DNA of 41,690 nucleotides from positions 1 through 41,690 of IMG/VR virus record IMGVR_UViG_3300013306_000029; one strand, 5' to 3'. Shown piece by piece: positions 1-41,690 of the stretch. The notes beneath the pieces were generated by a model. That model searched no databases. It had not been told where the DNA came from and was given only the letters and a program-made list of their open reading frames with translations. The DNA comes from a virus. The translations under genes and the position numbers were made by a program. Within the stretch, counting starts at the first letter, position 1. The number at the start of each line of letters is the position of its first letter.

Positions 1-123
1 ATCCCACTGCTCGACGCGCTTGCCCTTCTGGAGACCGCCACGCGCCGGCCCGACGCCTCCCGGTGGGTGGCCGCACTCCTACAGGGGATGCGCCCGGCAG
101 AGTGCCTTGGGCTGACATGGGCG
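1..123. repeat. Left copy of 123-bp terminal direct repeat
   Basis: These bases are identical to the last 123 bases of the window (41568-41690). The repeat lies inside the integrase reading frame, and joining the two copies gives one continuous 431-codon gene. This is what a circular molecule looks like when an assembler reports overlapping ends. A true short terminal redundancy is possible but less likely, because it would cut a needed gene. Confidence 0.95.
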
Positions 124-714
124 TGTGTCGACCTCGAGGCGGCCACGCTCGACGTGTCGTGGCAGCTCAAGCCGCTGCCGTACCGCACACGCTACGACCG
201 AGCGTCAGGGTTCCGTGTCCCCACTGGCTACGTCGCGCGGCAGCTCGACGGCGCACTGCACCTCGTGCGCCCCAAGACGTCCAGAGGCCAGCGCATCATC
301 CCACTCGTGCCGTGGATGGCCACCGCGCTCGCCGCGTGGCGTGAGGTGGGGCCATCGTCCCCGCACGGGCTCGTCTGGCCCCGGCCGGACGGCAGGCCAC
401 AGACGGACACGGCAGACCGCGACGCTTGGGTGGCACTGACGGATGCCACGCAGGTGGCCATGGTCGACGGCATCGAGGGCCGACGCTACGACCTGTACGA
501 GGCCCGGCACACGACGGCGACGCTGCTCAAGGAGGCCGGCGTGGACGACGAGACGATCACGCAGATTCTCGGCCACGCTTCGATCCTGTCGAGCCGCGCC
601 TACATCCACGTGAACAACACCAAGACGCGGGCTGCTCTCGACGGCCTCGCCGCCACGCTTGGCCTCGCGCTCACGCCGCAGGAGCGGGAGCCTCGCGCAC
701 TGGAATCGTCGTGA
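1..714 (+). CDS. int: Tyrosine integrase, C-terminal catalytic part (gene continues from 41567)
   Basis: Site-specific recombinase that would integrate and excise the phage DNA at attP/attB. This is the 3' part of a gene starting at 40986 and crossing the circular junction (431 aa in total). The catalytic domain is visible: box I Arg in GMRPAECLGLTW (codon at 91-93), the beta-hairpin Lys in RPKTSRGQR, box II Arg in YEARHTTATLL, the LGH histidine and the nucleophilic Tyr in RAYIHV about 36 residues before the end. Box II normally reads HxLRH; here the first His is Tyr, an oddity that may or may not matter. The 3' end overlaps tail-to-tail with a small leftward ORF. The family call is firm. Confidence 0.95.
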   Translation: MPLLDALALLETATRRPDASRWVAALLQGMRPAECLGLTWACVDLEAATLDVSWQLKPLPYRTRYDRASGFRVPTGYVARQLDGALHLVRPKTSRGQRIIPLVPWMATALAAWREVGPSSPHGLVWPRPDGRPQTDTADRDAWVALTDATQVAMVDGIEGRRYDLYEARHTTATLLKEAGVDDETITQILGHASILSSRAYIHVNNTKTRAALDGLAATLGLALTPQEREPRALESS

Positions 715-850
715 ACGTGACGCCCCGAGGGATCATCGGACACGGCTGACCCATCCGGCAGGGGCACGGGCCGCCCTCCACCCGCTCAAACTCCGACTGC
801 ATCGCGTCTGCCGTTTCGGCGCCGTACAGAACTTCACAACCCCTGGCCAT
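671..850 (-). CDS. Small Cys-containing hypothetical protein
   Basis: A 59-aa leftward ORF downstream of the repressor gene and probably in its transcript. It contains a CPCRMGQPCP segment, which could bind metal. The start is uncertain: ATG at 850 has a GGGAAG-like ribosome site, ATG at 868 has a GAGGGG stretch very close to it, and the frame stays open up to the repressor stop. It overlaps the integrase 3' end by 44 nt in antisense. I do not recognise a family. Support comes from position, strand and a protein-like composition where no other gene lies. Confidence 0.42.
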   Translation of the reverse strand: MARGCEVLYGAETADAMQSEFERVEGGPCPCRMGQPCPMIPRGVTFTTIPVREAPAPAA

Positions 851-976
851 AGGTCCACTTCCCAGCATCGCCCCCCTCGAGTGGTGGCGCCGGGATGATA
901 TGGAGGCGGTGGCGCGAACCGGGGGATCCAGCCGACGATACGCCGCAGGCCGGACAGAGGGTATGGAACGGGGCAA

Positions 977-1369
977 CTATTCCCGGCGCCACCCGAGCCG
1001 CTCGCAGATCTGCTCCGGTCGGTTGCGCACGATGGCCCAGATGTCAGCCTCGAGCTGAGTCGCCTCGTCGGGCGGGGCGGCGCGAAGGATCGACTTCACG
1101 AGGTCGCCGATCACGTCGGCTGGGTGAGGGTATGGCTTGGCCTCGACGGTCCTCTCGGGCCATGCCAGCGTGACCGGGCGTCCGAGTGTCTCCATGGCGC
1201 GCAGCACCTTCTCGAGCGAGTCGTCGACACCAGTGCCTGCCTGTACGGCGCTGACGGTGTTGGGCGCGACCTGAGCCGCCTCGGCCACCTGCCGGATCGT
1301 GATGCGCGGGCGCACCTCGCGCAGCCGCTTGATCTCCTTGCCGAATGCCTGCAGGGTCTCTGCGTCCAT
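977..1369 (-). CDS. HTH transcriptional regulator, putative immunity repressor
   Basis: 130 aa, leftward, divergent from the early operon, which is the usual place of a temperate phage repressor. The N-terminal part carries an XRE-like helix-turn-helix (about residues 22-60: TIRQVAEAAQVAPNTVSAV), followed by a region resembling DNA-binding antitoxin-type regulators and a C-terminal helical part. The ATG at 1369 has CAGGA just upstream. It most likely binds inverted repeats in 1370-1538 to silence the rightward promoter. No protease (LexA/CI-type) domain is visible, so induction would not be by RecA self-cleavage of this protein. The repressor role is inferred from position. Confidence 0.8.
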   Translation of the reverse strand: MDAETLQAFGKEIKRLREVRPRITIRQVAEAAQVAPNTVSAVQAGTGVDDSLEKVLRAMETLGRPVTLAWPERTVEAKPYPHPADVIGDLVKSILRAAPPDEATQLEADIWAIVRNRPEQICERLGWRRE

Positions 1370-1484
1370 TTCCTGAGCCTCACTCTCATCTAGGGCCGAC
1401 TCAAACTACCCAAGCCTGACGCAACACAGAGCACCGGGGTGGGGCTTTGATACAACCCGCGCACGATGAGTGAGACGACTACGA

Positions 1485-1500
1485 ATTTACTTACGTAAAT
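1485..1500. promoter_or_regulatory. Operator-like inverted repeat
   Basis: ATTTAC-ttac-GTAAAT: two perfect 6-bp arms around 4 bp, in an unusually AT-rich patch for this genome. It lies just before the predicted rightward promoter, between the divergent regulators. A second inverted repeat, GTTGC-g-GCAAC, is at 1511-1521 inside the promoter spacer. Both are natural candidates for the repressor or the Cro-like protein. Confidence 0.55.
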
Positions 1501-1502
1501 GC

Positions 1503-1531
1503 TTGCGCGAGTTGCGGCAACTGCGTACTGT
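1503..1531 (+). promoter_or_regulatory. Putative rightward early promoter
   Basis: TTGCGC (1503-1508), 17-bp spacer, TACTGT (1526-1531). Transcription would begin about 1538, directly at the ATG of the next gene (1539), which has only a weak ribosome site. The mRNA may therefore be leaderless, as is common in Actinobacteria. The hexamers match consensus only partly (3 of 6 each), so this is a proposal. Confidence 0.4.
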
Positions 1532-1538
1532 CGAAGTC

Positions 1539-1766
1539 ATGACCCCTTCCCCACCCCCTCCGGACGCTGGTGCGCTTGGTGCGACGTTCAAGCGGCTGCG
1601 AGTGCTGGCTGGCGTCAAGCAGGACGCGCTCGCGGTTCGCGCCGGCATAAGCAAGAGCCACCTGTCGCGCTTCGAGAACGGCGAGCGCGCCATCGGACCG
1701 GGCACATACCCAGCCCTGATCGCTGCGCTCGTCGAGGTCGCCGAGGCACAGAGGGCAGTCGCATGA
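1539..1766 (+). CDS. Cro-like XRE-family HTH regulator
   Basis: 75-aa protein made almost entirely of one XRE/Cro helix-turn-helix domain (about residues 14-70): LGATFKRLRVLAGVKQDALA, then AGISKSHLSRFENGER, the recognition-helix pattern of the family. First gene of the rightward early operon, so a Cro-type role against the divergent repressor is likely. An in-frame ORF runs upstream to 1470, but ATG 1539 is chosen because the domain starts right after it and it follows the predicted promoter. Its stop overlaps the next start by ATGA. Confidence 0.85.
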   Translation: MTPSPPPPDAGALGATFKRLRVLAGVKQDALAVRAGISKSHLSRFENGERAIGPGTYPALIAALVEVAEAQRAVA

Positions 1767-1978
1767 AGCCCTCGATCGCCGCCGTGTCCTTCGACCTCGA
1801 AGGCGCTGCACTCGCAACGGGCGTCAGCGAGGACACGATCCGGCGTGCGTGGAACGCCGGGGACCTCGAGGCCCACTACCCGACGGTCGAGGGGCGGGCC
1901 ATCAAGAAGCCGCTGATCGCGGCCGACGAGCTGCGCCGCTGGGTTCTGGCCGGCGCCGTCGAGAGGAAGACGGCATGA
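1763..1978 (+). CDS. Excisionase-like HTH DNA-binding protein
   Basis: 71 aa with a MerR/excisionase-type helix-turn-helix (FDLEGAALATGVSEDTIRRA) followed by a short wing region containing KKPLIAADELRRWV, the pattern of helix-turn-helix domain 17 proteins used as phage Xis. It probably directs the integrase towards excision. It overlaps the Cro-like gene and the following gene by 4 nt each, so it is translated as part of the early operon. It could also be another DNA-binding regulator of the same fold. Confidence 0.7.
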   Translation: MKPSIAAVSFDLEGAALATGVSEDTIRRAWNAGDLEAHYPTVEGRAIKKPLIAADELRRWVLAGAVERKTA

Positions 1979-2298
1979 CCACCTACGAGCCCGCGTCGGT
2001 GCCCCTGCCGACGACCATAGACCTCGCCCTCATCGGGGCTGCGTTGCTCAACGCGGTGGCCGCCACGATGCAGCTCGGGCACACCACTCCTGCCGAGACG
2101 CTCGACTACTCGCACCTCGATCTCTCTGACCCAGACAGCAGTGCGGCGTCGTGGATCGTCCGTGACTTCATCGCTTGGACGGGTCGACAGGACTTGGCCG
2201 AGGGTGCTGAGGATCGGCTGCGTGACTTCGTGGACGCGAGCGGGTGGCGGCAGGAGTTGGCCAAGAGCATGACGTCCCACCTGACGCACGCTCCCTAG
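1975..2298 (+). CDS. Hypothetical early protein
   Basis: 107 aa, third gene of the early operon, ATGA-overlapped with the excisionase-like gene. Acidic with a hydrophobic N-terminal stretch (residues 15-32) that looks like a buried helix rather than a clear membrane span, and a helical C-terminal half (DFIAWTGRQDLAEGAEDRL). I do not recognise a family. The operon's first transcription block seems to end after it, because a run of hairpins follows. Confidence 0.7.
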   Translation: MTTYEPASVPLPTTIDLALIGAALLNAVAATMQLGHTTPAETLDYSHLDLSDPDSSAASWIVRDFIAWTGRQDLAEGAEDRLRDFVDASGWRQELAKSMTSHLTHAP

Positions 2299-2353
2299 AA
2301 CCCCGCTGGGCTCCGTCTTCGTGGAGGGGGACGGCGTCCAGTGGCCTCAACGA

Positions 2354-2461
2354 CCGAGATCACCCCACTCGGTCAGGGGCGGGGCCTATCCCCCCGAGGG
2401 TCCCGCCCCACCCAGACCAGACAGCAAGCGACCCGGCCTCACCGACAAGCGCGACCGGGTC
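2354..2461. other. Intergenic region with three consecutive inverted repeats
   Basis: In the 191-bp gap between early genes there are CCGAG...CTCGG (about 2354-2372), GGGGCGGG...CCCGCCCC (2376-2383 with 2402-2409) and GACCCGG...CCGGGTC (2430-2436 with 2455-2461). None is followed by a clear T run. They could be a terminator, an attenuator or a processing site between the regulatory genes and the main early operon. Confidence 0.45.
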
Positions 2462-2489
2462 AACTCACTCAGTAGAAAGGTTACCGGAA

Positions 2490-2711
2490 ATGGCTCACCA
2501 CGCCAGCACTCCGAAGTCAGTTCTCAGCGCACCATCTCGAACGTTCGTCCCGCTCGTGATCCACGCGGGCATCACCCGTCAGGAGCGACGCCACGGTGTC
2601 ATGGGTGGGAAGCCTGTTGACTGGATGATCTTCACCCGCACGCCGAACGTGCCGCACGTCCGCACCACGCCGCGCCGTGGCCGCAAGGTTGTCCGGGGTG
2701 GGCTCGCATGA
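2490..2711 (+). CDS. Small basic hypothetical protein
   Basis: 73 aa, rich in Arg, Thr, Pro and His. ATG 2490 is chosen because AGAAAGG lies a short distance upstream and no overlap with an upstream gene sets the start; the open frame extends further 5' but through the hairpin region. It begins the long chain of ATGA-overlapped genes. The C-terminal tail (TTPRRGRKVVRGG) suggests nucleic-acid contact, which is only a guess. No family recognised. Confidence 0.65.
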   Translation: MAHHASTPKSVLSAPSRTFVPLVIHAGITRQERRHGVMGGKPVDWMIFTRTPNVPHVRTTPRRGRKVVRGGLA

Positions 2712-2983
2712 GCAACCACGACGCGGAGTTCTTCGTCCAGATCGAACCCGAGTGGTCGGGCTACGTGCAGCATGACGGCACCCGGTCGTTGCGCGGCATC
2801 AAGGCCGCCGCGCTGACGCAGAAGCGGCCCACCCGTCAGAAGGGCGGCACGGCCCTCGTCAAGCTGACCGTGCGGATCCCTGACGCAGCGTTCCTGCCGC
2901 TGCGGCCCGAGGTCGTCATCGTCATCCCTGAGGACATGGTTACGACGACGCCCATCGAGGTCATCGCTGAGGACCCGTCATGA
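2708..2983 (+). CDS. Hypothetical early protein
   Basis: 91 aa, ATGA overlaps on both sides. Mixed alpha/beta composition with a beta-rich second half (TALVKLTVRIPD, EVVIVIPEDMV). It resembles small conserved actinophage early proteins of unknown role but I cannot name a family. Confidence 0.75.
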   Translation: MSNHDAEFFVQIEPEWSGYVQHDGTRSLRGIKAAALTQKRPTRQKGGTALVKLTVRIPDAAFLPLRPEVVIVIPEDMVTTTPIEVIAEDPS

Positions 2984-3351
2984 CCGCCGTCCTGCTCATC
3001 CTCGTGGCGCTGATCGTCGTGCTGGCTGTCACGCTCGCGATCACGCGGGCCGACCTGATAGAGACCCGCGCCGAGCGTGATGAGGCGCTGGGTGACATCT
3101 GGGACAAGAGCGTCGACAACTACAACCTCGCCCTGGATCTCGACGCAGCCAATGCCCGCATCGCGACCATCGACGCCATCCGCGACGACGCGTGCATCGC
3201 GTCCAGTGCGGCCCGCGCAAAGCTCGCCTTTGCTGAGCGCACCATCGTCGAGACGCAGGCACGCATCCCGGACGCCGTGAGTCAGCTCGAGGCCGCTGTT
3301 GGTGAGGCGCGCGCACTGTTCAACCGCGTCCTCGTGGAGACGGCACCATGA
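2980..3351 (+). CDS. Membrane-anchored coiled-coil protein
   Basis: 123 aa. One N-terminal transmembrane segment (residues 3-22, LLILVALIVVLAVTLAI), then a long Ala/Glu/Arg-rich helix with heptad character up to the C-terminus. It would be held in the inner membrane with the coil on one side; topology cannot be fixed from sequence. ATGA overlaps with both neighbours. Similar one-span coil proteins are common in actinophage early regions; function unknown. Confidence 0.78.
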   Translation: MTAVLLILVALIVVLAVTLAITRADLIETRAERDEALGDIWDKSVDNYNLALDLDAANARIATIDAIRDDACIASSAARAKLAFAERTIVETQARIPDAVSQLEAAVGEARALFNRVLVETAP

Positions 3352-3566
3352 GCGGCAGGATGGATGCCGACACTATCCTGCGTAGGTCGCGCACTGGTGA
3401 CCGCTACCACCGCGCCTCTTGCCGTCTCGTCGGCGCCAAGAGCCTGCCGTGGAACTGGGCCGAGGGTCGCTTCCGTGAGGACTTGGACGAGGCCAAGGCG
3501 AACGGTGTCATGCCGTGCAAGGTGTGCGACCCGGACTCTGCACTCCCGAGCAGGGCCGACTCATGA
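3348..3566 (+). CDS. Putative zinc-binding small protein (Ada-like metal motif)
   Basis: 72 aa. The segment YHRASCRLV ... MPCKVCDPD gives an H-x3-C plus C-x2-C arrangement, the kind of small metal-binding fold seen at the N-terminus of Ada and in many phage proteins. Likely binds one zinc ion; partner unknown. ATGA overlaps on both sides. Confidence 0.72.
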   Translation: MSGRMDADTILRRSRTGDRYHRASCRLVGAKSLPWNWAEGRFREDLDEAKANGVMPCKVCDPDSALPSRADS

Positions 3567-3739
3567 TGCGCACAGTCGACTACCTCGACACGGCGCGTGT
3601 GGCACTGGCTGAGGCGCACGCAGCGTTCGACCGGGCCGCCGCACCTGACCTGGCTGAGCGGACGGCTGAGCTCGAGTCCGATGCCAAGGCACGCCGCGAA
3701 CTGGTGGCGCCCGCACCCAGCGACGGGAGCGGGTCATGA
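3563..3739 (+). CDS. Small helical hypothetical protein
   Basis: 58 aa, strongly helical, Ala/Glu/Arg-rich (ARVALAEAHAAFDRAAAPDLAERTAELESDAKARREL). Two in-frame ATGs (3563, 3566); the first is preferred because it makes the ATGA overlap used throughout this operon. No recognised family. Confidence 0.62.
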   Translation: MMRTVDYLDTARVALAEAHAAFDRAAAPDLAERTAELESDAKARRELVAPAPSDGSGS

Positions 3740-4203
3740 GCGCCGACGAACTGCGCCGTGCCGCGAAGGTGCTGCGCGAGCGGGCCGAGGCTGCGACGCC
3801 CGGACCATGGGAGCGCGGGCATCACTGGCACATCCAAGGAGCAACCCACTGCGCCTGCGTCGACGGAGGTCCAGCCAACGAGCGCAACCGGAGCATCAAC
3901 GGCAAGCAGATGCTTTCGCACGCTCACCGCCGCACCGGGGTGACGTGGCCGCACGGCATCAACACCGCCGCTTTGCAGGACGACGGGTTCCCTTACGCCG
4001 TCGTCACCGACTCCGACGAGTACGGGCGGATGCGCAACGAGGACGCCACCTACATTGCGGCCATGCACCCCGGCGTCGGCTCCTTGCTCGCTGACCTGTT
4101 GGAGCACCTAGCCACCGACTATGAGAACGCAGAGGTCGACGGGCGCACTCTGGACCACGCGCTCATGCCGCTCGCCCGCCTGATCCTGGCAGGTGCGTCA
4201 TGA
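3736..4203 (+). CDS. Ead/Ea22-like phage protein
   Basis: 155 aa. Starts with LRRAAKVLRERAEAATPGPW and has near its end NEDATYIAAMHPGVGSLLADLLEHL. This pairing (an opening 'ATPGPW' and a later 'DA-x-IAA-x-P-x-x-x-x-LL-x-x-L') is typical of Ead/Ea22-like early proteins found in many actinophages and lambdoid phages. Biochemical role unknown. The middle part is variable and carries Cys and His residues. ATGA overlaps on both sides. Confidence 0.75.
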   Translation: MSADELRRAAKVLRERAEAATPGPWERGHHWHIQGATHCACVDGGPANERNRSINGKQMLSHAHRRTGVTWPHGINTAALQDDGFPYAVVTDSDEYGRMRNEDATYIAAMHPGVGSLLADLLEHLATDYENAEVDGRTLDHALMPLARLILAGAS

Positions 4204-4517
4204 CCGCCACCATCGCCCCACTCAAGGCCGGCGCCCGAGTCATGCACATGCGCACCGGGGCAACCCTGCGCCTGACTGAGCCCGAGTCCTGCGACAGCGC
4301 AACCGTGTGGGCCACCGTCACCAGCGGCACCCGTCGCGGTGCCGTGGTCAACGTGCAGGTGCGCGACGTCCTGCCCATGGACGAGGCGGGGCTGCAACAC
4401 CTGCTGCGGGCCAAGACGTGCTTCAACGAACTGGGCCTGCTCGACATCGTGGCCCGCCTGGAGTCGCTGAGTGCCGACGCGGTGCGCCGACTGGAAGAGG
4501 GAGTGAACGGACCATGA
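4200..4517 (+). CDS. Hypothetical early protein
   Basis: 105 aa. A beta-rich first half (GARVMHMRTGATLRLTEPES, then VWATVTSGTRRGAVVNVQV) suggests a small barrel, followed by helices with LLRAKTCFNELGLLDIVARLESL. Family not recognised. ATGA overlaps on both sides. Confidence 0.75.
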   Translation: MTATIAPLKAGARVMHMRTGATLRLTEPESCDSATVWATVTSGTRRGAVVNVQVRDVLPMDEAGLQHLLRAKTCFNELGLLDIVARLESLSADAVRRLEEGVNGP

Positions 4518-4993
4518 GCGACAAGAAGATCGCCGTCGAGCTGACCGAGGCGCAGTGGCGCATGGTCGTGGCTCAGGCGTGGGAGGCGGCCATGATCACA
4601 GGCGACACGGCGGACGCTGTCCGCGCCATCACCCGAGCCCTGCCGCCCGAGTACCCCGAGGGCATGCAGGCCGACGTCACCACTGGGAGGCGGCCTGAGT
4701 CTGGGTTCGGCGTCACCACGGTCCATCTCGGGGCAGTTCGGCGCGGCGGCAAGTGGGTCACCGCGCTCAACGCCGACGGTCGGGGACGCGGACAACTCGC
4801 GGAGGAGATGGTCGTCAAGGTCGAGCCGATCCGCGTGCTGGCCGACGACGAGATCGCGGTCAAGCGGCAGGCTATCAGCGACGCGGACTTGTGGCGGGAG
4901 ATGTCTGACTCGCAGTCGTTGGGCAAGAACCCCGCTGCCGCCCAGATCGCCCGGGACTATGCCGACGCACTCGACGCGGAGGCCCAGCGATGA
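4514..4993 (+). CDS. Hypothetical early protein
   Basis: 159 aa, acidic. N-terminal helix region (ELTEAQWRMVVAQAWEAAM), a central beta-rich stretch and a charged helical end with NPAAAQIARDYADALDAEA. ATG at 4514 chosen for the ATGA overlap, although the frame is open further upstream inside the previous gene. No family recognised. Confidence 0.75.
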   Translation: MSDKKIAVELTEAQWRMVVAQAWEAAMITGDTADAVRAITRALPPEYPEGMQADVTTGRRPESGFGVTTVHLGAVRRGGKWVTALNADGRGRGQLAEEMVVKVEPIRVLADDEIAVKRQAISDADLWREMSDSQSLGKNPAAAQIARDYADALDAEAQR

Positions 4994-5172
4994 CCGGCAA
5001 CCTGCACGTCACCAAGGACCGCACGCACCCGGCCAACCCCGAGCCCTGGCGCGTCGAGCTGCCCGATCACACTATCGCGGACACGTACTCCACCCAGCGT
5101 GAGGCGTCGGTGCTCGCTGACCGTCTGACGCACCCCGAGCGTGACGTGCGCACCGAGGCAGGTGTGCGATGA
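4990..5172 (+). CDS. Small hypothetical protein
   Basis: 60 aa. PEPWRVELPDHTIADTYSTQREA reads like a small alpha/beta fold of the kind found in DUF-type phage proteins, with a charged C-terminal helix. ATGA overlaps on both sides. Function unknown. Confidence 0.65.
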   Translation: MTGNLHVTKDRTHPANPEPWRVELPDHTIADTYSTQREASVLADRLTHPERDVRTEAGVR

Positions 5173-5342
5173 GTGTCACTGCCCCGCGCTGCCACCTCTG
5201 TCACAGCACGAAGCGCGAGACGGTGCATGGGCTGCTCGTGTGCGAGCACTGCGACTTCCCCTGTCGCGTGGGGACGCCCAAGACGCCCTGTGAGAAGTGC
5301 CTGACGGGCGACAAGAGCCAAGGTCGGGGGCCGTCGTCATGA
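5169..5342 (+). CDS. Small zinc-ribbon protein
   Basis: 57 aa. Cysteine pairs C8-x2-C11, C25-x2-C28 and C41-x2-C44, plus C32, give one or two zinc-ribbon sites. It sits exactly between two genes with ATGA overlaps at each end, which is strong support for so short an ORF. Probably a zinc-stabilised adaptor or nucleic-acid-binding protein; no specific role can be given. Confidence 0.7.
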   Translation: MSVTAPRCHLCHSTKRETVHGLLVCEHCDFPCRVGTPKTPCEKCLTGDKSQGRGPSS

Positions 5343-5722
5343 GCGCCCAGCCGATCGGCTACAGCCCGCACGAACGCCCACATGGGCAGCCGGGCGAGGT
5401 CCGCTACACCCGTGCGCGGAAGGTCCGTGAGTGGGTCGGTGACCCTGACGGCATCGACGGCGAGTATCGCGACCACTACGTCACCTACGGCGTCATCTAC
5501 CCCGCCGTGCTCGAACCCAACGGCGACCTGTGGATCTGGCGCGACTCCGAGAAGGACGCGGCCGGCTGGATCAAGGCCAACGGGTACATCAACCACTTCG
5601 AGCCCGGCCCTGAGTGGCAGGCGCAGTGCCAACACCAGCACGGGGCCGTCTGGCGTCCGTGCACGACCGAAGCCGAGTGCGATGCGCTCGCCCGCGAATC
5701 CCGAGCAGGAGACAGGTCATGA
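5339..5722 (+). CDS. Hypothetical early protein
   Basis: 127 aa, rich in aromatic residues: VTYGVIYPAVLEPNGDLWIWRDSE in the middle and WIKANGYINHFEPGPEW after it. A Cys/His-containing end (CQHQHGAVWRPCTTEAEC) might bind metal. ATGA overlaps on both sides. Not recognised. Confidence 0.73.
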   Translation: MSAQPIGYSPHERPHGQPGEVRYTRARKVREWVGDPDGIDGEYRDHYVTYGVIYPAVLEPNGDLWIWRDSEKDAAGWIKANGYINHFEPGPEWQAQCQHQHGAVWRPCTTEAECDALARESRAGDRS

Positions 5723-6027
5723 GCCACTTCACCCACATCTGCAAGTGCGGGCACGCCCGCGAGAACCACGGACGCGGCGGCGCGGGCGAGTCCTGCGCCA
5801 CGAGCAGGGTCATCCCGTGCGGATGCCACGGCCTCGACCACGGACCGAGCATCCTGCGCGAGACGTTCGTGCCGGGCTGGGTCGACAAGCACCGCACGGG
5901 CGAGCAGAAGGTGACGCCAGTGGTCGAGCCCGGCACGTTCGTGGGCCTCGGTTCGGGCGGTATTCACTCCTGCGCCTGCGCATCCTGCACCGCTGCGTTC
6001 GCGGCCCTTGAGCCGAGTGTCCCGTGA
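5719..6027 (+). CDS. Cys/His-rich putative zinc-binding protein
   Basis: 102 aa. Starts with ICKCGHARENHGRGG, then CATSRVIPCGCHG, and ends with HSCACASCTAAF: many Cys/His pairs, most like zinc fingers of small actinophage proteins (the 'C-x-CGH...H' opening is common there). The next gene starts at GTG in a GTGA overlap. Role unknown. Confidence 0.73.
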   Translation: MSHFTHICKCGHARENHGRGGAGESCATSRVIPCGCHGLDHGPSILRETFVPGWVDKHRTGEQKVTPVVEPGTFVGLGSGGIHSCACASCTAAFAALEPSVP

Positions 6028-6290
6028 GTGAGCTCACCACCACCGCACCCCCTGTCAGCGTCACCCGGCAGCAAGTGACCGACGCGCTGGCACTGCTCGG
6101 GCTCGGCTTCGACGGCGTCTCGTCGGTGCGGATCTTCCTGGCCTCGGACACGATCGTTGTGCAGTGGGTTGAGCCCAAGGGCCGCCGTCGCGTCTCAGGC
6201 GTCAAGGTCCGCACGGGGCTGCAGGTCGTGCGCTGTGACCCGCCGTGCATGGATCATCCGCTATGCCCCTGTGCAGGCGGTGCGCGATGA
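6024..6290 (+). CDS. Hypothetical early protein
   Basis: 88 aa with a GTG start overlapping the previous stop (GTGA). Helix then strands: QQVTDALALLGLGFDGVSSV, IVVQWVEPKGRR. The C-terminus has CDPPCMDHPLCPC, which may bind metal. Family not recognised. Confidence 0.7.
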   Translation: MSELTTTAPPVSVTRQQVTDALALLGLGFDGVSSVRIFLASDTIVVQWVEPKGRRRVSGVKVRTGLQVVRCDPPCMDHPLCPCAGGAR

Positions 6291-6538
6291 AGACGCCATG
6301 CACCCGCTGCGGCAACCCTGTGCCCGTCATCGACAACATCCAATGGACGCAGTTCTGGGGCGCGGTCCGCACCACGGAGACCACGACCGTGACGCGCACT
6401 GCGGTGGTATCCGGCACCCAGATCAAGAGCCCCACGAGCAACCGCGCTGACGACCGAATCCTGCAAGCCGAGGAGAAGGCCGACCTGTGCCAAGACTGCT
6501 GGGGCAAGTTGCTCGACTGGCTTAAGGGGCGTGCGTGA
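6287..6538 (+). CDS. Putative zinc-binding small protein
   Basis: 83 aa. A CTRCG knuckle near the start (residues 5-9) and CQDCWGKLLDWL near the end make a split C-x2-C pair around a Thr-rich insert, as in rubredoxin-like zinc ribbons. ATGA overlap with the previous gene; TGATG junction with the next. Function unknown. Confidence 0.72.
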   Translation: MKTPCTRCGNPVPVIDNIQWTQFWGAVRTTETTTVTRTAVVSGTQIKSPTSNRADDRILQAEEKADLCQDCWGKLLDWLKGRA

Positions 6539-6675
6539 TGCCGACCCTCAACGCTCTCGAATGGGGCGGCCTCTGGCTCTACGGGTCGCTCATGCTGGTC
6601 GTGCTGCTGTGGGCCTGGCAGGGCTGCGTCAAGGCGGCACGCTGGCTCGGACGACGCATGGATGGTGGCGCATGA
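6538..6675 (+). CDS. Small single-span membrane protein
   Basis: 45 aa. One transmembrane helix (about residues 8-29, rich in Leu, Trp and Val), followed by a basic tail (KAARWLGRR) expected to face the cytoplasm. It fills the gap between its neighbours exactly, with a TGATG junction before and an ATGA overlap after. Role unknown. Confidence 0.65.
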   Translation: MPTLNALEWGGLWLYGSLMLVVLLWAWQGCVKAARWLGRRMDGGA

Positions 6676-7556
6676 AGCCCGGCAGCCCCGAGTGGGTGCG
6701 GCTCGTCACGGCCAGTAAGGTCGCGGCCATCCTCGGACTCAGCCCATGGGACAGCCCGCGCACGACGTGGCACAAGATGCGCGGCGATCTCCCAAGCGAG
6801 GACGGCAACAACGCTGACGCCAAGTCGCGCGGCCACTACCTCGAAGGCGGCGTGCTCGCATGGTGGGCCGACCGCCACGGGCTGGCCGCTGGCGACCCCA
6901 TCCACCTGACGCAGCAGCCACGACTGACGCTCTCCAACTGGGGTGCCGCCACGCCCGACGCCATGGGCATGGACGACGGCCACGGCAACGCGTTCGTCAT
7001 GGACGCCAAGACGGCGGCCAGCGCCGACGACTGGGGCACGCCCGGCACTGACGAGGCGCCTGCCTACTACGCGGCCCAAGCCATGTGGCAGCTCGCCTGC
7101 CACCCGACCGCATCGGTCGCCTACATCGCGGTCCTGTTCGGCCGTCCACAACTGGAGTTCGCCGAGTACATCATCGAGCGCGACGACGACCTGATCGCGT
7201 CAATCGTGCTGCGCTGCAAGGCATTCCACGACTCACTGACCGACGACGACGCGGCCCCAGCCCTGTCAGACCACGTCGCTGAGTATGACGCGATCCGCAA
7301 GGTGCACGCGGACATCGACCGTGAGGCCGTAGCCGTCATCCCCGACGACCTCGCACACCGCTACCTGACCGACTTGGCGCACGCCGAGCGAGCCGACGCC
7401 ACCAAGGCCCGCGTGCTCGACCTTATGGGCACCGCGCGTCTCGCCAAGACAGAGAGCGGGCTGTTCCTGGCTCGCCGCCAGCCGAAGGGGCAGGCCGTGA
7501 CCCTCGTGCGCACCGCCTCCCTGCCAGCACTCGAACCCATGGAGGAAGCATCATGA
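6672..7556 (+). CDS. YqaJ-type viral recombinase (lambda-exonuclease-like)
   Basis: 294 aa. DNA end-processing nuclease expected to degrade one strand and hand 3' single strands to the annealing protein encoded next. Visible motifs of the YqaJ/lambda exonuclease fold: the opening PGSPEWVRLVTASKVAAILG, a Glu in GHYLEGGVLAWW (E58), the active-site Asp in AATPDAMG (D96) and the D-x-K pair in VMDAKTA (D111, K113). Length fits the family. ATG 6672 is set by the ATGA overlap. The pair with the downstream RecT/Bet-like gene makes a classical phage recombination module. Confidence 0.88.
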   Translation: MKPGSPEWVRLVTASKVAAILGLSPWDSPRTTWHKMRGDLPSEDGNNADAKSRGHYLEGGVLAWWADRHGLAAGDPIHLTQQPRLTLSNWGAATPDAMGMDDGHGNAFVMDAKTAASADDWGTPGTDEAPAYYAAQAMWQLACHPTASVAYIAVLFGRPQLEFAEYIIERDDDLIASIVLRCKAFHDSLTDDDAAPALSDHVAEYDAIRKVHADIDREAVAVIPDDLAHRYLTDLAHAERADATKARVLDLMGTARLAKTESGLFLARRQPKGQAVTLVRTASLPALEPMEEAS

Positions 7557-8518
7557 CCAGCACCGACCTCGCCCTCGCAGACCAGATGGCCTACGCGCAG
7601 GCGGTCGTCCACCAGCCCGAGCCCGGAAAGGGCGGGCAGTCGCTGCTCCCGGCGGCATACCGCGGCAACCCCGCCAACGTGCTCATCGCCATGGGGCTGG
7701 GGCAGGCGCTCGACCTCACCCCGTCGCAGTCGCTGTACGAAATCTATGTGGTCAACGGCAGGCCGTCCCCGTCTGCCAACCTCATGGCTGCTGTCGTGCG
7801 CCGCGCCGGCCACCGCCTCCGCATCAAGGGCGACGCCACCACATGCACCGCCATCCTGATCCGCGCCGACGACCCCGACGAGCCATTCGAGGCAACGTGG
7901 ACGATCGAGCAGGCCCGAGCCGCTGGGCTCGCTGGCAAGGACACGTGGAAGCAGTATCCCGCCGCCATGCTGCGCGCCCGCGCCATCGCTGAGGTTGTCC
8001 GCATGGGCGCGTCTGAGGCTGTGCTCGGCATGGAGTACGCCCGCGAAGAGATGCAGGACGTCGAGCCCGAGCGAACCACCGTCGTGAAGACGGCAGGGGT
8101 CGATGCGCTGCGCGCCGCTGTGGCTGCCGTGCAGCGTCCCAACGCCGCAGACAGCATCAACGTGCAGACGTCGGGTGCGCCGACTGAGGGCTACGAGCAG
8201 CAGCAGACCAACAGTGACGACGACGTCCACGACGCCGAGGAAGTGGCCGACGAGCCCGAGACGGGCGAGCAGATCACCGACGCCCAGCGCCGCAAGATCT
8301 TCCCCCTCTTCACCGAGGCCGGCTTCGACACGTCCGCACAGTCAGCCGAGGGCAAGGCCGCGCGACTCGCGTACATCGCTGGCGTGATCGGTCACCCGGT
8401 CGAGTCCACCAACGACCTGACGAGGGGTCAGGCGTCGCAGGTCATCGAGGCGCTGATCTCGGACGCTGCCAGCCGGGTCGCCATCGAAGAGCCGCCCGCT
8501 GACGAGGCCCAGCAATGA
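7553..8518 (+). CDS. RecT/Bet-like single-strand annealing protein
   Basis: 321 aa. Core domain over residues 1-165, with LMAAVVRRAGHRLRI, a beta-rich middle and YPAAMLRARAIAEVVRMGASE, as in RecT/Redbeta-type annealing proteins of actinophages. Then an acidic linker (about residues 205-240) and a C-terminal helical domain (ITDAQRRKIFPLF ... LTRGQASQVIEAL) seen on other phage proteins of this type. It anneals complementary strands made by the adjacent exonuclease. ATGA overlaps on both sides. RecT versus Erf/Sak-type cannot be settled without a profile search. Confidence 0.78.
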   Translation: MTSTDLALADQMAYAQAVVHQPEPGKGGQSLLPAAYRGNPANVLIAMGLGQALDLTPSQSLYEIYVVNGRPSPSANLMAAVVRRAGHRLRIKGDATTCTAILIRADDPDEPFEATWTIEQARAAGLAGKDTWKQYPAAMLRARAIAEVVRMGASEAVLGMEYAREEMQDVEPERTTVVKTAGVDALRAAVAAVQRPNAADSINVQTSGAPTEGYEQQQTNSDDDVHDAEEVADEPETGEQITDAQRRKIFPLFTEAGFDTSAQSAEGKAARLAYIAGVIGHPVESTNDLTRGQASQVIEALISDAASRVAIEEPPADEAQQ

Positions 8519-9090
8519 GGCCCCGACCGACTCCCTCAGGCGCGACATCCGTGCACCCACACGGGCCTGAGGTCGAGGGGCCGGACGCGCGGGATGAGGA
8601 CTCCTCCCCTCCCCGCCGTCCGGCCAACACCTCAATCAGCTTCATGGTCGAGGGCAACCCTGGCCCGCAAGGCAGCAAGCGTCACGTCGGCAACGGGCGC
8701 ATGATCGAGTCGTCCAAGAAGGTGCGCCCCTGGCGTGACGCTGTCGAGGCCGCGGCGCGGACAGCCATGCAGGAGAGCGGGATTGCCGCCCCGCTGACCG
8801 ATCCCGTGCACGTCATCATCACCTTCACCATGCGGCGCCCCTCGTCGCATTGGGGCACCGGGCGCAACGCCTCAACCCTGCGCCCGTCCGCACCGGACTA
8901 CCCGACGTCGCGCGCAGTGGGCGACTTGGACAAACTATGCCGCTCGACGCTCGACGCACTCACCAGCGCGCGCCTGATCCATGACGACTCGCTCGTCGTC
9001 GGCATCCAAGCGGTAAAGGTCTACTCGGACGGGTCGCGCTTCAACCCCACGGGCGCGCGCATCGAGGTCACGACAGTGGGTTGCTCATGA
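8515..9090 (+). CDS. RusA-family Holliday junction resolvase
   Basis: 191 aa. The RusA domain starts near residue 41 (ISFMVEGNPGPQGSKR) and carries the family's acidic residues in GDLDKLCRSTLDAL (D137, D139, D147) and HDDS (D157, D158), which coordinate the metal that cuts four-way junctions. The first 40 residues are a disordered Pro/Arg/Glu-rich extension; Met44 would give a protein of usual RusA length, but ATG 8515 makes the ATGA overlap and is kept. Completes the exonuclease-annealase-resolvase set. Confidence 0.85.
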   Translation: MRPRPTPSGATSVHPHGPEVEGPDARDEDSSPPRRPANTSISFMVEGNPGPQGSKRHVGNGRMIESSKKVRPWRDAVEAAARTAMQESGIAAPLTDPVHVIITFTMRRPSSHWGTGRNASTLRPSAPDYPTSRAVGDLDKLCRSTLDALTSARLIHDDSLVVGIQAVKVYSDGSRFNPTGARIEVTTVGCS

Positions 9091-9146
9091 CCGGGTGCGA
9101 GGCGTCCGCGTGGGTGCCATGGACCGCTGACGAGGTGGGCACATGA
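9087..9146 (+). CDS. Putative 19-aa peptide ORF
   Basis: A 19-codon ORF that starts in an ATGA overlap with the RusA gene and ends in an ATGA overlap with the methyltransferase gene. Its product would be trivial; it more likely keeps ribosomes moving between two genes (translational coupling). Listed because its two ends follow the operon's rule exactly. Confidence 0.35.
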   Translation: MTGCEASAWVPWTADEVGT

Positions 9147-10585
9147 GGCTCACATACGGCGCCCTGTGCGCTGGGTATTCCGGCCTCGAGATGGGCGTGC
9201 AGTCCGTCCTCGGCGGCGAGCTCGCGTGGTACAGCGAGTTCGACGCCGCACCGTCGCGCATCCTCGCGCACCACCACCCCGACGTGCCCAACTTGGGCGA
9301 CATGACGGCCATCGACTGGCGCAAGGTGCATCCGGTCGACGTCCTCACCGGGGGCACACCCTGCCAAGACCTGAGCCATGCGGGCAAGCGCGCCGGCATG
9401 ACAGACGGCACCCGCTCCAACCTGTGGGTGCAGATGAGAGAGGCCATCCATGTCATCCGACCCAAGCTCGTCGTCTGGGAGAACGTCCGGGGCGCCTACT
9501 CCGCGTGCGCCGATAGCGAAGTGGGACGCTGCCCGCGATGCGTGGGTGACGATCCCCGAGCACGGCACCGACCTTCTCTTCGGGCTCTCGGACGTGTTCT
9601 CGGAGACCTTTCCAGCCTCGGGTATGACGCGAGCTGGTACGGCATACGAGCGTCCGACGTCGGCGCCTGTCACGGACGGTTCCGGGTCTTCGTCTGGGCC
9701 ACTCCTGCCGACGCCGACCACTCAGGATGGGGCGAACACTGGCGGGCCGAGCCAGTTCGACAGGAACAGTCTGCCCCTCAACACGTTCGTGTTGACGCTA
9801 CCGACATGACCCTGCTGCCGACGCCTGCCGTCAACGACATGGGCGCGGGCAAGACGCCTGACGCCTGGGACGCCTGGGACGCCTGGACGGACCGTATGCG
9901 GGCCGAGCACGGCAACGGCAACGGGCACGGCAAGTCGTTGGAGATCGAGGCCCTGCGACTCCTGCCGACGCCGCGCACGAACGGGGCAGGCGCGCACGGT
10001 GACGGCGGAATGGACCTGCGCACTGTCGCCGCACTCCTGCCCACCCCGCGCGCCACTGACGGCACCAAGGGCGGCCCCAACCAGCGCGGTTCGTCAGGCG
10101 ACCTGATGCTGCCGAGCGCCGTGCAGCAGTTGCTGCCGACACCGGCCGCCCATGAACCTGGTGGGACGTTGGCGCAGTACCACGAGAGGTTGCGTCGAAG
10201 TGATGGTCGGAACTCGACGTTCGCCCCGCTGTCCATGGCAGTCCAATCGCAAGACTGGGCACAGTACGAGGCCGCGATACGCCGCCACGAAGACGTCCTC
10301 GGCAGGGCGGCACCCGCACCAACCGAGCCCGGACCCAAGGGTGGCGCACGACTCGCCCCGACCTTCGTCGAGTTCATGATGATGCTGCCCGCAGGCCACG
10401 TCACCAACCCCGCCATCTGGGAGGGCATGACCGACAAGCGCGGGCGCGTACTCACCGGAGATCGGCTCAAGAGCGCGGCACGCAACGCCGAGCTGAAGGC
10501 GCTGGGTAACGGCGTCGTTCCGCTCCAGTGCGCCGCGACGGGCCGCATGTGGCTCGCTGACATGGCTGAGGTGGTGGCCTCGTGA
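9143..10585 (+). CDS. DNA cytosine-C5 methyltransferase
   Basis: 480 aa. Transfers methyl from S-adenosylmethionine to cytosine, probably to protect phage DNA from host restriction. Motifs: SAM-binding start LCAGYSGLEMG (residues 8-18), catalytic TPCQD (Cys74), ENV (113-115), RFRVF (179-183) and the C-terminal motif RNAELKALGNGVVPLQ. Between residues about 220 and 400 is a long insert with repeated LLPTP units (four visible), characteristic of actinophage enzymes; recognition specificity is unknown. From 9450 to 9809 a second reading frame with protein-like content is embedded (separate entry), and an in-frame ATG at 9806 forms an ATGA with its stop. No partner endonuclease is nearby, so it is an orphan enzyme. 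Confidence 0.9.
   Translation: MRLTYGALCAGYSGLEMGVQSVLGGELAWYSEFDAAPSRILAHHHPDVPNLGDMTAIDWRKVHPVDVLTGGTPCQDLSHAGKRAGMTDGTRSNLWVQMREAIHVIRPKLVVWENVRGAYSACADSEVGRCPRCVGDDPRARHRPSLRALGRVLGDLSSLGYDASWYGIRASDVGACHGRFRVFVWATPADADHSGWGEHWRAEPVRQEQSAPQHVRVDATDMTLLPTPAVNDMGAGKTPDAWDAWDAWTDRMRAEHGNGNGHGKSLEIEALRLLPTPRTNGAGAHGDGGMDLRTVAALLPTPRATDGTKGGPNQRGSSGDLMLPSAVQQLLPTPAAHEPGGTLAQYHERLRRSDGRNSTFAPLSMAVQSQDWAQYEAAIRRHEDVLGRAAPAPTEPGPKGGARLAPTFVEFMMMLPAGHVTNPAIWEGMTDKRGRVLTGDRLKSAARNAELKALGNGVVPLQCAATGRMWLADMAEVVAS
9450..9809 (+). CDS. Embedded ORF in the +1 frame inside the methyltransferase gene
   Basis: 119 codons, entirely inside the methyltransferase gene. ATG 9450 has AGAGAGG six bases upstream. 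Its product contains KWDAARDAWVTIP, SETFPASGMTRAGTAYERP and LLPTPTTQDGAN, which I recognise as the segment that precedes the LLPTP-repeat region in related actinophage methylase proteins. Its stop overlaps an in-frame ATG of the methyltransferase (9806) as ATGA, so its ribosomes could continue into the C-terminal part. Codon use supports it: over 30 codons (9516-9605) third-position G/C is 27/30 in this frame against 14/30 in the methyltransferase frame. It may be a real overlapping gene or the trace of a frame switch. Confidence 0.5.
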   Translation: MSSDPSSSSGRTSGAPTPRAPIAKWDAARDAWVTIPEHGTDLLFGLSDVFSETFPASGMTRAGTAYERPTSAPVTDGSGSSSGPLLPTPTTQDGANTGGPSQFDRNSLPLNTFVLTLPT

Positions 10586-10604
10586 CCACCACCTCATGCC
10601 CACG

Positions 10605-10715
10605 TCAGGATAGGAACCGTTCCAGTTCTGCCAGCACCTCGTCACTCGGGGCGTTCTCACCCTCGTCTACCTCGATCAGTGCGCGCACGTATGCGCGTGC
10701 TTCGTCAGACAGCAT
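10605..10715 (-). CDS. Small acidic hypothetical protein (leftward cassette)
   Basis: 36 aa, last gene of the leftward three-gene cassette, starting 3 nt after the stop of the ribbon-helix-helix gene. Acidic and helical (SDEARAYVRALIEVDEGE, then SDEVLAELERFL). Its end faces the methyltransferase gene 19 bp away. The composition suggests a small helical partner protein; no family recognised. The call rests on the tight spacing and protein-like sequence. Confidence 0.55.
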   Translation of the reverse strand: MLSDEARAYVRALIEVDEGENAPSDEVLAELERFLS

Positions 10716-10718
10716 CTG

Positions 10719-10859
10719 TCACACCCCCTTCCGTGCCACGTACCGTCGCAGGAACGCGACGACGACCTTCGACAGCGTGGTGTTCTCCGCGTGCGCCTTG
10801 GTCATGGCGGCGCGCCACACATCCTCGGGGACGCGCAGGGATCTCAGGATCAGTGCCAC
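10719..10859 (-). CDS. Ribbon-helix-helix (Arc/CopG-like) DNA-binding protein
   Basis: 46 aa with GTG start one base after the stop of the upstream gene. The pattern ILRSLRVPEDVWRAA (short strand, then helix) and TLSKVVVAFLRRYV (second helix) is that of a ribbon-helix-helix domain, which dimerises and inserts a two-stranded sheet into the DNA major groove. A likely regulator of its own operon and perhaps of the divergent WhiB-like gene through the paired GTATATAC sites at 11111-11144. RHH proteins are also common antitoxins, but I see no recognisable toxin. Confidence 0.68.
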   Translation of the reverse strand: MALILRSLRVPEDVWRAAMTKAHAENTTLSKVVVAFLRRYVARKGV

Positions 10860-10860
10860 G

Positions 10861-11091
10861 TCAGCCCTTTCCGTCGCTGGTCGCCATGAACGTGTCGTGG
10901 CACTCGCAGTGGATGGAGACCTTGCCGGGGTAGTCCCAGCGCTTGGCGATGGCGTGCCCGTTGGCGCTCACGTGCGCGTCGGCCGCCTCGGTCACGATGC
11001 GCACCGCTACCTCGCGGGTGACCGTGCTCTCGATGACGTTGCGGTCCACGTCGCCCTTGCTGGTGTGTACGAACTCAGTCGCGGTCCACAT
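10861..11091 (-). CDS. Hypothetical protein, first gene of leftward cassette
   Basis: 76 aa. ATG 11091 has GAGGAG five bases upstream. The sequence looks like a compact alpha/beta protein (NVIESTVTREVAVRIVTEAADAH, then YPGKVSIHCECHDTF) with a Cys/His cluster HCECH that could bind metal. Family not recognised. It is transcribed leftward from the region holding two GTATATAC palindromes and is followed directly by the RHH gene. Confidence 0.7.
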   Translation of the reverse strand: MWTATEFVHTSKGDVDRNVIESTVTREVAVRIVTEAADAHVSANGHAIAKRWDYPGKVSIHCECHDTFMATSDGKG

Positions 11092-11110
11092 GCTGACTCC
11101 TCGGGTTGGT

Positions 11111-11144
11111 GTGTATATACATCGTGCACCTTGCGTGTATATAC
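11111..11144. promoter_or_regulatory. Paired operator-like sites GTGTATATAC
   Basis: The 10-mer GTGTATATAC occurs at 11111-11120 and 11135-11144, 24 bp apart; each contains the perfect 8-bp palindrome GTATATAC. They lie in the short intergenic space between the leftward RHH cassette and the rightward WhiB-like gene and contain the only TATATA-like sequences there, so they may overlap the -10 elements of both promoters. Binding by the RHH protein is the simplest idea. Confidence 0.6.
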
Positions 11145-11180
11145 GTCAAGCCCTTCCGGACGGAAAGTTCAGGTGACCTC

Positions 11181-11480
11181 ATGATCCACGCGCGCAACGC
11201 ACGGCCACACCCGACGCTCGAAACCGACCACGGCGACGACTGGCGCGACGAGGCCCGTTGCCTACGTGCCGACCCCGAGCTGTTCGTGCCCCCTGGCTCG
11301 TCATGGCAGGGCCACGAGTACCAGGAGGCCGCGGCCAAGGCGTACTGCGCCCTATGCCCGTCCGTCGCCCCGTGTCTCGCGTGGGCGCTCGAGGTGGGCG
11401 ACGAGTGGGCCGTGCTGGGCGACACCAACCCCAACGAACGACGCGCCATCAAACGCAAGGAAGCAAGGGCGAGCGCATGA
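11181..11480 (+). CDS. WhiB-like iron-sulfur transcription regulator
   Basis: 99 aa. Four cysteines in Wbl spacing: C27 in EARCLRADPELF, C56-x2-C59 in YCALCP and C65 in APCLAWAL, which would hold a [4Fe-4S] cluster. The usual GVWGG turn is changed to EWAVLG, and a basic end (NERRAIKRKEARA) may bind DNA. Wbl proteins bind the primary sigma factor and alter promoter choice; phage versions can act on host wbl targets. ATG 11181 is preferred; the frame is open upstream through the operator sites. ATGA overlap with the next gene. Confidence 0.88.
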   Translation: MIHARNARPHPTLETDHGDDWRDEARCLRADPELFVPPGSSWQGHEYQEAAAKAYCALCPSVAPCLAWALEVGDEWAVLGDTNPNERRAIKRKEARASA

Positions 11481-12019
11481 ACGTCACCGGCTCAACCCTC
11501 GCAGGCGGCACCCTCTGCGGCGCGCACGTACCCCTGCCGCCGACCACCACCTACCGGGCCGCCACACCCCGCCCACGCGGACTCGACTGGGCCGCACACA
11601 CCGCACCCGTCGACCACGCCGCCATCGCACAGGCGCGCGCCATCCGCCGAGCCAAGGCAGCGCCTAAGCCCAAGAATGCACCCGCCAAGAGCGCCATCAA
11701 GCTCGACGTCGCACGCATCCTCGAGCTCGCTGCGGCCGGCCTGAACACGGCCCAGATAGCCGCTGAGATTGGGTGCGCATGGTCGTCCGCGCGGGCCCAT
11801 CTGGAGCACGCCGGGGTGGTCGCGACCAACGGCCACAGCCAGCGCAAGCCCATCCCTGACGCCGAGAAGATGGCCGCCGAATACCTCGCAGGCGACGGAA
11901 TCCGGGCCATTGCGACGCGCTACGGCATCGCTCGGGAGACGGTTCGGCGCCGCATCCGAGGCACTGGGACGCCGATGCGCCCGAGTGGACCGGCTAGGCG
12001 CATCGGGGGTCCCAACTGA
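11477..12019 (+). CDS. Protein with two helix-turn-helix segments
   Basis: 180 aa. A Pro/Ala-rich N-terminal half, then two HTH-like segments: ARILELAAAGLNTAQIAAEIG and MAAEYLAGDGIRAIATRYG followed by RETVRRRIRGTGTPMR. The second resembles resolvase/homeodomain-like helices that read DNA with an arm ending in TPMRP. Likely a DNA-binding protein of the replication or regulatory block. ATG 11477 is fixed by the ATGA overlap; TGATG junction to the next gene. Confidence 0.75.
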   Translation: MNVTGSTLAGGTLCGAHVPLPPTTTYRAATPRPRGLDWAAHTAPVDHAAIAQARAIRRAKAAPKPKNAPAKSAIKLDVARILELAAAGLNTAQIAAEIGCAWSSARAHLEHAGVVATNGHSQRKPIPDAEKMAAEYLAGDGIRAIATRYGIARETVRRRIRGTGTPMRPSGPARRIGGPN

Positions 12020-12462
12020 TGGCGCGCAAGAGAATGTTGGCCCCTGAGTTCTTCACGAGCGCCACGATGAACGCCGTTTCCGTCGAAGCGATGCTCACTT
12101 TCGCCGGCATTTGGTGCTGGGCCGACGACTTTGGACGCGGCGAGAACGACGAAACGCTCATGAAGTCCGCGATCTGGCCGAGGCGACGCTCAGTAACCGA
12201 CAGGAAGGTTCGCGGGTTTGTCGACGAACTCATCATGTCTCGGGTGCTCTGCGCCTATGCCGTCAACGGCATCAGCTTGGTCCACGTCACGTCATGGCGT
12301 GAGCACCAAAAGATAAGCCACCCAACGAAATCCAAGCTTGCGCCCTGCCAGGAACACGAGCCCGAGGCATGGACTGCGTTCGCCATCGACAACGACCACG
12401 CCCTAGCCAAATTCCGGAGCGATTCCGGAACGGCTCCCGAATGGATTCGGAGCGTCTCGTGA
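12019..12462 (+). CDS. DnaD-like/winged-helix replication initiator
   Basis: 147 aa. The start MARKRMLAPEFF, then a region around WCWADDFGRGENDETLMKSAIWP and VHVTSWREHQKISHPTKSK match the N-terminal domain of phage replication initiators that load host helicase at the origin. It is short: such proteins often have a C-terminal DnaD/helicase-loader domain that is missing here. The gene's 3' end carries repeated TCCGGAxCG units (12413-12454), suggesting the origin lies inside the gene. The next ORF starts in a GTGA overlap. Confidence 0.72.
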   Translation: MARKRMLAPEFFTSATMNAVSVEAMLTFAGIWCWADDFGRGENDETLMKSAIWPRRRSVTDRKVRGFVDELIMSRVLCAYAVNGISLVHVTSWREHQKISHPTKSKLAPCQEHEPEAWTAFAIDNDHALAKFRSDSGTAPEWIRSVS

Positions 12463-12552
12463 ATGACTCCACGACAGTGCAGTTTAGTTTAGTAGAGATT
12501 AGTCAAGACCAAGGGGGCCAGCGGCAGTACCGCGCGGAGCAGCTCCGGAACG
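12411..12552. other. Candidate replication origin (iteron-like repeats plus AT-rich patch)
   Basis: TCCGGA[A/G]CG occurs at 12413-12421, 12424-12432 and 12544-12552, with a degenerate copy TCGGAGCG at 12447-12454. Between them is the most AT-rich stretch of the neighbourhood (12481-12503), containing TTTAGT twice and ATTAGT once, and a CGAAT-gg-ATTCG palindrome (12438-12449). Repeats plus an AT-rich patch inside or next to the initiator gene is the lambda-type origin layout. No experiment is implied. Confidence 0.45.
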
Positions 12553-12578
12553 TCTTGGATTTGGTTGTGCCGAAATGA
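12459..12578 (+). CDS. Small ORF after the initiator gene
   Basis: 39 aa, GTG start in a GTGA overlap with the initiator and ATGA overlap with the next gene. It crosses the AT-rich patch of the candidate origin, so its codons are atypically AT-rich at the 5' end. No family recognised. It could be a short partner protein or only a coupling ORF across the origin. Confidence 0.5.
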   Translation: MNDSTTVQFSLVEISQDQGGQRQYRAEQLRNVLDLVVPK

Positions 12579-13021
12579 CCATCGACAAGGCAGACGCCGA
12601 GCGCATCGCCCAAGCCGTCCACGACCTGCGCCCCGAGTGGCCGACCCAGTCGGTGCTGACCCTCATCGCCAACAGCGACGACCTGCGCACCCGCGCCTAT
12701 CGCGATCTCGCCGTGGCCCTCGCGTGGGTTGCCTGCGACTCGGACAGCTTGACGCCAGGGCGAGTCCGCGAGTCCGGGCCGTGGTGGGCGCACACCAACG
12801 CACAACGGGCAACCGTCTCGGCCGTCACGACCCGCTGCCCCGAGCACCCTGCCCGAGCCGCGTGGAACTGCCCCGAGTGCAAGGCCGTCACCGCGCCCAT
12901 GCCCGAGGGATTCAAGGCCGGGCTCGAGCTCAAGCGACGACCGCGCGCGCTGCACCCGCAGCCCGTGGTGACCGACCTAGACGCGCTCAGACAGCGCATG
13001 GACCAGGAGGCGGGCGCATGA
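12575..13021 (+). CDS. Conserved-looking actinophage early protein with zinc knuckle
   Basis: 148 aa. N-terminal helices ERIAQAVHDLRPEWP and AYRDLAVALAWVACDSDSLTPGR, then GPWW, and a CPEHPARAAWNCPEC zinc-knuckle pair. This layout is one I associate with small actinophage proteins placed right after the initiator; a helicase-loader accessory role is possible but not shown. ATGA overlaps on both sides. Confidence 0.75.
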   Translation: MTIDKADAERIAQAVHDLRPEWPTQSVLTLIANSDDLRTRAYRDLAVALAWVACDSDSLTPGRVRESGPWWAHTNAQRATVSAVTTRCPEHPARAAWNCPECKAVTAPMPEGFKAGLELKRRPRALHPQPVVTDLDALRQRMDQEAGA

Positions 13022-13488
13022 CCAGCGAGCGGGAGGTGCTCGACGCTTTGCAGGTCAGGTACGGGGATCGGGTGGGAGACGCCTACCGCTGGGCATATGC
13101 CGAGCACGTGCCCTTTGATCGAGCACTCCGCGCCAAAGGATCAACTCGCATCGCGGACGCCATCGCGGTCGACTGCTGGTCGTCAAAAGGCATGGAGATC
13201 CACGGCCACGAGGTCAAGGTCTCTCGGTCGGACTGGCTCGCCGAACTGCGCGTCCCCGACAAGGCTGAGGCGTTCCGACCCTTCGTCGACCGCTGGTGGC
13301 TCGTCGTCCCCGATCTGACGATCGTGCGCGACGACCTACCAGCCGGGTGGGGCCTAATGCTGACCAATGGGCAGGCGACGCAAGTCATACGCCGTGCTCC
13401 CCGACTCATGCCCGCTCCTATGCACCGCGCCATGCTCGCAGGCCTGCTGCGAGCCACAGCCAAGACGGCAATGAGGCGCACGCCATGA
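13018..13488 (+). CDS. PD-(D/E)XK-like (MmcB-type) nuclease
   Basis: 156 aa. An Asp in IADAIAVDCW followed by the E-x-K pair in HGHEVKVSRSDW is the PD-(D/E)XK active-site pattern; downstream AFRPFVDRWWLVVPD fits MmcB-like DNA-repair nucleases. Many phages carry such a protein in the replication region. Cutting of DNA is inferred from the motif only. ATG 13018 is set by the ATGA overlap; the frame is open upstream inside the previous gene. Confidence 0.72.
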   Translation: MTSEREVLDALQVRYGDRVGDAYRWAYAEHVPFDRALRAKGSTRIADAIAVDCWSSKGMEIHGHEVKVSRSDWLAELRVPDKAEAFRPFVDRWWLVVPDLTIVRDDLPAGWGLMLTNGQATQVIRRAPRLMPAPMHRAMLAGLLRATAKTAMRRTP

Positions 13489-13688
13489 GCCGCCCGTGCC
13501 CGTCGCATCCCGGCGTCGGAGAGGACCTAGGCACCTGCCGCATCTGCTCCCTCGAAGCCGCCGAGGCCGACACAGCAGCCGGCATCGCAGCAGTCCGCGC
13601 CCAGATCCCCCACCGCACCACCGACCCGACCAACACCAGGGACCGCGCAATCGCACGAGCCCGAGCCGAAAGGAAGTCCCAGCCATGA
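13485..13688 (+). CDS. Small putative zinc-binding protein
   Basis: 67 aa. N-terminal CPSHPGVGEDLGTCRIC supplies four possible metal ligands (a common short zinc finger of phage proteins), followed by an Arg/Ala-rich helix (RDRAIARARAERK). ATGA overlaps on both sides. Function unknown. Confidence 0.68.
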   Translation: MSRPCPSHPGVGEDLGTCRICSLEAAEADTAAGIAAVRAQIPHRTTDPTNTRDRAIARARAERKSQP

Positions 13689-14170
13689 GCGAGCAGCCCC
13701 GACTTTGGGAGATCGACCACCCATACTACGCCGCTGAGGGCTCCTACTCCGAGGCCTTCGACTCGTTCGAGGAGTTGCGCGCCAACCTCGACGCGCAGGA
13801 CGAGGACATGAACTTCATCTACCGCTGGGACTGGTTCGACGCTGCCGCCGAGCACAACGCCGATCTGTACATGGACGACGAGCCGCGCACCAAGCAGACG
13901 CTCACCATCACCACGATCCTCCAACGCAAGTCCCGATTCTCGACGTGGTCATGCCCGATCCGCCATGACCAAGAGGCCGACGTGCTCGCGTGGCTGCACT
14001 CGGATCGCGTCGCGGGACACCTGCGCAAGACGTGGGCGCCGATCCTCGACACCGTCACCGGCTCGTCCGCGATCGACCTGTCCAACGTCCGCAGCGACAT
14101 CGACTACTGGCGGGGTCGCGCACTGGCCGCCGAGCGTCACGTCGACCGGCTCGAACGCCGCGCGCCATGA
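13685..14170 (+). CDS. Hypothetical early protein
   Basis: 161 aa, rich in acidic and aromatic residues. The N-terminal 90 residues are dominated by Asp/Glu/Trp/Tyr (EDMNFIYRWDWFDAAAE), then TLTITTILQRKSRFSTWSCPI and a C-terminal helix RGRALAAERHVDRLER. Its acidity might mean DNA mimicry, a guess. Not recognised. ATGA overlaps on both sides. Confidence 0.73.
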   Translation: MSEQPRLWEIDHPYYAAEGSYSEAFDSFEELRANLDAQDEDMNFIYRWDWFDAAAEHNADLYMDDEPRTKQTLTITTILQRKSRFSTWSCPIRHDQEADVLAWLHSDRVAGHLRKTWAPILDTVTGSSAIDLSNVRSDIDYWRGRALAAERHVDRLERRAP

Positions 14171-14361
14171 CCGCCGCTGACGACGCGCACGCCGAGCTGA
14201 TGCGCCAACTCACCGTCGAACGCTTCACCCACCTGCCCGAGAACCGGCCCGAACCGCGCCGACTCAGGGCCGCCACGAACGAAGCCGCACCCGAATCCCG
14301 ACGCGCCGGACCACGCCGGCTCGCGACACTCACCGACCAAGCCAGGAGGCAGACCGCATGA
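14167..14361 (+). CDS. Small Arg-rich hypothetical protein
   Basis: 64 aa, Arg and Ala rich, predicted helical with a disordered middle (PENRPEPRRLRAATNEAAPESRR is too long to be a folded core). ATGA overlaps on both sides are the main support. No family recognised. Confidence 0.6.
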   Translation: MTAADDAHAELMRQLTVERFTHLPENRPEPRRLRAATNEAAPESRRAGPRRLATLTDQARRQTA

Positions 14362-15365
14362 ACGCAGACCGTGATCAGAGCGAGGACCGGACCAAGCACT
14401 ACTGCGGGCCTGGTTGCGACGCGCCCAATGCCATCCCGATCCCCGCCGTTTCGGTGTCGGGGGCCGCGCGTGAGGCGACCGAGGCACAGGTGATCGCGGC
14501 GCGCGTGACGTGGGATGCCGTCGTGCCACAGCACGAGTCAGTCCGCATGAGTGACAGCGAGTGGACCTGCACCTGCACACACCCACGAGACCTGGCGTTT
14601 GCTTCGGCCGTCGACTGGGAAGCGCACGCGGACGTGGCCATTGCCCATGCCGTCGCTGATGCTGTGGTCGCCGCCGGACCACGTGTCGACATCGAGATCA
14701 CCGAAGCAATGGGCAAGCCGAGCGAGGCGCGCATCTGGCGGGATGGCGTGCTGGTCTGGGACGGGGTGTCGCGTGACTTTGTGGTCGCTGCCGGACCTGT
14801 GGACGCCGAGTTGGCTGCCGTGGTGGCCGAACATGACGCGGCGAAGGCTGAGGTCGCGCGTCTGGGCGTCGTGGTGCGCGACTATGGCCAGCAGAGCATC
14901 CGACGGTCCAAGGATTACGCTCACGGGCTGCGTGTCGCCGAGGACCGCGCCGACCGTGCCGAGGCCACGCTGGCGAAGGTCGCTGAGTTGGCCGCCGACA
15001 TGGACAAGCGCGGCCGGCCCGGCGAGAACGACAGCCCGACTGACGTGGCTCACCGCTGGCAGATTCGCGAGGACGTGAAGCGCCTACGTCATGCCCTCAT
15101 CCCCGAGCCCCAGGCGGACTCCAAACCGGGCCAGAATTTGGAGGTCCCGCACGGCAACCTGTTCGTCGTCTGGTTCCCATGCCCTGCGTGTGGCGCAGAC
15201 ATGCACAGCCGAGTCGCAGTCACAGGAGGCATGCGAGAGGGGCGCATTAGGGCCGACCAGAACTCGATCTGCCGTCCGATCCTGACTGCCGAGCCCGTCT
15301 TCCACGAGTGCCCCGCGCCCGAGGCTCCGACCGAGGCGACCCAGACGGGCGGTGAGGTCCGATGA
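14358..15365 (+). CDS. Coiled-coil protein with zinc-ribbon-like C-terminus
   Basis: 335 aa, the largest protein of this stretch. Opening part with CGPGC; a central region with TCTCTHP; a long Ala/Glu/Arg helix (about residues 155-220, ELAAVVAEHDAAKAEVARLG onward) likely to form a coiled coil; then FPCPACGADMHSR, a C-x2-C pair with late Cys in SICRP and HECP. It may be a fusion of several small domains. No family recognised. ATGA overlap with each neighbour. Confidence 0.73.
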   Translation: MNADRDQSEDRTKHYCGPGCDAPNAIPIPAVSVSGAAREATEAQVIAARVTWDAVVPQHESVRMSDSEWTCTCTHPRDLAFASAVDWEAHADVAIAHAVADAVVAAGPRVDIEITEAMGKPSEARIWRDGVLVWDGVSRDFVVAAGPVDAELAAVVAEHDAAKAEVARLGVVVRDYGQQSIRRSKDYAHGLRVAEDRADRAEATLAKVAELAADMDKRGRPGENDSPTDVAHRWQIREDVKRLRHALIPEPQADSKPGQNLEVPHGNLFVVWFPCPACGADMHSRVAVTGGMREGRIRADQNSICRPILTAEPVFHECPAPEAPTEATQTGGEVR

Positions 15366-15496
15366 GCCGTCTGATCTGCTTGCTCACTCGGCACGCATGG
15401 GACCGCGACCCCGGCGATATCGTGCTTCGCTGTACCCGCTGCGGCCGCATGCTCGACCTGCGCGACATCGGGATCGTGGCCGACGATGACCACTGA
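15362..15496 (+). CDS. Small zinc-ribbon protein
   Basis: 44 aa. GDIVLRCTRCGRMLDLR is a single C-x2-C knuckle, with C6 and H11 upstream as possible further ligands; this mini-protein type is frequent in actinophage early regions. It starts in an ATGA overlap and overlaps the next gene by 11 nt. Role unknown. Confidence 0.65.
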   Translation: MSRLICLLTRHAWDRDPGDIVLRCTRCGRMLDLRDIGIVADDDH

Positions 15497-15776
15497 CCCG
15501 TTCACCGAGGCCGACTACGAGCGGGCGGCGGAAGCGATCTACGCGCTCGGGTGGCCGCTCGGTAAGGGGCCGTCGTGCGCGTCGGCAGCCCGCGCCGTGT
15601 TGGCGACGGTCAGCCTCGACCAGATCCGCGCACGAGCCAAGGCCGAGGCGCTGAGGGAGGCGGCGGACTTCCTGGATGAGGCGAGCAGGCTCAACCCCTC
15701 CGGCAACACACCCATGTACATCAGCGCAATGGGCCTCCGCCAGCGCGCCGACCAGATCGAGGAGGCGAAGACGTGA
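15486..15776 (+). CDS. Hypothetical early protein
   Basis: 96 aa, mostly helical: FTEADYERAAEAIYALGWP, SCASAARAVLATVSLDQI and ALREAADFLDEASRL, ending with MYISAMGLRQRADQIEE. The pattern resembles small actinophage proteins of unknown function. The next gene starts at GTG in a GTGA overlap. Confidence 0.72.
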   Translation: MTTDPFTEADYERAAEAIYALGWPLGKGPSCASAARAVLATVSLDQIRARAKAEALREAADFLDEASRLNPSGNTPMYISAMGLRQRADQIEEAKT

Positions 15777-16153
15777 ACGAGCATGAGCGAGCCGAACGTG
15801 GCCGCCGCGTCGAGGGCCGCATCCCACTCCCAACCCCGGAGCAGAGCGACCGACTGGATGCAGCGGTCGCCCGAGCCAACGCTGAGCAGGCGAAGCGCGA
15901 GGGCGCCGAACCCAACCCGCTACGCGACGAACTGGACTTCGCCTGCATCGGTGCGCCTAACGGGTACCGCGACCGACTGGTCGACAGGGTCATGGCGGTC
16001 GCGGAGGCCCACATCACGCAAGCCCGCCAGGACGGCATGAACGAAGCCCTCGACTGGGCTGCGGCGAACCCCGACTACTGGGCGCGCAAGGTCGCAGCCC
16101 ACATCGAGGAACGCTTCACACCACCTGCAGGCGACACCGAGGAGGACACGTGA
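15773..16153 (+). CDS. Hypothetical early protein
   Basis: 126 aa with a GTG start, charged and helical (RLDAAVARANAEQAKREGAE, VDRVMAVAEAHITQARQDG). It ends in PPAGDTEEDT. GTGA overlaps at both ends. Family not recognised. Confidence 0.72.
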   Translation: MNEHERAERGRRVEGRIPLPTPEQSDRLDAAVARANAEQAKREGAEPNPLRDELDFACIGAPNGYRDRLVDRVMAVAEAHITQARQDGMNEALDWAAANPDYWARKVAAHIEERFTPPAGDTEEDT

Positions 16154-16866
16154 GCGAGAGCACCGCACAGATCGAGGGCCGCATCACCGACGCACTCGAC
16201 ACCATCCGCACCCACTGGGCCGCACTCCTGATCGAGACCAGCGGCACCGGAACCGCCGGCTCCACCGACGCCGTGACCAGCCTCGACCGGCGCATCAGCC
16301 TCCGCCACGAAGTCACCCTCAGTCTCAACGGGTGGGCGCGGCTCATCGTCGAAGAGCGCGACCTCACCCACCACCTGCCACTCGGGCACGACACGGCAGG
16401 ACTCACCGTCTTCCTGACCAGGTGGGCGCGCTGGTTCAGCGGCCACGACGCCGCCCCCGACTGCGCCGACGAGCTCGAAGACTGGGCACGCCAGGTCCGC
16501 GCCACAGCAGCACCCCAACGCCGCGAATGGCTCTACCTCGGCGACTGCCCGTTCGTCATCGACACGTGGTTCTGCACCGGCCAGATCCGTGCCTACCCAG
16601 AAGCCGACCCGCACTGCTCCGAATGCGGACAGGAGGCCATCGTCGAGTGGTGGATGGACGTGCTCGCCGTCGTGCCAACCATGACCAGCGACGAGCTGCC
16701 CGCGTTCGTGCGCCGCGAAACCGGACGCGCCATCAGCCGTGTCACGCTGTGGCGCTGGCTCAAGGAGTCCGTCATCGTGCCGTGTGGGGTCGACACTGAG
16801 GGCCGACCCATCTACGACAAGGGCGCAGTCGCGTACACCCTCGCGCTGCGTGACGGCGCGGCGTAA
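16150..16866 (+). CDS. Zinc-finger/HTH protein, last gene of the early operon
   Basis: 238 aa, GTG start in a GTGA overlap. Helical N-terminal half; then WLYLGDCPFV...WFCTGQIRAYPEADPHCSECGQE, a four-Cys zinc ribbon; then a C-terminal helix-turn-helix-like segment (AISRVTLWRWLKESVIVPCG) with YDKGAVAYTLA. This combination is typical of a conserved actinophage early protein. A DNA-binding role is likely; the target is unknown. Followed immediately by a promoter and hairpin. Confidence 0.77.
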   Translation: MSESTAQIEGRITDALDTIRTHWAALLIETSGTGTAGSTDAVTSLDRRISLRHEVTLSLNGWARLIVEERDLTHHLPLGHDTAGLTVFLTRWARWFSGHDAAPDCADELEDWARQVRATAAPQRREWLYLGDCPFVIDTWFCTGQIRAYPEADPHCSECGQEAIVEWWMDVLAVVPTMTSDELPAFVRRETGRAISRVTLWRWLKESVIVPCGVDTEGRPIYDKGAVAYTLALRDGAA

Positions 16867-16896
16867 ATGACAAAAGCGGGCGCGGAGCCGTAGCAT
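16867..16896 (+). promoter_or_regulatory. Putative rightward promoter
   Basis: ATGACA (16867-16872), 18-bp spacer, TAGCAT (16891-16896): five and four matches to the consensus hexamers. It lies just after the early operon and ahead of the genes leading to packaging, so it could drive the late or middle transcript. Confidence 0.5.
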
Positions 16897-16924
16897 GTTT
16901 CACGTCGGACGTTCACCGTCCCCG

Positions 16925-16958
16925 AAAACGCCCCGAGTGCTCACGCGCCGGGGCGTTT
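16925..16958 (+). terminator. Hairpin, terminator or attenuator
   Basis: AAACGCCCCG (16926-16935) pairs perfectly with CGGGGCGTTT (16949-16958) around a 13-nt loop, ending in a short T run. It sits about 25 bp downstream of the predicted start of the promoter above, so it might terminate that leader unless read-through occurs. Confidence 0.55.
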
Positions 16959-16979
16959 CGCATACCCGAGGAGCGCACC

Positions 16980-17135
16980 ATGACCCACTACTGCCAAGGC
17001 TGCAACACACTGTCGGCCACCTCACGCGCATGGCACGGCGCCTACTGCCGCTGGCTCGACGCCAAGGACGCAGGCCGCAGTGCACGCGCCGCAGCATGGG
17101 GGTTCGTCGCCGACCGGATCGTGCGCTTCTCCTGA
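16980..17135 (+). CDS. Small Cys-containing protein
   Basis: 51 aa with GAGGAG seven bases before the ATG. Opening MTHYCQGCNTLS gives a C-x2-C pair with a further Cys at 23, then an Ala/Arg helix. Looks like the small zinc-knuckle proteins of the early region. First gene after the hairpin. Confidence 0.6.
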   Translation: MTHYCQGCNTLSATSRAWHGAYCRWLDAKDAGRSARAAAWGFVADRIVRFS

Positions 17136-17241
17136 GACCTCGGCCGCTCGGCTCGGTGAGTACGAGAGCGGCAACGCCCACACGGATGGGCTCACGAGTC
17201 GGCCCAGTCGACAGGCCGACCCGAGACACGGGAGGGCAGCG

Positions 17242-17313
17242 ATGGGCACATGCGACCGCTGCTGCCAACCCGCCGTCGTGCGCTACTGGCACGCCGAGAC
17301 AGCCACGCACTGA
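17242..17313 (+). CDS. Tiny Cys-containing peptide
   Basis: 23 aa, GGGAGGG upstream of the ATG and a 1-nt overlap (TGATG) with the following gene. CDRCCQPAVVRYWH could hold a metal. The 106 bp before it (17136-17241) show no convincing gene. Listed because of the good ribosome site and tight coupling. Confidence 0.42.
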   Translation: MGTCDRCCQPAVVRYWHAETATH

Positions 17314-17705
17314 TGAAGCGGACCATCACAGTCTCGTCACGGGCACTCGGAGAACGCTGCCACGTCACGGTCTACGTCTACGACCGACTGGACGACATGC
17401 GCGCCGCAGCCGAGGCATACAACAGCAACGACTGTTCGGACGTGCTTGCAGTCACGCAGGCTCGCACAGACGACACTGGCCGTGCAGACTCGGTACTCAT
17501 CCGCCTCGCCCGAGGCCACCTCGGAACGCGGATCGTCAGCCACGAGATGCACCATGCAGCCACCGCGCTCTACGGGTCTGCCGTTGCCGATCGTGTCAGT
17601 CGGACCGCTCACCTGAACCACCACAATGAGCCGTTCGCGCACCTATACAGCGACCTCCTGCACCGCCTCGTCGGCCGCCTCTACACACTGGGCTACTACT
17701 CGTGA
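17313..17705 (+). CDS. Putative zinc metallopeptidase-like protein (HExxH)
   Basis: 130 aa. HEMHH at residues 77-81 is an HExxH zinc motif preceded by a strand (GTRIVS), and E106 in NHHNEPFAHLYSDLL could be the third ligand, giving a minimal gluzincin-like layout. Small phage proteins of this 'HExxHA...NEE' type are widespread and of unknown substrate. No signal peptide, so it would act inside the cell or in the particle. ATG 17313 is set by the TGATG junction. Confidence 0.6.
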   Translation: MKRTITVSSRALGERCHVTVYVYDRLDDMRAAAEAYNSNDCSDVLAVTQARTDDTGRADSVLIRLARGHLGTRIVSHEMHHAATALYGSAVADRVSRTAHLNHHNEPFAHLYSDLLHRLVGRLYTLGYYS

Positions 17706-17875
17706 TGGCCACCACGGACGGGCATGAGTGGGAGTTCGAAGACCTCGCCTACTGGCTGAGGCAACCCGCACCCATCGAGAGTGACGACGGCTACCTGATC
17801 GACTGGAACCCGGCCACATCGTTCGACGCCATGGAGTGGACCAGTGGGCAACCCACGCCGCGCCAACGGGCATAG
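17705..17875 (+). CDS. Small hypothetical protein
   Basis: 56 aa, acidic and Trp-rich (EWEFEDLAYWLRQP, YLIDWNPATSF). It starts in a TGATG junction with the metallopeptidase-like gene and overlaps the HNH gene by 32 nt. No family recognised. Confidence 0.58.
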   Translation: MATTDGHEWEFEDLAYWLRQPAPIESDDGYLIDWNPATSFDAMEWTSGQPTPRQRA

Positions 17876-18146
17876 GCGTGACCAGGTCAGAGCGCGTGTG
17901 CTGCGTGAGGAGTCCGACTGCTGGTTGTGTGGGAAGCCCGTCGACAAGACGCTGCCCCATGGACTGCCAGGGTCACCCGAGGTGGACGAGATAGTGCCAG
18001 TCAGCCTCGGCGGCTCACCCATCGACCGAGCCAACTGCCGACTCGCACACCGACTGTGCAACGTGCGCAGAGGCAACGGGACACGCAAGGCCAAGGTCAA
18101 GATCGAACCACTCACAACGTCGAGACGGTGGGGGGAGACCCCCTGA
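17844..18146 (+). CDS. HNH endonuclease
   Basis: 100 aa, GTG start. SDCWLCGK supplies the first zinc Cys pair; EVDEIVPVSLGGSP is the beta-alpha-metal core (in this subfamily the first His is often Glu); LAHRLCNVRRGNG carries the later His, Cys and Asn. A lone HNH gene just upstream of the terminase genes is a standard feature of phages that cut their concatemers at defined ends, where HNH proteins help terminase cleavage. This supports a cos-type ending near 18 kb, though no cos site is identified. Confidence 0.88.
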   Translation: MGNPRRANGHRRDQVRARVLREESDCWLCGKPVDKTLPHGLPGSPEVDEIVPVSLGGSPIDRANCRLAHRLCNVRRGNGTRKAKVKIEPLTTSRRWGETP

Positions 18147-18222
18147 CCCGACCCGGCGGCACCCTCCGGTATAGGGCTGTACCCCCCATCCCCTTTTTCC
18201 ACATCGGCGGGAGGTGCCCCGC

Positions 18223-18522
18223 ATGGCTACACGCAAGCCGCTGCGGGCCGTCGCTCCTGACGAGAAGCCCGAGCAGACCCGCCCGAAGTCCATCCTTGAG
18301 GCCGCTGAGCTCGGCTCGCGCATCGAGGAGTTGAGGGCCATGCGCCGCAGGATCGCCCGCGCGCTCGACGAGCCGAACACCCCTGCGCGCGACCTGGCTG
18401 CCTTGTCGCGCCGACAGATGGAGATCGGCCGTGAGATTGAGGCGATCGAGGTTGCGGAGGATGAGGATCACTCGGTGGTCGTGACGACCGATGACGAAGC
18501 TTGGGACGGCACCGGCTACTGA
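18223..18522 (+). CDS. Terminase small subunit
   Basis: 99 aa with GGGAGG eight bases upstream of ATG 18223. Basic N-terminus followed by a long helical pair (SILEAAELGSRIEELRAMRRR ... RRQMEIGREIEAIEV), the coiled-coil oligomerisation core of small terminase proteins, and an acidic C-terminal tail. It would bind phage DNA and hand it to the large subunit. The assignment leans on size, position and overlap (32 nt) with the large terminase gene. Confidence 0.72.
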   Translation: MATRKPLRAVAPDEKPEQTRPKSILEAAELGSRIEELRAMRRRIARALDEPNTPARDLAALSRRQMEIGREIEAIEVAEDEDHSVVVTTDDEAWDGTGY

Positions 18523-19960
18523 TCGCCGGCCGCTGTCTGAGGTCGCCCGTCACGTCATCGCTCCGGACGGCATCGTCTCGACGAGCTGGCCGAAGGTGCG
18601 CGACACCTGCCATCGCCTCGGATGGGGCTTCGATGGGTGGCAGGACGGCTCTGGGCGACTGATCCTGTCGAAGCGGTCGGATGGGCAGTACGCCGCCGAC
18701 ACGATCGTCATCAGCATCCCGCGGCAGGTCGGCAAGACGTACCTGATCGCATGCATCATCTTCGCCCTTTGCCTGCTCGAACCGGGCCTGAAGGTCATCT
18801 GGACCGCTCACCGAAAGTCCACGTCTGCCGAGACGTTCCGGCAGTTCGACGCGATGGCGCGCAGGCCCAAGGTGGCAGCTCACGTCCGGCAGGTGCTGCG
18901 CGGCAAGGGTGATGAGTCGATCTGGTTCAACAACGGGTCGAGCATCGAGTTCGGCGCCCGCGAGTCGGGCTTTGGTCGTGGCCGTACCGACGTTGACGTG
19001 CTGGTTTTCGACGAGGGCCAGATCCTTCCAGAGTCGACGCTTGAGGACATGGGCGCGACGCAGAATGTTGCGACGAATCCGCTCACGTTCGTGATGGGCA
19101 CCCCGCCGCGGCCGAAGGATGACAGCGAGTTCTTCACCCTACTGCGGCAGGAAGCGCTGGACGGCGAGTCCGAAGGAACGCTGTACATCGAGACGAGCGC
19201 TGACCGCGGCTCCGACCCCATGGACCGTGCGCAGTGGGCGAAGGCGAACCCGTCGTTCCCGCGGCGCACCACTGAACGGGCGATGCTACGCCTGCGCAAG
19301 AAGCTCAAGAATGCCGAGTCATGGGCGCGCGAGGCGCTGGGAATCTGGGACGAGAACAAGCGCAAGACGCCTTTCCCGAACTGGCCGAACTGCGCTACAG
19401 AGATGGCGCCCGCTGACGACGTCCCACCCAACGCGCTGGGCGTCGACATGTCTCATGACCGCGTCATCAGCGTGGCCGGATGCTGGGTCGAGCCTGACCT
19501 GCTGGACGAGTCACACCTCGAGCTCCTGGAAGTCGACACGACCGGCGATACCGCCGCCGCTGAGGCGTCTATTGCCGCTCTCGCCGGCCGTCGCATCCCC
19601 GTCGTCATCGACGGAGCATCCCCCGCCGCCTCGATGATCCCCGGCTTGAAGGCTCGCAAGGTCAAGGTCATCATCGGCACGGCCAGCGACATGGGCAAGG
19701 CGTGTGGCGGACTGCACGACGCGGTGCGCGACGGCAAGGTGTGGCACTCAGACCAAGGGCAACTGAACGACGCGATCCTCGGCTCGAAGAAGCGCAACAT
19801 CGGCACGGCCGGCGCGTGGGGCTTGGACCGATCCGACCCCGACATGAACATCGCCCCCGCAGTCTCTGCGGTGCTGGCCCACTTCGGAGCAGCCACCCAA
19901 CGCCGCCGCATTGGCGCTGGCAGAGACTCATCGAGCAGAAGGGCGACGGTGCTTTCGTGA
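18491..19960 (+). CDS. terL: Terminase large subunit
   Basis: 489 aa motor-nuclease that packages DNA into the prohead. ATPase: Walker A RQVGKT (78-83), Walker B LVFDE (171-175), motif III-like VMGTPPRP (201-208). Nuclease: acidic residues in ALGVDMSHD (D319), VVIDGAS (D374) and a late Asp in GLDRSDPD. Full length for the family. It overlaps the small subunit gene at its start and the portal gene by 4 nt (GTGA) at its end. Confidence 0.95.
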   Translation: MTKLGTAPATDRRPLSEVARHVIAPDGIVSTSWPKVRDTCHRLGWGFDGWQDGSGRLILSKRSDGQYAADTIVISIPRQVGKTYLIACIIFALCLLEPGLKVIWTAHRKSTSAETFRQFDAMARRPKVAAHVRQVLRGKGDESIWFNNGSSIEFGARESGFGRGRTDVDVLVFDEGQILPESTLEDMGATQNVATNPLTFVMGTPPRPKDDSEFFTLLRQEALDGESEGTLYIETSADRGSDPMDRAQWAKANPSFPRRTTERAMLRLRKKLKNAESWAREALGIWDENKRKTPFPNWPNCATEMAPADDVPPNALGVDMSHDRVISVAGCWVEPDLLDESHLELLEVDTTGDTAAAEASIAALAGRRIPVVIDGASPAASMIPGLKARKVKVIIGTASDMGKACGGLHDAVRDGKVWHSDQGQLNDAILGSKKRNIGTAGAWGLDRSDPDMNIAPAVSAVLAHFGAATQRRRIGAGRDSSSRRATVLS

Positions 19961-21357
19961 CGTTCCAGAAGCTCGCCATTCCCGGTCTCGAAACCTCCCA
20001 AGAGTCGACGCTCAACGGTCTGCTCAAGACGCTTGACGACAAGTACAAGCGCAACCACCTGCGCTCGTGCTACTACGACGGCAAGCATGCCGTGCGAGCT
20101 GTCGGCACGATCATCCCGCCGCAGTATTACAAGCTCGGCATCGTGCTCGGGTGGTCGGCCAAGGCAGTCGATGTCTTGGCGCGTCGCTGCAACCTTGACG
20201 GCTTCGTGTGGCCTGACGGAGACCTTGCATCGCTCGGCCTGCCCGAGGTCATGGAGTCAAACCGGCTGGGTGCCGAGATCAACTCTGCGATCGTCCAGGC
20301 GCTCCAGCATGGCGCGTCGTTCCTGATCAACACCCAGGGCGCTGAGGGTGAGCCCAAGTCGTTGATCCACATCAAGGACGCGAAGAATGCAACCGGCGAA
20401 TGGGACCCTCGCAGACGCGTCCTCAAGAACCTCGTATCAGTCAATGAGCGCGACGACAAGGGACAGCCGATCTCACTCGTGCTCTACCTCCCGGACCTGA
20501 CGCTGAGCATCGACAAGGCCGACGGCAAGTGGACTGTCGTGCCGTCGGAGCACGCGTGGGGAGTGCCCGCCGAGCCGCTGGTCTACAAGTACCGCACGGC
20601 CCGCCCGTTCGGCTCCTCGCGTATCTCACGCCCCGTGATGTCGTTGCAGGACCAGGCGACGCGCACCGTGATCCGCATGGAGGCGCACAACGACGTCTAC
20701 ACCATCCCGGACCTGTGGATGCTCGGCGCCGATGAGGCGATCTTCAAGAATGCCGACGGCACACAGAAGGCGTCATGGCAGGTCGTGATGGGTCGCATCA
20801 AGGCCATCCCCGACGACGATGAAGCCACGGCCGGAAATGAGCGCGCCGACGTCAAGCAATTCCCGGCGTCGTCGCCAGAGCCTCACATTGCCTCGCTCAA
20901 GCAGCAGGCGCAGTTGTTCTCTGGCGAGACGTCCATCCCCATCTCGAGCCTCGGCGTCTCCGACATGTCCAACCCGACGTCGGCCGACTCGTACATCGCC
21001 TCGCGCGAGGACTTGATCGCTGAGGCCGAGGGCACGACCGACGACTTCGGGCCGACTCTTGGGCGCACCATCACGCGCGCACTCGCGATCCAGAACGGTG
21101 AGACCGAGATCCCGCGCGAGTGGGCCACGATTGCAGCGAAGTGGCGCTCTCCGATCTACCTGTCGCGCGCCGCCGCAGCCGACGCTGGGTCGAAGCAGCT
21201 CAGCGCCGCCCCATGGCTCGCCGATACCGAGGTTGGCCTCGAGCTGCTTGGACTGTCCGAGCAGCAGATCGCCCGAGCCATGGCAGACCGCCGCCGAGCG
21301 GCTGGCCGGCAGGTCATCGCATCCTTGACCCCTGCGGCAGATGCCAACACCGTCTGA
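19957..21357 (+). CDS. Portal protein (SPP1 gp6-like)
   Basis: 466 aa; GTG 19957 forms a GTGA overlap with the terminase gene, and the longer open frame upstream is terminase in another frame. The order LKTLDDKYKRNHLRSCYYDG, NSAIVQALQHGASFLI, the RPFGSSRISRP segment and GVSDMSNPTSADSYIASREDLI matches phage portal proteins of the Gp6 type, which form the dodecameric DNA gate at one capsid vertex. Usual length. Confidence 0.92.
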   Translation: MTFQKLAIPGLETSQESTLNGLLKTLDDKYKRNHLRSCYYDGKHAVRAVGTIIPPQYYKLGIVLGWSAKAVDVLARRCNLDGFVWPDGDLASLGLPEVMESNRLGAEINSAIVQALQHGASFLINTQGAEGEPKSLIHIKDAKNATGEWDPRRRVLKNLVSVNERDDKGQPISLVLYLPDLTLSIDKADGKWTVVPSEHAWGVPAEPLVYKYRTARPFGSSRISRPVMSLQDQATRTVIRMEAHNDVYTIPDLWMLGADEAIFKNADGTQKASWQVVMGRIKAIPDDDEATAGNERADVKQFPASSPEPHIASLKQQAQLFSGETSIPISSLGVSDMSNPTSADSYIASREDLIAEAEGTTDDFGPTLGRTITRALAIQNGETEIPREWATIAAKWRSPIYLSRAAAADAGSKQLSAAPWLADTEVGLELLGLSEQQIARAMADRRRAAGRQVIASLTPAADANTV

Positions 21358-22003
21358 GTCCAGGGCCGCGCTGACGCTGATCACAGGCACGGCAGTGTCG
21401 CGGGTTACTGCACTGCTCGGGAAGCTGTCCGGGTCGCCCGAGTCACAGCGTGCAGATCTGCTCGATGCCGCACCGCTCATCGTGTCCTACTACGCGGACG
21501 GTTCAGCGGCCCTCGCCGCCGACTTCTACGACGACGAGCGCGAGCGGGCCTCTGCCCGTGGACGATTCACCGCAGAGCCGATCGTGAAGGACCGCGCCGA
21601 GAAGCTTGCGCGCGCCATCGTTTGGGCCACCGAACCACTCTTCGACCCGACCGACACAACAGTCACTCAGCGCCTGGCCCCGGTCGTGCAGCTTGAGACG
21701 GCCCGCCCGTACCGAGACACGATCACGACGAACCGACAGCGCGACCCGCAGGCGGCAGGGTGGCGCCGGGTCACATCGGGCGGGTGCCGGTTCTGTCGGA
21801 TGCTCGCCGGCCGCGGCGAGGTCTACCGCAGCAACACCGCGCGCTTCGCGTCGCACGCCAACTGTCACTGCACCGCTCAGCCCGTCTTCAAAGGAGACCC
21901 CGGCGAGGAGGCCGGCGTGTTGCAGTACGTCGCATCACAGCGCCGCCGAACCAAGGCGGATCAGGAGCGGTTGCGCTCCTACCTGGCCGACATGGCCGAC
22001 TGA
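21341..22003 (+). CDS. MuF-like minor head protein
   Basis: 220 aa, overlapping the portal gene by 17 nt. Helical N-terminal half, then the conserved MuF/head-morphogenesis core GGCRFCRMLAGRG and SHANCHCTAQPVF, with metal-type Cys/His spacing. These proteins bind the portal inside the prohead and are injected or help assembly. It is short compared with fusions that carry toxins; no extra effector domain is present. Confidence 0.85.
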   Translation: MPTPSESRAALTLITGTAVSRVTALLGKLSGSPESQRADLLDAAPLIVSYYADGSAALAADFYDDERERASARGRFTAEPIVKDRAEKLARAIVWATEPLFDPTDTTVTQRLAPVVQLETARPYRDTITTNRQRDPQAAGWRRVTSGGCRFCRMLAGRGEVYRSNTARFASHANCHCTAQPVFKGDPGEEAGVLQYVASQRRRTKADQERLRSYLADMAD

Positions 22004-22071
22004 CCCCCCGCGATTCACAGCGGGTTACGCCTACGCGCAGCGGTCAATGCGCGGAGCCACACGGAGGAACC

Positions 22072-22611
22072 ATGCACAAGCGAGCCCTGCCATACCTGCG
22101 CACCGTCGAAGAAGGCGGCGACGGAGGTGGCGGATCGGCCACCGGCACTGGCGAGAAGCCGGCCGAGTTCACGCCGATTGCGACACAGGAAGACCTGAAC
22201 AAGGTCATCGCCGACCGCGTCAACCGCGAGAAGGCGAAGTTCGCTGACTACAAGGACATCAAGGCCAAGGCTGAGCGCCTCGACGCGATCGAGGCAGCCA
22301 GCAAGACCGAGGCCGAGAAGTTCGCGGAGCGCATGGCCGCACTCGAGACCGAGAACCAGCGCATCCGCTCGGACGCGCTGCGCTCGCGCATCCAAGCGAA
22401 GCACGGGATCTCGGACGAGGACGCGGAACTCTTCCTCACCGGCACCGACGAGGAGTCGCTGAACCGGCAGGCCGAGCGCCTGGCGCAGCACGTCTCCGAC
22501 CGCAAGAAGAAGGGGAACGTCGCCCCCAAGGAGGGCGCGTCCACAAGCACTGGCGAGGCCGACGGTGTCATGCGTGAGTTCACGCGGGACCTGTTTGGCC
22601 GAGCCGACTGA
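22072..22611 (+). CDS. Capsid scaffolding protein
   Basis: 179 aa with a perfect GGAGGA ribosome site. Gly-rich linker early, then a long charged helix (EKAKFADYKDIKAKAERLD ... AERMAALETENQRI) and a basic C-terminal part (SDRKKKG) with a short helix MREFTRDLFGRAD. Composition, length and place directly before the major capsid gene fit scaffold proteins, which guide capsid assembly and are then removed. Confidence 0.87.
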   Translation: MHKRALPYLRTVEEGGDGGGGSATGTGEKPAEFTPIATQEDLNKVIADRVNREKAKFADYKDIKAKAERLDAIEAASKTEAEKFAERMAALETENQRIRSDALRSRIQAKHGISDEDAELFLTGTDEESLNRQAERLAQHVSDRKKKGNVAPKEGASTSTGEADGVMREFTRDLFGRAD

Positions 22612-22633
22612 CTCCCTTTAGGAGGGAACCGTC

Positions 22634-23530
22634 ATGACCTCATTCGCAACCGGATCACTCACGATCCCGAAGCAGAAGCTCGACCCATGGCTGGGCAAGA
22701 TCGCCAACGGCTCATGCGTCGCGACTCTGTCCACGCCCACCCCCATGACCTACGGCGAGGGCGAGTCGTGGACCTTCGACATCGGCGAGGCCGAGTACGT
22801 CGCTGAGGGTGGCGTCAAGGGCGCCTCGACGATCACGCCGACCAGTAAGACGATCAAGCCCTTCAAGTTCCACAAGACGCTCCGGTTCAACGAGGAAGTT
22901 CTGTGGGCCGACGAGGACCGTCAGCTCGAGGTCGTCAGCGAGATCCTCGACCTCATCCAGCCGGCGCTCTCGCGCGCGCTGGACTTCGGCGTGTTCCACG
23001 AGATCAACCCGACTGGCGGCGCTGTCGTCGCCGCCATGAACGGCGGCCTCACGGACACGACGAACCTCGTCGAGTACGTCGCTGCCGACAAGCCCTACGT
23101 GAGCCTGGACGCGGCCGACGCGCTCGTCCTCGCTGACGGCTACGTCCCCCGCGACATCGCCCTCGACCCGACCTACGCGGCCAAGTTCTCGGCTCTGCGT
23201 AACGCCACGTCCGAGCAGAAGCTCTACCCGGACTTCAAGCTCGGCGTGTCCACCTCGGACCTTGAGGGCCACCGCGCGTCGGTGTCCAACACGGTGCGCG
23301 GTACGGGCGTCCTCGCGGTCGACACCAAGGTGCTCGGCTTCGTCGGCAACTTCGACGCGATCCGCTGGGGCGTGCAGAAGTCGATCGGCCTCGAGGTCAT
23401 CAAGTACGGCGACCCTGACGGTGGCGGCGACCTCAAGCGTTACAACCAGGTCGCGTTCCGCGCGGAGGTCGTCTACGGGTGGGGCATCGCCGCCCTCGAC
23501 GCCTTCGCCAAGATCCACGACCTCGTCTGA
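22634..23530 (+). CDS. Major capsid protein (HK97 fold)
   Basis: 298 aa; AGGAGGG nine bases before the ATG, the strongest ribosome site in the region, as expected for a very abundant protein. Features: N-arm, E-loop-like segment around YVAEGGVKGASTITPTSKTIKP, a spine helix (EILDLIQPALSRALDFGVFHEI), and P-domain/A-domain beta segments near YGDPDGGGDLKRYNQVAFRAEV. Codon use is strongly biased to C/G endings. No protease gene is nearby, so no proteolytic maturation is predicted. Confidence 0.93.
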   Translation: MTSFATGSLTIPKQKLDPWLGKIANGSCVATLSTPTPMTYGEGESWTFDIGEAEYVAEGGVKGASTITPTSKTIKPFKFHKTLRFNEEVLWADEDRQLEVVSEILDLIQPALSRALDFGVFHEINPTGGAVVAAMNGGLTDTTNLVEYVAADKPYVSLDAADALVLADGYVPRDIALDPTYAAKFSALRNATSEQKLYPDFKLGVSTSDLEGHRASVSNTVRGTGVLAVDTKVLGFVGNFDAIRWGVQKSIGLEVIKYGDPDGGGDLKRYNQVAFRAEVVYGWGIAALDAFAKIHDLV

Positions 23531-23775
23531 TGGCTCGCTACAAGCACGCCACGTCGGGCGCGCTGGTCAGCGTCCGAGACGACAAGGCGATGGGGTCGGA
23601 GTGGGTGCCCTTCGACGAGAAGGCGGCTGCCGAGCCGTCTGACATTGAGAAGGCACCCAGCCCACGCGCCACGGTCAAGAAGGCGGCTGCCAAGCCGTCT
23701 GACATTGAGAAGGCACCCAGCCCACGCGCCACGGTCAAGAAGGCGGCTGCCAAGCCGTCGCCCGACAACGAGTGA
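23530..23775 (+). CDS. Small capsid-associated protein with internal 20-aa repeat
   Basis: 81 aa, TGATG junction with the capsid gene. The first 30 residues (ARYKHATSGALVSVRDD) look like small head proteins found after actinophage capsid genes. The rest is a 20-aa unit with PSDIEKAPSPRATVKKAAAK present twice plus a third partial copy, Lys/Ala/Pro-rich and likely disordered. It could decorate the capsid or bind DNA or the cell surface. The repeat is encoded by a nearly perfect 60-bp tandem duplication. Confidence 0.75.
   Translation: MARYKHATSGALVSVRDDKAMGSEWVPFDEKAAAEPSDIEKAPSPRATVKKAAAKPSDIEKAPSPRATVKKAAAKPSPDNE
23621..23759. repeat. 60-bp tandem repeat, 2.3 copies
   Basis: Units at 23621-23680 and 23681-23740 differ at one base (G/A at 23632/23692); a third partial copy runs to 23759. 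The unit is a multiple of three, so reading frame is kept and copy number can change without breaking the gene. Confidence 0.95.
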
Positions 23776-23790
23776 CGAGAGGGGGCGGCC

Positions 23791-24276
23791 ATGACGGTCT
23801 CAACAGCGGTCACGCCAGACGTGATCGCCACTGCGCTCGGTAAGGCCGCCCCCGTCTCGCCACAGTCCGACCGCTGGCAGATGTGGATCGATGACGCCGT
23901 CCGGCTGATTCAGTTCCGCGTCGACAAGCTCGAGTTCACCGACCCACTCGACCAAGACATGGTCGACTACGTGGTGCGCGAGGCGGTCGTCGCACAGGTC
24001 GACCGGCCTGACTCGGCCACACAGGTCACCGTGTCGGTCGACGACAGCAGCACGACAAAGTCGTACCGCTCGAGCAAGGGTCGCGTGACGATCCTTGACG
24101 AGTGGTGGACGCTGCTAGGCCTAACCGAGGGTGGCGGGTCTGGCGCGTTCTCGGTCGACACTGTCGGCTGCTCGACGAACCATCTCCCGTGGTGCTCATT
24201 CAGCATGGGCGCGCTGTACTGCTCGTGCGGCGCGGACATCGCTGGCTACCCCATCTACGAGGGGGCCGACGAGTGA
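23791..24276 (+). CDS. Head-tail adaptor/connector protein
   Basis: 161 aa. Helical N-terminus with VIATALGKAAPVSPQSDRWQ, then QDMVDYVVREAVVAQVDRP and a beta-rich part (TQVTVSVDDSSTTKSYRSSKG, VTILDEWWTLLG), the usual layout of gp6/gp15-type connectors that sit under the portal. The C-terminus carries Cys residues (WCSFSMGALYCSCGAD), an addition. AGAGGGGG upstream of the ATG. The next gene starts GTG in a GTGA overlap. Confidence 0.8.
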   Translation: MTVSTAVTPDVIATALGKAAPVSPQSDRWQMWIDDAVRLIQFRVDKLEFTDPLDQDMVDYVVREAVVAQVDRPDSATQVTVSVDDSSTTKSYRSSKGRVTILDEWWTLLGLTEGGGSGAFSVDTVGCSTNHLPWCSFSMGALYCSCGADIAGYPIYEGADE

Positions 24277-24710
24277 TCGCCGACGACATCGCCGACGCCC
24301 TGCCCGAGCTTCAAGCCCAAGCTGAGTCACGCATGGTCGACACGGTGCGCATCACTACCTCGGCCCCCGGTGAGGAGACGTCGCCCGGCGAGTTCGACCC
24401 GCCCGAGGTGACCGTGCACTACGAGGGCAAGGCACGTCTGCGTCTCGGCAACCCCGCACCGGGCGCGACCGACGCAGGCGAGACGGCGTGGGCAGTCGAC
24501 CGCGCTGTGCTCTCAGTGCCCGTCTCTGACGCGGCAACGGTGGAGGGCTCAGTGCTCGCCATCGCGGACGGCATGGACGTCGAGATGATCGCAGTCGGTC
24601 CGCGCTCCATGAGCACTGTCGGCCAGCACCTGACCATTCTCGGCGGCCACGCACAGACCGACTCGACAGCCCGCCGCTTCCCCTGTCAGGTGGTGACTCA
24701 CGATGCCTGA
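24273..24710 (+). CDS. Head-tail stopper-like protein
   Basis: 145 aa, GTG start in a GTGA overlap. SRMVDTVRITTSAPG, KARLRLGNPAPG and AVLSVPVSD, with MIAVGPRSMSTVGQHLTI, fit small beta-barrel stopper proteins (DUF6093-type) that close the head exit channel. The longer open frame upstream belongs to the connector gene in another frame. Confidence 0.75.
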   Translation: MIADDIADALPELQAQAESRMVDTVRITTSAPGEETSPGEFDPPEVTVHYEGKARLRLGNPAPGATDAGETAWAVDRAVLSVPVSDAATVEGSVLAIADGMDVEMIAVGPRSMSTVGQHLTILGGHAQTDSTARRFPCQVVTHDA

Positions 24711-24873
24711 GCGCGTCTTCCTTGCGTTCGATGCCGACTGGCGAGAGCCGCCCGGCACTGTCGTCAAGGTGTTTCGGACCCGTGTCGCCGCCGAGCGCTT
24801 CTGCTACGACGAGATGAGCGGCTACGGCTACTCGGTCGTCGAGGTCGAGATTCCGGACGGCGACGATGCTTGA
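24703..24873 (+). CDS. Small hypothetical connector-region protein
   Basis: 56 aa, starting 8 nt inside the stopper gene and ending 8 nt inside the next. FLAFDADWREPPGTVVKVFRT and YGYSVVEVEIPDG look like a small beta-hairpin-rich protein. Too short for a family call; kept because it is tightly packed between connector genes. Confidence 0.6.
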   Translation: MPERVFLAFDADWREPPGTVVKVFRTRVAAERFCYDEMSGYGYSVVEVEIPDGDDA

Positions 24874-25234
24874 CAGCAGCGAAGTCACCGCTCTCGCAAG
24901 AGATCTGGCACTCGCGCCGGCCAGGATCATCCCCGCCATCATCCCTGTGGCCGGTCGCGCAGGCGCCAACATCAAGCGCACGATGCGCAAGGACGTCTCG
25001 GGCCACCCCCGATTCTCCCGCCTGCCTTCACTCGTCGGTTACGACGTCACCGCAACCGCGTCCTCGGTCACTGTCGAGGTCGGCTTCCGTGACGAGGGTC
25101 AGGGCGAGCTGTCCAACATCGCGGCGTTCGGCACCTCCGACACCCCACCGATCATGGACATCACCCATGGCGTCAAGGACGAGCTGCCGAACTTCATGAA
25201 GTGGCTCGGCAAGGCTGCGGCGGACGTGCTGTGA
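24866..25234 (+). CDS. Neck/tail-completion protein (HK97 gp10-like)
   Basis: 122 aa. Helical first half (EVTALARDLALAPARIIPAII), RAGANIKRTMRKD, then YDVTATASSVTVEVGF and a C-terminal helix ELPNFMKWLGKAAADVL. The 'A-x-x-IK-x-x-x-R' helix followed by beta strands is the HK97 gp10-type pattern of proteins joining head and tail. The next gene starts at GTG in overlap. Confidence 0.78.
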   Translation: MLDSSEVTALARDLALAPARIIPAIIPVAGRAGANIKRTMRKDVSGHPRFSRLPSLVGYDVTATASSVTVEVGFRDEGQGELSNIAAFGTSDTPPIMDITHGVKDELPNFMKWLGKAAADVL

Positions 25235-25638
25235 ACGGCCTCGAACTGGCCGACGCGGTCAAGACGCGACTCACAGCACAGATCACCGGCCGCACCATCT
25301 ACAAGGGCGGAGTGCCGGACGGCGCGCCGCCGCCCCGCTACATCGTCGTGTGGACGTCTGAGGGCGACGAAGAGTCTGCCCGCGCCAGCGGCACGGTCAG
25401 CATCCAGACGCCCACCCTGTGGGTCACCTGCGTGTCACGCAACGTCGCTCCCGAGCAGGCTGGGCGAGAGTCTGGCGCAGACGCCGCAGCGGTGCGCAGG
25501 GCGCTGCGCAACTGGCGGCCCCAGACGCGCTGGGCCGTCAAGGCCGAGTCTTCCCAACCTGCACGCCGTGACGAGTCAATCAGCACCACCACGTTCATGG
25601 CTGTCGAGCAGTTCTCTCTGCGCTCCACCGCCGCCTGA
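25231..25638 (+). CDS. Tail terminator protein
   Basis: 135 aa, GTG start at 25231 in a GTGA overlap. LELADAVKTRLTAQI at the start, then YIVVWTSEGDEESARASG, LWVTCVSRNV and a C-terminal beta segment VEQFSLRSTAA; order and length fit tail terminators (gpU-like) that stop tail-tube growth and join the tail to the head. Confidence 0.78.
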   Translation: MNGLELADAVKTRLTAQITGRTIYKGGVPDGAPPPRYIVVWTSEGDEESARASGTVSIQTPTLWVTCVSRNVAPEQAGRESGADAAAVRRALRNWRPQTRWAVKAESSQPARRDESISTTTFMAVEQFSLRSTAA

Positions 25639-25652
25639 CCCGAGGAGTCCTC

Positions 25653-25868
25653 ATGTCCGAGTTGGTTCGCGTGCGCCTCGAGAACGGCGGCCACGCCAGC
25701 ATCTCCGCGGCCCGCGCGCAGGCGCTCGGCCTCAAGCCGCTAAAGGCCCCCGCGCGCCTGCGCGACGGCAGGCCTGCACCGTTCAAGCCCCGTGCCTACA
25801 AGAGCGCGGTCGCAGCCACATCAGCACCATCAACCGCGGCTGACGCCGCAGAGGTCCAGGAGGACTGA
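25653..25868 (+). CDS. Small hypothetical protein before the major tail gene
   Basis: 71 aa with GAGGAG upstream. VRVRLENGGHASISAARAQALGLKPL is a small folded head; the rest is a Pro/Ala/Arg-rich disordered tail. Proteins like this often precede the major tail gene in actinophages; function unknown. Only 2 nt separate it from the major tail gene, and AGGAGGA in its 3' end serves as that gene's ribosome site. Confidence 0.65.
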   Translation: MSELVRVRLENGGHASISAARAQALGLKPLKAPARLRDGRPAPFKPRAYKSAVAATSAPSTAADAAEVQED

Positions 25869-25870
25869 AC

Positions 25871-26380
25871 ATGCCTACGATTCTCGATGGCGTCTCGACC
25901 AACGAGACCGAGGGGCTGCGATGGGTCGAGGCCTTCGCTGACCCAACCGCGCCCGACCTGTCGACGGAGTACAACGCCGCCACGTCGGTGCCCTTCGAGT
26001 GCCTGATGACGCAGCGCTTCAACCCCGACGCGTCGGTCACCAAGAGCGACCTGCGCCGCATGTGCTCGGACAAGGTCCGTCAGCGGGCCGGCGCCGAGAC
26101 GCGCACGATCGCGGACATCATTGCCGTGTACGACCCGCAGGATCTCAGCTCCGATGTGTCGGCCGCGTATGCCGCCCTCGAGAAGGGCGCTGTCGGCTAC
26201 CTCGTGGACCTGCGCGGCATCCACCTGGACACGCCTGCCGCCGCGGGTGACCTCGTGACGATCTACAAGGTGTCGGTCGACTTCCGCATCGGGCTCGTGG
26301 GTGCGGACAACGACGAGTACCAGTTCAAGGCCGGCATCTCGGTCCTCGACTGGTGGGAGGACGTCGCGCTCGTCGCGTGA
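25871..26380 (+). CDS. Major tail protein
   Basis: 169 aa. Forms the tail tube. Beta-rich with TNETEGLRWVEAFADPT, DLRRMCSDKVRQRAG, IADIIAVYDPQD, AVGYLVDLRGIHLDTP and TIYKVSVDFRIGLVG ending in ISVLDWWEDVALVA, typical of siphophage tube proteins. Strong ribosome site AGGAGGA. A terminator-like hairpin follows, often seen after this abundant gene. Confidence 0.87.
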   Translation: MPTILDGVSTNETEGLRWVEAFADPTAPDLSTEYNAATSVPFECLMTQRFNPDASVTKSDLRRMCSDKVRQRAGAETRTIADIIAVYDPQDLSSDVSAAYAALEKGAVGYLVDLRGIHLDTPAAAGDLVTIYKVSVDFRIGLVGADNDEYQFKAGISVLDWWEDVALVA

Positions 26381-26391
26381 CCCCAAGTCGG

Positions 26392-26421
26392 GTGGGCGCG
26401 GGCTGGCTGCCTCGCGCCCAC
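26392..26421 (+). terminator. Hairpin after the major tail gene
   Basis: GTGGGCGCG (26392-26400) pairs perfectly with CGCGCCCAC (26413-26421) around 12 nt. No long T run follows, so termination may be partial. It would lower expression of downstream tail genes relative to the tube protein. Confidence 0.6.
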
Positions 26422-26466
26422 CCCTTCGCAGCCAGCAGCCAAGCAGCCGAAGGAGAATGACCAATA

Positions 26467-26670
26467 ATGACGAAGTTCGCCCAAGGCGGGTACATCCCGC
26501 CAGCCCCAGAGTCCCCCCCGAACACTGTTCGAATGGTGTCGGTAGGTCAGTGCGCCCAAGGCCACACGCTGTGGCTCATGCACGGCGTCGTGACCCACCT
26601 CATCCTGCCGGATGAGGTGGGGCGTCGGGATTACTCCAAGGCATCCTGCCCGAACGTCGTGCAGCGATGA
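26467..26670 (+). CDS. Small hypothetical protein
   Basis: 67 aa with AAGGAG a little far upstream (11 nt). FAQGGYIPPAPESPPNTVRMV, then CAQGHTLWLMHGVVTHLILPDEV and a late Cys: possibly a small beta protein with one metal site. It overlaps the chaperone gene by 4 nt (ATGA), which favours a real gene. The competing frame starting at 26458 looks like a shadow. Confidence 0.55.
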   Translation: MTKFAQGGYIPPAPESPPNTVRMVSVGQCAQGHTLWLMHGVVTHLILPDEVGRRDYSKASCPNVVQR

Positions 26671-27206
26671 CCGACCCGACCGTAGACAAGACCGGCGCAG
26701 CCGCAGAGGTTCCAGACCTCAAGTCGCTGCTCGCCGAGCACGCCACCAGTCCGACCGCGTTCGTCACGGTCCCGCTGAACCAAGCGCTCGCCGCTGAGAT
26801 CACCCGTCTCGAAGCCGAGTTGGCCGAGATCGCAGAGGGCGCCACCTCGAAGCGCATGGGCACAACATCCCCACTCAAGGCCAAGGCGCAGGAGATCGAA
26901 GACGCCCGAGCCCGCATGGCCGCGTCTCTCGTGACGTTCCGCTTCGAGCGGCTGACGCCCGAGGCTCGCGACCAGATCCGCAAGGACATGGGCGCACGCG
27001 ACGACCCCGACGAGCAGAACCTGCGCGTCAACGCCGCCATGTGCGTCGAGCCCAAGGGTGCGACGTGGGAACTGTTCGCCGAGCTGCGCGCAACGCTCGG
27101 CCTCGGCCTGTGGTCGGAGATCGACGAAGCCGCCAACCGTGCCGGCGGGACGCTCACTGTCCCTTTCTCGTTCGCTGCCTCGCACATCCTCGGAACCGCG
27201 AAGTAG
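26667..27206 (+). CDS. Tail assembly chaperone, short form (gpG-like)
   Basis: 179 aa. Helical, charged, with AEITRLEAELAEIAEG, VTFRFERLTPEARDQIR and WELFAELRATLGLGLW. It lies between the major tail protein and the tape measure gene, where siphophages keep the two chaperones that coat the tape measure during assembly. Its 3' end contains CCCTTTC (27161-27167), a -1 slippery heptamer placed correctly on zero-frame codons, giving the longer form (next entry). Confidence 0.87.
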   Translation: MTDPTVDKTGAAAEVPDLKSLLAEHATSPTAFVTVPLNQALAAEITRLEAELAEIAEGATSKRMGTTSPLKAKAQEIEDARARMAASLVTFRFERLTPEARDQIRKDMGARDDPDEQNLRVNAAMCVEPKGATWELFAELRATLGLGLWSEIDEAANRAGGTLTVPFSFAASHILGTAK

Positions 27207-27523
27207 CGCAGGAGGTCGCTTCGGCGGCACGCCGCGGCATCCCGCTCGGGGTGGCCCGTGGTGCGCGCCTGCCGGGCGATGGATGGACTCCGAGGGACTG
27301 GGCGCTACAGCAGGCCGTGGACGTGCTCGACGGGCTCCTGTGCCCAGGGTGTCGTCAACCACGCTGGCTGAGCCACGACAAGGCGCTGGCCAAGCAGTGG
27401 AAGGTGACGGCCGAGCGGTGCCACACCTGCGACCGGATAGCGGCCCGTCAGGACGAGCTCAGCGGCCCCAACACGCACCGCCCCCAGTCGATCTACTTCG
27501 GCGCGCAACTGCCCACATCGTGA
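27167..27523 (+). CDS. Tail assembly chaperone, frameshift extension (gpGT-like)
   Basis: Open frame in -1 relative to the short chaperone and lacking a plausible start of its own. Ribosomes slipping at CCCTTTC (C CCT TTC in the zero frame, 27161-27167) would make a 285-aa fusion: join(26667..27167, 27167..27523). The added part has DWALQQAVDVLDGLLCPGCRQPRW and CHTCDRIAARQDE, a zinc-type Cys pair set common in actinophage gpT. Frameshifting in this gene pair is well established for siphophages; the exact slip site here is inferred. Confidence 0.78.
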   Translation, partial: LVRCLAHPRNREVAQEVASAARRGIPLGVARGARLPGDGWTPRDWALQQAVDVLDGLLCPGCRQPRWLSHDKALAKQWKVTAERCHTCDRIAARQDELSGPNTHRPQSIYFGAQLPTS

Positions 27524-27541
27524 CAGGACGGAGGTGCGACC

Positions 27542-30205
27542 GTGAACGGTGACAGGGTGACCAAGGTCGTTCTGACCGCTGAGGTGGGGCCATATGAGAA
27601 GGGCTTCACCAAGGCCTCCACCGTCACAACCAAGTTCGGCAAGGACGTTGACGCTGTCAACGCCAAGAGCAAGGGCATGGAGTCCCAACTGTCCAAGACG
27701 GGCGGCGCGCTCAAGGGTGTCGCTATCGGCGCGGGCGCCCTGGCCGGGACTGCCCTCGTGGCGTTCCTCGGCGACTCGGTCAAGGCGGCCGGTGACCTAC
27801 AGCAGTCCATCGGTGGCGTTGACGCCGTGTTCAAGGACTCGGCCAAGACGGTCCACGACTTCGGCCAGACGTCAGCCGAGGCTGTCGGCCTGAGCCGCAA
27901 CGAGTTCAACCAGCTCATCACCGTCACGGGCGCGATGCTGAAGAACAAGGGGATTCAGGACTTCACTGAGCAGTCGCTGAACCTGGTCAAGGTCGGCGCC
28001 GACCTGGCAGCCCAGTTTGGTGGGCCGACGTCGCAAGCAGTCGACGCGCTGAACGCCGCGATGCGTGGCGAGTCGGACCCCATCGAGCGGTATGGCATCA
28101 GCCTCAGCGAGACCGCCGTGAACGCCCAGTTGGCGGCGGCGGGTGTCTCGAAGGTCGGCGGCGCCTTCACGGAGCAGCAGAAGACGACTGCACGGCTCAC
28201 TCTCATCATGCAGCAGTCGGCCGACGCCATGGGCGCATTCGGGCGCGAGTCCGACACCCTGCAAGGCCAGCAGCAGCGCCTGACGGCAGAGTGGGAGGAC
28301 GCCAAGGCTGAGCTCGGATCGGCTCTCCTGCCCGCCCTGACGTCCGTCACAGAGGCATTGCGCGGCGGGCTCGACCTGGCAGTCGCGTCGGCCAGCGCGT
28401 GGGAGAATATCCCCGGCCCGATCAAGGCGGCTGCCGCGGCGCTCATCGTCTTCCACTTGGCACAGAAGCCCGTCGGCGCCGGCCTCGAGACGGTGCGCAA
28501 CGGCATCCAGCGCGTGCGTGACGAGATGGCGCTACAGCAGGCCCTCGCATCTGGCATCACTGGTGGCTATCAGAAGCTCGGTGACGAAGCCGTCGTGGCG
28601 GGCGAGAAGATGAGCCGCAGCGCCACCGTCATGTCGGTCGGTGCCAAGGCGGCTAAGGGTGTCGGGTCGGCCATGCTCGGTGCCTTCGGTGGCCCCCTCG
28701 GGCTCGCGATCACGGGCATCACGTTTGCCCTCGGTGGATACATTCAGGCGCAGGCCAATGCCCGCGCCGCTGCCGAGGAGCTGGCTGCCACCCTCGACAA
28801 GCAGACGGGCAAGTTCACCGAGCAGACCCGCGAGTCCTTCGTCAAGAGGGTGTTCGGCGACTTCAACCAGTCCGACTACGCGCGCGTGCGCGACTCGCTC
28901 GACTCGGCCGGCGTCGGCGTCTCTGACCTGATCGCAGCCTACGAGCAGGGCGGCCCTGCGATCGACACCTTCAAGGCGAAGTTCGACGAGTGGCAGCGCT
29001 CTGCGCGGGCATCGGGCGGGCCGCACTCGCAGCTCGTTGCCGATGCCGAGAGGATCGGCAACGCCTACGAGTCGGTCGGCTCCGACTTGGAGAACGCTCG
29101 GGTCGTCTTCGACGAGACGGGCAAGGTCCAAGAGAAGGTCGCTGCCGGCGCCGAGAAGGCTGGTGCCGCCGCGGCCGATGCTGGCCCCAAGGTCAAGACC
29201 TACGTCGATGCGACCAACGAACTGCGCACGGCTGGTGAGAAGGCGCGCAAGTCACAGCAGGATCTGGCGCAGTCCATCCTCGATGTGTCCGACGCCGCAG
29301 TGACCGCCGATCAGGCTGAGGCCGGGTGGCAGAAGGCCATTGACGACGCCACCAAGTCGATCGACGACAACGGCAAGGCAGTCACGTTGCACGGCAAGAG
29401 GGTCAAGGACAACGGTGACGCCCTCAATCTGAACTCCGAGGCAGGACGGGCCAACCAAGAGGCGTTGGTTGGCCTACGGGATGCCGCCTTGAAGAACGCC
29501 GAGGCGATGCTGAATCAGGGCGATGGGATCGGCATCGTCAAGACGAAGATGGACGCGGCTCGCGAAGCCTTCATCACCACGGCAACCAAGATGGGCCTGA
29601 ACGACAAGGCTGCCGCCGACCTTGCCACACAGTACGGAATCACGACGGGGTCTGTTGACACCCTCAAGGCGTCGATGGACAAGATTCCGAAAGAGGTCAA
29701 GTCCAAGACGACCGTCGACACCATCTCCGCGATGGCGAACCTGGCCGCCTTGCAGGTGCAACTCGCCCTGATCAAGTCCAAGAGGATCAGGGTCACTACT
29801 GACTTCGTGACCACGGGAGACGTGTCGCTACAGGCGGCGCGCAACCGCTCGGCGATCGAGGACCTACGCCAGGCAGACGGTGGCCCAGTCCCGGGGTTCT
29901 CCCCGCACGAGCGCGCGGACAACATCCCGATCATGGCCACCGCGGATGAGTACATGATCCGCCGCTCGTCGGCGCGCAAGCTCGGCCGGGCAACGCTCGA
30001 CTACATCAACGCGACGGGTTCGCTTCCGGCGCAACGCCTCGCAGATGGCGGCTTCGTGTCGCGCATGCCCGCGCGCGCGGTGCCTTCCCCGGCGGTGCCT
30101 CAGCTCGTGGCGGCAGGACCAACCTTCAACGCCTACGGCCTCGACGCACGAGATGCCGTCGGCAAGGCATGGCGCGACTACCAATGGGATCTGAGGAAGC
30201 CGTGA
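27542..30205 (+). CDS. Tape measure protein
   Basis: 887 aa, GTG start with GGAGG upstream. Sets tail length and is ejected during infection. N-terminal alpha-rich part, a hydrophobic stretch (about residues 58-78, VAIGAGALAGTALVAFLG), another near 295 and a Gly/Ala-rich one at 375-400 (MLGAFGGPLGLAITGITFALGG), then long coiled segments. The C-terminus shows the tail-protein pattern HERADNIPIMATADEYMIRR. At about 0.15 nm per residue the tail would be near 130 nm. No lytic-transglycosylase or peptidase domain is evident. Confidence 0.93.
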   Translation: MNGDRVTKVVLTAEVGPYEKGFTKASTVTTKFGKDVDAVNAKSKGMESQLSKTGGALKGVAIGAGALAGTALVAFLGDSVKAAGDLQQSIGGVDAVFKDSAKTVHDFGQTSAEAVGLSRNEFNQLITVTGAMLKNKGIQDFTEQSLNLVKVGADLAAQFGGPTSQAVDALNAAMRGESDPIERYGISLSETAVNAQLAAAGVSKVGGAFTEQQKTTARLTLIMQQSADAMGAFGRESDTLQGQQQRLTAEWEDAKAELGSALLPALTSVTEALRGGLDLAVASASAWENIPGPIKAAAAALIVFHLAQKPVGAGLETVRNGIQRVRDEMALQQALASGITGGYQKLGDEAVVAGEKMSRSATVMSVGAKAAKGVGSAMLGAFGGPLGLAITGITFALGGYIQAQANARAAAEELAATLDKQTGKFTEQTRESFVKRVFGDFNQSDYARVRDSLDSAGVGVSDLIAAYEQGGPAIDTFKAKFDEWQRSARASGGPHSQLVADAERIGNAYESVGSDLENARVVFDETGKVQEKVAAGAEKAGAAAADAGPKVKTYVDATNELRTAGEKARKSQQDLAQSILDVSDAAVTADQAEAGWQKAIDDATKSIDDNGKAVTLHGKRVKDNGDALNLNSEAGRANQEALVGLRDAALKNAEAMLNQGDGIGIVKTKMDAAREAFITTATKMGLNDKAAADLATQYGITTGSVDTLKASMDKIPKEVKSKTTVDTISAMANLAALQVQLALIKSKRIRVTTDFVTTGDVSLQAARNRSAIEDLRQADGGPVPGFSPHERADNIPIMATADEYMIRRSSARKLGRATLDYINATGSLPAQRLADGGFVSRMPARAVPSPAVPQLVAAGPTFNAYGLDARDAVGKAWRDYQWDLRKP

Positions 30206-30951
30206 GTGACGCCATCCAGATCGACGTTGTCGGGATCGTGTGCAACACCGACACCCCTGACGCTGACGGCGTCCTGTGGGAGTGCGCCCCCATCGAGGGG
30301 TGGGCGTCCGCTGAGATCCGCACGGGCAAGCTGACCCCGACTGGCCGGCCGGGCACGTCCTTACTCCAGTCGCTCTACGACGGGCGACCTTTGCGGGCGT
30401 TCGGTGTCGCTCAGGCTCCCGACCAGAGCACGGCTTGGGACGTTTGCGACATGCTCGCGGCGCTCCTGGGCCTCAATGAGTCGGGCGACCTAATCGCTTA
30501 CGAGGGAGTCCCGAAGCGGCTAAGCGTCACGACCGTCGGGCCTCCCAAGATTAGCGACCCAGTCAATGGGCTCGTGCTGTGGGACCTCGACCTAATTGCC
30601 GCCTTCCCCTACAAGACGGCCCTCGCGCCGGTCGTTGCGCCCATCGCCGCCGCCTCTTCGGCCTCGGTCACCAATGGCGGAACAGTCGCGGCCTACCCGG
30701 TCATCACCGTGACCAGCGCCGGCAGCGTTGACCTTGTCATCGGCGGGCGGCACTTCACCACGGACACGCTGCCTGCTGGCGCGGTCATCGACATGTGGGC
30801 GCGCACCATCGTCGACTCATCCGGCGACTCGCTCACGCCATGGCCGAAGCACTCCGAGACGGAGTGGTTGACGCTGCCCCCAGGGACGGCACCTGTCGAC
30901 CAGCTCGGCAGCGCGGCTGTCGACTTCACCATCCACGACACCTACGCCTAG
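30202..30951 (+). CDS. Distal tail/minor tail protein
   Basis: 249 aa, GTG in a GTGA overlap with the tape measure gene. N-terminal half: IDVVGIVCNTDTPD, APIEGWASAEIR, PGTSLLQSLYDGRPL (Dit-like beta barrel), followed by AAYPVITVTSAGSVDLVIGGRHF and a strand-rich end. Position right after the tape measure and length fit a distal tail protein joining the tube to the tip. Confidence 0.78.
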   Translation: MSDAIQIDVVGIVCNTDTPDADGVLWECAPIEGWASAEIRTGKLTPTGRPGTSLLQSLYDGRPLRAFGVAQAPDQSTAWDVCDMLAALLGLNESGDLIAYEGVPKRLSVTTVGPPKISDPVNGLVLWDLDLIAAFPYKTALAPVVAPIAAASSASVTNGGTVAAYPVITVTSAGSVDLVIGGRHFTTDTLPAGAVIDMWARTIVDSSGDSLTPWPKHSETEWLTLPPGTAPVDQLGSAAVDFTIHDTYA

Positions 30952-30960
30952 GAGATCCGC

Positions 30961-31341
30961 GTGTCGAAGTTCCTCACCAACACGACCAAGCACGCGACCA
31001 TCAACGCGCTGCGCGGCGCTTCGTGGAGTGTCGACTCTCTGACCGTCGCCCTCTTCACGGCCGCCCCGACTGTGTCGACATCGGGCACCGAGGTGGCTGG
31101 CGGGTCGTATGCGCGCCAACCGGTGACTCTCGCAACTCCCGGTTCTGGCGCCTCGTCCAACACGGCGAACGTCGCGTTCGTCAATATGCCCGCCTGCACG
31201 GTCGTCGCGTGCGCGATCTGCGACGGCGTCACCGGGGACATCCTCTGGGTCAACGACGGCCTGTCGATGGTGTGTGCGGGTGGGTCCAACAAACTGATCG
31301 CGCCGAACGACCTCGACGTGTCCTTCCCCGCCGCTGCCTGA
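30961..31341 (+). CDS. Tail fiber-like protein
   Basis: 126 aa, GTG start with GGAG upstream. Pattern SVDSLTVALFTAAPTVSTSG, GTEVAGGSYARQPVTL and VAFVNMPACTVVACAICDG is that of a short conserved siphophage tail protein often annotated as tail fiber. Beta-rich, probably trimeric. Precise tip location unknown. Confidence 0.77.
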   Translation: MSKFLTNTTKHATINALRGASWSVDSLTVALFTAAPTVSTSGTEVAGGSYARQPVTLATPGSGASSNTANVAFVNMPACTVVACAICDGVTGDILWVNDGLSMVCAGGSNKLIAPNDLDVSFPAAA

Positions 31342-31369
31342 AACCTACTGAGCCACAAGGAGATTCACC

Positions 31370-31774
31370 ATGCCACTCCGTCTCGCGGACTCCGCACGCA
31401 ACGCCGCTGTCAATGGCGTCGTCGACCTGCTCGACGTCGGCGGCGCGGGCAGCATCAAGATCTATACCGGCAGCCAGCCAGCCACCCCGGCGACTGGCGC
31501 ATCGGGCACCCTCCTGGCGACGGTCACGCTCATCTCGACCGCCTTCGGTGCGTCCTCGTCCGGTTCGGCGGCACTGGCTGACCCTGCCTCGGTCAACGCT
31601 GTGGCGACGAACACGGCTGGCTGGGCGCGGTTCGCTGACGGTGCCGGCGCGGTCGTCTTCGACGGCGACGTGACAGTCACGGGCGGCGGTGGGGTGCTGG
31701 AGCTGTCGTCCCTCTCGCTTGTGAATGGCAACCCTGTCGACATCACGGGCGGCACCTACGCACAGCCCATGTGA
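31370..31774 (+). CDS. Minor tail/structural protein
   Basis: 134 aa, beta-rich, with LADSARNAAVNGVVDLLDVG, IKIYTGSQPATP and TLLATVTLISTAFG. It resembles small phage structural proteins placed next to the tail fiber-like gene. AAGGAG upstream of the ATG. Role in the tail tip is inferred from position. Confidence 0.75.
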   Translation: MPLRLADSARNAAVNGVVDLLDVGGAGSIKIYTGSQPATPATGASGTLLATVTLISTAFGASSSGSAALADPASVNAVATNTAGWARFADGAGAVVFDGDVTVTGGGGVLELSSLSLVNGNPVDITGGTYAQPM

Positions 31775-31829
31775 CGTCACGCGCCCGCTCGAGTCCTTCC
31801 GTGTCCCGTGCCGTCGTGAGGGGTGACCT

Positions 31830-34800
31830 GTGACGCTCTCTGTTGTCGAGTTCTCCGAGGCGTCCACCACGTCATCCACGAGCACGCTGAACGTGGCCAT
31901 TGCGGCAACGCCGATCGCTGGCGACATCATCATCATGATGTCGGGCACCGACCGCACCACCACGACCCGTCTGGTGTCTGGCGTCTCAGGCCTGGGCGCG
32001 ACGTGGAGCGTGCTGCACTCGAACACCCAGAGCAGCAACTACACGCACGACTACTGGATCGGCACCGGGGCCAACGCCTCGGGCAATGTCACGGTCACGA
32101 TGAACTCCTCGCGCGACTTCAACGCCTATGTGTTGGTGATCCGCGGTTTCGGTGGCACCCCAACCTCTGCCGTGGTCGCAGCGTCCGCATCGACTGGCAC
32201 CAGTCAGGCCGGCTCTTCACAGACCGCGACACTGGGTGAGTTCGTGTGCTCGGTCGGGTCGTCCGTTCCGGCGTTGACGTGGCCCTCTGCGCAGAATCCG
32301 GCCGCATCGTGGACGACCAAGACGCCGGTCACTCCGACGGGTGGCGGGTTCGCCTACGCCGCCGGCTACGCCATCCCCGCATCGTCCGGTACCCACAACA
32401 CGTCGCTGACCAGCACGACGAGCGGCAAGATGCGCATCTCGCAGGTCGTGCTGACCGGCCCGCCGTCGACCACAGGCACCGTCCATGCGGTGGCGTCAGC
32501 GCCAACTGTGTCGATCGCTGGCGTTGTGACCATCTCTGGTCAGGTGGCCGCCACCCCGACTCACCCGGTCGCGGCCATCGCTGGCGCGGTCCCCACGATG
32601 GGTGTCGTCACAGCGACCGCGTCAGCTCCATCGGTGACCATCAGTGGCAACGTGGGCGGCATCGTCGCTGGCGTGGTCAGCGCGACCGCATCGGCTCCAG
32701 TCGTTTCCATCGCTGGGACTGTGCCCCCTGTCATCACCGGCACGGTCAATGCCACCCCCACGCACCCAGTCGTCCACATCACCAGCGCCACCGAGGTCGT
32801 CCCGTTTGAGACCGGCGCGGACCTGAGTGTCGCCTTTACCGACGTCGCTTTCGACTCTTTCGCGGTGTCGTTCGCGACCGAGGCGGCGCTGGACGTCGTG
32901 GAACCCCTTGACTACGAGCCTCTGCGCGTCTCGTTCGAGACGGGCGCAGACCTCCGAGTGGCCATCGCCCGACCGAGCACCATCGACCCCGTCACCGGCC
33001 TCCCTCAGTACCGGCTCCTGGCGGTGACCCCTGACGGCACCGTGCTGGGTGAACTGCCCAAGGCTGCGATCGGTGACCACGTGCTCGGGCTCGGGCTGGG
33101 CGACGAGTCACTGTCGTTCTCGCTGCCGAAGTACGACGCAGGCAACCAGCACGTCCTGCCGGCCTACGGCAAGATCATCCCCGAGGTGCAACTCTGGCGC
33201 GGCCCGAACCTTGAGGCATGGGTCCGCATCGATGGAGAGCCGGGCAACAACGACGGCACCCTGACCTACGACTGCTCAGGTCTGGGCGAGCACCTCAAGG
33301 GTCGGCTGGTCGGCAAGACGCCCAAGACAAACTGGCTCATCAACGGCGACTTCTCCAACGGGTTCTACGGGTGGTCCTTCGACTATGACGCTGGTAGCGT
33401 TCCGGCTGTCGCGCCCCTGCACTCGATTGTGGACGTCGACTTCTTCGGCAAGGACGCGAAGGCGTTGCAGCTCGGCGGGGCGACGTCCTACACGAAGTCG
33501 GCTGTCGAGACGGCCACGGTGTTCATCCCCAACACGGCCACCTACATGTCTGGCGGCGAGGCCAAGATAGAGGCTGCCGGCGCGAACATCCCCGACGGTG
33601 CTGACGTGCACGTCATCGGCCACACGGCATACAACTACATCGACGGCGACTACGGCAACGGCCTCGCGCTCTCGCTCGACCGGGCGCAGGCGGCGAAGGC
33701 GACGCTGCACGCGCAGAACTCGACGCTGACGTTCTCGCTGCCGCCGGGCTGGGATGACATTGACCCGTCCAAGCGTGTCGATGACGGCACGGTCGGTGGC
33801 CGCGGCCGTTACGTTCCTGTCGCGTCGAACGACACCTACGCGGGGCAGGCGAAGAACCGCCGCGTCGAGTTGCAGTATGTCGCCACCATCGACGCCAACG
33901 CAGGCCAGTTCGCCCGTGCCGCGCTGACCGTGGGCGAGATCACCATCCCCTACGGTGAGCGCGCCTTGCCGGTCACCTTCAAGGGGTGGGCCGCAGCCTC
34001 GAGCGACATCGTCAAGACCAGCGGCGGGTACGGCGTCCTGATCACGCTGTACGACGTGTCTGGGTCGACGCTGGTCAAGGTGGATGAGGCGTACTCGACG
34101 CTGGATGAGTCGTCCTCACGCACGCTCTGGCAGCCGCACGAGGGTACGGTCACGATCCCCGCGAACAACAAGCCGCACCGTCTCGGCGTCCGGTTCTACG
34201 CGCCCGGCGGGTACGTCCTATGGACGGCCGGCGGAGTGTACCCAGAGGAAGCGCTCTTCTTCAACAAGGTCGACCAGGCGTTCATCGTTCAGGGCTTGGT
34301 CGAGCACGCTCAGGACCCGGCCATGGGCAAGCTCGGTGACGTGCCGATCCTCATTGGCACGCGCACGTTCGAGACTGGTCGGACCCGAACCAAGACGTAC
34401 CCGTACCACGAGCGGCGCCAGATCTTCGACGCCACCGCCGAGTTCGAGGCGCTTCACAACGGCATGGACCTGAGCCTCGAGATCACCCCGACCGACCGGG
34501 TGGTTGCGACCCACTACCCGCGCCGCGGGCAGGAGTCGGGCGTCACGTTCGAGCTTGGCTCCAACATCGTCGCCTTCCAGCCGCCGACCGACGTCACGTC
34601 GAGCGGGACCCGTTGGATCGCGCAGGCTCTCGAGTCCTCTGGCGCGGACCGTGAGGAAGGCATCGTCACTGACCTGACGGGCATGGGCGGGATGCTCATT
34701 GAGCGTCTCGCGTATGCCGAACCGGACACGCCCGTCACTGAGTTGGAGTCTGCGGCGGAGTCGTCGTCGAAGCGGTATGGCCACCCGGTCACGATGCTGA

Positions 34801-34997
34801 CGGTGACGGTCGGCAGGGTCGGCGTATGGGACCCGGCGCTCACCTCGTGGATGCTCGACCATGTCAAGGTGGGCGATCTGGTGGACGTCGTCATCAACGA
34901 CGGTCCCTACCAGATCTACGGGCCGCACCGGGTCACCAAGCGCACCCTGACGCCGGACACCGACACGCTCCGCTACCAACTTGCGCCGGAGGTCTGA
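31830..34997 (+). CDS. Large minor tail protein with beta-repeat region
   Basis: 1055 aa, GTG start. Three parts: residues 1-210, beta-rich domain with the look of phage carbohydrate-facing proteins (SVVEFSEASTTSSTSTLNV); residues 215-321, five repeats of about 21-23 aa ('xGxVxATASAPxVxIxGxV'); residues about 326-381, three smaller 'FxTxAxLxV' units; then a C-terminal part (about 390-1055) with YRLLAVTPDGTVLG, GEHLKGRLVGKTP and late VWDPALTSWMLDHVKVGD, resembling Gp37-like siphovirus tail-tip proteins. Likely a tail-tip spike or baseplate component touching the cell wall. Confidence 0.85.
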   Translation: MTLSVVEFSEASTTSSTSTLNVAIAATPIAGDIIIMMSGTDRTTTTRLVSGVSGLGATWSVLHSNTQSSNYTHDYWIGTGANASGNVTVTMNSSRDFNAYVLVIRGFGGTPTSAVVAASASTGTSQAGSSQTATLGEFVCSVGSSVPALTWPSAQNPAASWTTKTPVTPTGGGFAYAAGYAIPASSGTHNTSLTSTTSGKMRISQVVLTGPPSTTGTVHAVASAPTVSIAGVVTISGQVAATPTHPVAAIAGAVPTMGVVTATASAPSVTISGNVGGIVAGVVSATASAPVVSIAGTVPPVITGTVNATPTHPVVHITSATEVVPFETGADLSVAFTDVAFDSFAVSFATEAALDVVEPLDYEPLRVSFETGADLRVAIARPSTIDPVTGLPQYRLLAVTPDGTVLGELPKAAIGDHVLGLGLGDESLSFSLPKYDAGNQHVLPAYGKIIPEVQLWRGPNLEAWVRIDGEPGNNDGTLTYDCSGLGEHLKGRLVGKTPKTNWLINGDFSNGFYGWSFDYDAGSVPAVAPLHSIVDVDFFGKDAKALQLGGATSYTKSAVETATVFIPNTATYMSGGEAKIEAAGANIPDGADVHVIGHTAYNYIDGDYGNGLALSLDRAQAAKATLHAQNSTLTFSLPPGWDDIDPSKRVDDGTVGGRGRYVPVASNDTYAGQAKNRRVELQYVATIDANAGQFARAALTVGEITIPYGERALPVTFKGWAAASSDIVKTSGGYGVLITLYDVSGSTLVKVDEAYSTLDESSSRTLWQPHEGTVTIPANNKPHRLGVRFYAPGGYVLWTAGGVYPEEALFFNKVDQAFIVQGLVEHAQDPAMGKLGDVPILIGTRTFETGRTRTKTYPYHERRQIFDATAEFEALHNGMDLSLEITPTDRVVATHYPRRGQESGVTFELGSNIVAFQPPTDVTSSGTRWIAQALESSGADREEGIVTDLTGMGGMLIERLAYAEPDTPVTELESAAESSSKRYGHPVTMLTVTVGRVGVWDPALTSWMLDHVKVGDLVDVVINDGPYQIYGPHRVTKRTLTPDTDTLRYQLAPEV
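32472..32792. repeat. Degenerate coding repeats of about 63-69 bp
   Basis: Five units encode the beta-repeats of the large tail protein (residues 215-321). At DNA level they share words such as GCGTCAGC and CCATCGCTGG but have drifted, unlike the nearly exact capsid-region repeat, so the expansion is older. Confidence 0.7.
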
Positions 34998-34998
34998 C

Positions 34999-35607
34999 GT
35001 GCCCAACCCGATCAGTGGCACCCAGCCCGACCCGGGGGCGCGGGAGCGCCTCGGGAAGCTTGAGTATGCGGTCGCCCAACTGCAGCGGGCCATGACGAAG
35101 AAGACGCCTCTGCCTGCGCCGGCCGGCGGCGGCATCGTCGGGCAGGCGGAGTTCTTCGCCAATCCCGGCACGGTCGGGGTCGCGACGGGCGACACCAATG
35201 CTCTGTTCACCGACATAACCTACGGCGCTGTGACCGACCCGACTGGCGGGCCAGCGCCTGACTGGGTGTCGTTTGCGGGCGAGCCGTATCGCATCGTCCT
35301 CGACCCAGGTTGGTACGGCGCGGTCATGACGTTGGGGCTCTACTGGCCGGCCGAAGCTGACGCACCCGAGTCGTTCGGCCCATACATGCAGGGCGGCACC
35401 GACAACCCGCACCAGGGCTACAGCATGTTCGCGCGTGCTCGCCTGTCAGTGGGTGAGTGGGGACTTCTGCAGTCCGTCGACTATGGGTTGGTCAAGGCGT
35501 CGGCTGGCATCGACTTCCACGCTGAGTGCCGGTTCGGTACCCCGCCGGGGGCCGACGCCGACGGGTTGCTCTCGTTCGTCGGCTGGGTCTTCACGAAGTT
35601 CGCCTGA
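34999..35607 (+). CDS. Minor tail protein
   Basis: 202 aa, GTG start at 34999 with GGAGG seven bases upstream, just after the large tail gene. N-terminal helix (RERLGKLEYAVAQLQRAM) looks like an anchoring coiled coil, followed by a beta-rich body (YRIVLDPGWYGAVMTLGLYW, HAECRFGTPPG) ending with LLSFVGWVFTKFA. Short helix plus beta sandwich suggests a trimeric tip or fiber protein. Confidence 0.75.
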   Translation: MPNPISGTQPDPGARERLGKLEYAVAQLQRAMTKKTPLPAPAGGGIVGQAEFFANPGTVGVATGDTNALFTDITYGAVTDPTGGPAPDWVSFAGEPYRIVLDPGWYGAVMTLGLYWPAEADAPESFGPYMQGGTDNPHQGYSMFARARLSVGEWGLLQSVDYGLVKASAGIDFHAECRFGTPPGADADGLLSFVGWVFTKFA

Positions 35608-35702
35608 GCCCCGCCCCACTGCGGCTCGGGTGGCCCAGACCCCCGCAGGAACGCTCACGAGGACGGTTGGACGACCGCAGCAAAACGGGGCGGTCGGTGG
35701 GG

Positions 35703-35867
35703 TCAGCGCACGCGGCAGGCGCGGCGTGCGGTCCGCGAGGCGCGGATCAGACGCTGACGAAGGGACGCGACCGGCAGGACCGCGGTCGTGTCGCACGCGG
35801 CCATCAGGCGGGCGCGGACTGCGGGGTCGCTGGTCTGCTCGGGCTTGCTGTTCGGCTGGACGGTCAT
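35703..35867 (-). CDS. Small basic protein on the opposite strand
   Basis: 54 aa, leftward, inside the 405-bp space between two rightward tail genes. ATG 35867 has AGGGG upstream and a promoter (TTGCGA-17-TATCAC) lies 46-74 bp before it. Sequence: polar N-terminus, then DPAVRARLMAACDTTAV and SLRQRLIRASRTARRACR, an Arg-rich helix. Possibly a DNA- or RNA-binding peptide expressed outside the late programme, for example in the prophage. No family recognised. Confidence 0.58.
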   Translation of the reverse strand: MTVQPNSKPEQTSDPAVRARLMAACDTTAVLPVASLRQRLIRASRTARRACRVR

Positions 35868-35912
35868 CGTTTCCCCTTGATTGGCTGCTTATCAGTGCGT
35901 CGCGTGCGCGGC

Positions 35913-35941
35913 GTGATACGTCCGACGCCAACGTTTCGCAA
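35913..35941 (-). promoter_or_regulatory. Putative leftward promoter
   Basis: On the minus strand TTGCGA (35936-35941) and TATCAC (35913-35918) are 17 bp apart, upstream of the small leftward gene at 35867. The rest of 35868-36012 shows no gene on either strand. Confidence 0.45.
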
Positions 35942-36012
35942 TCGGTTCCAGTCCCAGTAGGCCACAAATCCACCGTCGCACCACACACCGTCGCTGCCAC
36001 TGGGAGGGCTTC

Positions 36013-37617
36013 ATGGCTGTACCCGAGTTCACGATCACGGGCGACCTGCCCGCGTTCACGGGAGTTCAGCTCGCCCACTACGGCAGCGTGATCGTCAGGG
36101 CTGACCCCCCATTCCTGCCGCTCCCGGCCGAGTTGAAGACGCTGGTCGAGCCGCCGCCGATCCCGGTCGGCGAGGACGGCACGTTCACCGTCAACCTGGC
36201 CGCCGTCGAGGGCCTCGTCTACAAGCTCTCACTCAGCCCGCGTCACCTGTTCGACACGCTGATGTTCGCCGCTCAGCCCGAGGGCACGACCAAGGATCTG
36301 TCCGAGCTCCTGCCAGTCCTCGCCCCGTCCGGCATGACTCCCTACGTCAGGGGCGCGTCTGCCTATGAGGTAGCCCTAGCGGACGGCTTCGAGGGCACCG
36401 AGGCTGAGTGGCTGGCATCGCTCGTCGGCTTGCCGGGCGACGACGGGGACCCGGGCCTCTCCGCATACGACGTCGCACTCGCGGCCGGCTTCATTGGCAC
36501 CGTCGGTCAGTGGCTCGCCTCACTCGCTGCGCCGGCTGGCGAGCGCGTCGCCGTCATGGGCGACAGCATCGCGGCAGTCGGCACGTTCGCCCTGCACGGC
36601 ACCACCTGGCCAGCGGCCACGTGCGAAACGTCCGACCAGTGTCTCGAGCTCGTCGGCAGCACGGCCACCGGGGGCGAGACCACCACCCAGATCGCAGCCC
36701 ACATCTACGACACGCTTCTGTTCAGCCCAACCGTCATCCTCTTCACGGGTGGCGCCAACGACCTCGCCGCAGGATCGTCGCTCGCGACCTTCCAGGGAAA
36801 CGTCACCACCATCGCCGACAAGTCGCGCGACGCGGATGCGTTGTTCGTGCCCAGCAACATCACACCCCTCCCGAACTTGGGCGCAGGGGGACAGGCCGAT
36901 CTCCTCGCGTGGAACGCGTGGCTGGCCGAGTTCACCGCCGCCCGAGACCTGCCCCTCCTCGACTTCCACGCGCTGCTCACCGACGGCGGCACCGGCTTCG
37001 CCTCCGGCTACAACTCCGGCGACAACATCCACCCGTCGCAGGCGGCTCACGTGGCCATGGCGAACTTGGCCCGAGCCACCCTCGCGGCGCGCGGCATCGG
37101 CCTTATCGGCCGGCCGGAGCGTCGCGCCCTCGGCCGAGGGAACCTCGTGGTGGACCCGATGCTCGTGAACGGGTCCCCGATCTCGCTGAACTGGTCGTGG
37201 ACGCCGGCAACCGGCCACACCGGCACGAAGGTCGTTGACCCAGACTTCCGCGGCTTCGCCTTCCGGGACGTCGTCAGCGGAGCGGCCGGCGGGCTGGGGC
37301 AGTTCAACACGCAGACGATCACCGTGGTTCCCGGGCAGCGCCTCGTCGTGTCGGCCGAGAACCGTGTCGATGTCAGCACGGCGACCGCGGCGTCGTTCAA
37401 GGGCCTGCGGTTCGAGATCTGGTGGGGCGGCCCGCCGTGGGTCACGCCCCTCGTCCAAGGCTTCATCGCCCCGCGCGACATCGCGCGCTGGGAGTACGAG
37501 GTCGACGTGCCCGCCGGGGTCACGTCGCTGAACGTCGTCATGTTGATCAACGGCGTCACCGGCGCCGAGACCTTCACCTGCCTTCTCGGTGAGTGCTGCG
37601 TCCGCGTCGTCACCTGA
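36013..37617 (+). CDS. Tail protein with SGNH-hydrolase (esterase) domain
   Basis: 534 aa; GGGAGG nine bases upstream. Residues 1-100: beta-rich head that probably attaches to the tail. Residues 115-171: a duplicated motif, AYEVALADGFEGTEAEWLAS and AYDVALAAGFIGTVGQWLAS, known from phage fibers. Residues 178-365: SGNH/GDSL hydrolase with GDS (Ser185), GGAND (Asn249) and D-N-I-H (Asp337, His340), the catalytic set for removing acyl groups from cell-wall glycopolymers. Residues 365-534: C-terminal carbohydrate-binding-like beta domain. Probably the receptor-binding/de-acylating spike. Confidence 0.85.
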   Translation: MAVPEFTITGDLPAFTGVQLAHYGSVIVRADPPFLPLPAELKTLVEPPPIPVGEDGTFTVNLAAVEGLVYKLSLSPRHLFDTLMFAAQPEGTTKDLSELLPVLAPSGMTPYVRGASAYEVALADGFEGTEAEWLASLVGLPGDDGDPGLSAYDVALAAGFIGTVGQWLASLAAPAGERVAVMGDSIAAVGTFALHGTTWPAATCETSDQCLELVGSTATGGETTTQIAAHIYDTLLFSPTVILFTGGANDLAAGSSLATFQGNVTTIADKSRDADALFVPSNITPLPNLGAGGQADLLAWNAWLAEFTAARDLPLLDFHALLTDGGTGFASGYNSGDNIHPSQAAHVAMANLARATLAARGIGLIGRPERRALGRGNLVVDPMLVNGSPISLNWSWTPATGHTGTKVVDPDFRGFAFRDVVSGAAGGLGQFNTQTITVVPGQRLVVSAENRVDVSTATAASFKGLRFEIWWGGPPWVTPLVQGFIAPRDIARWEYEVDVPAGVTSLNVVMLINGVTGAETFTCLLGECCVRVVT

Positions 37618-37634
37618 CCCCGAGAGGAACGCCC

Positions 37635-37775
37635 ATGACCACTCTCCGCTGCACCAGCGAGACGCACGTCGAGATCCCTGAGCTGAAGGTCACCGTCGAG
37701 CCGAACCAGGAGCTCCAGGTCCCGGCCGCGCTCGCACCCATCTTGGTCGCCCGCGGCGGCTTCGAGTTCGTCTAG
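37635..37775 (+). CDS. Small hypothetical protein
   Basis: 46 aa, GAGAGGAA upstream. ELKVTVEPNQELQVPAALAPILV reads as a beta-hairpin with a short helix, a common mini-protein after actinophage tail spikes. Role unknown. Confidence 0.65.
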   Translation: MTTLRCTSETHVEIPELKVTVEPNQELQVPAALAPILVARGGFEFV

Positions 37776-37790
37776 GAAACGGAGCACGTC

Positions 37791-38279
37791 ATGCGCACAC
37801 GGCTCGTCGCAGCACTCGCGTTCGCCCTCGCCCTGCTCGTCGCCGTCCCAGCACCCGCCCAGGCTGAGGACATCGGCGCACGCTGGGCTGGCACCATCCG
37901 CGTCTACGACGCCACGGGAGACGCCCGCTGGGGCGTCGCTCAGGCCGCCCACGAGTGGGCCGCCAGCGGGGTCCCCATCGTCGTCGTCACGACCCCGTGC
38001 GCGCCCGGCTGCATCACCGTCATCGAGGACCCCTACCTCGCCTACGTCGGGCTGTCCTCGTGGTCCGTCAGCGGCACCACGATCACCTCGTGCACTGTGC
38101 GCCTTCTGACGCCGCACGCCGCGATGACGTGGGCCCACCGCATCACCGGCCACGAACTGGGCCACTGTCTCGGACTGGCGCACACGCTGCACAAGGGCTC
38201 GATCATGGTGACCGGCACGCTGACCCCGCTGGCCCCGATCCCGTGGGACCTGAGCCAACTCCGGGGACTGTACCGATGA
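37791..38279 (+). CDS. Secreted metzincin-like zinc protease
   Basis: 162 aa. Residues 1-25 are a signal peptide (basic MRTR, hydrophobic core ALAFALALLVAVP, Ala-x-Ala end near AQA), so the mature protein is exported. HELGHCLGLAH (121-131) is a full HExxHxxGxxH metzincin zinc motif with Glu122 as catalytic base; M139 in GSIMV can be the Met-turn. Mature core is only about 135 aa with four Cys (70, 74, 101, 126) that could form two disulfides. Closest in kind to matrixin/snapalysin-type proteases. Substrate unknown: host surface proteins or a late lysis step are options. Placed between tail and lysis genes; ATGA overlap with the next gene. Confidence 0.82.
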   Translation: MRTRLVAALAFALALLVAVPAPAQAEDIGARWAGTIRVYDATGDARWGVAQAAHEWAASGVPIVVVTTPCAPGCITVIEDPYLAYVGLSSWSVSGTTITSCTVRLLTPHAAMTWAHRITGHELGHCLGLAHTLHKGSIMVTGTLTPLAPIPWDLSQLRGLYR

Positions 38280-38704
38280 GCCCACAGCGCCTAGTGCGCC
38301 GGATACGTCGGGCGGGGTACGCCTGGCCTGATGTGATGGGCCTCGCGTTCTGTCTCGGCGTGATCCTCGTCGGCGTGCTCGGCATCATCAGACCCTCACC
38401 CACGATCGTCGAAGCCATCGGCGCAGTCGTGCTCGCCTACAACGTCGGCATGCTCATCGCCGGCGCCTTCGCTTTTCTCGGCATCGTCCTGAGAGCACGA
38501 CGGCTTGAGATGGTCGGGCTGGTGCTGGTCGCAGTGCTCACCCTCGTGCACGGCTCGCTGATCCTCATCGTCGCCGGCCCGCAAGCCGACCAGACCGCGA
38601 CGCGCATCCTGATCTCGACCTTCTCCTGCCTCTCGTGGGCGGGGTGTCGGTGGCAGCGCGGTTTGTCCATGCGTGACGTGAGCCGGATCGACGAGCTGTC
38701 GTGA
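38276..38704 (+). CDS. Multi-span membrane protein
   Basis: 142 aa with about four transmembrane segments: DVMGLAFCLGVILVGVLGII, VEAIGAVVLAYNVGMLIAGA, LEMVGLVLVAVLTLVHGSLI and a weaker fourth. Basic N-terminus (MSPQRLVRRIRR). The position before the lysis genes fits a holin-accessory or membrane-stress role, not proven. It overlaps the protease gene (ATGA) and the next gene (GTGA). Confidence 0.75.
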   Translation: MSPQRLVRRIRRAGYAWPDVMGLAFCLGVILVGVLGIIRPSPTIVEAIGAVVLAYNVGMLIAGAFAFLGIVLRARRLEMVGLVLVAVLTLVHGSLILIVAGPQADQTATRILISTFSCLSWAGCRWQRGLSMRDVSRIDELS

Positions 38705-39183
38705 ACGACGTCGGGGAGCTCATCAAGTGGGCTGTCGCGTTCGTGGTTCCGGGCGGCGTCGTGGCCGGATACCTGGCCATCCGCAAGGACCGCAGGGATG
38801 AGCCGGCCGACAAGGCCGACACGCTGCAGAAACTGATGGACCTGTCGACCTCTGCTGCAGCCAAGGCAGCCGAGGCTGCCATTGCGGCCAGCGATGCACA
38901 GGTCTCCGCAGCTAAGGCTGTGTCGGACGTGGCTGTAGCCCGCGCGGAGACGGCTACTGCAGTCGCCGAGACTGCGCAGGTCAAGGCCCAGCTTGAAGAG
39001 GTTAGGTCCGATTCGCTCAAGCAGGACATAGCCATCGACGAGATGGACGTGCGGATCCTCCGTCTCACCCGGAAGTTGCACGAGTGGTGGGAGTGGGGCC
39101 GCCACCTGCACGTCAACTGGGACGTCGTGCGTACACAGCCGAACCCGCCCCCACTGCCTGCCACATCAATGGAAGAGGACTGA
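38701..39183 (+). CDS. Membrane-anchored coiled-coil protein
   Basis: 160 aa, GTG start. One N-terminal transmembrane span (LIKWAVAFVVPGGVVAGYLAI), then a long Ala-rich coiled coil (about residues 40-115, TLQKLMDLSTSAAAKAAEAA onward) and a Trp/Pro-rich end. Similar proteins flank lysins in actinophages; it could span towards the outer wall or organise lysis. The endolysin starts 3 nt after its stop. Confidence 0.72.
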   Translation: MNDVGELIKWAVAFVVPGGVVAGYLAIRKDRRDEPADKADTLQKLMDLSTSAAAKAAEAAIAASDAQVSAAKAVSDVAVARAETATAVAETAQVKAQLEEVRSDSLKQDIAIDEMDVRILRLTRKLHEWWEWGRHLHVNWDVVRTQPNPPPLPATSMEED

Positions 39184-39186
39184 CCC

Positions 39187-40062
39187 ATGGGAGAGCGTTG
39201 GATCCCGGAAGCCGAGCGACTGACCCCGGCAGGTACCTACGGAACCATGTCCGGCAAGGGCGGTCCCCGTGCCACCCTGCACTGCACCGTGTCCGCCCCG
39301 ACACAGTTCGGCGACATGCACCGCGTGCTCACCAGCAAGAAAGCTGAACCGCACCTGCTCTACTCGTTCGCTGACGACCGGCTTGGGCAATACTTCCCGC
39401 TCGATGCGTCAGCACGCGCACTCATGGGCAGCGCAGCCGTGCCGTCTGGCGTCTCGCACAACCGGGTCGGCACCATCAACATCCAGATCGAGGTCGTCGG
39501 GTCCACTGACGACTGGACCGCTCGAGCCGACTGGCGACCCGGCCCCAAGTTCCGCGCCATGATGCGCGCCATCGCGTCGTGGGGCGTGCGTCCCGAGTTC
39601 ATCTACCGGCCCGCAACGACGAGCACCGACCGCGCCAACGTCGTCCGCTCGTTCGCCACGATGACCGGCGACGCGGGCGGCGGGAAGTGGTGGGGCCACT
39701 GCCACTACCCCGACGGCGAGTCTCACTGGGACCCGGGCCGCGTCAACCTCGCGCGGTTCTTCGCTGCAGCCAACATCGCAACAACCAGTCCATTGGAGGA
39801 AGACGACATGTACACCGACGCAGACCGCGCTGCTGAAGCCAAGCGCTACAGCGACCTCGCCACCCGACAGCAGGCCATCCTCGCTGCGCTCGCCAAGAAC
39901 GCCGCGGAGGACGCGGCGCGCGACGCCGCGCTCGCTTCGGCCGTCACGCAGATCGAGTCGACCGGGACCGTGGACCTCGCCTCTGTGCAGGCCGCAGCCA
40001 AGGCAGGCGCCGCCGACGCGCTCGCTGGCTACACCGTGCACCTCGAGCCCCCGCCCGCCTGA
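39187..40062 (+). CDS. Endolysin, N-acetylmuramoyl-L-alanine amidase type
   Basis: 291 aa; cuts peptidoglycan for cell exit. Amidase_2-like domain residues about 28-195: ATLHCTVSAP (zinc His32), HLLYSFADDRLGQYFPLD, NRVGTINIQIEV and GHCHYPDGESHWDPGRVNL (zinc/catalytic His and Asp). The C-terminal 84 residues are a charged Ala-rich helix rather than a known wall-binding fold. An ideal ribosome site GGAGGA (39795-39800) stands 7 nt before an in-frame ATG (39808), so this C-terminal part may also be made alone. No signal peptide, so release would need the holins. Confidence 0.88.
   Translation: MGERWIPEAERLTPAGTYGTMSGKGGPRATLHCTVSAPTQFGDMHRVLTSKKAEPHLLYSFADDRLGQYFPLDASARALMGSAAVPSGVSHNRVGTINIQIEVVGSTDDWTARADWRPGPKFRAMMRAIASWGVRPEFIYRPATTSTDRANVVRSFATMTGDAGGGKWWGHCHYPDGESHWDPGRVNLARFFAAANIATTSPLEEDDMYTDADRAAEAKRYSDLATRQQAILAALAKNAAEDAARDAALASAVTQIESTGTVDLASVQAAAKAGAADALAGYTVHLEPPPA
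39808..40062 (+). CDS. Possible internal product: endolysin C-terminal fragment
   Basis: In-frame internal ATG 39808 with GGAGGA 7 nt upstream, stronger than the ribosome site of the endolysin itself. It would give an 84-aa Ala-rich helical polypeptide beginning MYTDADRAAEAKRYSD. Internal starts that make separate binding subunits are known for several Gram-positive phage endolysins. Whether it is used here is unknown; GGAGGA could also arise by chance from the Glu-Glu codons. Confidence 0.45.
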   Translation: MYTDADRAAEAKRYSDLATRQQAILAALAKNAAEDAARDAALASAVTQIESTGTVDLASVQAAAKAGAADALAGYTVHLEPPPA

Positions 40063-40065
40063 GCC

Positions 40066-40218
40066 ATGACACTGACCCTCGAACAGTCGGCGCCTTGGGC
40101 GCGACTTATCGGCTACAGCGTGGTCGTGCTCGCCAGCGTCGTCGGCACCTTCGTCGGGCTGGCTGCCCTCGAGTTCGCCCTGTCTCACTCCAAACCCCGA
40201 CGCCACAAGGAGTCATGA
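40066..40218 (+). CDS. Small single-span holin-like protein
   Basis: 50 aa with one transmembrane helix (about residues 15-38, IGYSVVVLASVVGTFVGLAALEF) and a basic C-terminus (KPRRHKES), following the endolysin by 3 nt. The size and charge pattern fit a class III holin or an antiholin. It overlaps the next gene closely. Confidence 0.65.
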   Translation: MTLTLEQSAPWARLIGYSVVVLASVVGTFVGLAALEFALSHSKPRRHKES

Positions 40219-40478
40219 TGCTCGACCGTCTCGTATCGATCCTGCCGGCCAGCCAGCGCGACAAGGCCAAGGCGTGGGTGGCCTGGCTCGGCACCGTTGC
40301 CACCATCGCGGCACTCGTCACCCCGCAGGCGCCCAAGTGGCTCGTCGGCGCCATCGCCGTCCTGACTGCCCTCGGCGTGTACGGCACCCCCAACCAGGGC
40401 TACACGTCCGACCGCAGCCCAGCCCACGACACCGCCACGGGCTGGGTCGACGAGCGCGAAGGAGGCGACCCGTCATGA
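40218..40478 (+). CDS. Putative holin
   Basis: 86 aa with two close transmembrane segments (AWVAWLGTVATIAALV and WLVGAIAVLTALGVYG), then GTPNQGY and a charged tail. This is a common actinophage holin layout. ATG 40218 is preferred over ATG 40215 because AAGGAG is then at a usable distance (5 nt). Last gene of the late operon, followed by an intrinsic terminator. Confidence 0.77.
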   Translation: MLDRLVSILPASQRDKAKAWVAWLGTVATIAALVTPQAPKWLVGAIAVLTALGVYGTPNQGYTSDRSPAHDTATGWVDEREGGDPS

Positions 40479-40537
40479 CCTGCACCTGGGAATGGTGAGC
40501 ACGGCCGAGTAGCCCCGCTTACCACACAGCACCAACA

Positions 40538-40575
40538 GCGCCCGCCCTCCTCCGTAATGGAGCGGGGGCGGGCGC
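40538..40575 (+). terminator. Intrinsic terminator after the lysis genes
   Basis: GCGCCCGCC (40538-40546) pairs with GGCGGGCGC (40567-40575), with an inner CTCC/GGAG stem, followed by TTCT. It ends the rightward late transcript before the attP region. Confidence 0.75.
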
Positions 40576-40775
40576 TTCTCGCGTTGTACGGGCCATGCCC
40601 TCTTATATGTCGCGGCACCCGGTCTACCCCCCAAGGTTTGAGCAACTTTCTTCACAAGGTCATAAGTGCCGCCGCGCCCTCGATCCCTCAGTGGGTCGGG
40701 GGCGCCTTCGTCATGCCCGGATTCAGGTTGGCTACCCAACTGGCTCCCTATGGGCGATGAGGCTGCGAGACGACG

Positions 40776-40814
40776 GAGGCCCCGTCACCACGTTTCCGCA
40801 GGTGACGGGGCCTC
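40776..40814. terminator. Perfect 14-bp hairpin
   Basis: GAGGCCCCGTCACC (40776-40789) and GGTGACGGGGCCTC (40801-40814) are exact inverse copies around 11 nt. It could be a bidirectional terminator protecting the tRNA/attP region, or the former terminator of the host tRNA-Thr gene carried with the core. Confidence 0.7.
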
Positions 40815-40823
40815 TAGGGTCTG

Positions 40824-40865
40824 AGCCGCTTATCGGAATCGAACCGATGACCTATTCATTACGAG
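40824..40865 (-). other. attP: attP core: 3' part of tRNA-Thr(CGT)
   Basis: On the minus strand this reads as a tRNA from the anticodon loop to the discriminator base: loop CTCGTAA (anticodon CGT, threonine), 3' anticodon stem TGAAT, variable loop AGGTC, T arm ATCGG-TTCGATT-CCGAT, acceptor AAGCGGC, then T. The 5' half is missing, and the base before the loop breaks the stem, so similarity stops there. This is what an integrase that targets a tRNA gene carries. It lies 120 bp upstream of the integrase. Confidence 0.88.
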
Positions 40866-40985
40866 GGAATACAATGGGGTAGCCGTGGAGCAGTCGCACG
40901 CCCCTGACCAGCGGAAACGCTATGCTGGCAGTCGCTGGCGACTGCTGGCAATGGCTCCCCCATTGGCTACCCCCAGGAGTGGATC

Positions 40986-41690
40986 GTGGCACGACGACCG
41001 CACGGCACCGGATCGGTGTTCCAAGAGCACGACCACGCCACCTGCCCCCCGGCTGTGGCTGGCGTCAGGCCGCCGCACGACTGCCTCGGCAGGTGGGTCG
41101 GCACCTATGAGGCGGGGTGGACGGCACGCGGCACCAGACGCCGCAGGAAGGTCGTCGCCCGCACCGAGTTGCAGGCCAAGCGCAAACTCGTCGCAGCCCT
41201 GCGCAAGGCCGAGCAGGCGGAGGCGCCCAAGGCTGGCGGCAAGCCCACCGTCAAGCGCTGGGCAGACCAGTGGCTCGAGACCACGCAAGCCACGCTGCGG
41301 CCCACCGCATGGAACGCCAACGCCTCGCTCGTGCGTAACTGGATCGTGCCCACCATCGGACACCGCCGTCTCGACCAGCTCGCACCCAGTGACGTGGCCG
41401 CGGTGATGCGCGCCATGTCCGGCGCAGGGCTCGCTGCAGCATCGGCGCGCCGATCCCACTTCGTCCTCAAGGGGATGCTGCGGGCCGCCGTCCTCGAGGG
41501 CCACATCGTGCCGCAGGGCGTCATGCTGGTGTCCGGCCCCGACAAGGGGGAGAACGACCGTGACGCCATCCCACTGCTCGACGCGCTTGCCCTTCTGGAG
41601 ACCGCCACGCGCCGGCCCGACGCCTCCCGGTGGGTGGCCGCACTCCTACAGGGGATGCGCCCGGCAGAGTGCCTTGGGCTGACATGGGCG
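40986..41690 (+). CDS. int: Tyrosine integrase, N-terminal part (gene continues at 1)
   Basis: GTG 40986 with AGGAG six bases upstream. Codons 1-194 run to 41567, then the gene enters the terminal repeat (41568-41690 = 1-123) and continues to 714. N-terminal arm-binding region (HGTGSVFQEHDHATC, then GRWVGTYEAGWTARGTRRRR), the SAM-like core-binding domain with TVKRWADQWLETTQATLRP and LVRNWIVPTIGHRRLDQL, then the start of the catalytic domain. Arg225 of box I (GMRPAE) falls in the repeat. Full protein 431 aa, usual for actinophage integrases. Confidence 0.94.
   Translation, partial: MARRPHGTGSVFQEHDHATCPPAVAGVRPPHDCLGRWVGTYEAGWTARGTRRRRKVVARTELQAKRKLVAALRKAEQAEAPKAGGKPTVKRWADQWLETTQATLRPTAWNANASLVRNWIVPTIGHRRLDQLAPSDVAAVMRAMSGAGLAAASARRSHFVLKGMLRAAVLEGHIVPQGVMLVSGPDKGENDRDAIPLLDALALLETATRRPDASRWVAALLQGMRPAECLGLTWA
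41568..41690. repeat. Right copy of 123-bp terminal direct repeat
   Basis: Identical to bases 1-123; see the left copy. When the circle is closed, one copy should be removed, giving 41,567 bp. Confidence 0.95.

Follow-up and report, generated by a model that had tools for sequence, protein, structure and literature searches.

A cytosine methyltransferase gene (ORF A) in a virus record from IMG/VR most probably contains a second gene (ORF B), a genuine and conserved one that overlaps it on the same strand and is read from its own start inside it. Judging from sequence comparison, we put the probability of this reading at about 0.8. The window, meaning the whole 41,690-nucleotide stretch of DNA that was analysed, has the following features at and around the pair (strands are given for the pair and its signals).

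7553–8518: RecT-like gene, a neighbour of ORF A
8515–9090: RusA-like gene, a neighbour of ORF A
9143–10585, plus strand: ORF A, C5 cytosine methyltransferase of 480 aa, with motifs I–VIII in residues 1–190, then LLPTP modules, then motifs IX–X at about residues 371–480
9437–9443, plus strand: AGAGAGG, candidate Shine-Dalgarno (SD) sequence of ORF B, six bases before ATG 9450
9450–9452, plus strand: ATG at which ORF B starts; the start site usual in the family lies 51 bases further downstream
9450–9809, plus strand: ORF B, embedded in the +1 frame of ORF A, 119 aa with an ATG start, consisting of an N-terminal extension, block B and one LLPTP module
9485–9505, plus strand: site of the usual family start signal for B, placed by the codon columns of 79 loci
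9513–9716, plus strand: block B (KWDAARDAW...FSETFPASGMTRAGTAYERPTSAPVTDGSGSSSGPLLPTP), placed by alignment and HMM matches
9702–9806, plus strand: first LLPTP module, in frame B (LLPTPTTQDGANTGGPSQFDRNSLPLNTFVLTLPT), from the translation
9806–9809, plus strand: ATGA, in which the ORF B stop TGA (9807–9809) overlaps an in-frame ATG of ORF A (9806–9808)
9806–10252, plus strand: further LLPTP modules, in frame A, from the translation and module counts
11184–11480: WhiB-like gene, a neighbour of ORF A
12019–12462: replication-initiator-like gene, a neighbour of ORF A

Given the RecT-, RusA-, WhiB- and replication-initiator-like neighbours, the virus is likely an actinophage. A minus-strand ORF of 76 codons downstream of the methyltransferase (10861–11091) had no family match.

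ORF A is open over the whole of 9143–10585 and matched Pfam DNA_methylase (3.6e-25), phrog_363 (1e-60) and, in Foldseek, the M.HhaI and M.HaeIII structures (E 3.5e-11). Its translation carries PCQD, ENV and GRFRVF, which place it among C5 methyltransferases for motifs I–VIII, and its EFMM...GNGVV region aligns with the motifs IX–X of relatives. An AlphaFold model of ORF A has two folded blocks, one of them holding motifs IX–X, with a disordered middle; residues 201–242 and 261–368 were predicted to be disordered in this model, which drew on a shallow alignment of 15. The original prediction had assigned LGYDASWYGIRASDVG and RFRVF to ORF A and KWDAARDAWVTIP, FPASGMTRAGTAYERP and LLPTPTTQDGAN to ORF B, and all of them are present in the translations.

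ORF B is open across 9450–9809. Its block B is dual-coded with ORF A residues of about 124–190, the motif VIII region, and its first LLPTP module lies in frame B in split relatives (described below) as well. Earlier hand counts of third-position G/C over 9516–9605 proved exact, at 27/30 in ORF B versus 14/30 in ORF A; ORF A has 92/102 at 9143–9449 and 214/259 beyond 9809. ORF B had no match in Pfam or NCBIfam, and its sole family match was phrog_1008 (6.9e-11, ORF B residues 16–101 against profile positions 67–150). That family is named 'DNA methyltransferase', and B products match most of its length; the name thus covers B-frame products, and PHROGs records no overlap with another gene. The block B model had low confidence (block means of pLDDT about 40–70), and a search of solved folds with block B gave only weak matches (E > 0.9), several of them DNMT3 chains. 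The LLPTP modules were also considered as TALE-type repeats, but a PDB sequence search gave E 0.02, which is not significant.

Homologues of the +1 product are abundant. By tblastn, ORF B matched 189 phage records, nearly all with actinobacterial hosts. We fetched 191 loci, about 110 of them through the block-B query alone, and HMM searches of these detected 187 copies of block B, every one in the +1 frame of a methyltransferase. The original prediction had suggested looking for separate orthologues of the +1 product; none turned up among the 187 matches in the searched loci, each copy overlapping a methyltransferase. Three further weak matches without a methyltransferase (L202, L209 and L210) looked like chance and were rejected as stand-alone copies of block B. 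The same +1 relation was found on a Leptospira plasmid, on a Candidatus Megaera plasmid and in Paenibacillus phages. In genome samples, 8/398 genomes from the phylum to which a Kiloniellaceae MAG belongs and 10/296 from that of Nocardioides had a match, most of them in the +1 relation to a methyltransferase. In this gene family overlap is the norm, in phages as well as in prophage-like loci from widely differing bacteria, with the sequence support for block B appearing weaker outside actinophage-like loci. Tweety (L003) has two methyltransferase genes of the family, 69 and 72, both with block B in the +1 frame. In Polka14 (L191, around 1097–1656) there is a frame-A stop upstream of ENV, with block B and its start intact; frame A may be broken or misassembled there.

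Codon and substitution patterns indicate that both frames are under purifying selection in the overlap. For 63 diverse loci under 90% identity, we randomised A with synonymous codons and compared the +1 frame with this null. Over A residues 122–186 the +1 frame had 0 stops versus 65.4 ± 7.6 expected, compared with 79 versus 90 and 146 versus 132 expected in two upstream control regions; a 204-locus test likewise gave 0 stops versus 229 expected. Mean pair BLOSUM of the +1 frame over residues 122–186 was 2.46 versus a null of 0.74, the upstream controls showing a like but smaller excess (1.18 versus 0.92 and 1.31 versus 0.81). The 63-locus stop and BLOSUM test is independent of the block-B profile; since the loci are related, z-scores from the randomisation may be inflated and are not exact probabilities, and the upstream regions are the control for this.

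The constraint is also visible in frame A, where synonymous variation turned out to be reduced and not ordinary: codon diversity in the overlap was 0.60 of that expected versus 0.83–0.91 upstream (p 1.8e-7). Counted over 28 independent close pairs, the third position of A took 67% of substitutions upstream, 38% in residues 122–150 and 65% in residues 151–186. In residues 122–150, the first position of A, which is the third of B, took 41%, and B was conserved more than A (2.76 versus 2.43). This substitution pattern points to a tighter constraint from B in the first half of the overlap than in its second half.

Against a block-B profile from which the window had been left out, the window's ORF B scored 93.0 bits; 100 synonymous rewrites of A gave 26.5 ± 7.7, and not one equalled it (z 8.6). 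Wherever the tested stretch reached 57 codons, the listed locus outscored all 100 of its rewrites, in a comparison where many of the tested loci were included in the profile; about 14 loci were uninformative, as a fragmented methyltransferase match left no more than 21 residues to compare. Homologues, reduced synonymous variation in A and a recurring frame switch all agree with the proposal of a genuine overlapping gene, and none of the three tests put forward with the original prediction (for homologues in other phages, for ordinary synonymous variation in A and for an indel near 9800) refuted the overlap.

Across the family, B has a start signal of its own. Its usual site is at ENVRGAYSA in A, where the codons GTN AGR GGR GCC TAC AGT GCC, read in the +1 frame, give a Shine-Dalgarno sequence, a spacer and GTG. 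This signal is present in 45/63 loci and is formed from rare codons of A: R116 is encoded by AGA or AGG in 43/62 cases versus 118/918 elsewhere (p 3e-22), and S120 by AGT in 44/61 versus 49/644 elsewhere (p 5e-30). Mean anti-SD energy at the usual GTG was −8.4 (45 loci) versus a background of −2.7. Most loci without the usual GTG have alternative starts whose SD energy is around −7 or stronger, such as a GTG twelve bases upstream, or an ATG thirty bases downstream after GAGGAGG. Altogether, 54/63 loci have a B start with an SD of −7 kcal/mol or below, versus 11.4 expected; in L023, L025, L030 and L031 the starts were weaker or none was clear.

In the window, 9485–9505 reads GTC CGG GGC GCC TAC TCC GCG, and the usual SD and GTG are lost. 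The AGAGAGG that the original prediction had noted six bases before the ATG of B is indeed at 9437–9443, with an anti-SD energy of −8.5 kcal/mol. Since 8.7% of synonymous rewrites match or beat this start (p about 0.09), ATG 9450 with AGAGAGG is suggestive as a replacement start and by itself not significant; the own start for the inner frame is thus a feature of the family, and in the window alone a suggestive one.

These observations bear on whether B, real in the family at large, is a decaying relic in the window, its start lost after the modules and motifs IX–X moved to A. Besides the lost signal and the non-significant replacement, the truncation of B after one module would fit such decay. 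We nevertheless regard it as unlikely, though deserving of weight: the window's B has no stops, block B is intact at the score given above, the alternative start is strong, and other window-like loci keep B, with L002, L036 and L062 retaining the usual GTG.

The overlap of the B stop with an in-frame ATG of A, as ATGA at 9806–9809, was also as described in the original prediction. It lies two codons before the first frame-A LLPTP and is a possible re-initiation site. At the same junction, ATGA occurs in phage PFR1 (L005) and a GTG overlap in L011 and L069; most other loci lack it, and re-initiation at ATGA is therefore not a family rule.

The 63 loci fall into three main architectures. In split loci (22/63), A stops near residue 182–237 and B comprises block B, the modules and motifs IX–X, so that motifs I–VIII and IX–X are on separate chains, which is not the case in the window, where both are on A. 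In nested loci (24/63), motifs IX–X are in A and B comprises block B and the modules, mostly ending within the IX–X region of A and often at CTA-AGC of HRLSP. In window-like loci (8/63), which include the finished genomes of a Gordonia phage (Stultus) and an Actinomyces phage (xhp1), modules and motifs IX–X are both in A, and in most of them B ends where a frame-A LLPTP module begins. The other nine loci (9/63) have another or a cut architecture. A tree of A residues 1–118 implied about 9 architecture changes, with many unresolved forks, and the comparison across loci shows repeated switches in the frame that encodes the downstream modules. Over these residues no relative exceeded about 76% identity to the window. 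The original prediction had offered, as its second option, that two genes overlapped ancestrally and that the second later became re-joined to the first. Beyond the overlap this remains compatible with the varied architectures; within the overlap, the evidence favours a genuine gene.

Two minor features of nested loci were noted. Frame A can be open for hundreds of codons over the B modules as a low-complexity linker (L047 among others), and both frames seem to be open across the LLPTP module cassettes. The B C-termini of L004, L012, L046 and L047 are GQxxLL-type tails (for example, LPGQQSLLD) over conserved A sequence, which we take to be reminiscent of sliding-clamp binding motifs.

Programmed +1 ribosomal frameshifting from A into B, with the overlap as the run-up to a shift site and one fusion enzyme as the product, was among the options proposed for Corndog (PMC4351075). 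It would yield a whole enzyme from split loci, whose motifs I–VIII are in A and IX–X in B. We consider it improbable, because the B frame has its own conserved SD and start codon and, ahead of any A stop, is conserved across more than 60 codons that a shift would not need. By eye there was no common motif at the A stops of 27 split loci, and nested loci would require two shifts.

Could the B-frame resemblance be a by-product of methyltransferase conservation, B being no gene? Synonymous rewrites of A still scored about 10–45 bits against block B where the tested stretch was long, which shows that the methyltransferase's own codons account for part of the motif, and a few distant loci were not clearly above the null (2/100, 2/100 and 10/100 rewrites reached the real score in L186, L199 and L200, which are marginal). 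This explanation is nonetheless very improbable against the absence of stops in both tests, the excess over all rewrites wherever at least 57 codons were tested, and the shift in substitution pattern and codon diversity at the overlap. That an indel error of sequencing or assembly near 9800 split a single B gene is scarcely credible: at 9806 the modules do pass from frame B into frame A, but the same layout recurs in 8/63 loci, finished genomes among them, and B mostly ends there at the start of a frame-A module, which marks the switch as natural.

Under the preferred reading, a conserved overlapping gene pair, frame A would be translated from its own start into the C5 cytosine methyltransferase, and frame B into a second protein from its own ribosome-binding site inside A, so that one message would yield both products; B is likely to be initiated independently, inside A. 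B would pass through 60–70 codons shared with the motif VIII region of A and then the LLPTP modules. In split relatives it would continue into methyltransferase motifs IX–X, both chains then being needed for the full motif set, as in M.AquI (PMC3404938). In the window, A alone would carry all catalytic motifs, and B would be a short partner of 119 aa made from ATG 9450.

We infer that B is a partner subunit of methyltransferase A. More weakly, B might supply or shape recognition of the DNA target, since motifs VIII and IX of the predicted A chain have no folded domain for recognition between them; with block B modelled at low confidence and matching no solved fold, structure backs neither the subunit nor the recognition role. 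The scores of the rewrites point to a block-B motif latent in the +1 frame of the methyltransferase, and both this latency and the lack of a free-standing copy in the searched loci fit a birth of B by overprinting of the methyltransferase, the origin that we infer. Only tentatively, and with more doubt than belief, block B may be seen as a domain overprinted on the motif VIII region that has spread through phages and mobile elements across several bacterial phyla, never leaving the overlap, and serves its host enzyme as a specificity subunit in trans.

The pairs of Cluster O mycobacteriophages, including Corndog, belong to the same family, with the N- and C-parts of the methyltransferase in overlapping ORFs (PMC4351075). 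For Corndog gp7/gp6, the best ribosome-binding site of the second gene was inside the first and the overlap had coding potential; RT-PCR gave no sign of splicing, the products of the pair were not seen by mass spectrometry, and whether there are two products or else a frameshift, hop or intron was left undecided in 2015 (PMC4351075). The annotated pair of Krili (Corndogvirus) has the +1 relation of the window, although the C-part is in the overlapping second ORF in Corndog and in frame A in the window. M.AquI is composed of two chains, the division falling between motifs VIII and IX as in split relatives, but no long dual-coded stretch is described for it in PMC3404938, and the window's A chain has all motifs. 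M.EcoHK31I also has two chains, the larger with motifs I–VIII and X and the smaller contributing motif IX (PMC3404938), whereas in nested and window-like loci the large chain holds motifs IX–X and B consists of block B and modules.

Overlapping pairs are annotated in the Andrew, Leona, ArV1, Krili, Anthony and Bloom records, and in the Jamun and Abidatro records the second gene was started after the first ends. Annotation pipelines tend to reject long same-strand overlaps, and to our knowledge such overlaps with both frames conserved have seldom been documented in tailed phages. Relative to the open-licence papers, what is new is the start signal, the testing of selection, the finding that the +1 relation is universal and the division into three architectures. 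The overlap rule gives a basis for re-annotating the gene family and helps settle the question raised in 2015 for one mycobacteriophage group, and the family is a case in which the birth of a protein by overprinting can be traced in many lineages.

An out-of-frame protein inside a mycobacteriophage methylase is likewise known from ShiLan, where it is an inserted HNH homing endonuclease domain of patchy distribution (PMC11855218). Block B is unlike it in being native sequence, neither an insert nor HNH; an HNH insertion of this type was rejected for ORF B, which has no Pfam match and overlaps conserved native motif VIII sequence. Insertions were seen nearby in other loci. In L089 (about 3366–3850), an insert just after ENVRGAYSA reads GLIDGEGCIHL, is LAGLIDADG-like and breaks the methyltransferase, and Gordonia phages have LAGLIDADG or HNH genes annotated in the same region. 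Homing elements may target the region where B starts.

Follow-up and report, generated by a model that had tools for sequence, protein, structure and literature searches.

A putative exported metzincin protease of matrixin type in the lysis block of a temperate actinobacterial phage

Phage-borne metzincin proteases have a described precedent in Listeria, where the secreted metzincin Mtz cleaves the TIMP-like lipoprotein Tim (LMRG_00713/00714) (PMC8235301). Mtz activity makes the cells more sensitive to mutanolysin, penicillin and Triton as well as to phage lysis, an effect that needs the Mtz active site and that depended on Tim (PMC8235301). Prophage copies of Mtz are frequently located downstream of the holin-lysin genes (PMC8235301). 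We analyzed a virus-derived stretch of 41,690 nucleotides (hereafter the window; IMG/VR record IMGVR_UViG_3300013306_000029), which encodes a protease of similar make. When compared with Mtz by description, both proteins are phage-borne and have a Sec signal peptide, an extended HExxHxxGxxH/D motif and a Met-turn. Mtz lies near holin-lysin genes and was proposed to be a lysis accessory, and the window protease is likewise found in a lysis block. However, the partner of Mtz is a TIMP-like lipoprotein, whereas no Tim-like gene was found in the window, and the Listeria gene is downstream of holin-lysin while the window gene is upstream. No lipobox protein was found among the predicted window genes, and the only matches to the pattern were antisense to other genes. 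Since a Tim-like gene was not found in the window, the Listeria mechanism is not transferable as it stands.

Other known proteins are related to the window protease through structure. Matrixins (MEROPS M10, PF00413), including MMP-1 and karilysin, share with it the fold, the three-His zinc motif, the Met-turn and the C-terminal helix, but at ~15% identity it differs from them in having no pro-domain, cysteine switch or hemopexin part and in having an extra disulfide candidate, C101–C126. Streptomyces snapalysin (M7, 132 aa) is likewise a small secreted actinobacterial metzincin and is near in length; it is synthesized with a propeptide and has Asp as the third zinc ligand. Proteins annotated as phage matrixins in BFVD (uncultured Caudovirales A0A6J5P205, Lactobacillus phage 3-521, and Maribacter phage Colly_1) have the same fold as the window protease at 15–17% identity, and the gene of Lactobacillus phage 3-521 is located amid small genes and tRNAs, away from lysis genes.

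The protease gene (37791–38279, + strand) starts with ATG, stops with TGA, and encodes 162 amino acids. The predicted signal peptide covers residues 1–25 (MRTRLVAALAFALALLVAVPAPAQA|ED) and consists of MRTR, a hydrophobic core (19-residue hydropathy of 2.4) and AQA|ED, with the cleavage site after residue 25 assigned by inspection; residues 26–162 form the mature catalytic domain. The zinc-binding motif HELGHCLGLAH (residues 121–131; 38151–38183, + strand) and the Met-turn methionine M139 within SIM (38205–38207, + strand) are invariant across 40 aligned viral relatives, all of which have the same residues at H121, E122, G124, H125, G128, H131 and M139. The relatives were mostly fetched by the zinc-motif pattern, and this way of selecting them largely accounts for the invariance of H121, E122, G124, H125, G128 and H131; the invariant M139 is independent evidence, because the fetching pattern fixed the zinc motif only. 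The signal peptide, motif, Met-turn candidate, length and four cysteines that an earlier note had reported for this gene were confirmed; the cysteines are residues 70, 74, 101 and 126.

An antisense ORF of 412 aa (37047–38285, − strand) overlaps the protease gene, which raised the question of an annotation artefact or of a motif arising by chance in an ORF antisense to a GC-rich gene. Long antisense ORFs commonly arise at a GC content of 67%, and selection and homology favor the + strand over it. Exactly one HExxHxxGxxH motif was found in the window ORFs of at least 60 aa, compared with 0.05 expected per window from a second-order Markov simulation. The homologs, the fold, the selection and this expectation refute the artefact explanation, to which we give practically no weight.

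AlphaFold2 was run on the protease alignment of 40 viral relatives (A2) and yielded a metzincin fold with a mean pLDDT of 91.1 and a pTM of 0.82. Along the chain, the model contains a strand at residues 36–40, a helix at 49–57, strands at 63–66, 74–79, 87–94 and 97–105, the zinc helix at 115–126, and a C-terminal helix at 151–161. The best Foldseek matches of the model were Streptomyces snapalysin (7.3e-7) and then MMP-1 (1.7e-6), and the VIA-align Z scores were 14.2 for MMP-1, 14.1 for karilysin, and 13.8 for snapalysin. The best Pfam family was M10 matrixin (PF00413), with 23.8 bits against a cut-off of 24 (E 4.5e-5). MMP-1 entries were the closest solved structures in a phmmer search, over residues 115–140 only, and PHROGs contained no usable family for the protease. 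Both clan features of metzincins, the zinc motif and the Met-turn, are present, as are an alpha/beta N-terminal subdomain, the active-site helix, and the C-terminal helix in the predicted structure. The metzincin assignment made in the earlier note was thus right, with the AlphaFold2 fold, Foldseek and VIA-align in agreement and the active-site helix and Met-turn both found in the model.

The third zinc ligand is H131, of the matrixin (M10) type and not the Asp of M7, and this His sets the protease apart from snapalysin, as compared with which it also has no pro-region. A pro-domain with a cysteine switch (M10A) was absent, and the catalytic domain starts within ~10 residues of the predicted cleavage site. 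We keep the label M10-like and do not claim vertebrate-type M10A, as bacterial matrixins vary in their pro-domain. The structural model, the active-site residues and the signal peptide strongly indicate a secreted metzincin, of matrixin type by its third zinc ligand.

The cysteines of the protease point to an additional structural feature. Cys126 sits inside the zinc motif (HExGHC). Among the exported viral metzincins with a motif Cys, 35 of 48 had a second Cys 13–24 residues upstream, compared with 5 of 53 when the motif had Ala or Val instead (odds ratio 26, p 4e-11). The association was retained after thinning the sequences to <50% identity (odds ratio 18, p 4e-8) and to <35% identity (odds ratio 10, p 2e-4), and in the nearest paralogous branch (L205 and L262) the motif Cys and the upstream Cys are missing together. 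Judged from this co-occurrence, a C101–C126 disulfide is likely, and the bond would fit export to an oxidising place. A C70–C74 disulfide is possible.

The window has a 123-bp direct repeat at its ends (1–123 and 41568–41690). The N-terminal part of a tyrosine integrase (40986–41690, + strand) continues at 1–714, with PHROG 1 matched in both pieces, and the integrase frame joins across the window ends, with the repeated bases read twice. The terminal repeat and the split integrase show that the window is the whole genome of a temperate phage, circular and about 41.57 kb long. Its structural and packaging genes include those for terminase, portal, major capsid, major tail and tape-measure proteins. 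The nearest terminases came from genomes of Mycobacteroides (71%), Nocardioides (65%), Gordonia and Williamsia; the phage host is an actinobacterium. The protease was not found in the genomes of these four genera with related terminase.

The protease gene lies in a run of co-directional genes on the + strand. It is preceded by a tail fibre or spike gene with a GDSL lipase-acylhydrolase domain (36013–37617; Pfam PF13472, 1.5e-17; PHROG tail families) and a 46-aa ORF (37635–37775; no PHROG match). It is followed by a 142-aa membrane protein with three hydrophobic segments, a holin candidate with no confident family in Pfam or PHROGs (38276–38704), a 160-aa holin-like protein with one N-terminal TM segment and a predicted coiled region (38701–39183; weak PHROG matches only), an endolysin (39187–40062; PHROG 17214 lysis, 1.9e-22) that is at most 40% identical to endolysins of Streptomyces phages, and two small genes (40066–40478) encoding proteins of 50 aa (one TM segment) and 86 aa (DUF7439/PHROG 17495 membrane protein). 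Successive genes of this run, beginning with the spike and ending with the last membrane gene, are spaced by 17, 15, −4, −4, 3, 3, and −1 bases, the protease starting 15 bases after the previous gene and its stop overlapping the start of the 142-aa protein by four bases (ATGA). The position between the tail spike and the holin and endolysin genes given in the earlier note was accurate as to these neighbors, but the 46-aa ORF intervenes between spike and protease. Such a layout is that of a late lysis operon, which argues for late expression of the protease. The GDSL esterase domain occupies the C-terminal half of the spike and probably deacetylates a host surface glycan.

The two closest orthologs of the protease were found in IMG/VR 3300043313_001251 (L002, 89% identity) and 3300037420_001608 (L009/L100, 55% identity), both of which share the signal peptide, the four cysteines, and the lysis-cassette position with the window protease. 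The gene order in L002 is fibre, protease, TM protein, endolysin, and small TM proteins. The protease and endolysin of L002 are 88–95% identical to those of the window, whereas its fibre is of a different, collagen-like type unrelated to the window spike, and its TM protein has no similarity to the window 160-aa protein. The protease therefore stayed with the endolysin through module exchange. In L009/L100 the cassette order differs from that of the window and reads membrane protein, TM protein, protease, putative lysin, membrane protein, and integrase, placing the protease after a holin-like gene and before the putative lysin, for which the sole PHROG match in L100 is a 'membrane associated protein'. 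No homology was detected by BLASTP between the holin-like genes of the window and those of L002 and L009 (two pairs), and what the holin-like genes of the three phages have in common is limited to their size, number of TM segments and position. Only in this close clade (the window, L002, and L009/L100) is the link with lysis solid.

The dN/dS values against the L002 ortholog, estimated by two methods, were 0.12–0.30 for the protease, close to the 0.07–0.20 of the neighboring endolysin, and the protease gene is under purifying selection. These results bear on the idea that the protein is inactive, or that it has retained the metzincin fold for binding and not for proteolysis. In line with this idea, some bacterial relatives have Gln as the first zinc ligand (QEVGHTLGL.H), as seen in the Nocardioidaceae chromosomes L236, L240, L244, L248 and L252, where the motif is QExGHTLGLxH and the family pattern is otherwise retained. 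However, all ligands, Glu122 and Met139 are intact in the window protease and in every aligned phage sequence, none of the close phage orthologs has lost the zinc motif, and the catalytic region is conserved under purifying selection, so that we consider an inactive protein very improbable.

Lysis by actinobacterial phages has been described through holins, lysins A and B, and spanin-like proteins, to which proteolysis of envelope proteins would add a further layer. By analogy with Listeria Mtz-Tim, we lean on balance towards a late-expressed, Sec-exported matrixin that cuts envelope proteins to ease phage exit. The protease would be produced together with the tail-to-lysis operon, exit the cell via Sec before or during holin triggering, and fold outside with its disulfides, active without a pro-domain. 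Its substrates would be host envelope proteins (membrane-anchored, wall-bound, lipoproteins or wall-enzyme regulators), and the weakened envelope would allow endolysin action and virion release to be more complete, as for Listeria Mtz minus a phage-encoded Tim partner. An exit or wall-protein role had also been suggested in the earlier note; it is plausible and partly supported by the position, which is conserved in the close clade, but most viral exported metzincins are not beside lysis genes among the Pfam families listed.

The gene might instead be a lysogenic-conversion or moron gene, merely near the lysis/att end, whose secreted product helps the lysogen in nutrition, competition, or surface remodelling against other phages. 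The phage is temperate, as the integrase indicates, and the gene lies in the lysis-to-att region, where conversion genes are usually found. Similarly built secreted matrixins are encoded in the chromosomes of 31 of 198 Nocardioidaceae genomes. On the other hand, the tight co-directional packing of the protease gene (15 bases, 4-base overlap) argues against a private regulon, and the gene is in the same block in L002 and L009. We regard conversion as rather unlikely; the distribution of relatives described below speaks in its favor.

Two motif scans identified 95 IMG/VR stretches with HE.GHC.G..H and at least 120 with the Ala/Val form, together more than 200 viral contigs. Many of the proteins in these scans had 150–260 aa and a signal peptide or membrane anchor. 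The earlier note regarded exported matrixin-like proteases as unusual cargo for a phage; this view does not hold, given these counts and the published Listeria case (PMC8235301). As the scans show, uncultured phages repeatedly encode exported metzincins, most of them unannotated. When 50,697 sequenced phage records were searched by tblastn with the protease, no close relatives were obtained at E 0.01 and nothing sensible at E 10, and a protease-alignment search of genome contigs found no relatives. The window protease is a new example of a kind that is fairly common in uncultured phages and of which one, that of Listeria, is known to aid phage lysis.

The neighborhoods of the viral relatives vary and include tail genes, genes for nucleotide metabolism and, in large phages, gyrase B genes. 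Lysis neighbors as a general trait of viral exported metzincins were rejected: for 221 neighbor proteins, called by a simple script, few lysis families were among the Pfam families listed, in lists of up to 25 families. Some more distant relatives are in lysis blocks, which speaks for the exit reading, such as that of L146, which adjoins an M15 endolysin, and that of L024, which sits with holin-like and M23 peptidase genes. Others are single insertions elsewhere: between terminase and portal (L205 and L262), next to endolysin and holin-like genes but in the orientation opposite to the late genes (L264), or beyond the integrase at the contig edge (L079). The comparison of ortholog positions proposed in the earlier note showed a place in the lysis cassette for the two closest orthologs, which is not general in distant relatives. 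Relatives between terminase and portal or opposite the late strand indicate that the family moves about like a moron, which favors conversion and counts against the exit reading. Next to the protease gene in L205 (6099–6599) and L262 (8434–8934), we observed a His-rich repeat protein (HPPGWHPRKH repeats) that is possibly metal-binding.

In isolate-genome prophages (L256, 3161–4935; also L189 and L125/L258), a gene for a 411-aa exported metzincin overlaps a lipoprotein gene. The pair adjoins a holin and two endolysins but in L256 lies on the other strand, an arrangement that also agrees with conversion. The lipoprotein of the mycobacterial-type prophages L189 and L256, a candidate partner, had no TIMP match in Pfam; such a pair is a possible actinobacterial parallel to Listeria Mtz-Tim.

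Full metzincin motifs (such as HEVGHALGLHH...SIMHP) were also found inside tape-measure-type proteins of ~1,040–1,210 aa in L107 (11791–12231), L185 (6737–7207) and L221 (5824–6300), the last being gene 17 of Arthrobacter phage Shambre1 with the motif IHEVGHALGLHH..SIMHP. A metzincin in a tape-measure-type protein would travel in the virion. These domains, and the location of the window gene after the tail spike, would fit a virion-associated protease that is carried on the spike or tail and opens the envelope at entry. A free protein with a signal peptide, however, would leave the producing cell and not enter virions, and we think a virion role improbable. Returning to the exit reading, we would extend it only tentatively, and with clearly less confidence, to a clade of actinophages in which a dedicated exported, disulfide-stabilised matrixin would provide an extra lysis step without a TIMP-like partner by dissolving envelope protein links. 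Related domains would then be used twice, secreted for exit in the clade and within tape-measure proteins for entry in L107, L185 and Shambre1.

A different domain arrangement was observed in L162 (12164–12790), where a single frame encodes a metzincin domain preceded by a holin-like N-terminal part with a coiled region, a TM segment and a Cys, and this frame directly follows two small TM genes.
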